From assembly GCF_041821025.1 (NCBI RefSeq), contig NZ_JBGUAY010000006.1, positions 1-64,000 of the forward strand: a stretch of DNA of 64,000 nt, in the 5' to 3' direction. This document shows positions 1-64,000 of the stretch, piece by piece. Origin of the DNA: Egicoccus sp. AB-alg6-2. Its GTDB lineage: Bacteria > Actinomycetota > Nitriliruptoria > Nitriliruptorales > Nitriliruptoraceae. The notes below the pieces were generated by a model. That model had not been told where the DNA came from, did not search any database, and saw only the letters and a program-made list of their open reading frames with translations. The position numbers were made by a program, and so were the translations under genes. The stretch's first letter is position 1. Each line of letters opens with the position of its first letter.

Positions 1-944
1 CCCAGGTAGTTGACGGTCTCAGCGAACGACGCCGACGCCGACGCGGTCCCGGTGTTGGTGTTGTTGGTGTACGCCGGGGTCAAGGTCTCGTTCAGACCAC
101 CCGCGCCAGTCACCTGCGCGGAGCACGGCGTGATCGCCGAACCGGAGTAGTCCACACTTGCCGGGCAGGTCACCGTCGTGGTTGTGGGTGCCTTCGCGAT
201 GGCGAGGGTGCCGGAGCCCGTGCTCGACGAGTGCGTGGAGTCACCGGCGAAACTTGCTCCCACCGAATGAGAACCAGCTGCCAGGCTCTCCAACGAAACG
301 TTCGTCAGCGTTGCAACGCCCGAGCTGTTCGTCGTTGCGCTACCTGCGGGCGAGTTGCCGATGGTGAACGCAACGGATTTCCCGTTCACGCCGGCTCCAC
401 CAGCGGTCAGCGTGGCCGTCAGTGTCCCGGCACCGCCGTACGTCCCGCTGCCGCTAACCGAGCCAAGGCTGGTCGCCGCCGTGGCCGGCGCGGTGACACG
501 CAGTGTGAAGTCCGCCGAGTTGCTTGTCTCCCCGCTGCTCGTGTCAGTCACCCGGTGCGTGATGGCGTACGACCCGGCCTTCGCGGACGAGAAGCTGACG
601 GTTTGGAAGCCAGAGTTTGCGTCACCGCACTCGGTAAACGTCAATGACGACGGAGACACCGTGACGTCGCTCGGGGCGAGAATCGCCACGGTTGTTGGAG
701 TAGCTGGTCTTGCGTTGCAGTTACCCTGCTGCCCGCCGGTGGGACCGCCGTCATTACCCTTCTGCACAATCCAGTATCGAATCGACGTCGAGCCGCCTTC
801 GGCGATGGCGGTGTTGCCGCTGGAGTCGAGTGCGTTGTTGTCGGCTTCGTCTGCTGCTGCGACGCCGGCGGTCGTCATGAGCATGGTTGCAGCCGTCAGG
901 GCCGCGAACAGGCGGCGGGAGCGCCGCCTCGGAGAGCTTCGCAT
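1..944 (-). CDS. Secreted protein with bacterial Ig-like repeats (3' end outside window)
   Basis: The frame is open for 314 codons from an ATG at 944 to the left edge, so the C-terminus is missing. The N-terminus is a Sec signal peptide: a basic stretch RRRSRR, a hydrophobic core, then GVAAADEA as a likely cleavage site. Two to three beta-rich, Ser/Thr/Gly-rich modules follow. One around residues 175-245 reads like a Big_3-type Ig domain (GGAGVNGKSVAFTIGNS). A later one contains YSGSAITPC and resembles the repeats seen in large actinobacterial surface proteins. AAGG lies 9-12 bases before the ATG. Base composition is clearly less GC-rich than in neighbouring genes, which would fit transfer or relaxed selection on a repetitive surface protein. 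Role: probably an adhesin or envelope protein; ligand unknown. Confidence 0.8.
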   Translation of the reverse strand, partial: MRSSPRRRSRRLFAALTAATMLMTTAGVAAADEADNNALDSSGNTAIAEGGSTSIRYWIVQKGNDGGPTGGQQGNCNARPATPTTVAILAPSDVTVSPSSLTFTECGDANSGFQTVSFSSAKAGSYAITHRVTDTSSGETSNSADFTLRVTAPATAATSLGSVSGSGTYGGAGTLTATLTAGGAGVNGKSVAFTIGNSPAGSATTNSSGVATLTNVSLESLAAGSHSVGASFAGDSTHSSSTGSGTLAIAKAPTTTTVTCPASVDYSGSAITPCSAQVTGAGGLNETLTPAYTNNTNTGTASASASFAETVNYL

Positions 945-1360
945 TGGTGTGTGCCTTCCCTTGGCGAGCCTTGCGGTCCGCTGGTCGTGGGAAGGTGTGT
1001 CGGTTTCGCCCCTGGCTCCCCAGCCGACTCGGCGACCAACTACCGCCGGCTGGATCAGTGCCCCACACCCCGTGCCGGCCCCCGTGACCGACATCTGAAG
1101 GAAGCCTGCGGCCAAAACCTGTGCGGAAGCTGTGGCATCGGCGATTTCCTCAAAATTGATGAAGACCCACCCTGAGCCGTTTCGACGAACCACATTTCAG
1201 CGCACTACCCCGGTACCCGGCTCCCCGGTGCGGTCGTGAACGCGTTCTGGTGCACTGCCGCGACGATGGCCGTTCTGGACTCACGACCAAGAACGGTCGT
1301 TTCGCCCGCAAATGTCGCATGCGGCCTCTAGCATCCGCGCAGTTGACGACGGGCGGGTAG
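945..1360. other. Divergent intergenic region, no gene seen
   Basis: This 416-base gap separates the Ig-like gene from the two-component pair. It is less GC-rich than the coding regions. No convincing ORF with its own ribosome binding site was found. The half nearer 945 is the leader of the minus-strand gene and contains GC-rich hairpin-forming stretches. The half nearer 1360 holds the inverted repeat described separately and a weak -10-like TAGCAT near 1328. Confidence 0.5.
1270..1296. promoter_or_regulatory. Inverted repeat upstream of the two-component genes
   Basis: CCGTTCT at 1270-1276 and AGAACGG at 1290-1296 are perfect inverted 7-mers separated by 13 bases, about 65 bases before the response-regulator start. 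A dyad in this position could be an operator, possibly for autoregulation by the adjacent OmpR-type regulator. OmpR-family sites are more often direct repeats, so the assignment is tentative. Confidence 0.3.
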
Positions 1361-2050
1361 ATGGGCGGCAGCGCCGCACGCGTGTTGCTGGTCGAGGACG
1401 ACCAGGCACTGCGCGCTGCCGTGCGCTCGGCATTGGCGGACGAGGGCTACACCGTCCACGACGAGCCCGACGGCATGCGCATCAGGCCCACCGCCACCGC
1501 GTTCCAACCTGACCTCGCCGTCCTCGACGTCCGGCTGCCCGACGGCCCCAGTGGCCTCAGCATCGCCCGGGTCCTGCGCGAGCTCGACGCGCAGCTGCCC
1601 ATCATCTTCCTCACGGCCGCCGACTCCACCGACGACCGCCTCGCCGGCTTCGACGCCGGCGCGGACGACTACCTCGTCAAGCCGTTCGTGATGGCCGAAC
1701 TGCTCGCCCGCGTCCGCGCGTTGCTGCGCCGCAGCGGCCGGCTGACCTCCGACACCTGGCAGGTCGGCGACCTGCTCGTCGACGAGGACACCCGGCGCGT
1801 CCGCTGCAACGGCATCGAGGTGGAACTGACGAGGACCGAGTTCGACCTGCTCGTCGCGCTCGGGCGCAATCCCGACCGGGTGCTGTCCAAGACCCAACTG
1901 CTGTCCGCGGTGTGGGGCTTCGACTCCTACGACGTCAACGTCGTCGAGGTACAGATCAGCGGCCTGCGCCGCAAGCTCGAGGCGCACCTTCCCCGCATGA
2001 TCCACACCGTCCGCGGCTCGGGCTACCGCCTGCGCCCGCCCGCCGACTGA
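1361..2050 (+). CDS. OmpR/PhoB-family response regulator
   Basis: This is a 229-residue DNA-binding response regulator. Residues 7-120 are a receiver domain with the acidic pair E12/D13-D14, phospho-acceptor D56 in VLDVRLPDG, T85 and K107 in LVKPF. Residues 130-226 are a winged-helix effector ending in VRGSGYRL, the hallmark of the OmpR/PhoB C-terminal domain. Length is normal for the family. Its TGA overlaps the ATG of the downstream histidine kinase by one base (TGATG), so the two are translationally coupled. It should be phosphorylated by that kinase and regulate transcription; neither signal nor targets can be read from sequence. Confidence 0.95.
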   Translation: MGGSAARVLLVEDDQALRAAVRSALADEGYTVHDEPDGMRIRPTATAFQPDLAVLDVRLPDGPSGLSIARVLRELDAQLPIIFLTAADSTDDRLAGFDAGADDYLVKPFVMAELLARVRALLRRSGRLTSDTWQVGDLLVDEDTRRVRCNGIEVELTRTEFDLLVALGRNPDRVLSKTQLLSAVWGFDSYDVNVVEVQISGLRRKLEAHLPRMIHTVRGSGYRLRPPAD

Positions 2051-3369
2051 TGCGGACCCCATCGCTGCGCCGGCGTGTGACGGTCTCCGGCGTCGTCGTC
2101 TTCGCCCTGCTCGTCACGCTCCTCGACATCTTCGTCTACCTCACGTTGCGCGAACGGCTCCAGGACACGCTGGCCGAGGTGCTCGACACCCGCGTCGACC
2201 TGGCCCGCGAGCTCGGGGAGCAACTCCCGGCCGACGAACTCGTCGCACGGCTGACCGCGCTCGGCGTGCCGGTGACGGCCACCACGGCCGAAGGCGAGGT
2301 GCTGACCGGTGAACCGGCGACCCCGCGCTTCGGGGCAGGCCCCCCGGGCCCGGTCACGACGATGCCCACGCCCCGCGTCTCCGAACCGGTGCGACTCGAG
2401 GACGGCACCACCCTCGAGGTGTACGCCTCCAGCGCCGGCGTCGAGGCGACGCTGGCGCGAACTGCAACGTTGCTGCTGGTCGGCACCGTGCTGGCACTGG
2501 CGATCGCGGCCGTGTTGTTCCGGCGCGCAGCCGCCGTGGTCGTCGCCCCCCTCGAGGAGGTCGCGGCGGCCGCCGGGCGGACGACGCAGGGCCACGCCGG
2601 CGAACGGCTCCGCCCGGACGACCCCGACACCGAGCTCGGCCAGCTCGCCACCGCCTACGACACGATGCTCGACGCACTCGAGGAGGCGCTGGGCACCGCG
2701 CGCGCGGCCGAGGAGCGGACCCGCCGGTTCGTCGACGACGCCGCCCACCAGATGCGCACCCCCATCGCCACGCTGCGTTCCTGCGTCGAAGCCCTGCTCA
2801 AGACCGCCCAACCCGACATCCGCGACGAGCTGTTCGGGTATGTCATCCGCGAGACCGCCCGCTGTCAGCGCCTGTTGGACGACCTGCTGAACGCGGCCCG
2901 CTTCGACCAGGGACACGACCTGGCCTTCGCATCGCACGACCTGGCCGCGATCTGCCTCGACGAGGTCGAGCGTGCCCGCAGCCTCGCGCCCGCGTTGACG
3001 CTCGTGATGACGGCCCCCAGCGACGCCGTCGAGGTCCGCGTCGACGCGGACGCCATCCGCGAACTACTCGCGAACCTGCTCGACAACGCCCGCCGCCACG
3101 CCGCCACCCGCATCGAGGTGGTGGTGAGCGACGCAAGTGACGCCGTGACCGTCACGGTCGCCGACGACGGTCCCGGCCTGCCCACCGGCAGCGAGGAACG
3201 CGTCTTCGAGCGATTCACGTCACTCGACGGGCGCGGTGGCTCCGGGCTCGGGCTGCCGATCGCCCGCCAGATCGCGCGCACGCACGGCGGCGGGCTCGCC
3301 TACTCCGACGGGGCCTTCCGACTGCGCCTGCCCCGCACGAACGTGACCGGCGACGGCGCTCAGAGGTGA
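2050..3369 (+). CDS. Two-component sensor histidine kinase (membrane)
   Basis: A 439-residue HisKA-type kinase. A first membrane helix (about residues 13-33) and a second (about 138-158) flank a roughly 100-residue extracytoplasmic segment rich in Pro and Gly. A HAMP-like region follows. The H-box is DDAAHQMRTPIATL, with the phospho-histidine in AHQMRTP. The ATPase domain shows an N-box (LLANLLDNARRHA), a G1 box (VADDGPGLP) and a G2 box (GGSGLGLPIA). I start it at the ATG overlapping the regulator stop; upstream in-frame codons lie inside the regulator gene. It autophosphorylates and passes phosphate to the neighbouring regulator. Its last 10 bases overlap the 3' end of the convergent receiver gene. 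Confidence 0.93.
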   Translation: MRTPSLRRRVTVSGVVVFALLVTLLDIFVYLTLRERLQDTLAEVLDTRVDLARELGEQLPADELVARLTALGVPVTATTAEGEVLTGEPATPRFGAGPPGPVTTMPTPRVSEPVRLEDGTTLEVYASSAGVEATLARTATLLLVGTVLALAIAAVLFRRAAAVVVAPLEEVAAAAGRTTQGHAGERLRPDDPDTELGQLATAYDTMLDALEEALGTARAAEERTRRFVDDAAHQMRTPIATLRSCVEALLKTAQPDIRDELFGYVIRETARCQRLLDDLLNAARFDQGHDLAFASHDLAAICLDEVERARSLAPALTLVMTAPSDAVEVRVDADAIRELLANLLDNARRHAATRIEVVVSDASDAVTVTVADDGPGLPTGSEERVFERFTSLDGRGGSGLGLPIARQIARTHGGGLAYSDGAFRLRLPRTNVTGDGAQR

Positions 3370-3749
3370 GCCGGCGCGTTCCCAGAACGCCGCAGCATGG
3401 CGGCGAGCGGACGCAGGTCGTCGCGAGAGACGACACCGGCGGCGCCGGCTTCGGCCAACGCCACATCGATGGCCTGCAACGGCGAGATGACGAACACCTC
3501 GCAGTCCCCGGCGGCCCGGATGGTGGACACCACGCGGGTCCCCATCCGCCCCCCCATCGTGAGGTCGACGACGACCACCTCGATGTGCTGGTCGATGACA
3601 TACTCGAGCGCGTCCGACCAATGTTCGACGACACCGACCGGTTCGAAGCCAGCGTCGGCGATCACCCCCATGATCGCCGACGCCAGCGTCGAATCCGCTG
3701 CAGCGAGCACGAGTACGCGGCCCCTCGGTGCCTCGGCGTACTCGCCCAT
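3360..3749 (-). CDS. Stand-alone receiver-like protein with degenerate active site
   Basis: 129 residues forming a single CheY-like fold with no output domain. The presumed phospho-site Asp is kept in EVVVVDLTMGG. The acidic Mg-binding pair after the first beta strand is replaced by Ala (RVLVLAAADS), and the conserved Lys-Pro near the C-terminus is SRDD. This arrangement suggests a pseudo-receiver that acts by protein contact rather than phosphorylation. GGAG precedes the ATG with normal spacing. The gene is convergent with the histidine kinase and overlaps it by 10 bases. It could modulate that kinase or another signalling partner; no target is visible. Confidence 0.75.
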   Translation of the reverse strand: MGEYAEAPRGRVLVLAAADSTLASAIMGVIADAGFEPVGVVEHWSDALEYVIDQHIEVVVVDLTMGGRMGTRVVSTIRAAGDCEVFVISPLQAIDVALAEAGAAGVVSRDDLRPLAAMLRRSGNAPAHL

Positions 3750-3907
3750 CCCCGCGCTCCAACGGACGGTTGTGTAAGCCCAACGATGCCCGCGCTACCT
3801 GTGGCGGACCTGAGGAAAACGCACGAGAACTGCGCGTGGCGGCCCGTTCACGCACCGCTACCCCTCTGCGACCGACACGGATCGCACGCTGCGTAGGCCT
3901 GCGCTGT

Positions 3908-4720
3908 TCAGGCCTGCGCTTCGCCGTCGAACCGGAAGCCGCGGTCGAGCAGTTCACGAACGTGACGGCTGATCTCGGGCGCCGCGTCGTCGGGAAGCTC
4001 GGCCTCCAGGGCGCGCGAGAAGTCCACCGCGGTGGCGTTGATCGCCACGTCGAAGCGGGCGGTGTCGCCGGCCGGTCCGAACACCGTCGGGTCCTCGGCC
4101 GCCGTCTCCATCAGCTCGAGCCAGGCGTCGAGGTGGTCGAGATAGACCGTTCGGACGGACTCGGCAGCGAGGGTCTCCAGCGGTTGCTCGAGGTCGGCGC
4201 GGGCCTCCGCCAGGCTCATCGCGTTGGCCGCGGCCACGCTTCGCACGGCGGCGAAGAACGGGGTGAGGTCGGTGCCTTCGGCGAGTTCGAAGGTCTGCGC
4301 CAACTCCTCCTGGAACGTCAGCATCGTGCGCTCGGACGCCTCGACGCCGGTGAGCAGGGTGGCGAAGTCGGCGTCACTGCCGGTGAAGTCGGCCGGGTCC
4401 GGCGGCCGCAGTTCGGCATCCGGGGACGGCGACTCGGTCGGGGTCGGCTCGCCGGTCGGTCCGGCCGCTTCCGGCTCCGGCCGGTCGATGACCCCCGCCC
4501 AGAGCAAGCCCACGGGCACCAGCAGCAGGACCGCGACCACGGCGACGACCGAAGCCACCCGTCGGCGTCGCTGGCGACGCCGCACGAACGGCGGCGGCGG
4601 CGGACCGTCGGCGTCCGGTTCCTCGGCGCCCCAGTGGGTGACCGTCGGCGGGTCGTCGGCCGTCCAGGCCGAGCCCTCGGGGGCCGCCCACCGATGGCGC
4701 CCGCCGTCCTGCTCGTCCAC
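3908..4720 (-). CDS. Single-pass membrane protein with extracytoplasmic alpha-helical domain
   Basis: I start this at a GTG (4720) preceded by GAGAGG eight bases upstream, giving 270 residues. The N-terminal ~55 residues are cytoplasmic, Pro/Trp-rich and end in a basic cluster (RRRQRRRRVAS). One transmembrane helix follows (about residues 57-78, VAVVAVLLLVPVGLLWAG). Next comes a Pro/Thr/Ser-rich linker (GEPTPTESPSP), then a ~160-residue helical domain rich in Ala, Leu and Glu. I recognise no family. The architecture suggests an anchored extracytoplasmic domain held away from the membrane by the linker. The secreted protein gene at 4909-5400 lies upstream on the same strand, with hairpins between them. 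Confidence 0.65.
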   Translation of the reverse strand: MDEQDGGRHRWAAPEGSAWTADDPPTVTHWGAEEPDADGPPPPPFVRRRQRRRRVASVVAVVAVLLLVPVGLLWAGVIDRPEPEAAGPTGEPTPTESPSPDAELRPPDPADFTGSDADFATLLTGVEASERTMLTFQEELAQTFELAEGTDLTPFFAAVRSVAAANAMSLAEARADLEQPLETLAAESVRTVYLDHLDAWLELMETAAEDPTVFGPAGDTARFDVAINATAVDFSRALEAELPDDAAPEISRHVRELLDRGFRFDGEAQA

Positions 4721-4793
4721 GCCGTCGACCTCTCGCGCTCCCGAACCGGGAACGGTACCCAGCCGCCGCGCCGGCGGAGCGCTCCGGGCACCT

Positions 4794-4835
4794 CTCCGCC
4801 GCAACGGCGGAGGGGGCGACCCATCGGCCGCCCCC
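4794..4835. terminator. Overlapping GC hairpins downstream of the secreted-protein gene
   Basis: CTCCGCCG, loop CAA, CGGCGGAG forms an 8-bp stem at 4794-4812. It overlaps an alternative stem GGGGGCG (4812-4818) with CGCCCCC (4829-4835). The two cannot form together. On the minus strand they sit after the stop at 4909 and before the GTG at 4720. They may terminate or attenuate transcription; there is no clear T-tract. Confidence 0.35.
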
Positions 4836-4908
4836 TCCCAGTGCTTCCCGACGCCCCCAGCGTGACCCCGTCGAGATGCCGCAACTGCCCCGTTTGACCC
4901 GCTTCGAG

Positions 4909-5400
4909 CTACAGCTCCACGCAGTCGCCGCGCTCGGTCATCACGAACCCGCGCACCGGGTGCATGTGGCCACGCAGATGCACGCGGCCGAACCGTCCGC
5001 CGTCCTCGTGCAGGATGTTGAGCCGGATGGCGAAGTGTCCCTTCAGCGGCTCGGCCTCGTCGGCCATCGCCTCCTCCATGGTGGAGAACAGCGCCGTGCC
5101 GCCGCCCGAGCCCACGATCCGGTAGCGGTTCCCGTACTGGTCGGTCGCCCCGACGTCCACGGCCCGCGCCTGGAAGTGCGCGCGCACCTTCCCGTTGCCC
5201 AACTCGTTGATGCTCATCCATCCGACGTAGGCGCCCGACCGCTCCGTGATCACGACGTCGCCACACTGGAACCGGACCGGGCTCGTCGCGCCGGCGAGCT
5301 CCTCGCGGAACGGTTCGCGCATCGGTGGTGCCGCCGACGCCGGCAGCGTCCCCGCCAGGACCAGCATCCCGGTGAGGACGCCAAGCAGCAATCTCCGCAT
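4909..5400 (-). CDS. Small secreted protein of unknown function
   Basis: 163 residues from the ATG at 5400, preceded by an excellent ribosome binding site (GGGGAGGT). Residues 1-24 are a classic Sec signal peptide (MRRLLLGVLTGMLVLAG, then ASA-AP). The mature part carries two Cys (FQCGDVV and GDCVEL at the extreme C-terminus) that could form a disulfide linking both ends. The body is mostly beta, with repeated ILHEDGGRFGRVHLRGH-like patterns. No family is recognised. The next gene on the same strand is the membrane protein at 3908-4720. Confidence 0.75.
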   Translation of the reverse strand: MRRLLLGVLTGMLVLAGTLPASAAPPMREPFREELAGATSPVRFQCGDVVITERSGAYVGWMSINELGNGKVRAHFQARAVDVGATDQYGNRYRIVGSGGGTALFSTMEEAMADEAEPLKGHFAIRLNILHEDGGRFGRVHLRGHMHPVRGFVMTERGDCVEL

Positions 5401-5632
5401 GTTCCTACCTCCCCTGTCCGGCGCCCGATCCCCCGCGGACCCCTGCACGCCGGGTGGAACGGTAAGCACCTCGAGGTAGGACGAAGCGGGCAAACCGCAC
5501 AGGAACGTCCGCGATGCGCGCCTGCAATCCTGACCGTGCGCTGAAGACGCACGCCCGAGCGCCCGAATCTCGCGACGCGCGCCCGACCGATCACCGACGG
5601 CGACGGGGCGCTGGGGGCGGGAAACGGAAGCG

Positions 5633-6841
5633 TCAGAGGCGGGGCTGGGGGTAGCCGGCCTCGACCAGGGCCTGGCGCAGCCCCTCGACGTGGTCGTGCC
5701 CGCGGGTCTCGAGCTCGAGCACCACCTCGACCTGTCCGAGCTGCAAACGGTGCTCGAGCCGGTGGTGGGCGACCCCGACGACGTTGGCCCGCTGCTCGCC
5801 GACGAGGCGGAGCAGGCGGGACAGCTCGCCCGGGTGGTCCGGGACGGTGGTGCGCAGCGTCACGTAGCGGCCCTCGGTCGTGAGCCCGCCGGTGACGAGG
5901 TGTTGCAGCACGAGCGGGTCGATGTTGCCGCCGGAGAGCATCGCCACGACCGGTCCGCGCACCTCGACGCGGCCGGACAGCAGCGCGGCGACGGCCGCGG
6001 CGCCGGCGGGCTCGACGACGAGCTTGGCACGCTCCAGCAGGAGCACGACGGCGCGCGCGAGCTCCTCGTCGTCGACGGTCACCACCTCGTCGACCAGGGC
6101 CTCCACGTGCGCAAGCGTCAGCTCGCCCGGCCGCTTCACCGCGATGCCGTCGGCGATGGTGTCGCAGGTCGCTGCCTCGACGGGGGTGCCTTCCTGCAGC
6201 GAGCGCTCGAACGACGACGCGCCCGCCGCCTGCACACCGACGATGCGAACGTCGGGACGCAGCGCACGGAGCGCGACGGCGGTACCCGAGATCAGCCCGC
6301 CGCCACCGACGCAGACCAGCACCGTCCCCACCTCGGGGAGCTGGTCGACGATCTCCAGGCCGACGGTCCCCTGCCCCGCGATGATGTCGGGGTGGTCGAA
6401 CGGGTGCACGAAGACCCGGCCCTCCTCCTCGGCGAACGCCAGCGCGCGTTGCAGGGCGTCGTCGAAGGACTCGCCGACGAGCTGGACCTCGGCGCCGTAC
6501 GCCTCCGTGGCGTCGACCTTCGGCAGCGGCGCCTCCTTGGGCATGAACACCGTCGCGGCCACGCCCTGCAGCTTGGCGGCCAACGCGACGCCCTGCGCGT
6601 GGTTGCCGGCGGACGCGCACACCACGCCGTGGCGACGTTCGTCGTCGGAGAGCTGACAGATGCGGTTGTAGGCGCCGCGGAGCTTGAACGAGCCGGTGCG
6701 CTGCAGGTTCTCGCACTTGAGCCACACGTCCCCCCCGGTGGCCGCACCGATGGCTCGCGAACGCTCCATCGGCGTCACCTGCGTAACCCCCTCGAGCAGC
6801 CGCTGGGCGGCGCGGACGGCCTCGATGCCGACGAGCTCCAC
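5633..6841 (-). CDS. ilvA: Threonine ammonia-lyase (threonine dehydratase)
   Basis: This PLP enzyme deaminates L-threonine to 2-oxobutanoate, the first step toward isoleucine or a catabolic route. I start it at GTG 6841, which has AGGAGGG seven bases upstream, giving 402 residues. The Schiff-base lysine is in TGSFKLRGA (about residue 50). The glycine-rich PLP-phosphate loop is CVGGGGLISG. A single ACT-like domain occupies the last ~75 residues (VTLRTTVPDHPGELSRLL). Length and the single ACT domain match the short ~400-residue class shared by catabolic TdcB-like and short IlvA proteins, so allosteric behaviour cannot be fixed from sequence. It is divergent from the fumarase gene. Confidence 0.92.
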   Translation of the reverse strand: MELVGIEAVRAAQRLLEGVTQVTPMERSRAIGAATGGDVWLKCENLQRTGSFKLRGAYNRICQLSDDERRHGVVCASAGNHAQGVALAAKLQGVAATVFMPKEAPLPKVDATEAYGAEVQLVGESFDDALQRALAFAEEEGRVFVHPFDHPDIIAGQGTVGLEIVDQLPEVGTVLVCVGGGGLISGTAVALRALRPDVRIVGVQAAGASSFERSLQEGTPVEAATCDTIADGIAVKRPGELTLAHVEALVDEVVTVDDEELARAVVLLLERAKLVVEPAGAAAVAALLSGRVEVRGPVVAMLSGGNIDPLVLQHLVTGGLTTEGRYVTLRTTVPDHPGELSRLLRLVGEQRANVVGVAHHRLEHRLQLGQVEVVLELETRGHDHVEGLRQALVEAGYPQPRL

Positions 6842-7121
6842 GTGTCGTCCCTCCTGGGGTGAGGCCGCGAGCCTACGACCCGACCCGCCTCGCCCGCCCC
6901 ACCCGCCGTGACCGGCACGCCCGACGCCATGCCATCGCTGGGCCATTCGGGGAGTCGTTCGACCAGGTCGTGGCCGAACGACTCCACAGACCGATGAGCA
7001 ACGGGGGCCGCACGGCCGGGCACCGTTTCGTGCCGCTGTCCCGACGGCTCTAGCCTGCCGGAGCCCAGGCGCGACCGCGGATGCGAGCGCGCACAGCCCG
7101 GCGAGCGACGAGGTGGCAACC

Positions 7122-8513
7122 ATGGCAGGCGAGTTCCGCACGGCCCACGACACGATGGGCGAGATGCAGATCCCGGTCGACGCGCTATGGGGCGCCAGCA
7201 CGCAGCGGGCCGTCGAGAACTTCCCCGTCTCCGGCCAGCCGGTCCCCCTCGAGGTGGTGCACGCCCACGCGATGCTCAAGTGGGCCGCCGCGACCGCGAA
7301 CGAGGAGACCGGGGTCGTCGACGCCGAGGTGGCCGACGCCATCCGCCGCGCGGCCGACGAGGTGATCGACGGCCAACTCGACGAGCACTTCCCCGTCGAC
7401 GTGTTCCAGACCGGGTCGGGCACCTCGACCAACATGAACGTCAACGAGGTGGTCGCCAACCGGGCCAAGCAGCTGCTGGGCGAGGACCTGTCGTCGGGCA
7501 AGGTGCACCCCAACGACCACGTCAACGCGTCGCAGTCGTCCAACGACACCTTCCCGACCTCGGTCCACGTCGCGGTCGCGCGCGTGGCCAGGTACGAGAC
7601 CATCCCCGCGCTGCAGGAGCTGGCCGCCTCGCTGCGCCGCAAGTCGGACGAGTGGGCCGACGTCGTCAAGTCGGGCCGCACGCACCTGATGGACGCCACA
7701 CCGGTCACGCTCGGCCAGGAGTTCGGTGGCTACGCGCGCCAGGTCGAGCTCGGGGTCGCCCGCATCGAGAAGGCACTGGACTCGGTCTACGAGCTCGCGC
7801 TGGGAGGCACCGCCGTCGGGACCGGGCTCAACTGCCCGCCCGGATTCGTCGACCGCGTCATCGAGCTGATGGCGGAACGCACCGAGCTGCCGTTCCGCGA
7901 GGCCGAGGACCACTTCGAGGCGCAGGGTTCCCGAGACGCGCTGGTGGAGATCTCCGGCGCGCTCAAGACCGTCGCGGTCAGCCTCATCAAGATCGCCAAC
8001 GACGTGCGGTGGATGGCGTCGGGCCCGCGCACCGGCCTGTACGAGATCCAGCTGCCCGAGATCCAGCCCGGTTCCTCGATCATGCCGGGCAAGGTCAACC
8101 CGGTGATCCCGGAGTCGGTCCGCCAGGTCGCCGCGCAGGTGATCGGCAACGACGCCGCCGTCACGGTCGGTGGCCTCTCCGGTGAGCTCGAGCTCAACGT
8201 CATGATTCCGCTGATGGCCCGCAACGTCATCGAGTCCGAGCGCCTGCTCGCCTCCGTCAGCCGCGTCTTCGTCGAGAAGTGCCTCGACGGCACCGAGGCG
8301 ACCGAGCAGGGCCCACAACTGGTGGAGCGCTCCCTGATGCAGGTCACCGCGCTGGTGCCCGAAATCGGGTACGAGCGCTCCGCTGCGCTGGCCAAGAAGG
8401 CCCACAAGGAGGGCAAGACGTTGCGCGAGGTGGCCGTCGAGGACGGCGTCGAGGAGGCGACGCTCGACCGCGTGCTCGACTACAAGCGGATGACCGAGGG
8501 CGGCATCCTCTGA
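7122..8513 (+). CDS. fumC: Fumarate hydratase class II
   Basis: 463 residues. It interconverts fumarate and L-malate in the TCA cycle as a cytosolic homotetramer. The family signature [11 protein letters not shown] is at about residues 318-328, with further substrate-site motifs [13 protein letters not shown] and [11 protein letters not shown], all typical of FumC. I prefer ATG 7122, which has GAGGT seven bases upstream, over the in-frame GTG at 7113. The glutamate dehydrogenase gene follows 133 bases downstream in the same direction, with a weak GTCGGC/GCCGAC dyad between them. Confidence 0.96.
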
Positions 8514-8646
8514 TCCCGGTCTCTGATCCCGGTGGCGTCGGCCGACCCCGTGCCGACGGCCGTTTGACCGCGCGCGGCGGGCTGCTTCGCTCGGCACCCC
8601 ATGCGCGACGCGTCGAGACGTCGTGCGACGACGGCCAGGAGCGACC

Positions 8647-17536: not shown

Positions 17537-18964
17537 TCAGACGCCGGCGACCGCGGTGTGCGTACAGATGGCGATGCGGCCTTTGCCGGCGTGCTTGGCG
17601 CGGTACATCGCCTCGTCGGCGCGACGGAGCAACGAGTCCGGGGTGTCGCCGGCGTGCGCCGTCGCCAGGCCGATGGAAACCCCGATGATGGCGTCGCCGA
17701 GCTCGAGCTCGAAGGGCGCGGCCACGGCGTCGAGCAGCCCCTGCGCCAGATCCGAGGCATCGGCGGGTGCTGGCTCGCACACCACGACGAACTCGTCACC
17801 CGCCAGGCGGCCGACGACGTCGTGGACCCGGACGTTGCGGCGCAGCCGGTCGGCGACTTCCGCCAACAGCTGGTCGCCGGCGCCGTGGCCGAGCGTGTCG
17901 TTGACCGCCTTGAACCCGTCGAGGTCGAGGAAGAGCACGACGAGCGGATTACCCGTGGTGACCGCCCGCTCGACCGCGCCCTCGAGCCGTTCGGTGATCG
18001 AGGCACGGTTGGGCAGTCCGGTGAGCGCGTCGTGCAGCGCCCGGTGACGCAGCAGCGCGGCTGCGGACTCGCGTTCCCTCAGCAGTCGGGTCATCCGCCA
18101 CAGCACCAGCACGACACACAGCAACGCGGCGATGGCGGGCACGCGCGTCGCCGCAGGGCCGGGCGCGCGCAGCATCGTCGCGGGAACGGCCGTGAGTGCC
18201 AGGCCGATCACGACCAGGCGGCCGAACGGCAGCGAGGTCACCTCGCTGGGCTCGGCCGGCCGCGACAGCTCCCGCATCGACGGGTGCAGGCTGGCGACCG
18301 CCACCAACACGTAGGCCAGCAGCCACGCGGCCGTCGTCAGCGGCGTCGAGGTGTCGTGGCCGAGCACGTAGACGGCGTTCGCCGCAAGACCGCTGGCGGC
18401 GGCGCCCACCAGCAACCACGCCGCGACGTTTCGGTGGGCCCCGGTGAACAGCACGCGGATGGCGCTGGCCATGACGGCGGCCGTCAGCAGGGGGACCGCG
18501 ACGTAGGTCAGGTGCGCGAACAGGACGGTGCCGTCACCGCCGCCCGGCGCAAGCGCCGCGTCGACGAGCACCGTGGCGATCGCGACCGTGACGAGCCAGC
18601 CGTCGATGCGGCCCTCGGGGTCGCCCGCCGGCAGCCGCGTCCGCACCAGGCGTGTGCAGGCGACCCCCAGCACGAGGTAGCCGACCAGGTAGAGGACGCT
18701 GCTGACCACCAACGCGATGCCGCCACGCTCGTACGGGTCGAGCAACAGGTCCCAGAGGTTGGCGGCCGCGAAGCAGCCCATGCCGAGCGCGATGGTGTGC
18801 CAGGGCTGGCGAGTCCGCGGCCGCAGCACCAACGGCCCGACGACGGTCGCCGTCACGACCCACGCGCCGACGAGCACCCAGGCGACCCGGAGGGGCAGCC
18901 AGACGAGGGCTCCGACGGACGCCGTCCCGAGCCCCACACCGATGCGCCACAACCACCGCTCCAT
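17537..18964 (-). CDS. Membrane diguanylate cyclase (AGDEF variant)
   Basis: 475 residues from ATG 18964 (no strong ribosome binding site visible). The first ~300 residues are mostly hydrophobic, with about eight to nine transmembrane helices. The C-terminal ~165 residues are a GGDEF domain: HDALTGLPNRASI, LFLDLDGFKAVNDTLGH, then GRLAGDEFVVV. The signature is AGDEF rather than GGDEF. Some AGDEF cyclases are active, so c-di-GMP synthesis is plausible but not certain. No RxxD inhibitory site is evident before the signature. It lies beside the FIST gene and is divergent from the Lys-rich protein/cyclase operon. Confidence 0.88.
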   Translation of the reverse strand: MERWLWRIGVGLGTASVGALVWLPLRVAWVLVGAWVVTATVVGPLVLRPRTRQPWHTIALGMGCFAAANLWDLLLDPYERGGIALVVSSVLYLVGYLVLGVACTRLVRTRLPAGDPEGRIDGWLVTVAIATVLVDAALAPGGGDGTVLFAHLTYVAVPLLTAAVMASAIRVLFTGAHRNVAAWLLVGAAASGLAANAVYVLGHDTSTPLTTAAWLLAYVLVAVASLHPSMRELSRPAEPSEVTSLPFGRLVVIGLALTAVPATMLRAPGPAATRVPAIAALLCVVLVLWRMTRLLRERESAAALLRHRALHDALTGLPNRASITERLEGAVERAVTTGNPLVVLFLDLDGFKAVNDTLGHGAGDQLLAEVADRLRRNVRVHDVVGRLAGDEFVVVCEPAPADASDLAQGLLDAVAAPFELELGDAIIGVSIGLATAHAGDTPDSLLRRADEAMYRAKHAGKGRIAICTHTAVAGV

Positions 18965-19436
18965 GGTTGTTCGTGTCGGCCCGGACGTACCGGTCCTTAG
19001 CGTTCTCGCACGCTGCTTCGGGTGGATGGTGGTGCGCAGGTGCAGGACAGCAGGACGCGGTCGCGCGACCGACGCACGGACGGGCACCTCTTCGCCGCCA
19101 GACGCGTTGAATCAGGTGTGACGGTCCGCCCCTGACCGTCAGAGCGCGCCGATCTTCGCCCGACGCCCCATCGGGTGGCGCGCCAGTGAGCATCGCCCTT
19201 CCCCCAAGGGTCGCTCACGTGCCGGTCGACGCCGTGCCCCGCGCGTCCCGGCTTGAACGGACCCCCGGCTCCCCAGCCGGGGGTCCGTTTCGCTGTGTCT
19301 CCAGCGTTTCCCTGGGGTTGCCGCTCCTCGCCGGGACAGGGGCCGTCGGTACACCGAAGCGCTCAAGTCGGGATCCGCGGCGGCCGACAGAACGGGCACA
19401 GCCAGCGCGCGCACGCGCGAGACCTTCGGGGGAATC
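18965..19436. other. Divergent leader region with strong hairpins
   Basis: This 472-base gap lies between two divergent signalling genes. It contains no convincing ORF. Two structured elements stand out on the plus strand: a GTGAGC/GCTCAC hairpin at 19186-19218 with an inner CCCTT/AAGGG stem, and a 15-bp perfect hairpin at 19256-19289. Both lie upstream of the gene at 19437, leaving a further ~147 bases before its start. Confidence 0.5.
19256..19289 (+). terminator. Perfect 15-bp hairpin with T run in a 5' leader
   Basis: AACGGACCCCCGGCT, loop CCCC, then the exact reverse complement, ending in TTT. It has the form of an intrinsic terminator. No plus-strand gene ends here, so it either ends a short leader or small RNA begun in 18965-19255, or attenuates the operon starting at 19437. 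The smaller hairpin just upstream (19186-19218) could belong to the same structured leader. Confidence 0.55.
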
Positions 19437-20657
19437 GTGACCGGATCGGTGTCCCAGCGGCTGCGGCGACGAGGTGCCGCGGTCGCGGTGCTGGCGTGCC
19501 TGCTGGTCTCCGTTCCCGCGACCGCCTGGGCCGCGCCAGGTCACGGCAATGGCGGCGGGAACGCCAGCGAGGCCAAGGCCGGCCACGGACGCTCCGCCGA
19601 AACGAAGGCGCAGGGCAAGGCCAAGACGCACGGCAAGACCAAGAGCACGTCGCAACCGAAGGCCAAGGGCAAACCGAACGCGTCCTCACAGGCCAAGCCG
19701 AAGGCGCAGGGCAAGACGCAGGCCAAGGGCAAGGCGAGCCCGAAGCCCAAGGCGCAACGGGCCGAGGCGTCCGCGCGCCCGAAGGGGCACGCCGGCACGG
19801 CCCCGGCCCGCGGCAACAGCGGCGTCCCGCGCGCGCAGGCGCCCGGGCAGAGCAAGGCCAAGAACGAGCAGGCCACCGCGAAGGCCGCGAAGGCCGACGG
19901 CAAGGTCGAGAAGGCCGCGGCGAAGCCCGGCGGTCGGATGCCGGCCGGGGCGGACACGAACGCCGGGGACGCGGACGGCGCCGCCGCCAAGGCCGCCAAG
20001 ATCGACGACCGCGTCGCACGTCGCGCGGCCTCCGACGACGACTTCCTCACTGCGGCGAGTGTCGGCAGCGGGGGCGGCAGCGACCGCGATCGCAACGGCA
20101 ACGGCTGGGGGCGGCTCGACCGCGACCGGGGCGACCGTGGCGTGCAGGGAAACGGGCAACGAGCCCGGTTGCTGCCGGTCCTGGGCTCGGTGACGCCCAC
20201 CGACGCCGATCGGGTCACCTCCGACGCCGTCGTCCTCAACCGTTCTGCCGTCCAGACGGCGACCTCGGCCAGCGCGTCCGCAGGCGCGACATCGGGCTCC
20301 GCTTCGGCTTCCGCCACGGCCCCGGCACCCGGCTCGTCGCCCGCCTCGGCCCCGGCCGCACCAGCGCCCGCACCCGCCCAGGCGGCTACCTCGAACCCGT
20401 CGATCGAGGCGTTGGCCCTCGAGTTCGGCGTCGTGGGACGCACCACGCGGGCCGGCGGCGAGTTGCTGCGTGACACGGGGCGCGCGGTCGTCGAAGCGAT
20501 TCCCGTGGAGGCACGTACCTTTGGCATTCCACTGGGTCTGCTGGCCGCGCTGGGTGGCTACCTGATCGCGCAACGCCGGTTCCGGCCGGGAACGCTGCCG
20601 ATGTCCGCAGCGGCGGTGCCCGAGCAGGAGGGAGCACGTGAGCGCCACCGCCTCTGA
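19437..20657 (+). CDS. Exported Lys/Ala/Gly-rich protein with C-terminal membrane anchor
   Basis: 406 residues from GTG 19437, with GGGGGA upstream. Residues 1-32 are a signal peptide ending AWAAPG. Residues ~35-200 are low complexity and strongly basic, full of KAK, AKGK and KPKAQ units like the tails of histone H1. A D/R/G-rich patch and an A/S/P-rich linker follow. One transmembrane helix near the C-terminus (FGIPLGLLAALGGYLIA) is followed by a basic cytoplasmic tail. Only the architecture is recognised. A basic, flexible extracytoplasmic region could bind anionic wall polymers or DNA (inference). It overlaps the next gene, a diguanylate cyclase, by 20 bases, so the two are translationally coupled. 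Confidence 0.75.
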   Translation: MTGSVSQRLRRRGAAVAVLACLLVSVPATAWAAPGHGNGGGNASEAKAGHGRSAETKAQGKAKTHGKTKSTSQPKAKGKPNASSQAKPKAQGKTQAKGKASPKPKAQRAEASARPKGHAGTAPARGNSGVPRAQAPGQSKAKNEQATAKAAKADGKVEKAAAKPGGRMPAGADTNAGDADGAAAKAAKIDDRVARRAASDDDFLTAASVGSGGGSDRDRNGNGWGRLDRDRGDRGVQGNGQRARLLPVLGSVTPTDADRVTSDAVVLNRSAVQTATSASASAGATSGSASASATAPAPGSSPASAPAAPAPAPAQAATSNPSIEALALEFGVVGRTTRAGGELLRDTGRAVVEAIPVEARTFGIPLGLLAALGGYLIAQRRFRPGTLPMSAAAVPEQEGARERHRL

Positions 20658-22431
20658 CGACGTTGCTCGTCGAGCGCGGCTGCGTGCCATCACGTTCGGG
20701 CGTCTGCTCGCCCACCTGCTGTTCGGTCTGTACCTGGTCACCCTCGGCCCCGACCTGGTCGACCCGGCCGGCCAGACGCTGCTGCGCGCGGCGGCCGTGG
20801 TCCACCTCTCCGTCAACGCCCTGGCGCTGCTGACCCCCGAACATCCTCGAGCCCTGCGCGCCGCGATCGAGACCACCACGATCGTCGACGCCGCCATGAT
20901 CGCGGTGCTCGTGGCCGTCACGGGCGGGGTCGTCAGCCCCTTCATCTGGCTGGTGCTGGCCGAGGCGGTCGCGGTCACCCTCGTCTTCGGCTGGGGTGGG
21001 GGCCTGCGGGCCGCCATCATGCTGACGCTGGCGGTGCTGTGGATCCACTCGGTGACCCCGCCGGTGCTCGCCGAGACGATCGACGTGGTGGCCGAGCGCG
21101 ACACCAGCCTGGCCATGGCACTGTCCGCCGACCACCAGGTGATCTGGCTGCTGGTCGGTCTCGGCGCCGTCACGGCACTGGTCGGCTGCCTCAGCGCCGT
21201 CGCCGAGCGCGACCTGCGCGGCTGGCTGAGCGACCTGACCATGCTGCGTCAGGTGACCCGCGACCTCGATCCGCGCCTCGGCATCGACCGCGTCTGCGAC
21301 GCCATGGCCACCACCATGGTCAAGAACTTCGGCTACCGCGGCGCCGTGGTGTGGTTGATGCAGGACGTGCGGCTGCGGCCGGTCAGCCAGGCCGGCCGGG
21401 CCGGTGTCGACGCGGTCGCCGAGGGCGCCGAGCTCTCACCGGCCGTGACACCCATGGCCGACGCGGTCGAGCGCCGCGAGCCGACGCTGGTGCGCCGCAC
21501 CGACCTACGCCCCGGCGCGCTCCAGCGGGTGCACGGCCCGAACGCGCCGCTGGTGCTGCTGCCCCTGCGCGCCGAAGGACGTCTGCTCGCCGTCATCAGC
21601 GCCGAGGTGGGGCGTTCCCTGCTGGCAGGCCCCGCGTTGCGGGGCGCCGACCTGCGCCGGCTCGGCCTGCTCGCCGACGAGGCATCGCTGCTGCTCGACA
21701 ACACCCGCCTGCAGGCCGACCTGAAGGCACTGGCGACCACCGACGGCCTCACGGGGCTCCCCAACCACCGCTTCCTGCAGCAGCGCCTGGGCGAGGAGGT
21801 GGCTCGACTCGACCGCAACGCCGCCGACGGTGACGACCGCCCGCTGTCGGTCGCCCTGTTCGACCTCGACTTCTTCAAGAAGATCAACGACACCTACGGC
21901 CATCCCACGGGCGATGCCGTCCTGGTCGCCGTCTCACGCGCCGCGGACGGCCTGCTGCGTGCCAGCGACGTCGTCTGTCGCTACGGCGGCGAGGAGTTCG
22001 CGCTCGTGCTGGTCGACACCGGCGCCGACGAGGCCGTCCAGGCCTGTCAACGCCTGGGCGAGGCCATCCGCTCGCTGCGGGTGCGGGCCGAGGACGGTCG
22101 CGACCTCGGCACCATCACCGCGTCGTTCGGTGTCGCGACCACCGTGGGGCCCGCCATGGACCGCGCGGAGCTCATCGCCGGCGCCGACCGGGCCCTGTAC
22201 GCCGCCAAGCACGCCGGACGCAACCGCGTGGTCCATCTCGACGACATCGAGGACCCCGCGGAACGCAACGCCCGCGACGACGACCGCGACGACCGCGACG
22301 ACCGGGAGGCTCACCGGGACTCCGAGCGCCGGATCGACCTGCCACGCGCGGGCGCTGCGGGCCGCGCGAACGAACGAACGGCGCCCCGGCACGAGGCCGG
22401 GGCGCCGAATTCGACCAGCGTCGGGCCGTAG
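20638..22431 (+). CDS. Membrane GAF-GGDEF diguanylate cyclase
   Basis: 597 residues from a GTG inside the end of the preceding gene. About six transmembrane helices occupy residues 20-185. A GAF-like domain follows (about 200-350; FGYRGAVVWLMQDVRL, PLVLLPLRAEGRLLAVIS). A GGDEF domain covers about 365-530, with TDGLTGLPNHRFL, LFDLDFFKKINDTYGH and the intact signature RYGGEEFALVL. It should make c-di-GMP from two GTP, probably controlled by a ligand or partner at the GAF or membrane domain. The C-terminal ~60 residues are D/R-rich and disordered. Their coding DNA contains a terminator-like hairpin shared with the convergent sucD gene, which ends nine bases away. Confidence 0.92.
   Translation: MSATASDDVARRARLRAITFGRLLAHLLFGLYLVTLGPDLVDPAGQTLLRAAAVVHLSVNALALLTPEHPRALRAAIETTTIVDAAMIAVLVAVTGGVVSPFIWLVLAEAVAVTLVFGWGGGLRAAIMLTLAVLWIHSVTPPVLAETIDVVAERDTSLAMALSADHQVIWLLVGLGAVTALVGCLSAVAERDLRGWLSDLTMLRQVTRDLDPRLGIDRVCDAMATTMVKNFGYRGAVVWLMQDVRLRPVSQAGRAGVDAVAEGAELSPAVTPMADAVERREPTLVRRTDLRPGALQRVHGPNAPLVLLPLRAEGRLLAVISAEVGRSLLAGPALRGADLRRLGLLADEASLLLDNTRLQADLKALATTDGLTGLPNHRFLQQRLGEEVARLDRNAADGDDRPLSVALFDLDFFKKINDTYGHPTGDAVLVAVSRAADGLLRASDVVCRYGGEEFALVLVDTGADEAVQACQRLGEAIRSLRVRAEDGRDLGTITASFGVATTVGPAMDRAELIAGADRALYAAKHAGRNRVVHLDDIEDPAERNARDDDRDDRDDREAHRDSERRIDLPRAGAAGRANERTAPRHEAGAPNSTSVGP
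22380..22406. terminator. Hairpin between convergent cyclase and sucD genes, inside coding DNA
   Basis: GGCGCCCCGGC, loop ACGAG, GCCGGGGCGCC: an 11-bp perfect stem. It lies about 25 bases before the cyclase stop, so it is translated. Only nine bases separate the two stop codons. It is symmetric and could end transcription from both sides. No long T run follows. Confidence 0.5.
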
Positions 22432-22440
22432 CCCGCGGGT

Positions 22441-23331
22441 TCAGTCGCCCAGACGCTCGATCATGAGCTGGGCGGCCTCGGAGGGGTTCATCGCGACCGA
22501 GATCCCGAAGCTTTCGAGGATCTCCTTCTTCTCCGCGGCGGACTCGCCGCCGGGACCGCCCTCCTTGACGATGGCGCCGGCGTGGCCCATCTGCTTGCCC
22601 TCGGGGGCCTCGAAACCGGCGATGTAGCCGACGACCGGCGTGTCCGGGATGTTGTCCCGGATCCACTCACCGGCCTTCTGCTCCTCCGACCCGCCGATCT
22701 CGCCGACGAACGCGATGGCCTCGGTCTCGGGGTCCTCGGCGAACGCCTGGATCACGTCGAGGAACTGCGTGCCGATCACCGGGTCACCACCGATGCCGAC
22801 GCAGGTCGAGATCCCGATGCCGGCCTGGGCCAGCTCGTGCATGATCTGGTAGGTCAACGTGCCCGACCGTGACACGAGACCGACCTTGCCCGGCATGGTG
22901 ATGTCGGCCGGGATGATGCCGACGTTGGACTTGCCGGGGCTGATCAGGCCGGGGCAGTTGGGGCCGATGAGTCGGACCCCGCCACGACGCACGACCGTGT
23001 CGTAGACCTCGGTCATGTCGTGGACGGGGACGCCCTCGGTGATGGCGACGATGGTCTGGATCCCGGCCTCGTAGGCCTCGAGGATCGCGCCCTTGGTGAA
23101 CGGCGCGGGGACCATCACCATCGAGGTGTTGGCGCCGGCCTCCTCGACCGCCTCCTTCACGGTGGCGTAGACGGGGACCCCGAGCTCGTCCCAGGTCGTA
23201 CCACCCTTCTTCGGGTGGGTACCGGCGACGATGCTGGTGCCGTAGTCCTGGTTGCGCTTGGCGTGGAACGTGCCCTGGGAACCGATGCCCTGGACGACGA
23301 CCTTGGTGCTTTCGTCGATGAAGATGCTCAC
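22441..23331 (-). CDS. sucD: Succinyl-CoA synthetase (ADP-forming), alpha subunit
   Basis: 296 residues, normal length, from GTG 23331 with GGAG upstream. With SucC it interconverts succinyl-CoA and succinate with substrate-level phosphorylation in the TCA cycle. The CoA-binding Rossmann region begins [13 protein letters not shown]. The phospho-histidine is in [11 protein letters not shown] (near residue 250). Motifs [17 protein letters not shown] and SRSGTLTYQ are family hallmarks. It lies 45 bases downstream of sucC. Confidence 0.97.
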
Positions 23332-23376
23332 GAGATGCTCCTCACGCCGCAGCGGGCGTGTGACGGGTCCGGGCGA

Positions 23377-24555
23377 TCAGGCGCTGGCGAGGCGGACGGC
23401 TTCGGCGGCGGCCTCCTGCATCGTCGGCTTGGACACGACGCTGGGCAGGTTCGCCTCCTCGAGGATGCGGCGGCCCTCCTCGGCGTTGGTGCCGTCGAGG
23501 CGGATGACCAGCTTCTGCGGGAAGTCGCCGAGCCGCCGGGTGGCCTCGATGATGCCGTTGGCCACCTCCTCGCCCCGGGTGATGCCGCCGAAGATGTTGA
23601 CGAACACGCTCTTGACGTCGGGGTCGGACAGGACCAGGCCCAGCGACTGCGCCATCGCGTCGGCCGAGGCGCCGCCGCCGACGTCGAGGAAGTTCGCGGC
23701 CCGACCGCCGTTCTGCGCCACGACGTCGAGGGTCGCCATGACCAGGCCGGCGCCGTTGCCGAGCACGCCGACGCTGCCGTCGAGCTTGACGTACTGGATG
23801 CCCTTGGACTTGGCCTCGGCCTCGAGCGGGTCGTCGTTGTCGATGCCCTCGATCTGCCACTCGCCGTAGCCGTCGTGGCGGAACGCGGCGTTGCCGTCGA
23901 GCGTCACCTTGGCGTCGAGGGCGATGATGCGACCTTCGCCGTTCTTGATCAGCGGGTTGATCTCGGCCAGCGTCGCGTCCTCGGCGAGGTAGGCGGCGAA
24001 GAGCTGGACGAGCAGGTCCGCGGCCTCGTCGCGCACGTCCTCGGGCATGTTCGCCTGGGTCATGACCTCGAGCGCGATCTCCTTGGGCAGCCCGTTCTCG
24101 CGCTCGGAGGGCAGCACGGTGCGCTTGACCACGGCGTCGGGGTTGGTGCGGTTGACCTCCTCGATGTCCACGCCACCTTCGCGCGAGCAGATGATCAGCT
24201 CACCCTTGTTCACCCGGTCGTGCATCACCGACAGGTAGTACTCCTCGTCGATGTCGGAGGCGGGCTCGACGTAGACCACGTTGACCGTGTGTCCCTTGAT
24301 GTCGAGGCCGAGGATGTTGGAGGCGTGCTCGCGCGCGTCGTCGACCGAGGGCGCGTACTTCACCCCGCCGGCCTTGCCACGACCACCGGTCTTGACCTGC
24401 GCCTTGACCATGACGGCCGACGCGCCGTCGGTCTCGATGTAGCCGCGGGCGGCCGCCTCGACCTCCTCGACGGTGCGGCACGCGGTGCCTTCCGCGGGCA
24501 CGGGCACGCCGTTGCGCCGGAAGAGCTGCTTGCCCTGGAACTCCACGAGGTCCAC
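23377..24555 (-). CDS. sucC: Succinyl-CoA synthetase (ADP-forming), beta subunit
   Basis: 392 residues from GTG 24555, with GAGGAGG upstream. It has an ATP-grasp nucleotide-binding N-terminal half (VMVKAQVKTGGRGKAGGVK, LAEINPLI, IALDAKVTLDGNAAFRH) and a C-terminal CoA-ligase domain (GNGAGLVMATLD, FVNIFGGITRGEEVANGII). It works with sucD. The cobalamin-binding protein gene upstream on the same strand ends 78 bases before sucC and may be cotranscribed. Confidence 0.97.
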   Translation of the reverse strand: MDLVEFQGKQLFRRNGVPVPAEGTACRTVEEVEAAARGYIETDGASAVMVKAQVKTGGRGKAGGVKYAPSVDDAREHASNILGLDIKGHTVNVVYVEPASDIDEEYYLSVMHDRVNKGELIICSREGGVDIEEVNRTNPDAVVKRTVLPSERENGLPKEIALEVMTQANMPEDVRDEAADLLVQLFAAYLAEDATLAEINPLIKNGEGRIIALDAKVTLDGNAAFRHDGYGEWQIEGIDNDDPLEAEAKSKGIQYVKLDGSVGVLGNGAGLVMATLDVVAQNGGRAANFLDVGGGASADAMAQSLGLVLSDPDVKSVFVNIFGGITRGEEVANGIIEATRRLGDFPQKLVIRLDGTNAEEGRRILEEANLPSVVSKPTMQEAAAEAVRLASA

Positions 24556-24633
24556 GCGGGGCCTCCTCGATCAGTGTGTAAGGGGGCGGAAAAGGCGCGC
24601 GCCGCGACCCTGGCGGGTGCGGCGCGGGTGGGG

Positions 24634-25029
24634 TCAGACGCGTTCGGGGACGTTGCCCGCGACCCAGTCGGTGATGGTCTTCATCGGGGTGCCGGGCGTG
24701 AAGATCGCCGCGATCCCCTGCTCCTGCAGCAACGGGATGTCCTGCTCCGGGATGATGCCGCCGCCGAAGACGACGACGTCGTCGGCGCCGGCCTCGCGCA
24801 GGAGCTTGACCACCTTCGGGAACAGGGTCATGTGCGCCCCCGAGTGGATCGACAGGCCGACGGCCTGCGCGTCCTCCTGCAGTGCGGCGCTCACGATCTG
24901 TTCGGGGGTCTGGTGCAGGCCGGTGTAGATGACCTCGCAGCCGGCGTCGCGCAGCGCACGCGCGACCACCTTGGCACCGCGGTCGTGACCGTCCAGTCCC
25001 GGCTTGGCCACGACGACTCGGATCGCCAT
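24634..25029 (-). CDS. Stand-alone cobalamin-binding subunit of methylmalonyl-CoA mutase type
   Basis: 131 residues from ATG 25029, with AAAGAGA upstream. The whole protein is one B12-binding domain. It shows the DxHxxG motif ([18 protein letters not shown], His supplying the lower axial cobalt ligand), GLSIHSGAH and [13 protein letters not shown]. This matches the C-terminal domain of the mutase large chain or the small subunit of split acyl-CoA mutases. The partner substrate-binding subunit is not in the window. Its position ahead of sucCD fits a methylmalonyl-CoA to succinyl-CoA to succinate route. An isobutyryl- or ethylmalonyl-CoA mutase partner is equally possible. Confidence 0.88.
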
Positions 25030-25242
25030 CGACGTCTCTTTCTGTCGGAGGGCCCGCGCGTCGGAGGGGTCGCCACCGTCACCGCGCGAGATCCTGCCGC
25101 GACCTCCCGGCGGGAACGGCCGCGTTCTGCGCCGAGGATAGTCGGGTGCTGGCAGGGCCTCCCAAGCCGGCCCTGACCGCACGACTGGGCGAGCCGTGTG
25201 CGGGCACGGCCGGCACACGCGCACGGGTACCGTTCCGCGGCG

Positions 25243-25758
25243 ATGAGCGAACGGACGACCGGCGGCGAGCAGCCCGACTTCGGCCCCTCCGGCTACCTGC
25301 CCGAGCGGGCCTCCAAGCGTGCCCGCAAGATCGTGCTGCGGGCGCCCCTGGGATCGCAGTGGATCGTGGCGTCGCTGCTCGCGGGCCTGGTCGTGGTCGT
25401 GGCCGGGGTGATGTTCCTGCTGCGCAGCGGCGACCCACCCGCCGAGCCCTGGACCGCGGTCGGCCGGGTCGAGGACCTGCCGCCGAGCGCCGCCCTCGAC
25501 CACCTCGACGCGGTGCTCGTCACCGCCGGTGGACGGGTGCGGGTGTTCGCCGGCGCGGACGGGGTCGCCTACTGCCCGGCGTCGAACCGGCTCGAGGACG
25601 GCCGGCAGGTGTGGAACCTGACCGGCCGTGGGTTGGGAGGTGCCCCGTCGCTCGACGAGCACCCGACGCTGGTGCACGACGGCACCGTCTACGTCGATCC
25701 GACCCGGACCTCGCCGGGGCCGTCGCCGACCGACGATGCGGCCGAGCCCGCGTGCTGA
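25243..25758 (+). CDS. Single-pass membrane protein of unknown function
   Basis: 171 residues from ATG 25243; no clear ribosome binding site. A ~37-residue cytoplasmic N-terminus contains a basic cluster ([12 protein letters not shown]). One transmembrane helix follows (about 43-61, [19 protein letters not shown]). An extracytoplasmic domain of ~110 residues has a single conserved-looking Cys (GVAYCPASN) and a beta-rich pattern ([11 protein letters not shown]). The C-terminus is Pro/Ser/Thr-rich. No family is recognised. It is divergent from the cobalamin-binding gene and convergent with the SRPBCC gene. Confidence 0.65.
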
Positions 25759-25798
25759 CCGCCTGGCATGCCGGCGCGGCAGGCCGGCGTGGTGGGGA

Positions 25799-26260
25799 TC
25801 AGCGTCTCGCGCCGACGTGCGCGTCGAGGCGGGCGAGGGTCTCGACGATGCTGTCGAGGTTGCGGCGCGGATAGCTCGACAGGTCGAGCCAGATCTTCGT
25901 GCGGGCCCGGGACCAGTCGAACGACTCGGTGACCAGCGTCGCGGGACGACCCTCGGGGGTGGTCGTGTCCTCGAGCTCGTAGCGCCACCGGTGGCCGTGG
26001 AAGTGGCGCCAGGCGATCCGTCGCCCCTCCTCGAACTCCACCACGGTGTTGAGGATCTTGTAGGGCACGCCGAGCTTCATCTCCATGCCGAACCGCCCGC
26101 CTTCGTGCAGCCGCTCGGGACCGTTCGGTTGCACGTCGGAGACGGTGCCGGACCCGTCGATGAGCGGGTGCTGGGCAGGGTCGGCCAGGATGTCGAAGAT
26201 CGCCTGACGGTCGGCCTCGATCACCCGACTCGCCGACACCTTGCGCGTGCGCTTCGCCAC
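25799..26260 (-). CDS. SRPBCC (START-like) family protein
   Basis: 153 residues from GTG 26260, with GAGG upstream. The sequence fits a SRPBCC/polyketide-cyclase-like fold: [22 protein letters not shown] at the N-terminus, a central beta sheet ([30 protein letters not shown]) and a long C-terminal helix ([16 protein letters not shown]). Such proteins bind hydrophobic ligands in a central cavity; the ligand cannot be told. It lies just downstream of pcrA on the same strand. Confidence 0.85.
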
Positions 26261-26340
26261 GGGACCTCGTTCCTCGCTGTGCCGGAGGTTCGGGACGCTA
26301 GCCCCGCCCGGATCGCCGCCCACAACCCGTGCCGCGTCGG

Positions 26341-28518
26341 TCAGGTCCGGACCAGGGGCGCGTAGGCGAGCATCAAGTGCTTGCGACCGGCCTTGTCGAA
26401 GTCGACGGTCGCCTCGGCGCGCTCGCCCTCGCCCGTCAGCGACGCGATCGTCCCCGGGCCGAACTTGGTGTGCAGCACCCGGTCCCCCGGTCGGAACTCC
26501 TGGCCGGCCACCTCGAGCAGTTCCTTGTCGCGGCGGCGCGAACCCGCCGTGGCACCGCGGCTGCCCCCGCGACGCTCGACCAGTTCGTCGGGCAGCTCGT
26601 CGAGGAACCGCGACGGCGGGTTGTACGAGGTCCCACCCCACAGGGTGCGATGGTCGGCGTGGGTGAGGTAGAGCCGGTGCTGCGCGCGCGTCAGACCGAC
26701 GTAGCACAGGCGCCGCTCCTCCTCGAGCTCGCTGGTGTCGTCGAGCGAGCGGACGTGCGGGAACACGCCGTCCTCCATGCCCACCATGAACACGACCGGG
26801 AACTCGAGCCCCTTGGCGGTGTGCAGCGTCATGAGGGTGACGGTGCCGTCCCCCGCGTCGTCGAGCTGGTCCTGGTCGCTGACCAGCGTCACCGACTCCA
26901 GGAACGTCTCGAGCCCGGCGATCCCGACCGCCCCGCCGCCACGTTCGTGGACCTCGGTGGCCACCGACTTCAGCTCGCGGAGGTTCTCCTCACGGCCCAG
27001 CGCCTCGACGGTGCGCTCGGCCTGCAGCTCACGCAGGTAGCCGGTGCGGGTGAAGATCTCCTCGACCAGGTCCGGGACGGCGAGGTCGTGCTCGAGGGCG
27101 GTGCGCAGGCCGTCGAGCAGGTCGACGAATGAGGTGACGGCGCCGATGGCGCGGGTCGCGAGTCCCTGGACGTGTTCGGCCTGGCGGCACGCGGCGAGGA
27201 AGCTGATGCCCTCGCGGCGGGCGTGCCAGTCCAGTGCCTCGACGGTGCGGTCGCCGACACCGCGTCGGGGCGTGTTCACGACCCGCCGGGCCGAGACGTC
27301 GTCGTCGGGATTGACCAGCAGCCGCGCATAGGCGAGGACGTCCTTGATCTCCTTGCGCTCGTAGAAGCGGACGCCGCCGATGACCCGGTAGGGCATGCCG
27401 ACGCGGATGAAGATGTCCTCGAGCACCCGTGACTGGGCGTTGGTCCGGTAGAAGACGGCCGCGTCGTCGAACGTGAAGCCGTCGGAGCGCAGCTTCTCGA
27501 GTTCCTCGGCGACGAACGCGGCCTCGTCGTGCTCGTCGTTGGCGTGGTAGCGGACCACCGCCTCGCCAGGCCCCTGGTCGGTCCACAGGTCCTTCGGATA
27601 CCGCGAGGCGTTGTTGCGGATGACGGCGTTGGCCGCGTCGAGGATCGTCTGCGTCGACCGGTAGTTCTGTACCAGCGGGATCACGGTCGCGTCCGGGTAG
27701 TCCCGCTCGAAATCGAGCAGGTTCTGGACCGTCGCGCCCCTGAACCGGTAGATCGACTGGTCCGCGTCTCCCACGACCATGAGGTTCCGCTCGCGCGCGG
27801 CGAGCAGGTTGACGAGGTGGTACTGGGCACGGTTGGTGTCCTGGTACTCGTCCACCATCACGTAGCGGAACCGCTGCTGCCAGTGCTCGAGCACCGGGTC
27901 GAACAGCTGGAACAGCTCGACCGTCTTGACGATGAGGTCGTCGAAGTCGAGCGCGTTGGCCCGCAGCAGCCGGTCCTGGTAGGCGGCGTAGACGTCGGCG
28001 ATCTGCACCTCGGGCCAGCCGCCGGCGCGCGAGGCATAGGTCTCGTGGTCGATCAGCTCGTCCTTGGCGTTGCTGATCGCGTGCTGGATCGCCCGCGGGG
28101 ACAGGCGCTTGTCGTCGACGCCCTGGTCCTTCGCGATCTGCGAGATCAGGCGCTGCGAGTCCTGGGCGTCGTAGATGGTGAACCCGCTGCGGTAGCCGAG
28201 CCGGGTCAGCTCACGGCGCAGGATCCGCACGCACGCCTTGTGGAACGTGGTCACCCACATCCGGTCCGACAGCCGGTCGCCGACCAGGCCGCCGACGCGC
28301 TCGGCCATCTCGCCCGCGGCCTTGTTCGTGAACGTGATCGCCAGCAACTCGAACGGGCTGACGTGCAGATCGCGGATCAGGTGGGCGATGCGGTGGGTCA
28401 GGACACGCGTCTTGCCCGAGCCGGCGCCCGCGATCACCAGGACGGGACCCTCCACGGTCTCGACGGCATCACGCTGGGCCGGGTTGAGCCCTTCGAGCAG
28501 ACGGGGATCGGCGGACAC
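26341..28518 (-). CDS. pcrA: ATP-dependent DNA helicase PcrA/UvrD
   Basis: 725 residues from GTG 28518. This SF1A 3'-5' helicase acts in repair and plasmid replication. Motifs occur in order: Q-motif (LNPAQRDAV), Walker A AGAGSGKT (about 30-37), motif Ia ITFTNKAAGEM, motif II VDEYQDTN, motif III GDADQSIYRFRGA, motif IV VQNYRST, motif V LMTLHTAKGLEFPVVF and motif VI EEERRLCYVGLTRAQ. The C-terminal ~70 residues (GDRVLHTKFGPGTIASL) match the Tudor-like RNA-polymerase-binding domain typical of PcrA. Complete and of normal length. Confidence 0.96.
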   Translation of the reverse strand: MSADPRLLEGLNPAQRDAVETVEGPVLVIAGAGSGKTRVLTHRIAHLIRDLHVSPFELLAITFTNKAAGEMAERVGGLVGDRLSDRMWVTTFHKACVRILRRELTRLGYRSGFTIYDAQDSQRLISQIAKDQGVDDKRLSPRAIQHAISNAKDELIDHETYASRAGGWPEVQIADVYAAYQDRLLRANALDFDDLIVKTVELFQLFDPVLEHWQQRFRYVMVDEYQDTNRAQYHLVNLLAARERNLMVVGDADQSIYRFRGATVQNLLDFERDYPDATVIPLVQNYRSTQTILDAANAVIRNNASRYPKDLWTDQGPGEAVVRYHANDEHDEAAFVAEELEKLRSDGFTFDDAAVFYRTNAQSRVLEDIFIRVGMPYRVIGGVRFYERKEIKDVLAYARLLVNPDDDVSARRVVNTPRRGVGDRTVEALDWHARREGISFLAACRQAEHVQGLATRAIGAVTSFVDLLDGLRTALEHDLAVPDLVEEIFTRTGYLRELQAERTVEALGREENLRELKSVATEVHERGGGAVGIAGLETFLESVTLVSDQDQLDDAGDGTVTLMTLHTAKGLEFPVVFMVGMEDGVFPHVRSLDDTSELEEERRLCYVGLTRAQHRLYLTHADHRTLWGGTSYNPPSRFLDELPDELVERRGGSRGATAGSRRRDKELLEVAGQEFRPGDRVLHTKFGPGTIASLTGEGERAEATVDFDKAGRKHLMLAYAPLVRT

Positions 28519-28611
28519 GAACAGCCTCGGTCGCAGGTGCGGAAGGTCCCGGCACCGGCCGTGCGGGGACGCCGAACGAGGGTAGTGCAGGGGTCCGACA
28601 CGCCCGTCGTG

Positions 28612-31401
<2,790 letters not shown>

Positions 31402-31521
31402 GACGCTTGAGGACCTCCCTGTCCCTGCCGACGGGGCGGGAGTCGGCACCCGCCGGCTCCACCCACGAACGAGCCGCTTCGTGCGACCCGTCCCCCGAGC
31501 CGCAACCCGGAGTCCTGCCTC

Positions 31522-31944
31522 GTGACCACCGAGATCGCGCCACCGACCCGCCGCATCCGCGCCGTCGTCGCCGTGTCGATCGTGGTGTCCCTGGTATGCA
31601 TCGGCTGGTGGGGGGTCCAACTCCAGTGGTTTGCCCGAGAAGCCGACGTCTCCGAGCACGTGGTGACCTTCGAGCCGCAGGTGGTCACCCTCGTCGACGG
31701 CACCCACGCGAGCATCGCGCTCGCCGCGCTGGTGATCGGGGAGCAGGCGGTCGCCCCGGTGTCCGAGGCCACCGACCTGCTGCGCGCGAAGCTGGTCGAG
31801 GTGGCGCTCGAGTACGACGCCGAGCGCATGCGCAGCGGCGACGGGCAGAACGAACTGCGCGGCCAACTCCTGCGCGAACTGCGTGACCTCGCCCCCGGCA
31901 CGAGGATCGACCGCGTCCTCCTCACCCACGTCCTCGTGCAGTAA
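31522..31944 (+). CDS. FliL-like single-pass membrane protein
   Basis: 140 residues from GTG 31522. It has one transmembrane helix (about 14-33), then an extracytoplasmic domain. The last ~60 residues (DLLRAKLVEVALEYDAERM, RGQLLRELRDLAPGTRIDRVLLTHVLVQ) follow the pattern of the FliL C-terminus, where a long helix is followed by a strand ending in Val-Gln. FliL assists the flagellar stator, but no flagellar genes are in the window. It stands between two subtilase genes and is divergent from the first. It could be an orphan FliL/stomatin-like (SPFH-related fold) protein with another role. Confidence 0.55.
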   Translation: MTTEIAPPTRRIRAVVAVSIVVSLVCIGWWGVQLQWFAREADVSEHVVTFEPQVVTLVDGTHASIALAALVIGEQAVAPVSEATDLLRAKLVEVALEYDAERMRSGDGQNELRGQLLRELRDLAPGTRIDRVLLTHVLVQ

Positions 31945-31973
31945 CTCCCGCACCACGCGGCCAGCCGGAACGG

Positions 31974-32265
31974 CCACTTTCGGCACGGGGAACGAAACCG
32001 GGCGGTAGGCCCCGCGGCCAGGGCCGACGAGGTCCCCCCTTTCGGCACCGGGCACGAAACCGGGCGGTAGGCCCCGCGGCCAGCGCCGACGAGGTGCCCA
32101 CTTGCAACACTGGGAACGAAACCGGGCGGTAGGCCCGCGGCCAGGGCCGACGAGGTGCCCACTTTCGGCACGGGGAACGAAACCGGGCGGTAGGCCCCGC
32201 GGCCAGGGCCGACGAGATGTCCACATTCGGCACGGGGCACGAAACCGGGCGGTAGGCCCGGCGGG
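31974..32265. repeat. 62-bp repeat array C (five units)
   Basis: Units begin at 31974, 32036, 32098, 32159 and 32221. Each starts CCACTTTCGGCAC or a close variant, then GGGGAACGAAACC, then a ~37-base GC-rich linker (GGGCGGTAGGCCCCGCGGCC and so on). TTTCG and CGAAA form a dyad separated by ten bases. Unit 3 has a mutated left arm (CTTGCAACAC). Linkers are nearly identical between units. The array fills most of the 453-base gap between the FliL-like gene and the second subtilase; no gene is seen there. Confidence 0.85.
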
Positions 32266-32397
32266 CGGGGGGGCGCGGTTGGTCCGGCCAGCGTGAACAC
32301 GTCGAGGTCGGTGCGGCCGGGCGTGCGACGGCCCGAGACGCGTGTCCCGGGCCGTCCCCCGTTGCCGCCGTGCCGCCCTCTCCGCCCCGCGCAGGCG

Positions 32398-33828
32398 TCA
32401 GCCGCGGTTGCGTCCGGGTGCGAGTGCCTTGCGGCCCTTGGTCGAGGCGGCTGTGCTCTCACCGGCGGCGGCCTGGACCGCGGCGACGGCGTCGACCAGG
32501 CCGGCACCCTGCTCGTAGCCTGGCGTGCCGTCACTGGTGGCGGTCGAGGTCAACACCTGCTCGACCTGTGCGGGCGTGAGGTGCGGGGCCACCTGCAGGA
32601 CCTGCGCCGCGATGCCCGCGATGTGCGGCGCCGCCATCGAGGTACCCGACAGCACGGCGTAGTGGACCGGGTCGGGCGAACCGAGCACGCCGGTGGCGCA
32701 CACCGGCAGCGTCGGGCGGCACGCGGCCACGATGTCGACGCCGGGCGCGGACAGATCCGGCCAGGTCTCGGGTCGTGACGCGTCGCCGCGTGACGAGAAC
32801 GAGGCCGTCGTGCCCAGACGGCCGCCGGTGCCGAGGTCGTCGTACGCGGCCACGCAGATCATGCCGGGCGTGGGATCGACACACTGGATGCTGGTCGCCT
32901 GTACCGAGCCGTCGCCGCCGGAGTTGCCCGCGGCGAAGACGACCACGACGCCGTCCTCGATGAGCGCCCGCACCACACGCGGGATGGCGCCGTCGGGGTC
33001 GTAGTCCCCGGCCGAGCCACCCCAAGAGTTGTTGACGACCCGGATCGCGGGCGTGACCGTGTCGTGGTTCTCCAGGACCCAGTACAGCCCCTCGAGGCCG
33101 GAGTGCAGCGAGATCAGGGTCCCGCCGCTGACACCGTGGATGGTCGCCCCGGTCGCGGCCCCGTGGAAGGTGCCGGCCGATGCGGTCCCGTCGCCGGCGA
33201 CGATGCCGGCGACATGGGTGCCGTGACCGCCGAGGCTCAGGGTGTCGGACTCGGGGAAGTCGATCGCGGTGCCGCCGAGCAGCCCGAGGGAAGGCACGAC
33301 CTTGACGTTCTCTCCCATGCGGGCAGCCAGGTCGGGGTGCCAGCCGTCGACGCCGGTGTCCACGACCGCGACGCCGACGCCGGTGCCGTCCACGAGCTGT
33401 CCGCCGACGGTGACCTCGCCGTCCAACAGCTCCTGGCCGCGCGTCGCGGTGTGCGAGGAGTCGGTGAAGGTGCCGATCGGGGCGTCGTGCTCGAGCCGTG
33501 CGACGCCGGGTAGCTCCGCGAGCGCCCGCAGGTCATCCGCCGGTCCCTGTGCCAGCAGGACCGAGATCCGGTCGTAGCGGCTGACGAGCTGCACCCGCGC
33601 AGCGACCGCCTGGGCGAGCTGGTCGACGTCGGCCTGCTCGTCGAGGATCACCAGGACGGTCGCCGTCCCGGACAGGCGGGCCACCTCGTCGTCGATCGTG
33701 GCCGTCACGGTGCCGGTGATGGTGTCCACCGCGCCGCTGACGGGATCCACCGCGCCGGTCAGGGGCGCGAGCAGCCCGGCGACGCCGAGCATCGAGCCTG
33801 CGGACAGTGAGGCGAGCTTTCGGCGCAC
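32398..33828 (-). CDS. Secreted subtilisin-like serine protease
   Basis: 476 residues from GTG 33828, with GAGGAG seven bases upstream; an in-frame TTG 14 codons earlier is less likely. A hydrophobic N-terminus (about 5-27) serves as signal peptide. A short prodomain (about 55-115, ATVLVILDEQADV to GVARLEHD) resembles inhibitor I9. The S8 domain has D157 (AVVDTGVDG), H202 (GGHGTHVAG), the oxyanion Asn (VVFAAGNSGG) and Ser near 396 (LSGTSMAAPHIAG). It ends with a basic tail. It is compact compared with the neighbouring protease at 28612-31401. Likely exported. Confidence 0.93.
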   Translation of the reverse strand: MRRKLASLSAGSMLGVAGLLAPLTGAVDPVSGAVDTITGTVTATIDDEVARLSGTATVLVILDEQADVDQLAQAVAARVQLVSRYDRISVLLAQGPADDLRALAELPGVARLEHDAPIGTFTDSSHTATRGQELLDGEVTVGGQLVDGTGVGVAVVDTGVDGWHPDLAARMGENVKVVPSLGLLGGTAIDFPESDTLSLGGHGTHVAGIVAGDGTASAGTFHGAATGATIHGVSGGTLISLHSGLEGLYWVLENHDTVTPAIRVVNNSWGGSAGDYDPDGAIPRVVRALIEDGVVVVFAAGNSGGDGSVQATSIQCVDPTPGMICVAAYDDLGTGGRLGTTASFSSRGDASRPETWPDLSAPGVDIVAACRPTLPVCATGVLGSPDPVHYAVLSGTSMAAPHIAGIAAQVLQVAPHLTPAQVEQVLTSTATSDGTPGYEQGAGLVDAVAAVQAAAGESTAASTKGRKALAPGRNRG

Positions 33829-33985
33829 GCGGGGACTCCTCGGCTGGACGGCGCGGTTCGCGGGGTCCAACGTCGGAGGTCGGGCGGGGTGACGCGTCAG
33901 GCGGGGCCGGGGCGCCGTTGCGCGCTACCCGCATGGGTGGGGGGCGGCTGCTGCGCGCGCCGCCCCCCGGGTCCGCGACGCGAGG

Positions 33986-34666
33986 TCAGCGGACGAAGCG
34001 GATGGTCATCGGGTAGCGGTAGCCCTCGCCGTTGGACGCCTTCACGCAACCGATCACGGGCAGGACGAGCCAGACGAGCCCGAGGACGACCCCGAGCAGG
34101 CCGATCGGCACCAGCGCGATGCCGAGGGTGAGGAAGCCGAGCGGGATCGCGGCCACGGCCAGCACAAGGCCGTAGAGCGCGACCGACAGGTTGAAGTTGA
34201 GCGACTCCTTCCCGTGGTGGTCGACGAAGGGGTGGTCGCGGCGGATCAGCCATACCAGCAGCGGTCCGACCACGGGCAGCCCGATGAAGGCGAGGTAGCT
34301 GGCGGCGTGCGCACCGATCCCCCAGCCCCGGATGTCGCTGGGCAACCCGGACGGGTGGGGGGCCGCCGGCTGCTGCCATGCCGCTCCGCCCGGCGTGGAG
34401 GCGCCGCCGCCCGTTGTGCCGCCGTATCCCGCGCCGCCGTAGCCAGCGCCGCCGTAGCCAGCGCCGCCGCCGGAGGAGGCGCCGCCTGAGGACGGCGGCG
34501 TGTCGGATGCTCCAGCGCCCTGCCAGGAGGCGGCACCAGACGTCGCCTCTCGCGCGGACGCATCGAGGTTGCCGGGGTCGCCCGGCGCGCCGGGAGCGGC
34601 GCTGCCGCAGACGGGACAGGTCGTGGCGGTCGACTCCAGGGTCGCGCCGCAGTTGGTGCAGGTCAC
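33986..34666 (-). CDS. DUF4870-type membrane protein with zinc ribbon
   Basis: 226 residues from GTG 34666, with AAGGAA upstream. The N-terminus is a zinc ribbon with two CxxC pairs (CTNCG, CPVCG). A long Gly-rich linker follows, including three GAGYGG units. Then comes a three- to four-helix membrane domain (GWGIGAHAASYLAFIGLPVVG, HHGKESLNFNLSVALY) that matches DUF4870/Tic20-like proteins. Function is unknown across the family; the ribbon may bind zinc or nucleic acid. Gene order gives no hint. Confidence 0.8.
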   Translation of the reverse strand: MTCTNCGATLESTATTCPVCGSAAPGAPGDPGNLDASAREATSGAASWQGAGASDTPPSSGGASSGGGAGYGGAGYGGAGYGGTTGGGASTPGGAAWQQPAAPHPSGLPSDIRGWGIGAHAASYLAFIGLPVVGPLLVWLIRRDHPFVDHHGKESLNFNLSVALYGLVLAVAAIPLGFLTLGIALVPIGLLGVVLGLVWLVLPVIGCVKASNGEGYRYPMTIRFVR

Positions 34667-34811
34667 CGTGGGTTCCTTCGTGGATGGACCGCGCGGGTCA
34701 GCGGTCCGGCTCGGTCTCCAGCATCGCACCGCCGCGGAGCCGCGGACATCGGGGAGCACCCTTGGTCGGCCCTGACGAGGCGGGCGTGGGCTCAGGGACC
34801 CCGCGACACGC

Positions 34812-34846
34812 CGCTGGGGCGGCCCGTCTTGCGGACCGCCCCAGCG
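34812..34846 (-). terminator. Terminator-like hairpin after the Liv binding-protein gene
   Basis: CGCTGGGGCGG pairs with CCGCCCCAGCG across a 13-base loop that itself contains CCG/CGG. It lies 16-50 bases past the stop of the binding-protein gene (34862) and would end the six-gene transporter operon. No T-tract is visible, as is usual in such GC-rich genomes. Confidence 0.6.
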
Positions 34847-34861
34847 TGCTCCTGCCTCGAC

Positions 34862-36283
34862 TCAGGTGCCCGAGCAGGGCGCGCTGTAGTCGTAGTCGTC
34901 CGCCGTCGGACCGGAGATCCCGGTCTCGATGGTGCGCAGGCGGAGCGGCTCGTCGTTGTCGGGCTGCGAGACGACCGCAACACGCACGGCGGTCTCGTTG
35001 GCGTCGCCACCCAGGGTGCGCTCGGGCAGGGCGCCCTCGTAGTCGACGGTCAGACCGTCGACCGCGCTGCGCAGCCCCTCACGGGTCAGGTCGCCGTTGG
35101 CGGCGGCCTGCTCGAGCAGGGACTTCAGCGGGTACGACCAGATCCACCCGAAGGTGAACCCGTCGTTGCCCGGCAGGTTGCCCTCGCCGAGGTGCTCCTG
35201 CATCGCCTGGTGCGCTTCGGAGGAACCGGTGAAGGCTTCCCACGGGCCGATGTGCGTGAACGCTGCCTCCAGGGCCGGCGCGGCCGGGGAGTCCATCAGG
35301 GCCGGGTTCCAGGTCGGCACCGAGCCGATGAAGCGGCCGGCGTAGCCGTTGGCCATGGCGCCACCGACGATCTCGGCGGTCTCGGCCGGACCGGTCGCGA
35401 TCACGACCCGGTCGGCGCCGCTGCTGACGACCTGGCCGATGGCGGCGTCCTGCGAGCCGACCACGGCGTTGGGAGCGGTCTCGACGAAGCCGAGGTACTC
35501 CGCACCGGTGGCCTCGGCCCACGCCTGGACGCCGGCGGCCGAGTCGCCGCCGTAGTCACCGGGGTAGCCCACGGCGAGCACGGAACCGATCTCGCCCTCG
35601 TTCTCCGACGACCAGTCGAGCGCGATCTGCGACTCGAGGCAGTACGAGTAGCCCGAGTTGAGGATCAGGCCGTAGTCGGCGGAGTCGTGGTCCCAACCGG
35701 ACCACCACGACGCCGGCACGCCGATGACGTTGTCCTCGTCCATGTCGGGCAGGATCGCCTCGGTCGGCGGGGTGCCCAGCGTCTGCGCGAGCGCCAGGAT
35801 GTCCGGCTCGATCTCGCGGTACAGCTGCGACTGGGTCTGCGGGTTGTACTCGTTGTCGCGGGTGTACTCGGTGACGTTGATGTCGTAGCCCGAGATGCCG
35901 CCCTCGTTGTTGACCCGCTCCCAGAAGGCTTCCTGGCCCTCGACGATCTGCACGCCGAGCGCCGCGAACGGGCCGACGGTCAGGTCGGACAGGATGCCGA
36001 GGTAGATGCACCCGTTGTCGGGGTTGATCGCCTCGGGGCACGGATCGTCGGTGACGCCGATGTCGGTCGCGATCTCACCGCCGGTGTCCCCGCCGGTGTC
36101 GCCACCGGTGTCCTCGTCGCCGTCGGTGTCGCCGGTGTCGTCCCCCGTGTCGGTGTCGGTCTGCTCGTCACCATCGCCAGTCGGCGCGGCGGTGTCTGGC
36201 TCGTTGCCGCCGCACGCCGTCGCCACCAACGTGACCGCGCACAGCGCTGCGGCCATGCGCCGCAATCGCGTTGTCTCCCGCAT
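34862..36283 (-). CDS. ABC transporter substrate-binding lipoprotein (branched-chain amino acid type)
   Basis: 473 residues from ATG 36283. Residues 1-24 form a lipoprotein signal (AVTLVATACGG), with acylated Cys at the end. A flexible, very acidic T/D/G-rich tether follows (about 27-75). The remainder is a type I periplasmic-binding fold of the LivK/Peripla_BP_6 kind (YLGILSDLTVGPFA, EGQEAFWERVNNEGGISGYDI, ADYGLILNSG, GFTFGWIWSYPLKSLLEQA). It delivers the substrate to the LivHM permease encoded just upstream. Because a CoA ligase is encoded in the same operon, the ligand may be an organic or aromatic acid rather than an amino acid (inference). Confidence 0.9.
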   Translation of the reverse strand: MRETTRLRRMAAALCAVTLVATACGGNEPDTAAPTGDGDEQTDTDTGDDTGDTDGDEDTGGDTGGDTGGEIATDIGVTDDPCPEAINPDNGCIYLGILSDLTVGPFAALGVQIVEGQEAFWERVNNEGGISGYDINVTEYTRDNEYNPQTQSQLYREIEPDILALAQTLGTPPTEAILPDMDEDNVIGVPASWWSGWDHDSADYGLILNSGYSYCLESQIALDWSSENEGEIGSVLAVGYPGDYGGDSAAGVQAWAEATGAEYLGFVETAPNAVVGSQDAAIGQVVSSGADRVVIATGPAETAEIVGGAMANGYAGRFIGSVPTWNPALMDSPAAPALEAAFTHIGPWEAFTGSSEAHQAMQEHLGEGNLPGNDGFTFGWIWSYPLKSLLEQAAANGDLTREGLRSAVDGLTVDYEGALPERTLGGDANETAVRVAVVSQPDNDEPLRLRTIETGISGPTADDYDYSAPCSGT

Positions 36284-36476
36284 CCCTTCGTCCTCTCTGT
36301 CGTCTGAAGGGTCTCCCTGCCGCCCACGCCGGATGGATGGGCGGAGTTCTCTACTACCTGCGTCGTAGGTGCATCGTAGGTCGCCTCGCTCCCCGTGACG
36401 ACGGTTTGTCCCGACCTGCGCGTTCGCGTCCCCGGTTGCCCGCGGCGCGCGCATCGCGTCCTGCCTCGGGGGCACG

Positions 36477-37643
36477 TCAGTAGGAGAAGGGCCAGGCCTT
36501 CCAGTAGTTGCGCACCCGCAACCACAGGCCGTACATGCCGCGCGGTTCGAGGATGATGAACGCCACGATCAGCACGCCGAACAGCAGGCCCTGGACCTGG
36601 AACACGGTCAGGATCCCGCCGCCGGTCGAACCGCGGCTGACACCGGGGATGTAGGTGGCGTAGGTCTGCACCAGGCGCGGCAGCAGCACCACGAAGGCCG
36701 CGCCGGCGATCGAGCCCGAGATCGTCGCCACCCCTCCGATCAGCACCATGGCGAGGAAGTCGACCGACATCAACAGGTTGAAGGCGGCCGGCTCGATGAC
36801 GCCGTAGGTGATCGCCAGCAGCCCGCCACAGATGCCGGCGTAGAACGACGACACCGTGAAGGCGAGCACCTTCGTGCGGGTCAGCGGCACGCCCATCACC
36901 TCGGCGGCGATGTCGCGGTCGCGGACGGCGGCGAAGGCACGCCCCGACTTGCTGCGCGCGAGGTTGCGGGCGGCGATCGCCATCACGACCAGCAACGCGA
37001 AGCAGAACAGGTAGAACAGGTTGGCGCCCTCGACCGTGACGCCGAGGATCTCCTGGCGTCGGCTGAGGTCGAGCCCACCGACGATGGGCGCGGCGGCGCG
37101 GCGGCCCACGCCCGGACCGCCGGTGAAGGTGCGGGCCTCCTTGAAGATGTGGTCGCCGATGAAGACCAGGCCCAGCGTGAGGATGGCGAGGTACAGGCCG
37201 CGCACGCGGGCCGCGATGGGGGCGACCAGGAACCCGATGACGGCCGGGACCAGTCCGGCGAGCGGCAGCCAAATCCACATCTCGAGCCCGAGCCCACGCA
37301 GCGAACTGGTGGCCTCGCTGCCCAGGAACGCGGCGGTGTAGGCACCCAGGCCGACGAAGAAGGCGTGCCCGAGCGACACCTGGCCGGCGTACCCGCTGAC
37401 GAGGTTGAGCCCGATCGCGCCGATGGCGTAGATGAACACCGTCGTCAGCAGCGTGGTCAGGTCGCGTTCCATCAGGAACGGGGTCACGAGCAGGGCCGCC
37501 ACCAGCACCAGCGTGAACGTGCGCTTCGCCGGCGTGTTGAGCAGCGCCTGGTCCGACGCGTAGTCGGTGTAGAGCTCGGGACGACCCCGCAGCGTCACCG
37601 CACGCCGGCCCGTCAGGCTGAAGGAACCGCGGTTGCCGGTCAT
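36477..37643 (-). CDS. livM: Branched-chain-type ABC transporter permease (LivM)
   Basis: 388 residues from ATG 37643, with GGAGGAG upstream. About nine to ten transmembrane helices; the LivM signature regions GLNLVSGYAGQVSLGHAFFV and EVMGVPLTRTKVLAFTVSS (the coupling loop contacting the ATPases) are present. It pairs with LivH to form the membrane channel. A 62-base gap separates it from livH upstream, and the binding-protein gene follows 193 bases downstream. Confidence 0.93.
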   Translation of the reverse strand: MTGNRGSFSLTGRRAVTLRGRPELYTDYASDQALLNTPAKRTFTLVLVAALLVTPFLMERDLTTLLTTVFIYAIGAIGLNLVSGYAGQVSLGHAFFVGLGAYTAAFLGSEATSSLRGLGLEMWIWLPLAGLVPAVIGFLVAPIAARVRGLYLAILTLGLVFIGDHIFKEARTFTGGPGVGRRAAAPIVGGLDLSRRQEILGVTVEGANLFYLFCFALLVVMAIAARNLARSKSGRAFAAVRDRDIAAEVMGVPLTRTKVLAFTVSSFYAGICGGLLAITYGVIEPAAFNLLMSVDFLAMVLIGGVATISGSIAGAAFVVLLPRLVQTYATYIPGVSRGSTGGGILTVFQVQGLLFGVLIVAFIILEPRGMYGLWLRVRNYWKAWPFSY

Positions 37644-37704
37644 GCCCGCTCCTCCGGGACCACGACCGGTCCCTCGAAACGCCCCATGGGCGCGATGCCG
37701 GTCC

Positions 37705-38604
37705 TCATACCCGCTGGACCTCCGGGGTGCCGAACAGCCCGTACGGGCGGACCATCAGCACCAGGATCATGATCACGTACGGGACGACGACGTCGACGTT
37801 GGCGCCGACGTAGCCGCTGAGCGTGGCCGAGTTGGCCCGGGTGAACGCCTCGGCGACACCGATGACCAGACCGCCGATGTAGGCGCCCTTGAGCGAGTCG
37901 AGCCCGCCGAGGATGATCACCGGGAGGGCCTTGAGCGCGATGAACGCGGTGGTGTTGTCCACGCCCATGCCGCCGCTGCCGACCATCATCCCGGCCAGGC
38001 CGGCGAGGCCTCCCGCCAACGCCCACGACAGACCGAACATGCGTCCGACGTTGACGCCCTGCGCGAGTGCCACCTCCTGGTCGAGCGAGGTGGCGCGCAT
38101 CGCCAGCCCGACGCGCGAGCGGACCAGGAACAGCCCGACGCCGGCGAAGGCCACGGCGGTCAGGGCGATCCGCCAGCCGTCGGCGACGCGCATCCGGACG
38201 TTGCCGGCGAACACCGCGGTGTCCAGCGCCCACGGGTCGCCCACCGTCAGGACGTTGGAGCCGATCAGCCGGTTGGCGATGATGGTGAGCACCAGGAACA
38301 GACCGATGGTCACCATGGCCGCAGAGAAGGGCGGCTCACCCACCATCGGCCGCAGCGCGATCCGTTCGGTGACGGCCCCCACCATCGCGACGACCACGAT
38401 CGCCGCGAGAACCGCCAACGGGAACGGCAGGTCGTAGGTGCGCGCGAACAGGGCCGTGAAGTAGGCGCCGAGCACCATCAGGGCCGGCTGCGCGAAGTTC
38501 ACCACGTCGGTCGCGCGGTAGATCACCACGAACCCGGCCGCGAGCAGCGCGTACACGCTGCCCTGGGCGAGTCCGCGGATCAGGATGGTGAGCAGGTCGT
38601 CCAC
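37705..38604 (-). CDS. livH: Branched-chain-type ABC transporter permease (LivH)
   Basis: 299 residues from GTG 38604, which overlaps the fadD stop by one base (TAGTG), showing tight coupling. About eight transmembrane helices; conserved segments LAQGSVYALLAAGFVVIYRATDVVNFAQ and ATSLDQEVALAQGVNV identify LivH, and GGLDSLKGAYIGGLVIG is the C-terminal permease motif. It forms the transport pore with LivM. Confidence 0.93.
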   Translation of the reverse strand: MDDLLTILIRGLAQGSVYALLAAGFVVIYRATDVVNFAQPALMVLGAYFTALFARTYDLPFPLAVLAAIVVVAMVGAVTERIALRPMVGEPPFSAAMVTIGLFLVLTIIANRLIGSNVLTVGDPWALDTAVFAGNVRMRVADGWRIALTAVAFAGVGLFLVRSRVGLAMRATSLDQEVALAQGVNVGRMFGLSWALAGGLAGLAGMMVGSGGMGVDNTTAFIALKALPVIILGGLDSLKGAYIGGLVIGVAEAFTRANSATLSGYVGANVDVVVPYVIMILVLMVRPYGLFGTPEVQRV

Positions 38605-40550
38605 TACGCGACTCCCTCGTCCCGGCTCGGAGCCGCCGGGGTGTGCACCTCGACGAGGTCGCCGCCCGCGTACTCGGTGGTGTTGGCGTACATGTCGTCG
38701 ACGAGGTGGGCGAACATCTGGTGCAGCGACGCCCGCTTGACCTTCTGGGTCGCGGTCAGTTCGCCGTCCTCGTGGTCGAGCTCCTTCGGCATCACCCGGA
38801 ACTTGCGGATGTTCTCGACCCGGGCGAACTTCTCGTTGGTCTCCTTGACGATCTTCTGCAGCAGCTCGAGGACCTCGGGCTTCTCCGACAGGTCGCGGTA
38901 GGTGGTGTAGGGCAGCTTCCGGCGCTGTGCCCAGTCCCCCACGGTGTCGAGCTCGATGCCGATCAGCGCCGTCAGGTAGGGCTTGGCGTCGCCGATGACG
39001 ACCGCCTCCTTGACGAACGGCGAGGTCTTGAGCGCGTTCTCGATCTCGGACGGCGAGATGTTCTTGCCGCCGGCCGTGATGATGATGTCCTTGATGCGGT
39101 CGACGATCTTGACGTGGGTGCCGTCGACCCACTCGCCGACGTCGCCGGTGTGCAGCCAGCCGTCCGCGTCGATCGCCTCGGCGGTCTTCTCCGGCAGGTT
39201 CCAGTAGCCGGCGAACACGCCCGGGTGCCGGGTGAGGATCTCCCCGGTCTCCTCGTCGATCCTGAGCTCGATGCCCGGCTGCGGCTCGCCCACGGTGCCG
39301 AGCTTGACGCGACCCGGCCGGTTCACGGTCGCGACGGCGGCGTTCTCGGTCATCCCGTAGATCTCGTAGATGATCACGCCGATGCCGTAGAAGAACTTCA
39401 GCACCTCGGGGGCGATGGGGGCCGCGCCGGAACCGGCGGAGCGCACCTTGCGCAGCCCGATCCGGTCGCGCAGGGCCCGGAAGACGAACGGGTAGCCGAG
39501 CGCGTACAGCAGTCGCGTCTTCGCCGTGTGCCGGCCGTCGTTGGCGACCAGTTCGTCGCCGATCCGGCTCGCCATGCGCATCCAGAACCCGAACACCGCC
39601 CGCTTCAGCGGCGACGCGGCGTTCATCTTGATGTGGATGCCGGCGGCGAGCTTCTCCCAGATCCGCGGCACCGCGAAGAACAGCGTCGGCTGCACCTCCT
39701 TGAGGTTGGCCTGCACCGTCTCGATCGACTCGGCGAAGTGCACGGTCACGCCGGCCTCGGCGTTGACCCACTCGGTCGCGGCCCGCTCGGCGACGTGGCA
39801 CAGCGGCAGGTAGCTCAGGATGACGTCGGAGGGGCTGGCCGGCGGGTTGTAGAACCCGCCGCCCGACACCAGGGTCTGGATCGCGAACTCGATGTTCGCG
39901 ACGCTGAGCATCGCGCCCTTCGGCGGCCCGGTGGTCCCGGAGGTGTAGATCAGGGTGACGATGTCGGCGTCGGTGGCCTCGTTCGCCAGGCGGTCGAGCA
40001 GGTCGGGATGCTGGTCGCGGTGTGCCCGGCCGCGCGCGATGAACTCGTCCCACGCGATCAGCTTGGGGTGGTCGTACTCGCGCACGCCGCGCGGGTCGAG
40101 ATAGACGATGTGCTGAAGGTCGGGGCAGTCGGCCTCGACCTCGAGCGCCTTGTCGACCTGTTCCTGGTCCTCGGCGATCAGGACGCGGCTGCCGGAGTCG
40201 CGCAGCAGGTAGGACACCTCGGCGGCGGGGTTGGTCGGGTACAGGCCCATCGTGATGGCCCGGATGGCGACGGTGCCGACGTCGGCGTAGAGCCACTCCG
40301 GGCGGTTCTCGGAGTGGATCGCGACCCGGTCGCCGGCCCGAACGCCCAGTGCGGTCAACCCGTGGGCGACCAGCGCGGACTGCTCCCAGTAGTCGGCCCA
40401 GGTGATGTCCTGCCAGATGCCGAAACGCTTCTCGCGCATGCAGATGCGTTGCGGGTCGCGTTCGGCGTGCTCGCGGATCCGTCGCGGGATGGTGCGGGCG
40501 CCCTGCGGCCCGCTTGCCCGCGGGGTGGTCTGTTCCAGCGTCGCGCTCAT
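38604..40550 (-). CDS. fadD: Long-chain acyl-CoA synthetase (AMP-forming) within the Liv operon
   Basis: 648 residues from ATG 40550, which overlaps the livG stop (ATGA). It activates a carboxylic acid to its CoA thioester through an acyl-adenylate. Motifs: P-loop YTSGTTGPPKGAM (near 205), YGMTENAA, the adenylate motif GWLHTGDVGEW, and the hinge DRIKDIIITAGGKNISPSEIE. The C-terminal catalytic lysine region is ELTATQKVKRASL. Length and the YGMTEN form fit FAA1/FadD15-like long-chain enzymes. Its position between livG and livH, with overlapping ends on both sides, means uptake and CoA activation are coordinated. Confidence 0.92.
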   Translation of the reverse strand: MSATLEQTTPRASGPQGARTIPRRIREHAERDPQRICMREKRFGIWQDITWADYWEQSALVAHGLTALGVRAGDRVAIHSENRPEWLYADVGTVAIRAITMGLYPTNPAAEVSYLLRDSGSRVLIAEDQEQVDKALEVEADCPDLQHIVYLDPRGVREYDHPKLIAWDEFIARGRAHRDQHPDLLDRLANEATDADIVTLIYTSGTTGPPKGAMLSVANIEFAIQTLVSGGGFYNPPASPSDVILSYLPLCHVAERAATEWVNAEAGVTVHFAESIETVQANLKEVQPTLFFAVPRIWEKLAAGIHIKMNAASPLKRAVFGFWMRMASRIGDELVANDGRHTAKTRLLYALGYPFVFRALRDRIGLRKVRSAGSGAAPIAPEVLKFFYGIGVIIYEIYGMTENAAVATVNRPGRVKLGTVGEPQPGIELRIDEETGEILTRHPGVFAGYWNLPEKTAEAIDADGWLHTGDVGEWVDGTHVKIVDRIKDIIITAGGKNISPSEIENALKTSPFVKEAVVIGDAKPYLTALIGIELDTVGDWAQRRKLPYTTYRDLSEKPEVLELLQKIVKETNEKFARVENIRKFRVMPKELDHEDGELTATQKVKRASLHQMFAHLVDDMYANTTEYAGGDLVEVHTPAAPSRDEGVA

Positions 40551-41440
40551 CGTCCCAGCTCCTCCGCGGCGACGGCTTCCGCCTCGGCCGCGTCCTGCTC
40601 CAACGATGGGCCGGTGTCGCCCTCGCCGAGATAGGCCCGGATCACCTCGGGATCGTTCTGGACCACGTCGGGCGTGCCCAGCGCGATCGGCTTGCCGAAG
40701 TCCACCACCAGCACCCGGTCGGCGAGGTCCATGACCAGGCCCATGTCGTGCTCGACCATGATCATCGCCAGGTCGAGCTCAGCCCGGATGTCGAGGATGA
40801 AACGCGCCATGTCCTCGGTCTCCTCGACGTTCATGCCGGCGACCGGCTCGTCGAGGAGCAGCAGCTTCGGCTCCATCGCCAGCGCGCGTCCGAGCTCGAC
40901 CCGCTTCTTGACGCCGTAGGGCAGCATCCCGACCGGGAACTTGCGGAACGCCTCGATTTCGAGGAAGTCGATGATGTCCTCGACGATGCGGCGGTTCTCG
41001 AGCTCGATGCGCTTGGCCTTGCCGCCGTACACCAGGCCGGAGAAGACGCCGTACGGCAGGTGCTGGTGGCGGCCGAGCATCAGGTTGTCAAGCACCGTCA
41101 GGTTGTCGAACAGCTCGATGTTCTGGAACATCCGCGCGACCCCGCGTCCGGCGACCGCGTCGGGCTTGGTGCCGAGCAGGTCCTCGCCGAGGAAGCGCAC
41201 CGTGCCCTCCTGCGGGCGGTACACGCCGGAGAGGCAGTTGAAGATCGAGGTCTTGCCGGCGCCGTTGGGGCCGATGATCGCGAACAGCTCGCCGCGCTGC
41301 ACCTCGAAGCTGACGCCGCCGACCGCCGTGGTGCCTCCGAACCGCATCACGAGGTCGTGCACCTCGAGGATCGGCTGACCGTCGGCGACGTCGACCGACG
41401 TGCCGGTGAGGGCTTGCGAAAGCGGGCGGATCTGAGCCAC
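40547..41440 (-). CDS. livG: Branched-chain-type ABC transporter ATPase (LivG)
   Basis: 297 residues from GTG 41440, with AGGGAGA upstream, nine bases after livF. Walker A GPNGAGKTS (57-65), Q-loop NIELFDNLTV, a signature-like region PYGVKKRVELGRALA (the usual LSGG is degenerate, as is common in LivG), Walker B KLLLLDEPVAGM and the switch His in VEHDMGLVM. A C-terminal extension of ~25 acidic residues (EAEAVAAEELGR) exceeds the usual length of about 255. Confidence 0.94.
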   Translation of the reverse strand: MAQIRPLSQALTGTSVDVADGQPILEVHDLVMRFGGTTAVGGVSFEVQRGELFAIIGPNGAGKTSIFNCLSGVYRPQEGTVRFLGEDLLGTKPDAVAGRGVARMFQNIELFDNLTVLDNLMLGRHQHLPYGVFSGLVYGGKAKRIELENRRIVEDIIDFLEIEAFRKFPVGMLPYGVKKRVELGRALAMEPKLLLLDEPVAGMNVEETEDMARFILDIRAELDLAMIMVEHDMGLVMDLADRVLVVDFGKPIALGTPDVVQNDPEVIRAYLGEGDTGPSLEQDAAEAEAVAAEELGR

Positions 41441-41449
41441 GTCGTCTCC

Positions 41450-42235
41450 CTAGGACAGCCAGCGCTTGCGGCGCTTGTAGTGCTTGACGTCGCGGAACGA
41501 CGACCCCTCGTCACCGTGGCGGCCGAGGTAGAACTCGCGGACGTCCTCGTCCTCGCGCAACACCGCGGCCGGCTTGTCCATCACGACCTTGCCGGTCTCC
41601 ATCACGTAGCCGTGCGAGGCGATCGACAGTGCCATGTTGGCGTTCTGCTCCACCAGCAGCACCGAGGTGCCCTGCTGGTTGATGTCGACGATCAGGTCGC
41701 GGATCTGCTGCACGATCAGTGGTGCGAGCCCCAGCGACGGCTCGTCGAGCAGCAGCAGCTTCGGCTCCGCCATCAGGGCGCGGCCGATGACCAGCATCTG
41801 CTGCTCGCCGCCCGAGAGGTAGCCGGCCATCTGCTTGCGACGCTCCGCCAGCCGCGGGAACAGCGTGAACACCCGGTCGAGGCTGGCGTTGATCGAGCCG
41901 CGGTCGGCGGTGTGCCCACCGATGCGCAGGTTCTCCTCGACGGTGAACTCGGCGAAGGCGCGCCGGCCCTCCATGACCTGGCCGATGCCGGTCGCCACCG
42001 TTGCGGGCGCGTCGAGGCGGTGGATGGGCGTGCCGTTGAAGGTGATCAGGCCCTTGGTGATCTCACCGCGGTGGACGTCGAGCAGGCCGGTGATGGCGCG
42101 CAGCACCGTGGTCTTGCCCGCGCCGTTGGCACCGAGCAGCGCGACGATCGATCCCTCGGGGACCTGCAGGCTGACGCCCTTGAGCACGAGGATGACGTCC
42201 TCGTAGACGACCTCGAGGTTCTCCAATGTCAGCAC
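41450..42235 (-). CDS. livF: Branched-chain-type ABC transporter ATPase (LivF), first gene of operon
   Basis: 261 residues from GTG 42235, with GGGAG six bases upstream. Walker A LGANGAGKTT (34-43), signature LSGGEQQM, Walker B LLLLDEPSLGLAP and switch His-type VEQNANMAL. The C-terminus has an unusual basic tail (DVKHYKRRKRWLS). It heads the minus-strand operon livF-livG-fadD-livH-livM-binding protein and is divergent from the PucR-like regulator across a 269-base intergenic region. Confidence 0.93.
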   Translation of the reverse strand: MLTLENLEVVYEDVILVLKGVSLQVPEGSIVALLGANGAGKTTVLRAITGLLDVHRGEITKGLITFNGTPIHRLDAPATVATGIGQVMEGRRAFAEFTVEENLRIGGHTADRGSINASLDRVFTLFPRLAERRKQMAGYLSGGEQQMLVIGRALMAEPKLLLLDEPSLGLAPLIVQQIRDLIVDINQQGTSVLLVEQNANMALSIASHGYVMETGKVVMDKPAAVLREDEDVREFYLGRHGDEGSSFRDVKHYKRRKRWLS

Positions 42236-42321
42236 GCGCGCTCCCAAGCTCCCGCCACACCCGACGCCGCCATGCGGGTCCCCGACCGCACCCTCGCCCT
42301 GCGTACGGGGCGAGAACGCCG

Positions 42322-42338
42322 TTCGTGGTTCCCACGAA
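42322..42338. promoter_or_regulatory. Palindrome between livF and the PucR-like regulator
   Basis: TTCGTGG, spacer TTC, CCACGAA: a perfect 7-bp dyad in the 269-base divergent region, about 87 bases before livF and 167 before the regulator gene. It is the best operator candidate for the divergent regulator to control the transporter operon. It also resembles half of the TTTCGTG...CACGAAA core of the nearby repeat arrays, which may be chance. Confidence 0.4.
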
Positions 42339-42504
42339 TTCTCCCGGTGCGGATTGGTACCGTCCAGTCGGACGGGTGTCAACGGCGCGGGACCCAATTG
42401 CGGCTGCCGCGCTGGACGCGCCAACGACGGACCTCGTAGGATCACCGACCGGTGGCCGAACGTCCCTGTGTATTCCACGAGGGATCCTCACCTGAGGCGG
42501 GCGT

Positions 42505-43728
42505 ATGACCAAGCCGTCGGAAGAGTTGCTGCCGCTGGATCTGCGTCAGCCGCTGCCGCGTGCCGACGCGGCCCCGCAGGTCCCCGACGGTTGGGAGCCG
42601 ATGGCCCGGCTCGCCGCCGACGTCCTGGCGCGGCTCGGTCCGCTCGTCGACCGGATCACCGACTGCATCCTCGAGGAGATCCCGACCTACCGCAGCGGGT
42701 TGGTGCCGCGCCGTGACCTGCACGGCTCCGTGCTCCGCAACATCGAGGCGACCCTCGGCGGGCTCGCCGAGCACCGTCCGCCGCGCCCCGACGAACTGGC
42801 CGTCCGCAGCGAACTGGGGACCCGCCGCGCCCTGCAGGGCATGCCGGTCGATGCGCTGATCCAGGCCTACCACGTGGGCTACCGCGAGCTGTGGCTCGCC
42901 CTGGTCGACGCCGTGCCCGCCGACCAGCCCGGAACCGCTACGCAGCTGCTGACGACGGCGACGCTGGTGTGGCAGTGGGTCCACGAGGTCACCGACGCCC
43001 TGGCCGACGCGCACGCCTCCACGGTGCGCTCGATCGAGGCCCGGGCGGTCGGCGCCCGCCAGCGGTTCGTCGAACTGCTCGTCGGCGGCGACCTCGACGG
43101 TGAGGAGGTGCCCCGACTGGCCGGCTCGCTCGGGTTCGATCCGGCCGGCACCTTCGTCGTGAGCGTGCTTCGCGTCGGCGGCGACGACCTCGACGCGGTC
43201 GAACTCCAGCACGCCGTCGACGGGCTGCCCGGCCGGCACGCGGTCGTGGCGCGCGGTGCCCAGCTGGTGTGCGTCTCGCAGGGCAGCGACCCCTCCGGCG
43301 TGCGCGCCGCCGTCCGCGGGATCTTCCCCGGCGCCGCGCTGGCGCTCGGCTCGCCACGCGCCGGGTTGCGCGGCGCCCGCGCCTCGCTGACCGACGCCGA
43401 ACTCACGCTCACGGTCACCGAGGACGGGACCACCTCGACGTTCGAGGACGCCTGGCTGTGGGCGACCCTGACCGGTGCGGCCGAGCGGCTGGACCCGCTG
43501 CTGACCGACGGGGTCGACGCCGCCGCCCGCCACCCCCACCTCGCCGAGGCCGTCCGCGCCTTCGCCGACGCCGGATTCAGCGTGAGCCAAGCCGGGCGCG
43601 AGCTGTCGCTGCACGCCAACACCGTCGCCTACCGCCTCGACCGCTGGGCCGAGCTCACCGGCTGGGACCCCCGCACCTTCGCCGGCCTGTCCCGCTCCCT
43701 CGCCGCCCTCCGCCTCGGCCGCCCCTGA
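42505..43728 (+). CDS. PucR/CdaR-type transcriptional regulator
   Basis: 407 residues from ATG 42505, with GAGGCGGG upstream. The N-terminal ~160 residues are helical and could be a RsbRD-like sensory domain (PMARLAADVLARLGPLVDRI, QGMPVDALIQAYHVGYRELW). A degenerate GGDEF-like region (about 190-300) resembles the CdaR central domain. The C-terminal PucR HTH is clear (AFADAGFSVSQAGRELSLHANTVAYRLDRW). It is divergent from livF, so it probably regulates the Liv/FadD operon in response to its substrate. Confidence 0.88.
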   Translation: MTKPSEELLPLDLRQPLPRADAAPQVPDGWEPMARLAADVLARLGPLVDRITDCILEEIPTYRSGLVPRRDLHGSVLRNIEATLGGLAEHRPPRPDELAVRSELGTRRALQGMPVDALIQAYHVGYRELWLALVDAVPADQPGTATQLLTTATLVWQWVHEVTDALADAHASTVRSIEARAVGARQRFVELLVGGDLDGEEVPRLAGSLGFDPAGTFVVSVLRVGGDDLDAVELQHAVDGLPGRHAVVARGAQLVCVSQGSDPSGVRAAVRGIFPGAALALGSPRAGLRGARASLTDAELTLTVTEDGTTSTFEDAWLWATLTGAAERLDPLLTDGVDAAARHPHLAEAVRAFADAGFSVSQAGRELSLHANTVAYRLDRWAELTGWDPRTFAGLSRSLAALRLGRP

Positions 43729-43745
43729 CCCGCCAGCCCCCGCCG

Positions 43746-44042
43746 CCACGTTCGTGCCGGGACACGAAGGGTGGCCAGAGACCCGGCCGGCCCGAACCCG
43801 CCTCACCTCCACTTTCGTGCCCGGAAGCGAAAGATGGCCGCCGCCGGCCGGCCCGCGCCTGCCTCGCCGTCCACTTTCGTGCCGGGAAGCGAAAGGTGGC
43901 TGCCGCCGGCCGGCCGCGACACACCTCGCTCCCCACTTTCGTGGCGGGACACGAAAGGTGGCTGCCGCCGGCGGGCCCGCGCCTGGCTCGCCGTCCACAT
44001 TCGTGCCCGGAAGCGAAAGGTGGCTGCCGCCGGCCGGCCCTT
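43746..44042. repeat. 62-bp repeat array D (five units)
   Basis: Units start at 43746, 43809, 43871, 43933 and 43995. Each begins CCACTTTCGTGCCGGGAAGC and continues GAAAGGTGG, a long dyad (CCACTTTCG with CGAAAGGTGG), followed by ~35 bases rich in GCCGCCGGCCGG. Substitutions in one arm of the hairpin are common (for example CCACGTTCG, CCACATTCG). It occupies the 398-base gap between the PucR-like gene and the second DUF559-like gene. No coding frame here looks real. Confidence 0.9.
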
Positions 44043-44126
44043 GCGCATCTGCGATGAGGGGCGTTGTCCACAGCTGCGTCGAGATTCGGGCGGCGCTGGC
44101 GAGTGCGCGGGTCGAGACTCCGCCGC

Positions 44127-45053
44127 ATGTTGCCCGAACCCGCACTGCAACTCGCCGAGAACCAACTCGGCGTGATCGCTCGGTACCAGCTGTTGCAGCA
44201 CATGGACCGCCACCGGGCGCAGCACCTGTGCCGTTGCGGCTACCTCCATCCGATCCAGCGCGGCGTGTACCGCGTCCGGGGTGGCGCGGCGTTGCCGGAC
44301 CAGGCGCCGATCGCCGCCGCGCTCCGGGCGCGCAACGGCCAGGTCACCGGCCCGTTCGTCCTCAGCCGCCTGCGCGTGGACGGCTTCGAGCCGGATGCGC
44401 CGTTCGAGGTGTTAAAGCGACCTGCGCGGAGACTCCGCCACGTCGACTTCGCCTGGCGTGGGAGCGCGGACTACGACCGCCCAGGCAGCCATCTGGGCGA
44501 CGTACGGCTCGCGAGCCCCGTCGACGCCCTGGTCGACAGCGGCAGACACCGGGAGCTGCTCGGCGACCGGAAACTCCGCCTCGCCTACGACCAGCTGCGG
44601 TGGCGCAAGCTCATCAACGCCGACCGGTTCGCCGACCACCTCGACGCCCTTCCGGCCGACGACCCCGGCGTGGTGGGGCTGCAGCAGGCGCTGGGGTTGG
44701 CCGACCTGCGCTCCGAGGCGGAGGGTGAACGCCGCATGGGCGAGATCATGCAGGCGTTCCGCCCCGCTCCCGAGGCCCAGGTGTGGGTCCTGGCGGGCCG
44801 GCGGGTCGACTGGTACTTCCGCGACCTGAAACTGGCCCTGGAGTACCACGGCAGTGTCGACCACGGCTGGCGCGACCGGCAGCGCGCGGACGCGCAGCGC
44901 GAGGGCGAGCTCGCCGGGGCGGGGATACGCGTCGAGGCGTTCACCTACGCGGATCTCACGCCGGTCGACGACCTGCTGGCCCGCCTCGCCGGCCTCCTCA
45001 CCCTCCGGGCTCGCGAACTCGGCACGACGGCCCCGGTGTACATGGCCTCCTGA
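44127..45053 (+). CDS. AbiEi-like/DUF559 (Vsr-type endonuclease fold) protein 2
   Basis: 308 residues from ATG 44127 (weak ribosome binding site). The N-terminus (AENQLGVIARYQLLQH, LCRCGYLHPIQRGVYRVRG) matches the winged-helix start of AbiEi-type antitoxin/DUF559 proteins. The C-terminus keeps the nuclease-like pattern GRRVDWYFRDLKLALEYHGSVDH and DAQREGELAGAGIRVEAF. The catalytic-like EYHG replaces the more usual EYDG, so activity is uncertain. No toxin partner is adjacent. Five-unit repeat arrays D and E flank it immediately on both sides. A paralogue with its own palindromic repeats lies at 10220-11131. Confidence 0.78.
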   Translation: MLPEPALQLAENQLGVIARYQLLQHMDRHRAQHLCRCGYLHPIQRGVYRVRGGAALPDQAPIAAALRARNGQVTGPFVLSRLRVDGFEPDAPFEVLKRPARRLRHVDFAWRGSADYDRPGSHLGDVRLASPVDALVDSGRHRELLGDRKLRLAYDQLRWRKLINADRFADHLDALPADDPGVVGLQQALGLADLRSEAEGERRMGEIMQAFRPAPEAQVWVLAGRRVDWYFRDLKLALEYHGSVDHGWRDRQRADAQREGELAGAGIRVEAFTYADLTPVDDLLARLAGLLTLRARELGTTAPVYMAS

Positions 45054-45055
45054 GC

Positions 45056-45345
45056 CCACGTTCGGCTCCCGGCACGAACGTTGCACCGGCCGCACCCGCG
45101 CCGACGACCGGGCGGTCCACTTTCGGCGCCCGGCACGAAAGTTGCACCGGCCGGCACCCGCACCGACGGCCTGGCGGTCCACGTTCGGCGCCCGGCACGA
45201 AAGTTGCACCGGCCGGCACCCGCACCGACGGCCTGCCGGTCCACTTTCGGCTCCCGGCACGAAAGTTGCACCGGCCGGCACCCGCACCGACGGCCTGCCG
45301 GTCGACTTCCGGCTCCCGGCACGAACGTTGCACCGGCCGGTAGCC
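45056..45345. repeat. 62-bp repeat array E (five units)
   Basis: Units start at 45056, 45117, 45179, 45241 and 45303, the first only two bases past the DUF559-like gene stop. Each begins CCACTTTCGGCGCCCGGCAC (or a close variant) and continues GAAAGTTGCACC, followed by a ~35-base linker (GGCCGGCACCCGCACCGACG). The TTTCG/CGAAA dyad has a ten-base spacer, as in arrays C and D. The remaining bases to the acyltransferase start hold only a ribosome binding site. Confidence 0.9.
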
Positions 45346-45442
45346 GCGCCGACGACCGCACGGGGATCGGCGGGCGATGGAGGTGGGCGGCGGGCGGTAC
45401 GGTCGCGCGCTGCTCCAGTCGTTCACAACCGGGAGTCAGTGC

Positions 45443-47533
45443 ATGACGGCGACCGCCGTCGCGGTCCACCCCGAGCGGCCCGGACACCGTCCCGACATCG
45501 AGGGACTCCGTGCCGTCGCGGTGCTGTTGGTACTGCTCTTCCACGCCGACGTTCCCGGCTTCGCCGGTGGCTACGTCGGCGTCGACGTCTTCTTCGTGCT
45601 GTCGGGCTTCCTGATCACCCGACTGCTGCTGGACGAACGCTCGCGGACCGGCACGATCCATCTGCGCGAGTTCTACGCCCGGCGGCTGCGGCGGCTGCTG
45701 CCCGCCTCCTCGCTGGTCATCGTGACGACCGTGGTCGCCGCCTGGTTCGTCGCCCCGCCGCTGCTGTTCGGACCGATCGCCACGGACGGGTTGTGGGCAG
45801 CGGGCTGGCTCGCGAACTACCGCTTCATCGGTCAGGGCCTGGACTACCTCGCGTCCGCCGGCGCGGAGTCGCCGCTGCTGCACTTCTGGTCGCTCGCGGT
45901 CGAGGAGCAGTTCTATCTGCTGTGGCCCGCGCTCATCCTGGTCGCGCTGCTCGGTCCGAACTCGCGTCTGCGCCTGCGCATCGCGGTGTTGCTGAGTGTC
46001 GTCGTCGCGGCGTCGTTGACCGCCTCGATCGTGCAGACGGCTTCCGACCCGGTCATCGCCTACTACGCGCTGCACACCCGTGCGTGGGAGCTCGCGCTGG
46101 GCGGCCTGTTGGCGATCGCCGGCCCGTTGACCGCTCGGGTGCATCCGCGCGTCGGCGTGGCCCTGGGTTGGCTCGGGCTGGTGACGCTCGTGGCCACCAG
46201 CGTCACCTACACGACGGCGACGCCGTTCCCCGGGTGGACCGCGCTCGCGCCGGTGCTGGCCACCTGTGCACTGCTCGTCGGCGGGCAGGTGGCCGACCGC
46301 CGCGGCGTCGGGCACCTGCTGCACCTCGACCCCATGCAGCGCCTGGGCCGGTGGTCGTACTCGTTGTACCTGTGGCACTGGCCGATCCTGGTCCTCGCCG
46401 AGCACGCCTCCCCCGGCGTGCTGACCGTCTGGCACAAGGTCGGCCTGCTGGGTGTGACCGTGGCGGTGTCGGCGCTGACGTACCGGCTCGTCGAGGACCC
46501 GATCCGCCGGTCGAAGTGGCTGTCGGCACGCCCCGCCCGGAGCATCGGTGGGGGCCTCGGTCTGGCGGCGACGGTGGTCGTCGCCATGGTCGCGGTTCCG
46601 CTCGTCGCCCCCGGCCTCGGAGGCTCGGGCGGTTCGATCGAGGCCGGTGACGTCGCCGACCCGGACCGCCTCGACGCCGTCCTGGCCGCCTCGGTGGGCG
46701 CCGCACTGCTGCCCGCGTCGCTGAACCCGCCGCTGGAGCAGGCACGGGAGGTGCAGCCAGCGGTCTACGGCGACGACTGCTTCCTCGGCTTCGACGACGA
46801 GCGCACCCCCGACGCGTGCGCCTACGGGCCGGACGACGACCAACCCCTGCGCTCCGTGGTCCTCTTCGGCGACTCGCACGCCGCCCACTGGTTTCCGCCG
46901 CTGCACGAGCTGACGGTCGGGCGCGGCTGGGGCCTCGTCCCGCTGGTCAAGGCGAGCTGCCCGTCGATGGACGTCCCCGTCTTCCGCAACGGCTCCCGCT
47001 ACGACGCGTGCGACGCGTGGCGCGAGAACAGCGTGCAACGCATCGAGGAACTGGCGCCCGACCTGATCGTGCTGGCCAACGCGCGCGCCTATGACGCGGT
47101 CGACGACGACGGCAACGAACTCGACGGCGGACGCGAGCCGTTCCAGGGCGCGGGCCTGGCGCGGATGATCCAGCGGCTCCAGGCGCTGCTGCCGGAGACC
47201 GACATCGCGGTGATCGGCACGACCCCGCACCCGCCCTCAGACACGCCGGTGTGCCTCTCCGAACGACTCGAGGACATCGCGTCGTGCGCCGGCCAGCGGG
47301 ACCAGATGCTGGCCGTCGACCTGCTCGCGACCCAGCAACAGGTCGCGGAGTCGGCGGGCGCCATCTTCGTCGACCCCTCGGCCTGGATGTGTCACAACGG
47401 CACCTGTCCGGTCGTGATCGCCGACTTCTTGGTCTACAACGACGGCAGCCACCTCGCGCCGCCGTTCACGTTGTGGCTGCGGCCGCTGCTCGAAGACGCG
47501 CTGTTGCGCGAGTCGGCGCTGCCCGCCCCGTGA
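45443..47533 (+). CDS. Acyltransferase-3 / SGNH fusion (OafA-like)
   Basis: 696 residues from ATG 45443, with GGGAG eight bases upstream; an in-frame ATG at 45377 lacks such a site. The N-terminal ~400 residues form an acyltransferase-3 domain with about ten transmembrane helices, catalytic His34 and Arg23 (GLRAVAVLLVLLFHAD), and GYVGVDVFFVLSGFLITRLL. The C-terminal ~240 residues form an extracytoplasmic SGNH domain: VVLFGDSHAAHWFPPL (Ser near 475), and the DxxH-like NDGSHLAPP near 668. Six Cys in this half suggest disulfides. Such proteins O-acylate peptidoglycan, teichoic acid or exopolysaccharide; the target is unknown. Confidence 0.93.
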   Translation: MTATAVAVHPERPGHRPDIEGLRAVAVLLVLLFHADVPGFAGGYVGVDVFFVLSGFLITRLLLDERSRTGTIHLREFYARRLRRLLPASSLVIVTTVVAAWFVAPPLLFGPIATDGLWAAGWLANYRFIGQGLDYLASAGAESPLLHFWSLAVEEQFYLLWPALILVALLGPNSRLRLRIAVLLSVVVAASLTASIVQTASDPVIAYYALHTRAWELALGGLLAIAGPLTARVHPRVGVALGWLGLVTLVATSVTYTTATPFPGWTALAPVLATCALLVGGQVADRRGVGHLLHLDPMQRLGRWSYSLYLWHWPILVLAEHASPGVLTVWHKVGLLGVTVAVSALTYRLVEDPIRRSKWLSARPARSIGGGLGLAATVVVAMVAVPLVAPGLGGSGGSIEAGDVADPDRLDAVLAASVGAALLPASLNPPLEQAREVQPAVYGDDCFLGFDDERTPDACAYGPDDDQPLRSVVLFGDSHAAHWFPPLHELTVGRGWGLVPLVKASCPSMDVPVFRNGSRYDACDAWRENSVQRIEELAPDLIVLANARAYDAVDDDGNELDGGREPFQGAGLARMIQRLQALLPETDIAVIGTTPHPPSDTPVCLSERLEDIASCAGQRDQMLAVDLLATQQQVAESAGAIFVDPSAWMCHNGTCPVVIADFLVYNDGSHLAPPFTLWLRPLLEDALLRESALPAP

Positions 47534-47587
47534 ACCTCCGGACGTGGCCGATGCCGGTCCTGCTTCGTTGCTGGTGTTGACTACGGC

Positions 47588-47615
47588 ATCGTGCCGCTCG
47601 TCGTAGCGGCACGAT
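47588..47615 (+). terminator. Perfect hairpin between the AT3-SGNH gene and its SGNH paralogue
   Basis: ATCGTGCCGCT, loop CGTCGT, AGCGGCACGAT: an 11-bp perfect stem, 55 bases after the stop at 47533 and about 97 bases before the next start. It could terminate the upstream gene or act as a dyad operator for the paralogue. No T-tract follows. Confidence 0.5.
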
Positions 47616-47711
47616 CCGTGCCCCGGCCGCGGGCACGGGCCGCCGCTCACGCCCCTGCGCCAGCCTGCCGCCGGCGCCTGCTCACGCCTGGAGACGACCA
47701 TCCCGTTCCGC

Positions 47712-49019
47712 ATGCGCCCCCGACGAAAGCGACTGCGCCGCGGCGTGGAGTTGCTGGGCGTGGTCGGGCTGCTGGCGGTCCTGGCGGTCCCGCTCGCCGG
47801 GGACCGTTGGCCCGAGCAGCAGGCTGCCGAGGCGGTCGAGGGGTCGTCCACCACCGGACCCGAACAGGCCGAGGACACGGACGGCGATGACGCCACCAGC
47901 CACGATGCGGCCGACGAGGACGCCACCGGCGACGATGCGGCCGGCCGAGACGGGACCGGCGACGATGCAGCCGGCGGAGACGGGACCGACGACGGCACGC
48001 CTTCGGACCTGCCGGCCGGCGGAGACGGGACCGACGACGACACGCCTTCGGACCTGCCGGCCTTCGCGATCCCGCCCGAACGTGTGCCGCCCGCGACCGC
48101 GCAGCCGCCCGCCGAGCCGACCGCGGCAGAGGTCATGGGCCTCGCCGACGTCCTCGCGGAGTCGGTCGCGGCCACCACGCTGCCGGCGGCGATCGACCCG
48201 CCGCCTGCGACGGCCGGCGACGCGCTGTCCCAGGTCTACACCGACGACTGTTTCACCGGCTTCCACGTCGCGAAGCCGGCCGATTGCGTCTACGGCGCCG
48301 TCGACGCCCCCGAACGCACGGTGGTGCTGTTCGGCGATTCGCACGCGGCCCACTGGTTCCCGCCGCTGCACGACCTCGCCGTCGACCGCGACTGGCGGCT
48401 GGTCCCGTACGTGAAGGCGAGCTGCCCGTCGCTGCACATGCCCGTGGTCCGCGACGGTGACTTCTACCCGTCGTGCACGGCCTGGCGGGGGTACGCGCTC
48501 GATCGCATCGCCCAGCTGCAGCCGGACCTGGTCGTGCTCTCCAGCGTCCGCGACTACGAGCCGGTCGACCGCGACGGCCAGGCGATCGACGTCCCGCGCG
48601 CCGACTTCCATGCCCGGGGCCTCGCCCGCATGATCGAGCGCCTGCGCGAGGTGGCGCCGGAGGTCGAGGTCGCCGTCATCGGCACCACACCGCACGCCGT
48701 GGCGGGCGGCGCGACCTGCCTGGCGAAAGCTCCCGAGAGCATCGCCACCTGTGCCAGCTCACGCGACGACGCGCTCGCCGTCGACCTGCACGACGCCCAG
48801 CGCGAGGTCGCCGCACGCAGCGGCGCCGTCTTCATCGACGCGTCCACTTGGATGTGCCACGAGGGCACGTGCCCGGCCGTGATCGGTGACAAGCTCGTGC
48901 ACAACGTGGGCAGCCACCTCGCCCCCTCCTTCACGCGCTGGCTACGCCCCGTGTTCGAGGAGGCACTGCTCCGCGACCTGTGGGTGCCGCCGACGCTGCC
49001 CGTGGTGCCCGCGCGGTAG
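47712..49019 (+). CDS. Membrane-anchored SGNH-domain protein, paralogue without acyltransferase
   Basis: 435 residues from ATG 47712. One N-terminal hydrophobic helix (about 12-29) is a signal anchor. An acidic D/G/T/A-rich repeat region follows (about 45-120, with two copies of GGDGTDD...TPSDLPA). The SGNH domain spans about 180-425: VVLFGDSHAAHWFPPL, VKASCPSLHMPV, VAVIGTTPHAV and DASTWMCHEGTCPAV, near-parallel to the C-terminal half of the preceding gene. It therefore looks like a duplicated SGNH domain that lost or never had the acyltransferase-3 part and gained its own anchor. Likely role: extracytoplasmic esterase or transferase acting with the fused protein. Confidence 0.87.
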   Translation: MRPRRKRLRRGVELLGVVGLLAVLAVPLAGDRWPEQQAAEAVEGSSTTGPEQAEDTDGDDATSHDAADEDATGDDAAGRDGTGDDAAGGDGTDDGTPSDLPAGGDGTDDDTPSDLPAFAIPPERVPPATAQPPAEPTAAEVMGLADVLAESVAATTLPAAIDPPPATAGDALSQVYTDDCFTGFHVAKPADCVYGAVDAPERTVVLFGDSHAAHWFPPLHDLAVDRDWRLVPYVKASCPSLHMPVVRDGDFYPSCTAWRGYALDRIAQLQPDLVVLSSVRDYEPVDRDGQAIDVPRADFHARGLARMIERLREVAPEVEVAVIGTTPHAVAGGATCLAKAPESIATCASSRDDALAVDLHDAQREVAARSGAVFIDASTWMCHEGTCPAVIGDKLVHNVGSHLAPSFTRWLRPVFEEALLRDLWVPPTLPVVPAR

Positions 49020-49028
49020 TCCGCTGGC

Positions 49029-49083
49029 CCCGACTCGCTGGCCCGACTCGCTGGCCCGACCCGCTGGCCCGACCGACTGGTCC
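49029..49083. repeat. Short 13-bp tandem repeat between convergent genes
   Basis: About four units of CGACTCGCTGGCC and variants run head to tail in the 82-base gap between the SGNH gene and the convergent htpX-like gene. No hairpin dominates. No function is evident. Confidence 0.7.
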
Positions 49084-49101
49084 CGCCCTGACGAACGATG
49101 C

Positions 49102-50274
49102 TCAGGCCGGCGGCCGCGGGGGTGGCGGCGGGGGCGGTGGCGACGAGCCGGGGAACCCACCGATCTCGGGCATCCCGGGCAGGTGCAGCGGGCCGAACGC
49201 GCCGCCACGCCCGCCGGACGCCTCGGGCGACGGCGGTTCGGGACGCTGCGCGCCCGGCGGCGGTGGCAGCGGCGCGTCGAGCCGAACCGTGCCGGCGTTC
49301 AGCCGGGCGAGCCGCTCGATGCGTTCGGTGATCGAGGGGTGGGTGGCGAAGCGGCGCGCCATCTTCGCGCCTCGGTCGCGGCCCTTGGTCTCGTTCGGTT
49401 CCTCGAACCACAGGTGCGCGGTCGCCACCTCGAACCGCTTGATCTCGGTGCGGTCGGCCTCGAGGCGTCGCAGCGCGTTGACCATCGACTGGGGGTCGCG
49501 CAACAGGTCCGCAGCCGTGGCGTCGGCGAGGTACTCGCGCTGACGGGACACCGCGAACCGGATCAGCTGGGCCGCCAGCGGCGCGAGCACGACCGCGAGC
49601 AACCCGAGCACCAGGAAGATGACCTGTGCGCCACCACCGCCGCTGTTGTTGCCGCCACGGCCGCCGCCCCGTGCGCGTCCGCCGCCGAGCCACATCGAGC
49701 GCACCAGCACGTCGGCGAGCAGCGCGACCAGCCCGGCGGTCGCCACGGCCACCGTGACCGCCCTGATGTCGTCGTTGAGGATGTGGGCCACCTCGTGGGC
49801 CAGGACGGCACGCAGCTCGTAGCGGGGCAACTGCTCGATCAGGCCGGTGGTGACCGCGACGTGGCTGTCCTCGAGCTTCAACCCGGTCGCGAACGCGTTC
49901 GGCGCCGGATCGTCGACCACGTACAACTTCGGCTTGGTCCCCGCGATGCCGGCGGAGACACACACCTCGTCGAAGACGTTGAACAGCTGGGGATGCGCTT
50001 CGCGGACCGCCGGGCGCGCCTTCGCGGCCCGCAGTGCCAGCGACGGCCCGCTGCGGTAGGCGAGGTAGGTGCCGCCGAGCCCGACCACGGTGCCCAGGCC
50101 GGTGACCGGGAGCGCGACCATGGGGTCGAAGGCGAGGTCGCGCAGGAACCAGCCCGCGATGATCCACACCATGACGGCGGCGAGGAAGACGCTGCCGCCG
50201 AGCAGCACGCGCGTCGCACGGCGGTTGGCGCGCTGCAGCTCGTCGTAGACCGCCGGTTCGGGCGTACGGCTCAC
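49102..50274 (-). CDS. M48 family zinc metalloprotease (HtpX-like)
   Basis: 390 residues from GTG 50274, two bases after the lemA stop. Two transmembrane helices (about 24-45 and 54-73) precede the protease domain. The zinc site is HEVAH (H160, E161, H164) with a third ligand Glu near 252 in SRQREYLADATAADL. Two further helices lie between (about 174-192 and 218-238), separated by a Gly-rich insert. The C-terminal ~60 residues are Pro/Gly-rich and end in a run of eight prolines. It should degrade membrane or misfolded proteins on the cytoplasmic side. Pairing with lemA is widespread. Confidence 0.92.
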   Translation of the reverse strand: MSRTPEPAVYDELQRANRRATRVLLGGSVFLAAVMVWIIAGWFLRDLAFDPMVALPVTGLGTVVGLGGTYLAYRSGPSLALRAAKARPAVREAHPQLFNVFDEVCVSAGIAGTKPKLYVVDDPAPNAFATGLKLEDSHVAVTTGLIEQLPRYELRAVLAHEVAHILNDDIRAVTVAVATAGLVALLADVLVRSMWLGGGRARGGGRGGNNSGGGGAQVIFLVLGLLAVVLAPLAAQLIRFAVSRQREYLADATAADLLRDPQSMVNALRRLEADRTEIKRFEVATAHLWFEEPNETKGRDRGAKMARRFATHPSITERIERLARLNAGTVRLDAPLPPPPGAQRPEPPSPEASGGRGGAFGPLHLPGMPEIGGFPGSSPPPPPPPPRPPA

Positions 50275-50276
50275 GC

Positions 50277-50831
50277 TTACTCGAACGAGACGTCAGGTAC
50301 CGCGCGGACCTCGACGGTCTCGACCTCGAAGTACTCGCGGTCCTCGAAGTCGAACGCACCGGCGATGACCGAGGTCGGGAACACCTGCCGGGTCTCGTCG
50401 TAGGCGCGGACCGAGGCGTTGTAGTGCCCACGGCTGCCGGCGACGAGGTTCTCCGTGTGGGCGAGCTCCTCCTGCAGCTGACGGAAGTTCGCGTCGGCGC
50501 GCAGCTGCGGGTAGTTCTCGCTGATGGCGAGCAGGCGGCCCAGCGCCTGGGTGAGCTGGTTCTCCGCCTCGGCCAACTCGCCGGGCTGGGACACCTGCAA
50601 CGCGCGCGCACGGGCGTTGGTGACGTCCTCGAAGGTCTGGCGCTCGTGGGCGGCGTAGCCCTTGACCGTCTCGACCAGGTTCGGGATCAGGTCGTGCCGG
50701 CGCTGCAGCTGGGTGTCGATCTGTGCCCAGGCCTCGTCGACGCGCACGCGTGCGCGGACCAGCTTGTTGTACATCCCGATCACGATGACGGCGAGCACGA
50801 CCACCACGGCCAGGACGATCAACCACTCCAT
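50277..50831 (-). CDS. lemA: LemA family protein
   Basis: 184 residues from ATG 50831, with GAGGGG eight bases upstream. An N-terminal transmembrane helix (about 3-21) is followed by a four-helix extended domain with the LemA pattern YNKLVRARVRVDEAWAQIDTQLQRRHDLIPNLV and SENYPQLRADANFRQLQEEL. LemA proteins are membrane-anchored with the domain outside; their biochemical role is unresolved. It forms a two-gene operon with the HtpX-like protease. Confidence 0.94.
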   Translation of the reverse strand: MEWLIVLAVVVVLAVIVIGMYNKLVRARVRVDEAWAQIDTQLQRRHDLIPNLVETVKGYAAHERQTFEDVTNARARALQVSQPGELAEAENQLTQALGRLLAISENYPQLRADANFRQLQEELAHTENLVAGSRGHYNASVRAYDETRQVFPTSVIAGAFDFEDREYFEVETVEVRAVPDVSFE

Positions 50832-51064
50832 CGCGATGCCCCTCGCTGGGTCAGCAGAAGAAAAGTTCCCCTGTTTGCGCGTCGCGGCGCTGCGCGCACG
50901 CGATGTGAACGTAGCGCAGGAGCGGCCGACCATCCTGGAGTCGGCGCCCCGATCCGCGCCGGCGACAGACGTCCGCACCCCGGTTCCCTGCGCATCTTCC
51001 GCGCCTCTCCCGCCGGCTGCGTGTGGCCGTCCTGTGCTCAAAGACCCCGAGTGTCAGGTACCAC

Positions 51065-52309
51065 GTGACGTTCGCCACGCCGCCACACCTCAGCCTGCCC
51101 GATTCGACCTCTTCGCCGGTTTCCTTCGGTCGCCTCGGCGCCCGTGCACCCCGTGGCGTCCGGGCCGCGCTGCTGGCGGCGCTGCTCGCGTTCACGGCCG
51201 TGGCCGCCAACGTCGCCGCGCCGGCGGCGGCCGAGGCGTCGACGCAGACCCCGGTCATGCAGGCCGAGAAGGTCAGCGCCGCCGGGATCGCGGCCTGGTT
51301 CCGCGCCAGTCAGCCCAGCGGCTACCGCGCCACCGTCTCCCCCGAGACCCTGGCGCAGTACTTCATCGAGGAGGGTCGCGCCGAGGGCGTGGCCGGCGAC
51401 CTCGCCTTCGCACAGTCGATCCTGGAGACGGGCTGGTTCCGCTGGCCGTCGCACGGCCAGGTCCACGCGACCTACAACAACTTCTCCGGCATCGGCGCCT
51501 GTGACGGCGGCACCTGCACCGTGGCACAGTTCCGCAGCGCCCGCATCGGGGTCCGCGCCCAGATCCAGCACCTGCGGGCCTACGCCGACCCCAACGTGAC
51601 GGTCGCGCGCCTGGCCCACCCGCTGGAGAGCCCGCGCTTCCACCTCGTGACCCCGAAGGGCAAGGCGCGCCTGTGGGAGCAGATGGGTGGCGGCAACTGG
51701 GCGACCGACCCGCAATACGCGAGCAAGATCCTCAGCATCTACGGCTCCATGCTCGCGCACGCCGAGCGCAACGACGGGCTCGCCCGGTCGGTCACCCTCG
51801 CGCCGGCCCAGCGGTTCGCCGACGTGTGGGCCGGTCACTCGCACCGCGCGGGCATCGAAGGGCTGGCCGATCTCGGCGTCGTCAAGGGCTGCAGCGCCAC
51901 CCGCTACTGCCCGGAGACCGCCGTCACCCGCGCGCAGCTGGCCACGATCCTGGCCAAGGCGCTCGACCTGCCCGCCGGCACCCATCCGTTCACCGACGCA
52001 GGCCCGACGCACAGCGCCAACATCGGCGCGTTGTACGCCGCCGGCATCACCGACGGTTGCGGCCGCCGCAGCTTCTGCCCGGACCAGCCGGTCTCGCGGG
52101 CCCAGCTCGCCGCCATGCTGCAGCGCGCCCTCGAGCTCCCCGAGAGCGCGCCGGGGTTCAGCGACGTCCAGCACAACCGTCACCGTCTCGCCATCGGCGC
52201 GGTGAGCCGGGCCGGCATCACCACCGGCTACGAGGACAACACCTTCCGTCCCGACCAGGCCGTCAACCGCGGCCAGGTCGCGACCTTCGTCACCCGCGCC
52301 CTCGACTGA
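51065..52309 (+). CDS. Secreted glucosaminidase-like protein with SLH repeats
   Basis: 414 residues from GTG 51065 (CAGGTA upstream); another GTG at 51023 is possible. A long N-region precedes the signal helix (about 33-56, ALLAALLAFTAVAANVAAPAAA). A peptidoglycan glucosaminidase (GH73/Flg_J-like) domain covers about 70-235, with AEGVAGDLAFAQSILETGWF and ATYNNFSGIGACDG. Three SLH-type repeats follow (about 245-414), each with GxxxR/T-FxP-x-x-x-VxRxQ-like patterns. The first two carry Cys pairs (GCSATRYCPE, GCGRRSFCPD). It probably cleaves peptidoglycan while bound to wall polymer through its SLH repeats. It is divergent from lemA and followed 15 bases later by a second SLH gene. Confidence 0.88.
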   Translation: MTFATPPHLSLPDSTSSPVSFGRLGARAPRGVRAALLAALLAFTAVAANVAAPAAAEASTQTPVMQAEKVSAAGIAAWFRASQPSGYRATVSPETLAQYFIEEGRAEGVAGDLAFAQSILETGWFRWPSHGQVHATYNNFSGIGACDGGTCTVAQFRSARIGVRAQIQHLRAYADPNVTVARLAHPLESPRFHLVTPKGKARLWEQMGGGNWATDPQYASKILSIYGSMLAHAERNDGLARSVTLAPAQRFADVWAGHSHRAGIEGLADLGVVKGCSATRYCPETAVTRAQLATILAKALDLPAGTHPFTDAGPTHSANIGALYAAGITDGCGRRSFCPDQPVSRAQLAAMLQRALELPESAPGFSDVQHNRHRLAIGAVSRAGITTGYEDNTFRPDQAVNRGQVATFVTRALD

Positions 52310-52323
52310 TCTCGGAGAGGTCC

Positions 52324-54162
52324 GTGCCACGTCGTCGCCCCGCCCGCTCCCGCGGCGTCCTCGGACTCGTCGCCGCCCTGGTCGGACTGTCCGTCGGCCC
52401 GTCCGGTGCGTTCGCCGAGACACCGAACGACGCCACCACGCCCACGCTGGAGTCGATGCAGCTGGCGTCGGCGACGACGCTGCACCCGCTCCAACGGCTC
52501 GAGGTCGCCTACCGGGCCAGCGATGTCGGGAGCGGCGTCCGGAGCGCGGCGTTCGTGTTCACCTCCGAACTCGGTCACGAGACGGCGGCCGTCGCGAGCG
52601 GTACGGCCGCCGCGACCGGGCCGGCGCGGGTGCAACTCCTGCCAGGCCAGCCCGGCGGCACCTACCGGCTCACGACGGTCAGCCTGACGGACGCGGCCGG
52701 GAACACCGTCGTCTACGAACGCGACGGCCGTGCCTGGTCGACGCCCTCCGGCGCCGTCGGACCGACGCGGCACACCCTGCGGTTCGCGGACCTCGACGTC
52801 ACGTACGTCAACCCCGGCAGCGACACGACCGCTCCCGAGCTGCAGGCGCTCACGCGCACCACGCCCGAGCGGGTGCGTCCGGGAGATCCGCTCAGCGTGT
52901 CGTACACCGCGATCGACACCCAGACCGGCGTCAACGGGGTCGTCGTCCTGTACGAGAACGCCGTCGGTCGCGCCCACCACCTCGACGTCTCGGGCCCGGC
53001 CGCGGCGCACGGACCCGTCCGCGGTGTCGTCGGCGCGGACTGGGCAGACGGCGCCTACCGGCTCGTCCAGGTCACCGTCCACGACGGACACAACCTCGCC
53101 GTCTACCTCCGGGACGGCCGGATACAGCGCAGCCCGACCGGTCTCGCCGGCCCCACCACCCATGCGCTGCGGTTCGCCGACGCGGACTTCACCGTGGACA
53201 ACCCGAGCGCCGACACGACCGCGCCCGACCTCACCCTCCTGCGCCTGTCCAACGGCACCGAGCGGCACCGCGGCGAGAGCCTGTGGTTCCAGGTGCGGGT
53301 CGCCGACGGGGGCAGCGGCGTCGCCCTCCTCGAGCTGACCTATGCCGACCCGCTCGGAAACGGTCGCGTCGTGCGGACGCAGAATCAGCGGGACTTCACC
53401 GCGGGGAGCCTGCACCATCCGATCCCGCAGAGTTGGCCCCACGGCTCCTACCGGCTCGAGAACGTCCGGGTCGTGGACGCCGCAGGCAACGGCGTGCACC
53501 TGCTCCGCGACGGCGGGACCCTGCTGACCCCCGCCGGCATCACCGGTCCGGCCCGCCACTCGTTGCGCCTGGCCGACCTCGACTTCCGGCTCGTGCCCCT
53601 TCCGGGGACCGAGCCGTCGCCCAGCCCGACCGCGCCGACCGCGCCGGGCGCGACGACCGGGCTGCGGGACGTCACCGGCAGCCACGCGGCATCGATCACC
53701 GCCGTCGTGCAGGCCGGGATCGCGTCGGGCTACCCGGACGGCACCTTCCGTCCCGGCGACACGGTCACGCGCGCCCAACTCGCGACCTTCCTGGCACGGG
53801 CACTGAACCTGTCGCCGGTCGCGGATCACGGCTTCACCGATGTCGGTGGTTCCCACGCCGGCAACATCGGCGCTGTCGCCCGAGCCGGCATCACCACCGG
53901 CTACCCCGACCGCACCTTCCGCCCCGACGACACCGTCACCCGGGCCCAAATGGCCAGCTTCCTCGCCCGCGCACTCGAGCTGCGGCCGGTGACCGACCAC
54001 GGCTTCACCGACGTCGCCGGTGCACACGCCGGCAACATCGGCGCCGTCGCCCGAGCCGGCATCACCACCGGCTACCCCGACCGCACCTTCCGCCCCGACG
54101 ACACCGTCACCCGGGCCCAGATGGCCAGCTTCCTCGCCCGCGCGCTCGACCTGCCGAGGTAA
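52324..54162 (+). CDS. Secreted multidomain protein with three C-terminal SLH repeats
   Basis: 612 residues from GTG 52324, with GGAGAGG just upstream. Signal peptide about 1-31 (ending GAFAET). Three ~125-residue beta-sandwich-like modules follow, each with TTAPxLxxLR...PGDPLSVSY-type openings and AAGNxVVYERDG-type ends. A Pro/Ser/Thr linker (PSPSPTAPTAPG) leads to three SLH repeats (about 440-612; HAGNIGAVARAGITTGYPDR, TFRPDDTVTRAQMASFLARA). Repeats two and three are almost identical in DNA at a 171-base period (from 53827 and 53998), so they duplicated recently. The SLH part anchors it to the wall; the modules could bind carbohydrate or other ligands. Same operon direction as the preceding gene. 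Confidence 0.88.
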   Translation: MPRRRPARSRGVLGLVAALVGLSVGPSGAFAETPNDATTPTLESMQLASATTLHPLQRLEVAYRASDVGSGVRSAAFVFTSELGHETAAVASGTAAATGPARVQLLPGQPGGTYRLTTVSLTDAAGNTVVYERDGRAWSTPSGAVGPTRHTLRFADLDVTYVNPGSDTTAPELQALTRTTPERVRPGDPLSVSYTAIDTQTGVNGVVVLYENAVGRAHHLDVSGPAAAHGPVRGVVGADWADGAYRLVQVTVHDGHNLAVYLRDGRIQRSPTGLAGPTTHALRFADADFTVDNPSADTTAPDLTLLRLSNGTERHRGESLWFQVRVADGGSGVALLELTYADPLGNGRVVRTQNQRDFTAGSLHHPIPQSWPHGSYRLENVRVVDAAGNGVHLLRDGGTLLTPAGITGPARHSLRLADLDFRLVPLPGTEPSPSPTAPTAPGATTGLRDVTGSHAASITAVVQAGIASGYPDGTFRPGDTVTRAQLATFLARALNLSPVADHGFTDVGGSHAGNIGAVARAGITTGYPDRTFRPDDTVTRAQMASFLARALELRPVTDHGFTDVAGAHAGNIGAVARAGITTGYPDRTFRPDDTVTRAQMASFLARALDLPR

Positions 54163-54269
54163 CTCGTAGCGCTCGACGTGAGCTGGTCGTGCCGATGCTG
54201 GGTCGCACCGCCGAGGACCGGACACGTCCACGGGCCTCAACCGCAGGGCCCTCGCCCGGGCCGGCCGCG

Positions 54270-54794
54270 TCAGCCGTTGCCGTTCTGGACGCGTAGGGCC
54301 AGCGGGATCACGTACCACAGCAGGGCGATGACGCCCGCGAGCCCGCCGGCGACGCCCGCCGCGATCAGGCTGCCCTCGAAGATGAACCGCATGACGGTGT
54401 AGATCGCGAGCACCATGGCGGTCGCCAGCAGCAACATGCCGACCACCATGAGCCGGATGGCCGTGTGGAGCCGTTCCCGTCGCCGGCGCCGCTCGCCGAT
54501 GCGGTGGTAGGAGGCAGGGGCGAGGAACAGCGCCGCGGCCAGGCCGGTCAGCAGGAGCACGACCGCGTACAGGTCGCGGCCGAGCTCGTCGAGGTCGCCG
54601 AAGCGCTGGCTGAACGGCGCCACGAGCAGGAACGCGAACAGCACCTGCACGCCCGGCAGGATCGTGCGCAGCTCCTCGAGGAGTTCGCGGTAGCGCTCGC
54701 GTTCCTCGTCGCCGCCGTCGGCCTGGCCGCTGTCGGCGGGCTCGCCCTGGTGCCGGTCGGCCAGGCCGCTGTCGTCGTGCAGGGTGTCGGTCAT
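54270..54794 (-). CDS. DUF6328-type four-helix membrane protein
   Basis: 174 residues from ATG 54794. A hydrophilic, acidic N-terminus (~45 residues) precedes four transmembrane helices (about 48-60, 75-95, 112-134, 140-165). The segment ELRTILPGVQVLFAFLLVAPF and PASYHRIGERRRRRERL match DUF6328, a small actinobacterial membrane family of unknown function. It lies 34 bases from the end of guaA on the same strand. Confidence 0.85.
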   Translation of the reverse strand: MTDTLHDDSGLADRHQGEPADSGQADGGDEERERYRELLEELRTILPGVQVLFAFLLVAPFSQRFGDLDELGRDLYAVVLLLTGLAAALFLAPASYHRIGERRRRRERLHTAIRLMVVGMLLLATAMVLAIYTVMRFIFEGSLIAAGVAGGLAGVIALLWYVIPLALRVQNGNG

Positions 54795-54828
54795 GCCGCG
54801 AACGATACGGGCGGCACCTCCGCGACCA

Positions 54829-56403
<1,575 letters not shown>

Positions 56404-56430
56404 GGGGCGTTCTCCTGGGTCGGCGCGAGG

Positions 56431-57717
56431 CTATCCCGACGCCGGGCGTCCTCCGGTCCCCGGTGCCGGACCGCCGCCGGTCTCCGGTGCCCGACCTCCC
56501 CCGGTCCCGGGTGCCGGACCGCCTGCGGTCCCCGACGCCTGCCCGGCCCTTGCCCGCGACGTGCCGGGGACGACGGCGAGGCCGACCAGCGCGGCCAGGA
56601 GCACCTCGTGCCCGAGCCGCCCGGCCAGGATCTCGAGCTGCGCGTGGGCGACGAGCCCCAGCCCACCGAGCAGCACCAGGTCGCGGCGCGGTGATCGCGG
56701 CAGCCGCGCCGCGCGCACGGCCAGCGTCACGACGACGACGAGCACGGCGAGCAGCAGGGGCACGCCGCCCTCGGCGAACGCGTTCGCGAACGCCTGGTGG
56801 GCGTGGTCGTTGGGCTGCGGCAGGTCCTGCGCGACGGACGCGAAGCCGCCCAGCCCGACGCCCGTGAGCGGTCGGTCCGCACCCGCCCCGACGCCTCGGA
56901 CCGCGAGGTCGATCCGTCCCAGCACGGACGCCCCCAACGGGCCCGCCCCTGCCTGCGTGGCCGGACCCGGCGCCGCCGTTCCGGGCGGAACCGAGGTGTC
57001 CAGACCCACCATCGCTGCCGTCAGCCCGAGCACGACCACGCCGAACGCCGCCGTCAGCACGACGGCCACCCGCACGCGTGATGCGAGCACGAAGGCGGCA
57101 ACGACGACGATTGCCAGCACCGCCGCGACACCGCGCGACAACGTCGCCACGAGGCCCAGCGCCACCACCCCGCCCGCCCACGCCCACCGCGGCCGAGATG
57201 CGGCCAGCACCGCCGTCGCCACCAGCGGTGGCAGCAGGAGACCGGCCGCCGTGTTGTGGTCGCCGAGCGGGCTCGTGATCCGCCCCTTGAGGCGGTAGAA
57301 GCCGAACTCCGCCCCGACGGCCTGCGGCAGCGACACGGCGAAGCGGACGAGCAGCCACGTCGCGAGCAGGCTGCCGAAGACGGCGAGTCCGACCAACCAG
57401 ACATCGAGGTCGTGCCGCCAACGCGGGGCGTCGCGGCCGGCCCGGACGACGAGGAGCACCCCGAGCGCGGCCGCGTAGGGCACGGTCCCCGCCACGATCG
57501 TGGTCGGCGTCACCCCGAAGCCGCCGCGACCCAACGCGGCGGCCAGCGCCTGGCCGACACCGAGGACGACCGCCGCGGCGAAGGCCACGACCGCCGGGTC
57601 ACGCCACGGCGGCGTCTCGGCCGCGTCACGCCACGACGGCGTACCGACAGGGTCGCGCCACGACGGGGTACCGGCCGGGTCGCGCCACGGCGGGGTGCCG
57701 GCGGCGCGGCGGGACAC
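56431..57717 (-). CDS. O-antigen ligase/polymerase-like membrane protein with terminal repeats
   Basis: 428 residues from GTG 57717, five bases after the guaB3 stop. About ten to eleven transmembrane helices and a large outer loop with the Wzy/WaaL pattern (GVGLGGFASVAQDLPQPNDHAHQAF) identify an O-antigen-ligase family protein, which polymerises or transfers glycan at the membrane. Both ends are repetitive. The N-terminus has four 9-residue units (TPPWRDPAG, TPSWRDPVG and so on, DNA 57598-57705). The C-terminus has four ~8-residue G/P/T-rich units (GPAPGTGG). A start downstream of the N-terminal repeats is possible but lacks a ribosome binding site. Its place between guaB3 and guaA is unusual. 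Confidence 0.82.
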   Translation of the reverse strand: MSRRAAGTPPWRDPAGTPSWRDPVGTPSWRDAAETPPWRDPAVVAFAAAVVLGVGQALAAALGRGGFGVTPTTIVAGTVPYAAALGVLLVVRAGRDAPRWRHDLDVWLVGLAVFGSLLATWLLVRFAVSLPQAVGAEFGFYRLKGRITSPLGDHNTAAGLLLPPLVATAVLAASRPRWAWAGGVVALGLVATLSRGVAAVLAIVVVAAFVLASRVRVAVVLTAAFGVVVLGLTAAMVGLDTSVPPGTAAPGPATQAGAGPLGASVLGRIDLAVRGVGAGADRPLTGVGLGGFASVAQDLPQPNDHAHQAFANAFAEGGVPLLLAVLVVVVTLAVRAARLPRSPRRDLVLLGGLGLVAHAQLEILAGRLGHEVLLAALVGLAVVPGTSRARAGQASGTAGGPAPGTGGGRAPETGGGPAPGTGGRPASG

Positions 57718-57722
57718 GAGGC

Positions 57723-58841
57723 TCAGTGCCGTCCGGCGCGGACGGTGAGCTCGGCGTCCTTGAGCCGGGCCAGCGACTGGTACCCGGTCACGCCCATGGC
57801 GCGGCGCAGGCCACCGACGAGGTTCACGGTCCCGTCGGCGCGGTGTGCCGGCCCCTCGAGGACGACCTGCATGGGGCCGACGGGCTCGACCCGGGCGTAG
57901 TGGCTGCGCGGCAGGGTGTTGTGGGCGGCCGCCAGGCCCCAGTAGGCCCCGCGGCCTGGCGCCTCGTCGGCGGCCGCGAGCGCACGGCCCAGCATGACCG
58001 CGTCCGCGCCGCACGCGATGGCCTTGGCGAGGTCACCGCCGGTGCGGATGCCACCGGCCGCGATGACGTGGACGTAGCGGCCCGATTCCTCGAGGTAGCG
58101 GGCCCGGGCGGCGGCGACCTCGGCGATCGCGGTCGCCAGCGGCACGTGCACGCCGAGGGCGTCGTAGGTGGTGGAGACCGACGAACCGGTGCCGACCAGC
58201 ACACCGACCGCGCCGGTGCGCATCAGGTGCAACGCGGACTTCGCCGACGCCACCCCGCCGGCGACGACCGGGATGTCGTAGCGGGCGGTGAAGGACTTGA
58301 GGTCCAGCGGGTCACTGCCCGGCAGCCCGACGTGCTGGGCCGTCACGGTCACGCCGTTGACCAGCAGCAGGTCCAGCCCGGCCTCGAGGGCGGCGTGGTG
58401 GTAGCGCTCGACCTTCTGGGGCGTGAGGCTGCCGGCGGCGAGGTGGCCGCCCGCCTTCAGTTCCTCGATCCGGCGGCCGATCAGCTCCTCGCGCACCGGC
58501 TCGTGGTAGAGCTGCTGCAGGCGCACGGTCGCCTCGGAGCCCGGCTGCAGGCCCGCGATCTCGGCCAGGACCTCCTCGGGCTCCTCGTAGCGGGTCCACA
58601 ACCCTTCGAGCGCGAGCACCCCGAGTCCGCCGAGGTCGCCCAGCAGACCGGCGGTCGAGGGCGACACCACCGCGTCCAGCGGTGCGCCCAGCACCGGTAC
58701 CTCGAAGCGGTAGGCGTCCAGCGACCAGCTCACGTCGACGAGCTCGACGTCCCGGGTCCGGCGGCTGGGCACCAGCGCGACGTCGTCGAGTTCGTAGCCG
58801 ACGGACGCCTGCTTGTTGCCACCGATCGCGGTCGTTTGCAC
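57723..58841 (-). CDS. guaB3: GuaB3 family IMP dehydrogenase-related protein
   Basis: 372 residues from GTG 58841. A TIM-barrel of the IMPDH/GMP reductase superfamily without CBS domains, of the actinobacterial GuaB3 type (VGYELDDVALVPSRRTRD at the N-terminus, VIAAGGIRTGGDLAKAIACGADAVMLG near the phosphate site). In the loop where classical IMPDH has its catalytic Cys (GSGSxCxT), the sequence here is GTGSSVSTTY, so the nucleophile is missing. That appears to be a GuaB3 trait. Its reaction is not settled: purine nucleotide interconversion is likely. Upstream of the ligase-like gene and guaA on one strand. Confidence 0.9.
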   Translation of the reverse strand: MQTTAIGGNKQASVGYELDDVALVPSRRTRDVELVDVSWSLDAYRFEVPVLGAPLDAVVSPSTAGLLGDLGGLGVLALEGLWTRYEEPEEVLAEIAGLQPGSEATVRLQQLYHEPVREELIGRRIEELKAGGHLAAGSLTPQKVERYHHAALEAGLDLLLVNGVTVTAQHVGLPGSDPLDLKSFTARYDIPVVAGGVASAKSALHLMRTGAVGVLVGTGSSVSTTYDALGVHVPLATAIAEVAAARARYLEESGRYVHVIAAGGIRTGGDLAKAIACGADAVMLGRALAAADEAPGRGAYWGLAAAHNTLPRSHYARVEPVGPMQVVLEGPAHRADGTVNLVGGLRRAMGVTGYQSLARLKDAELTVRAGRH

Positions 58842-58935
58842 CGTGGGACACCCCGGGTCGTGGACGGAGCCGAAAGCCTAGTGGTCCGCGTACGCTGGGC
58901 TGCCACGCCCGGCGGGACCCACGCGAAAGGCCATC

Positions 58936-59487
58936 GTGGCGGACGACGACTTCGACGACGAGCGCTTCGACGACGATGGGCTCGACGACGACACCGACGG
59001 CTTCGACGAGCCGCTGGACGAGCATGAGACCGCGCTGATCCAGCAGGACCTGCACGACCTCGCCGACTTCGAGGCCACGTTCCGGCCCGAGGGCTACCGC
59101 GGGGTGGCGGTGTGGTGCCACGACTGCGCCGAGGAGCACTACTACCCGTGGGACATGCTGCGCGAGAACCTGCAGCTGCTGATCGACACGGGCGAGACCC
59201 CGGTGCACGAGCCCGCCTACGCGCCCGAGCCCGACCGCTACATCCAGTGGGAGTACGCGCGCGGCTACGTCGACGCGCTCCGTGATGCGGGGGTCCAGGA
59301 ACGGCTCGACCTCACCGAGTGCAACCGCTGCGGGTTCCGGCTGCCGGATGCGCTGGCGCAGGGCAACTTCTGCCCCCGCTGCGGCAACGCGCTGCTGGTG
59401 GGACGGCTCGCCGCGGCGCTCACCGACGCCGGCTTCACCTCCGACGAGGTGATCGAGTTCCTGCGCCGCACCGGCCTGCCCGGCTGA
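58936..59487 (+). CDS. DUF5319-type zinc-ribbon protein
   Basis: 183 residues from GTG 58936, with AAAGG upstream. A very acidic N-terminus (DDDFDDERFDDDGLDDD) is followed by a conserved core with VWCHDCAEEHYYPWDML and, near the C-terminus, a zinc ribbon with ECNRCGFR and FCPRCGN. This matches DUF5319, a cytoplasmic actinobacterial family of unknown function. It is divergent from guaB3 across a 94-base promoter region. Confidence 0.85.
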   Translation: MADDDFDDERFDDDGLDDDTDGFDEPLDEHETALIQQDLHDLADFEATFRPEGYRGVAVWCHDCAEEHYYPWDMLRENLQLLIDTGETPVHEPAYAPEPDRYIQWEYARGYVDALRDAGVQERLDLTECNRCGFRLPDALAQGNFCPRCGNALLVGRLAAALTDAGFTSDEVIEFLRRTGLPG

Positions 59488-59497
59488 TCCCGCCGGT

Positions 59498-61111
59498 TCA
59501 GAGCCGGCGGGCGAGCACGACCCAGACGGTGCGGGCGAGGATCTCGAGGTCGACGACCGGCGACCAGTTGACGAGGTACTGCAGGTCGTAGCCGAGCTTG
59601 TACTCGGGGTCGGTGTGGTAGCGGCCGTGGATCTGGGCCAGGCCGGTCAGCCCCGGCGGCAGCGCGTGGCGGCGGGCGTAGCCGGGGATCGCGGTCTCGA
59701 ACTGCGCCGTCAGCTCCGGACGTTCGGGTCGCGGGCCGACCAGCGACATCTCGCCGCGCAGCACGTTCCACACCTGCGGGAGTTCGTCCATGCGCATGGC
59801 CCGGACCCAGCGGCAGGCCGGGATCACGCGCGGGTCGTCCTGTTCGGCGAGGCGGGCACCGCGGCCGTCGGACTCGGCGTCGAGGCGCATCGTGCGGAAC
59901 TTCACCATGCGAAAGCGGCGGCCGCCGGCGCCGACCCGCTCCTGCCAGTACAGCAGCGGTCGGCCGACGACGAGCAGCTGGTGCACCGCGATGACGGCGG
60001 TCAGCAGCAGCAGCGCCGGCGCACTGACCGCGAGCACGGTCAGGTCGAACAGGCGCTTGAAGTGGCGCCGCGACCTCGGCATCGTCTGCGGCCGCAACAG
60101 CACGAACGGCAGGCCGCCGATCTCGCGCAGGCGCTCCAGGCCGAACATCGTCTCGCGGCCCGTCACCCGCAGCAGCATGGTGATGCCGGCGTTGTCGAGC
60201 CGCTCCACGGCATGCGGATACAGGTCGTCGAGCCAGCGGCTGGTGACGACCACCACGTCGGTCACGTCGGTGCGGCGGACGGCGGGCAGGATCTGCGCCG
60301 GCTCGGCCACTTCCTCGACGATCTGGCTGCGGCGTGGGTCGATGGCGACGTGGCGGCGTGCGATCTCGAGGTCGGCCTCGTTGCCCGCGAGCAGGATCTT
60401 CGGCGGGCCTTCCCGGCGGGTGCGGTTTCGGGCCACCCACCAGCGGTTGGCCGACACCGCGGCGGCGCCGATGGCGATGAGCGCGACCAGGTTCGGGGTC
60501 GGCAGCGGCAGCACGACCCGCGTCGTCCGCACCCACCCGACCTCCTGGGCGAAGCCGGTGAGCACGAGGTTGAGGATGACGAACAGCCCGGCTGCCGCCA
60601 ACGTCTGGCGTACGGCGCGTGGCAGCGTCGGGGGTGCGCCCAACCTCGGCTCGCGCTCGTACAGGCCGCCGAAGTACAGGCTCGCGACGAAGATCGCGGT
60701 CAGGACGGCGAACGAGAGCAGGTACTGCCACATCGGGTAGGTACGCCACGCCCAGCCATAGCGCACGACCATCGACGCCACCGTGACGAGGTAGAGCACC
60801 ACGGCATCGAGGAGCATCACCAGCCGGAAGCCGATGGCGTTGAGGCGGGCCAGCATCGGCGCGTCCTCGGACAGGTCGCGCAGCGGCGGGCTCATACGTG
60901 AGACGATCGGCCCGGTGTCGAGCGGATCGGGACGCGGTGGCGCCGGCGTGGATCCCGACGGCTCCGGGGTGGCCGGTGGGGAGGCGGAGGCAGACGTCGA
61001 GGCAGGCGCGGGGGACCCGGTCGCGACGGCGGACTCCGGGTCGTGCGGTTCGGTGGGGGCGCGCTCGCCCGATTCAGCGATCGGCGTCCCCCGGTCTGGA
61101 ACGTTCGACAT
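59498..61111 (-). CDS. Exopolysaccharide polyprenyl glycosylphosphotransferase
   Basis: 537 residues from ATG 61111. A ~90-residue Pro/Ala/Ser-rich N-terminus is followed by four transmembrane helices, a Rossmann-like CoA-binding_3 region (ILLAGNEADLEIARRHV to FGLERLREIGGLPF), then a bacterial sugar transferase domain (about 335-537) with RLFDLTVLAVSAPALLLL, RVGAGGRRFRMVKFRTM, MDELPQVWNVLRGEMSLVGPRPE and PGLTGLAQIHGR. It transfers a sugar-1-phosphate to undecaprenyl phosphate, the first step of exopolysaccharide assembly. Its first 38 bases overlap the end of the GT2 gene. Last gene of the minus-strand glycan operon. Confidence 0.93.
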   Translation of the reverse strand: MSNVPDRGTPIAESGERAPTEPHDPESAVATGSPAPASTSASASPPATPEPSGSTPAPPRPDPLDTGPIVSRMSPPLRDLSEDAPMLARLNAIGFRLVMLLDAVVLYLVTVASMVVRYGWAWRTYPMWQYLLSFAVLTAIFVASLYFGGLYEREPRLGAPPTLPRAVRQTLAAAGLFVILNLVLTGFAQEVGWVRTTRVVLPLPTPNLVALIAIGAAAVSANRWWVARNRTRREGPPKILLAGNEADLEIARRHVAIDPRRSQIVEEVAEPAQILPAVRRTDVTDVVVVTSRWLDDLYPHAVERLDNAGITMLLRVTGRETMFGLERLREIGGLPFVLLRPQTMPRSRRHFKRLFDLTVLAVSAPALLLLTAVIAVHQLLVVGRPLLYWQERVGAGGRRFRMVKFRTMRLDAESDGRGARLAEQDDPRVIPACRWVRAMRMDELPQVWNVLRGEMSLVGPRPERPELTAQFETAIPGYARRHALPPGLTGLAQIHGRYHTDPEYKLGYDLQYLVNWSPVVDLEILARTVWVVLARRL

Positions 61112-62114
61112 GCGCCATCCGTGGTGGCCCCAGCAGGAAGCCTATCCCCCAGGCCAGGTGCATCGTCCCGAGTGCGACGACCACCTGCGGCACCAGTCGC
61201 AGCGTCGGCACGAACGGCGCCGCCGCCACGACCAGCGCGGCCACGTAGGTCGCGAGCGCCAGTCCGAACAACGGCCAGAACCCGGTCATGGCTGCGAGGA
61301 CCAGCGCCGCACCGAGCCCGGCGACGAGCGTCGGTGCGGCCAGCTGCCGCGGGCCAAGCGAGCCCTGATGGGTGCGGGCGGTCAGGCGCCGCCAGCGCCC
61401 GTACTGCAGGTACTGCGAGGCGAGGCCACGAACGGTGTCGCGGGGGCGGTAGTCGACCGCGAGCTTCGGGTCGAACCACACGGCGTAGCCGGCGGCGCGC
61501 AGCCGGACGTTGAGCTCGGCGTCCTGGTTGCGGGTGAACCGCGGGTCGTAGTGACCGACCGCGTTCAGCGCCTCGCGCCGGAACACGCCGAGGTAGACCG
61601 TGTCGACCTCGCCCTCCGGACCGCCGACGCGGTAGGTGGCACCGCCGGCGCCGGCGGGCGAGGTCATGGCGACGGCGACCGCGCGTGCGAACCCGCGGTC
61701 GGCGACGGGGACCTGCCGGCCGCCGACGTTGGCGGCGCCGGTGCGGCGCAGCGTTTCCACCGCCCGGGTGACGTAGCCGGGCGGAAGCACCGCGTGCGCG
61801 TCCAGGCGCACCACCACCTCCGCGTCACTGGCGGCGATGGCCGCGTTGAGGGCATCCGGGGTGCGCCCGGTCGGATTGTCGACGACGCGCAGGCGTGGAT
61901 CGCCGTCGGCGGCCGCCCGAGCGGCGTCGGCTGTATCAGGATCACCGGCGGCGACCACGACGTCGCCGACGAGGTCCTGGCGCAGGGCCGAGGCGACCGC
62001 GCGTCCGATGGCCGGGCCCGCGTGCAGCGCCGGGATCACGACCACGACCTCGGCGTCGTCGGGCAGGGGGGACAGCGGCGGATGGAGCGGGTGGGCCGTC
62101 GGGTCGTTGCTCAT
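61074..62114 (-). CDS. Glycosyltransferase family 2 (membrane-associated)
   Basis: 346 residues from ATG 62114, overlapping the GT4 stop by four bases (ATGA). The GT-A fold begins VVVVIPALHAGPAIGRAV. The acceptor/metal region shows NAAIAASDAEVVVRLDAHAVL (DxD replaced by DAH, as in ExoA/SuccO-like GT2s), FRREALNAVGHYDPRFTRNQDAELNVRLRAAG, then GRWRRLTARTHQ. About three transmembrane helices lie at the C-terminus. Probably adds a sugar to the lipid-linked exopolysaccharide precursor, in one operon with the sugar transferase and the GT4. Confidence 0.9.
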   Translation of the reverse strand: MSNDPTAHPLHPPLSPLPDDAEVVVVIPALHAGPAIGRAVASALRQDLVGDVVVAAGDPDTADAARAAADGDPRLRVVDNPTGRTPDALNAAIAASDAEVVVRLDAHAVLPPGYVTRAVETLRRTGAANVGGRQVPVADRGFARAVAVAMTSPAGAGGATYRVGGPEGEVDTVYLGVFRREALNAVGHYDPRFTRNQDAELNVRLRAAGYAVWFDPKLAVDYRPRDTVRGLASQYLQYGRWRRLTARTHQGSLGPRQLAAPTLVAGLGAALVLAAMTGFWPLFGLALATYVAALVVAAAPFVPTLRLVPQVVVALGTMHLAWGIGFLLGPPRMAHVERSRPGDADR

Positions 62115-63238
62115 GCCGGCCGCTGCTGCTCGGCCCACTGCCGCAGTTGCTCGACGAACCCAGGCGCGACGGCGTCCCAGCTGTGGTGCTCCGCGACATG
62201 ACGCCGGCCGGCGGCACCGAGCGCGGCACACCGCTCGCGGTCGGCGGCGAGTTCGAGCACGGCGGCCGCAGCGGCATCGGCATCCGCGAAGGGCACCACG
62301 ATCCCGGCGCCCGCGGCGGTGACGAGGTCGCGTGCCGCCGGGAGCGGCGTGGTGATCGCGGGGACCCCGAGGCTGAGGTACTCGACCACCTTGGTGGGCA
62401 TCGAGCCGCGGTAGTTCGGCACGTCGTGCAGCAGGCTCAGGCCGGCCACCGCGCCCCGCACGCGGTCGAGGGCGCGCTCGTTCGGCAGGTAGCCGTGCCA
62501 GGTGAGCTCGCCGCGACCGTCGGCGGCACGCAGCGCGTCGACGACGTCGGCGTCCGCCGCACCCACCACCTCGACGTGCGGGCCGCCGCCCGCATGCAGG
62601 CGGCCGGCGAGCGCGATCAGTTCCTCGGCGCCACGGAACCGCGACACGCGGCCGACGTAGACGACCCGTTCCTCGGTCCCGGCGTCGGGCGGCGCGGCGT
62701 CGGGCAACCACGGCAGGTTCGGCACGACCGGGTGCGGCCGGGTGAAGCGGTGGCGGTAGGCGTCCTCGGCCAACAGCAGGTGCAGGTGCCGCTCGGCCCA
62801 CGATTCCAGGCGGCGGGCCAGGCGGGCCGCGAGGGGACGCAGCGCGGACGGCACCCACGGGCGGTCCGGGAGGCTGCCGACGAGGTCCTCGTGGACGTCG
62901 AGCACGACCGGCGGCAGGCGGTCCAGGCGCCCGACCACGGCCGCGACCAGCTCGGGATCGTGCAGCACCACCAGGTCGAAGCCGCCCTGGTGCGCACGCG
63001 CGACCCGGCCGAGCAGACGCCGCGCCGCACGCACCGCCGTCACCCGCCGACGGCCCGTCGCGCGCGGCAGATCGAGCGTGCGCACGCCGGCGACCGCCTC
63101 GCCGGGGTCGGTCTCGGTCGCCGACCACGGTGCGGCGTAGGTCACCTCGACGCCGGCGGCCACCAGCGCCCGGATCTGGCGGTGGTGGATCCTCGCGTCG
63201 AGCGGCGTGTGGACGGTCGTGACGATCAGGACACGCAC
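62111..63238 (-). CDS. Glycosyltransferase family 4
   Basis: 375 residues from GTG 63238. A GT-B protein: N-terminal domain VLIVTTVHTPLDARIHHRQIRAL and DLVVLHDPELV; C-terminal domain RVVYVGRVSRFRGAEELI (nucleotide region) and GSMPTKVVEYLSLGVPAITTPLPAARDL with the EX7E-like motif. Cytoplasmic or membrane-peripheral; transfers a sugar from a nucleotide donor that cannot be told. It overlaps the GT2 gene start and is 60 bases downstream of the dehydrogenase gene. Confidence 0.9.
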   Translation of the reverse strand: MRVLIVTTVHTPLDARIHHRQIRALVAAGVEVTYAAPWSATETDPGEAVAGVRTLDLPRATGRRRVTAVRAARRLLGRVARAHQGGFDLVVLHDPELVAAVVGRLDRLPPVVLDVHEDLVGSLPDRPWVPSALRPLAARLARRLESWAERHLHLLLAEDAYRHRFTRPHPVVPNLPWLPDAAPPDAGTEERVVYVGRVSRFRGAEELIALAGRLHAGGGPHVEVVGAADADVVDALRAADGRGELTWHGYLPNERALDRVRGAVAGLSLLHDVPNYRGSMPTKVVEYLSLGVPAITTPLPAARDLVTAAGAGIVVPFADADAAAAAVLELAADRERCAALGAAGRRHVAEHHSWDAVAPGFVEQLRQWAEQQRPA

Positions 63239-63298
63239 GCGCTCACCGAACCTCGGCGCCCCCCAGGGCCCACCCGTACGGGGACCACGACGACGCGC

Positions 63299-64000
63299 CT
63301 ACAGCGCGTGGACGTTTGGCGCGTCGATGCCACGGCGGCGGTAGATGCCGCGGGTGTCGAAGACCAGGTCCACCTGCTGCGCGACCGCGGCGTAGTCGAC
63401 GTCGTCGTGGTCGGTCAGCACGACCGCGAGGTCCCAGTCGGTCAGGTCGGCGTCGTTCTCCAGCGCGTGCAGGCCGTGGCGCGCCAGGCGGTCGGTCGGG
63501 ACGTGGACGTCGAGCACCCCGACCTCGGCGCCACGCCGCTCGAGCAGCTTGAGGACGTCCATCGACGGTGACTCGCGGTCGTCGCCGATGTTCTTCTTGT
63601 AGGCCGCGCCGAGGCCGACGATCCGGCTGGACGAGAGCGCCTTGCCGCTGTTGTTGAGCAGCTCGGTGATGCGTCCGACCACGTAGTCGGGCATGTGGAG
63701 GTTGACGTCCTCGGCCAGGTCGATGAACCGGGTCGCGACACGCAGCTCGCGGGCACGCCAGGCCAAGAACTGCGGGTCCAGCGGGATGCAGTGGCCGCCG
63801 ACGCCGGGACCCGGGTAGAAGGCCTGGTAGCCGAACGGCTTGGTCGCGGCCGCGTCGACGACCTCCCAGATGTCGATGTCGAACACGTTGGCGACCTGGG
63901 CCAACTCGTTGATCATCGCGATGTTCACGGCCCGGTAGGTGTTCTCGAGCAGCTTGGTCAGCTCGGCCGCGCGCGCCGACGAGACGACGTGGACGTTGTC
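63299..64000 (-). CDS. Nucleotide-sugar dehydrogenase (5' end outside window)
   Basis: The last 233 residues of a UDP-sugar dehydrogenase; the frame is open to the right edge, so the N-terminal NAD domain is missing. The central domain shows AELTKLLENTYRAVNIAMIN with the conserved Lys and Asn. The catalytic Cys is in YPGPGVGGHCIPLDP. The C-terminal UDP-binding domain begins VGLGAAYKKNIGDDRESPS with its Lys and Arg. The GPGVGGHCIPLDP form resembles UDP-N-acetyl-hexosamine 6-dehydrogenases (WbpA/WecC-like) more than UDP-glucose dehydrogenases. It would supply a uronic acid donor to the adjacent glycosyltransferases. Confidence 0.92.
   Translation of the reverse strand, partial: DNVHVVSSARAAELTKLLENTYRAVNIAMINELAQVANVFDIDIWEVVDAAATKPFGYQAFYPGPGVGGHCIPLDPQFLAWRARELRVATRFIDLAEDVNLHMPDYVVGRITELLNNSGKALSSSRIVGLGAAYKKNIGDDRESPSMDVLKLLERRGAEVGVLDVHVPTDRLARHGLHALENDADLTDWDLAVVLTDHDDVDYAAVAQQVDLVFDTRGIYRRRGIDAPNVHAL

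Follow-up and report, generated by a model that had tools for sequence, protein, structure and literature searches.

In Egicoccus sp. AB-alg6-2, a gene for a nuclease of AbiEi-DUF559 type is flanked on both sides by arrays of phased palindromes, and we consider it probable that the gene and its arrays constitute one unit, similar to a REPtron, that combines an AbiEi DNA-binding domain and a Vsr/EDxHD nuclease in one protein. Our comparisons suggest a partnership between nuclease and repeat that is REP/RAYT-like and of which we know no earlier description. The link between gene and arrays, originally predicted from this locus, has held up on the strength of cognate palindromes in many genomes, palindromes private to individual paralogs, a homolog discovered beside an array from a blind scan, and the failure to find RAYTs in nine genomes.

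The nuclease gene and its flanking arrays

Features of the window, by which we mean the whole 64,000-nucleotide stretch of DNA analysed here, are collected in Table 1. The original prediction described two five-unit arrays with a 61-63 bp period flanking the nuclease gene, and rereading the positions and steps bore this out. It also assigned to both arrays the minus-strand motif TTTCG-N10-CGAAAGTGGAC, which most units carry exactly or as close variants, and it called the D and E linkers unrelated, in agreement with a mean identity of 0.59 versus 0.55 for shuffled linkers. The dyad type common to the two arrays is TTCG-N10-CGAA. Because its two half-sites differ, one being GTGCC-like and the other GGCTC-like, the dyad is directional; the half-site order in array E is opposite to that in array D, and the arrays face opposite ways. 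The pattern CACTTTCG-N(5-14)-CGAAAG has 5 matches in the window and 0 in 100 shuffles, and a chance origin of the gene/array layout was rejected on the basis of shuffles and control segments. A CRISPR array was rejected because linkers within arrays are mostly related, the dyads vary, and the genes adjoining the window locus are not cas. Two other tandem repeats occur elsewhere in the window, at 11272-11515 (118 bp, 2.1 copies) and 53728-54156 (171 bp, 2.5 copies).

Table 1. Coordinates of the nuclease gene and same-core arrays in the window
Feature	Position	Strand	Description
AbiEi-DUF559 type nuclease gene	44127..45053	+	308 aa, ATG start
Putative EDxHD catalytic positions	44727..44891	+	E201, D228, H246, D255 and also E239; unchanged across 21 homologs
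Array D	43746..44019	+	Five directional dyads; follows the end of the PucR-type gene and precedes the nuclease gene
Array D dyads	starts 43746, 43809, 43871, 43933, 43995		Steps 63/62/62/62
Array D unit			Each 25 bp; CCACNTTCG-N10-CGAANG
Array E	45056..45327	+	Five directional dyads; begins 3 bp past the nuclease-gene stop codon
Array E dyads	starts 45056, 45117, 45179, 45241, 45303		Steps 61/62/62/62
Third array with the same core	31974..32264	+	Five units spaced at 61-62 bp; in the intergenic gap of two convergent genes

The open reading frame of the nuclease gene extends back to a TTG at 44064, but the ATG at 44127 agrees with the starts of homologs. Its N-terminal part is AbiEi-like, with the PADLOC AbiEi profile found in 21/21 homologs, and in some homologs the C terminus matches the DUF559 or MTES_1575 profile; the window protein itself gives no Pfam match. 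Foldseek searches with an AlphaFold (AF2) model of the protein (mean pLDDT 89) retrieved AbiEi of Streptococcus agalactiae (6y8q, E 2.8e-4) and also the catalytic domain of I-Bth0305I (3r3p), to which the nuclease part has a weak profile match (E 0.019). The stretch aligned in this weak match contains E201, D228, H246 and D255. The window protein is an AbiEi-type DNA-binding part joined to a Vsr/EDxHD-type nuclease (DUF559/MTES_1575). The neighbouring genes encode a PucR-type regulator and an acyltransferase/SGNH protein, and no AbiEii (DUF1814) toxin gene was found adjoining the nuclease gene.

Private palindromes beside homologs

Homologs are present in 28 of the 61 genomes searched, that of Egicoccus sp. 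AB-alg6-2 included; profile scans of contigs gave no match with a single-protein query and seven loci with an alignment. Palindromes spaced 61-63 or 70-72 bp apart accompany many of the homologs, and the core of these palindromes differs between most genomes. An automated detector placed tandem palindromes within 450 bp of 11/22 Nitriliruptoraceae homologs versus 1/440 control segments (Fisher p 1.8e-15), and it scored 2/39 homolog loci in other families as positive. One locus (L044) had scored at a 50-bp lag, and restricting the lags to 61-63 or 72 bp gives 10/22 (p 6e-14). These counts depend on the settings of the detector, which missed arrays visible by eye: most detector-negative Nitriliruptoraceae homologs also bear spaced palindromes. 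The enrichment near this gene family that the original prediction had put forward as a check is thus present, in the form of tandem palindromes whose core sequence differs by genome.

The palindromes can be private to a single paralog. One genome (G010) carries two paralogs, one flanked by core A (26 units) and the other by core B (11 units); each core lies on both sides of its own paralog at 62 bp spacing, and is dispersed in G010; neither core occurs in any of 11 further genomes that were searched. The core of G004 is likewise both flanking and dispersed, with a variant in G019 only, and G325, from another class, has the same gene/palindrome layout with dispersed copies. Sites away from the gene occur in all of the core-searched genomes, namely our own (that of Egicoccus sp. 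AB-alg6-2), G010, G004 and G325. A further palindrome family in G010, GATGCAGTC...GACTGCATC, occurs at 61-62 bp steps (L121 10589, L221 13708) with no homolog seen adjoining. The homolog at G003:C12:107771-108679 (L041) has one in-frame TAG, yet it is flanked by arrays, and it may be decaying. At five further loci (L035, L040, L045, L046 and L048) draft contigs end about 100-200 bp from the homolog, as would be expected from repeats that break assemblies.

A blind scan led to the same association from the side of the repeats. The detector was run over 800 kb of G005, a genome at first counted as lacking the gene, and returned five clusters, including a 62-bp array at C3:30478. A relaxed profile search revealed diverged homologs in this genome, one of which directly adjoins that array, while another has a 72-bp tandem palindrome upstream. 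Since G005 was first misjudged as gene-less, absence from other genomes is provisional too. Three other G005 loci (L192 14789, L195 14608 and L200 10353) have tandem palindromes at 62, 84 and 59 bp with no known homolog adjoining, and one of these palindrome families also occurs singly after kgd (L158). In our own genome, a second homolog (L231, G000:C6:72246-72794), about 8 kb past the window, has its own compound palindrome of about 85 bp, the same on both sides; no flanking repeat was found at the third (L237, C9:45587).

Among actinobacteria more broadly, AbiEi-DUF559 proteins occur in 105/397 genomes. A repeat shared by both flanks exceeded the 99% control level at 23/70 loci (8/21 in the family, 7/10 among diverged homologs and 8/39 in the wider set), rates that are approximate because the control consisted of cross-paired flanks from three Nitriliruptoraceae genomes and not of matched genes. 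Several of these shared repeats are clear palindromes. The enrichment thus extends to other actinobacterial classes, but 31/39 homologs outside the family had no shared flanking repeat in this test.

Could the arrays instead be unrelated structural repeats, such as terminators or nucleoid sites, that lie beside the gene by chance? Many arrays in our own genome do start about 35 bp or less from a gene end, as REPs do. We nevertheless regard this explanation as very improbable, given the enrichment beside homologs over controls, the private cores of the two paralogs in G010 and the blind rediscovery beside a homolog in G005. In addition, the array units carry no T-runs, and an Rfam search of 43400-45700 returned no family at gathering score.

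Dispersed arrays, spacing and possible dyad recognition

Our own genome (3.74 Mb in 24 contigs) contains 69 dyad units in 19 arrays, the one at 31974-32264 among them, identified by a core search allowing one mismatch and by reading of the surrounding 6-kb regions; as this was a pattern search, arrays with a weaker core may have been missed. According to a crude gene finder all of the arrays are intergenic: 11 lie in gaps of co-directional genes, 5 in convergent and 3 in divergent gaps, the array at 31974, entered twice in the raw tally, being counted once. Within most arrays the linkers are related to each other and the dyads vary, and because linkers are private to each array, whole arrays were not copied between sites. 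The original prediction had held that genome-wide scatter of arrays combined with a lack of enrichment near the gene family would count against it. Half of this combination, the scatter, is what we observe (19 arrays), whereas the lack of enrichment is not.

The position of the gene itself varies among relatives, and this bears on a further explanation in which the arrays are the ends or targets of a homing or invertible cassette: they would allow the gene to move or to be inverted, and the dispersed copies would have no wider role. In many relatives the cassette sits after kgd/sucA, in either orientation, while in our own genome a different gene, with no array, comes after kgd and the cassette lies elsewhere. 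The kgd site can also occur without the cassette: G014, G018, G020, G030 and G035 have neither cassette nor tandem array there, and G005 has no gene after kgd and retains a single palindrome. None of the readable kgd sites without the cassette has a tandem array, a count that leaves out G010, G012 and G017 (kgd end misplaced) and G025 and G032 (contigs end). This variation in position, together with the resemblance of the nuclease part to the homing endonuclease I-Bth0305I, agrees with a homing cassette, but gene-less dispersed arrays outnumber those with the gene, no intron or intein host is seen at the window gene, and opposite orientations between species do not show active inversion. We therefore think this explanation quite unlikely.

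Across four genomes, 84 of 93 dyad intervals are 61-63 bp and 7 are 71-74 bp, with one of 59 and one of 92. The units from our own genome in this tally were picked partly by spacing, and unfiltered matches agree, their values of 59-60 and 65-66 stemming from mixed strand registers. Whichever linker lies between them, dyads stay 61-63 or 70-74 bp apart, and the retention of this spacing where successive linkers are unrelated suggests selection on phase. The idea that all dyads lie on one face of the helix, part of the original prediction, fits the clustering of steps at 61-63 and 71-74 bp, with none between, although a period test over all spacings picked out no single helical repeat. Its equation of 62 bp with six helical turns is close, since this length makes 5.9 turns when a turn is taken as 10.5 bp.

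Whether the dyads act as double-stranded sites or as hairpins can be judged from their variation. In a set of 65 distinct units from our own genome, pairing at most variable positions does not exceed that in shuffles and at the inner ones falls below it, with one outer pair above shuffles (p 0.0065); the variable positions of core A in G010 show no pairing excess. Invariant arms are uninformative on covariation. This lack of covariation at variable positions favours double-stranded DNA read by a protein, and protein-read half-sites appear to fit the dyads better than hairpins do. An RNA hairpin or single-stranded DNA element was rejected on the same grounds and for want of an Rfam match at threshold.

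Dyads of this kind might also be operators, with the AbiEi-like protein regulating itself and array-adjacent genes and the nuclease domain being secondary or regulatory. The promoters of AbiEi antitoxins contain inverted repeats to which these proteins bind (PMC7319586), array D occupies the region immediately 5' of the gene, and phased dyads that look protein-read would suit cooperative binding. On the other hand, arrays also occur downstream of the gene and by gene ends, with only 3/19 between divergent genes, the catalytic positions are invariant, and a genome-private core is unusual for a regulon; we consider the operator explanation unlikely.

We favour a single unit of gene and arrays, for which the following mechanism may be envisaged. 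The protein would read its own dyad as double-stranded DNA, a role that the promoter-binding of AbiEi antitoxins makes plausible for its N-terminal part, and molecules on neighbouring dyads may interact, since the dyads would share one helix face. The flanking arrays might serve autoregulation or synapsis. The nuclease could nick or cut at dyads, with repair copying the dyad of about 30 bp into other sites, and arrays may grow by local duplication of 62 bp. Under such a scheme of reading, cutting and copying, protein and palindrome would keep changing together. A bolder proposal, which we hold tentatively and at somewhat less than even confidence, is that AbiEi-DUF559 nucleases across the phylum each make and maintain their own helically phased arrays, as a second class of repeat-associated nuclease systems that evolved independently and whose protein acts as a ruler, spacing units by whole turns of about 62, 72 and possibly 82 bp.

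Relation to known repeat systems

The closest parallel in layout is with REPtrons, in which the gene for a RAYT (TnpA-REP) tyrosine transposase is accompanied by REPs (PMC2817692, PMC3733652). As in those systems, a nuclease gene is flanked on both sides by cognate palindromes that are also dispersed in the genome, other copies are intergenic near gene ends, and gene copies are repeat-specific (PMC2817692, PMC3733652). The nuclease also appears to diverge rapidly: between our own genome and G001 the kgd protein is 89% identical and the nuclease protein only 58%, which recalls the fast evolution of rayt genes (PMC2817692). Here, however, an AbiEi part joined to a Vsr/EDxHD nuclease takes the place of an HUH/Y1 transposase; dyads recur at a set distance of about 62 or 72 bp, whereas the spacing of REPs is variable; units are tandem in one direction and in fewer copies; and, unlike REPs, the variable dyad positions show no complementary changes, the one outer pair excepted. 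No HUH/Y1 tyrosine transposase (PF01797) was found in nine genomes, with the control positive in 5/14, and identity with RAYTs was rejected on this basis and because the protein matches AbiEi/DUF559. The likeness to REPs is thus one of layout, and any shared mechanism would be by analogy.

Other systems share parts of this arrangement. AbiE type IV toxin-antitoxin systems have in common with it the AbiEi N-terminal DNA-binding part and fold, but here there is no adjoining AbiEii toxin gene and the nuclease part is extra. I-Bth0305I and Vsr-like nucleases resemble it in nuclease fold and catalytic positions, whereas the window gene is free-standing and array-flanked and has a different DNA-binding part. 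TIRtrons and MITEs also place a gene between repeats that occur without the gene (PMC3733652), but there is no transposase match here, and the repeats are tandem phased dyads instead of element ends. We found no description of such a nuclease/palindrome system in the open PubMed Central literature, and its novelty is accordingly provisional.

Our findings fit into a broader question of how dispersed palindromes come to be associated with enzymes. In the literature the RAYTs are the one enzyme family linked to dispersed REP palindromes, and a large REP super-family (CGTC) has been reported without a dedicated transposase (PMC3733652). If the unit proposed here is real, a non-homologous nuclease with cognate palindromes would show that partnerships of this kind have more than one origin, and the family of AbiEi-DUF559/MTES_1575 fusion proteins, so far uncharacterised, would acquire a role. 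A set of related proteins that differ in their private dyads, in some cases two within a single genome, would then offer a test bed for studying how DNA recognition changes.
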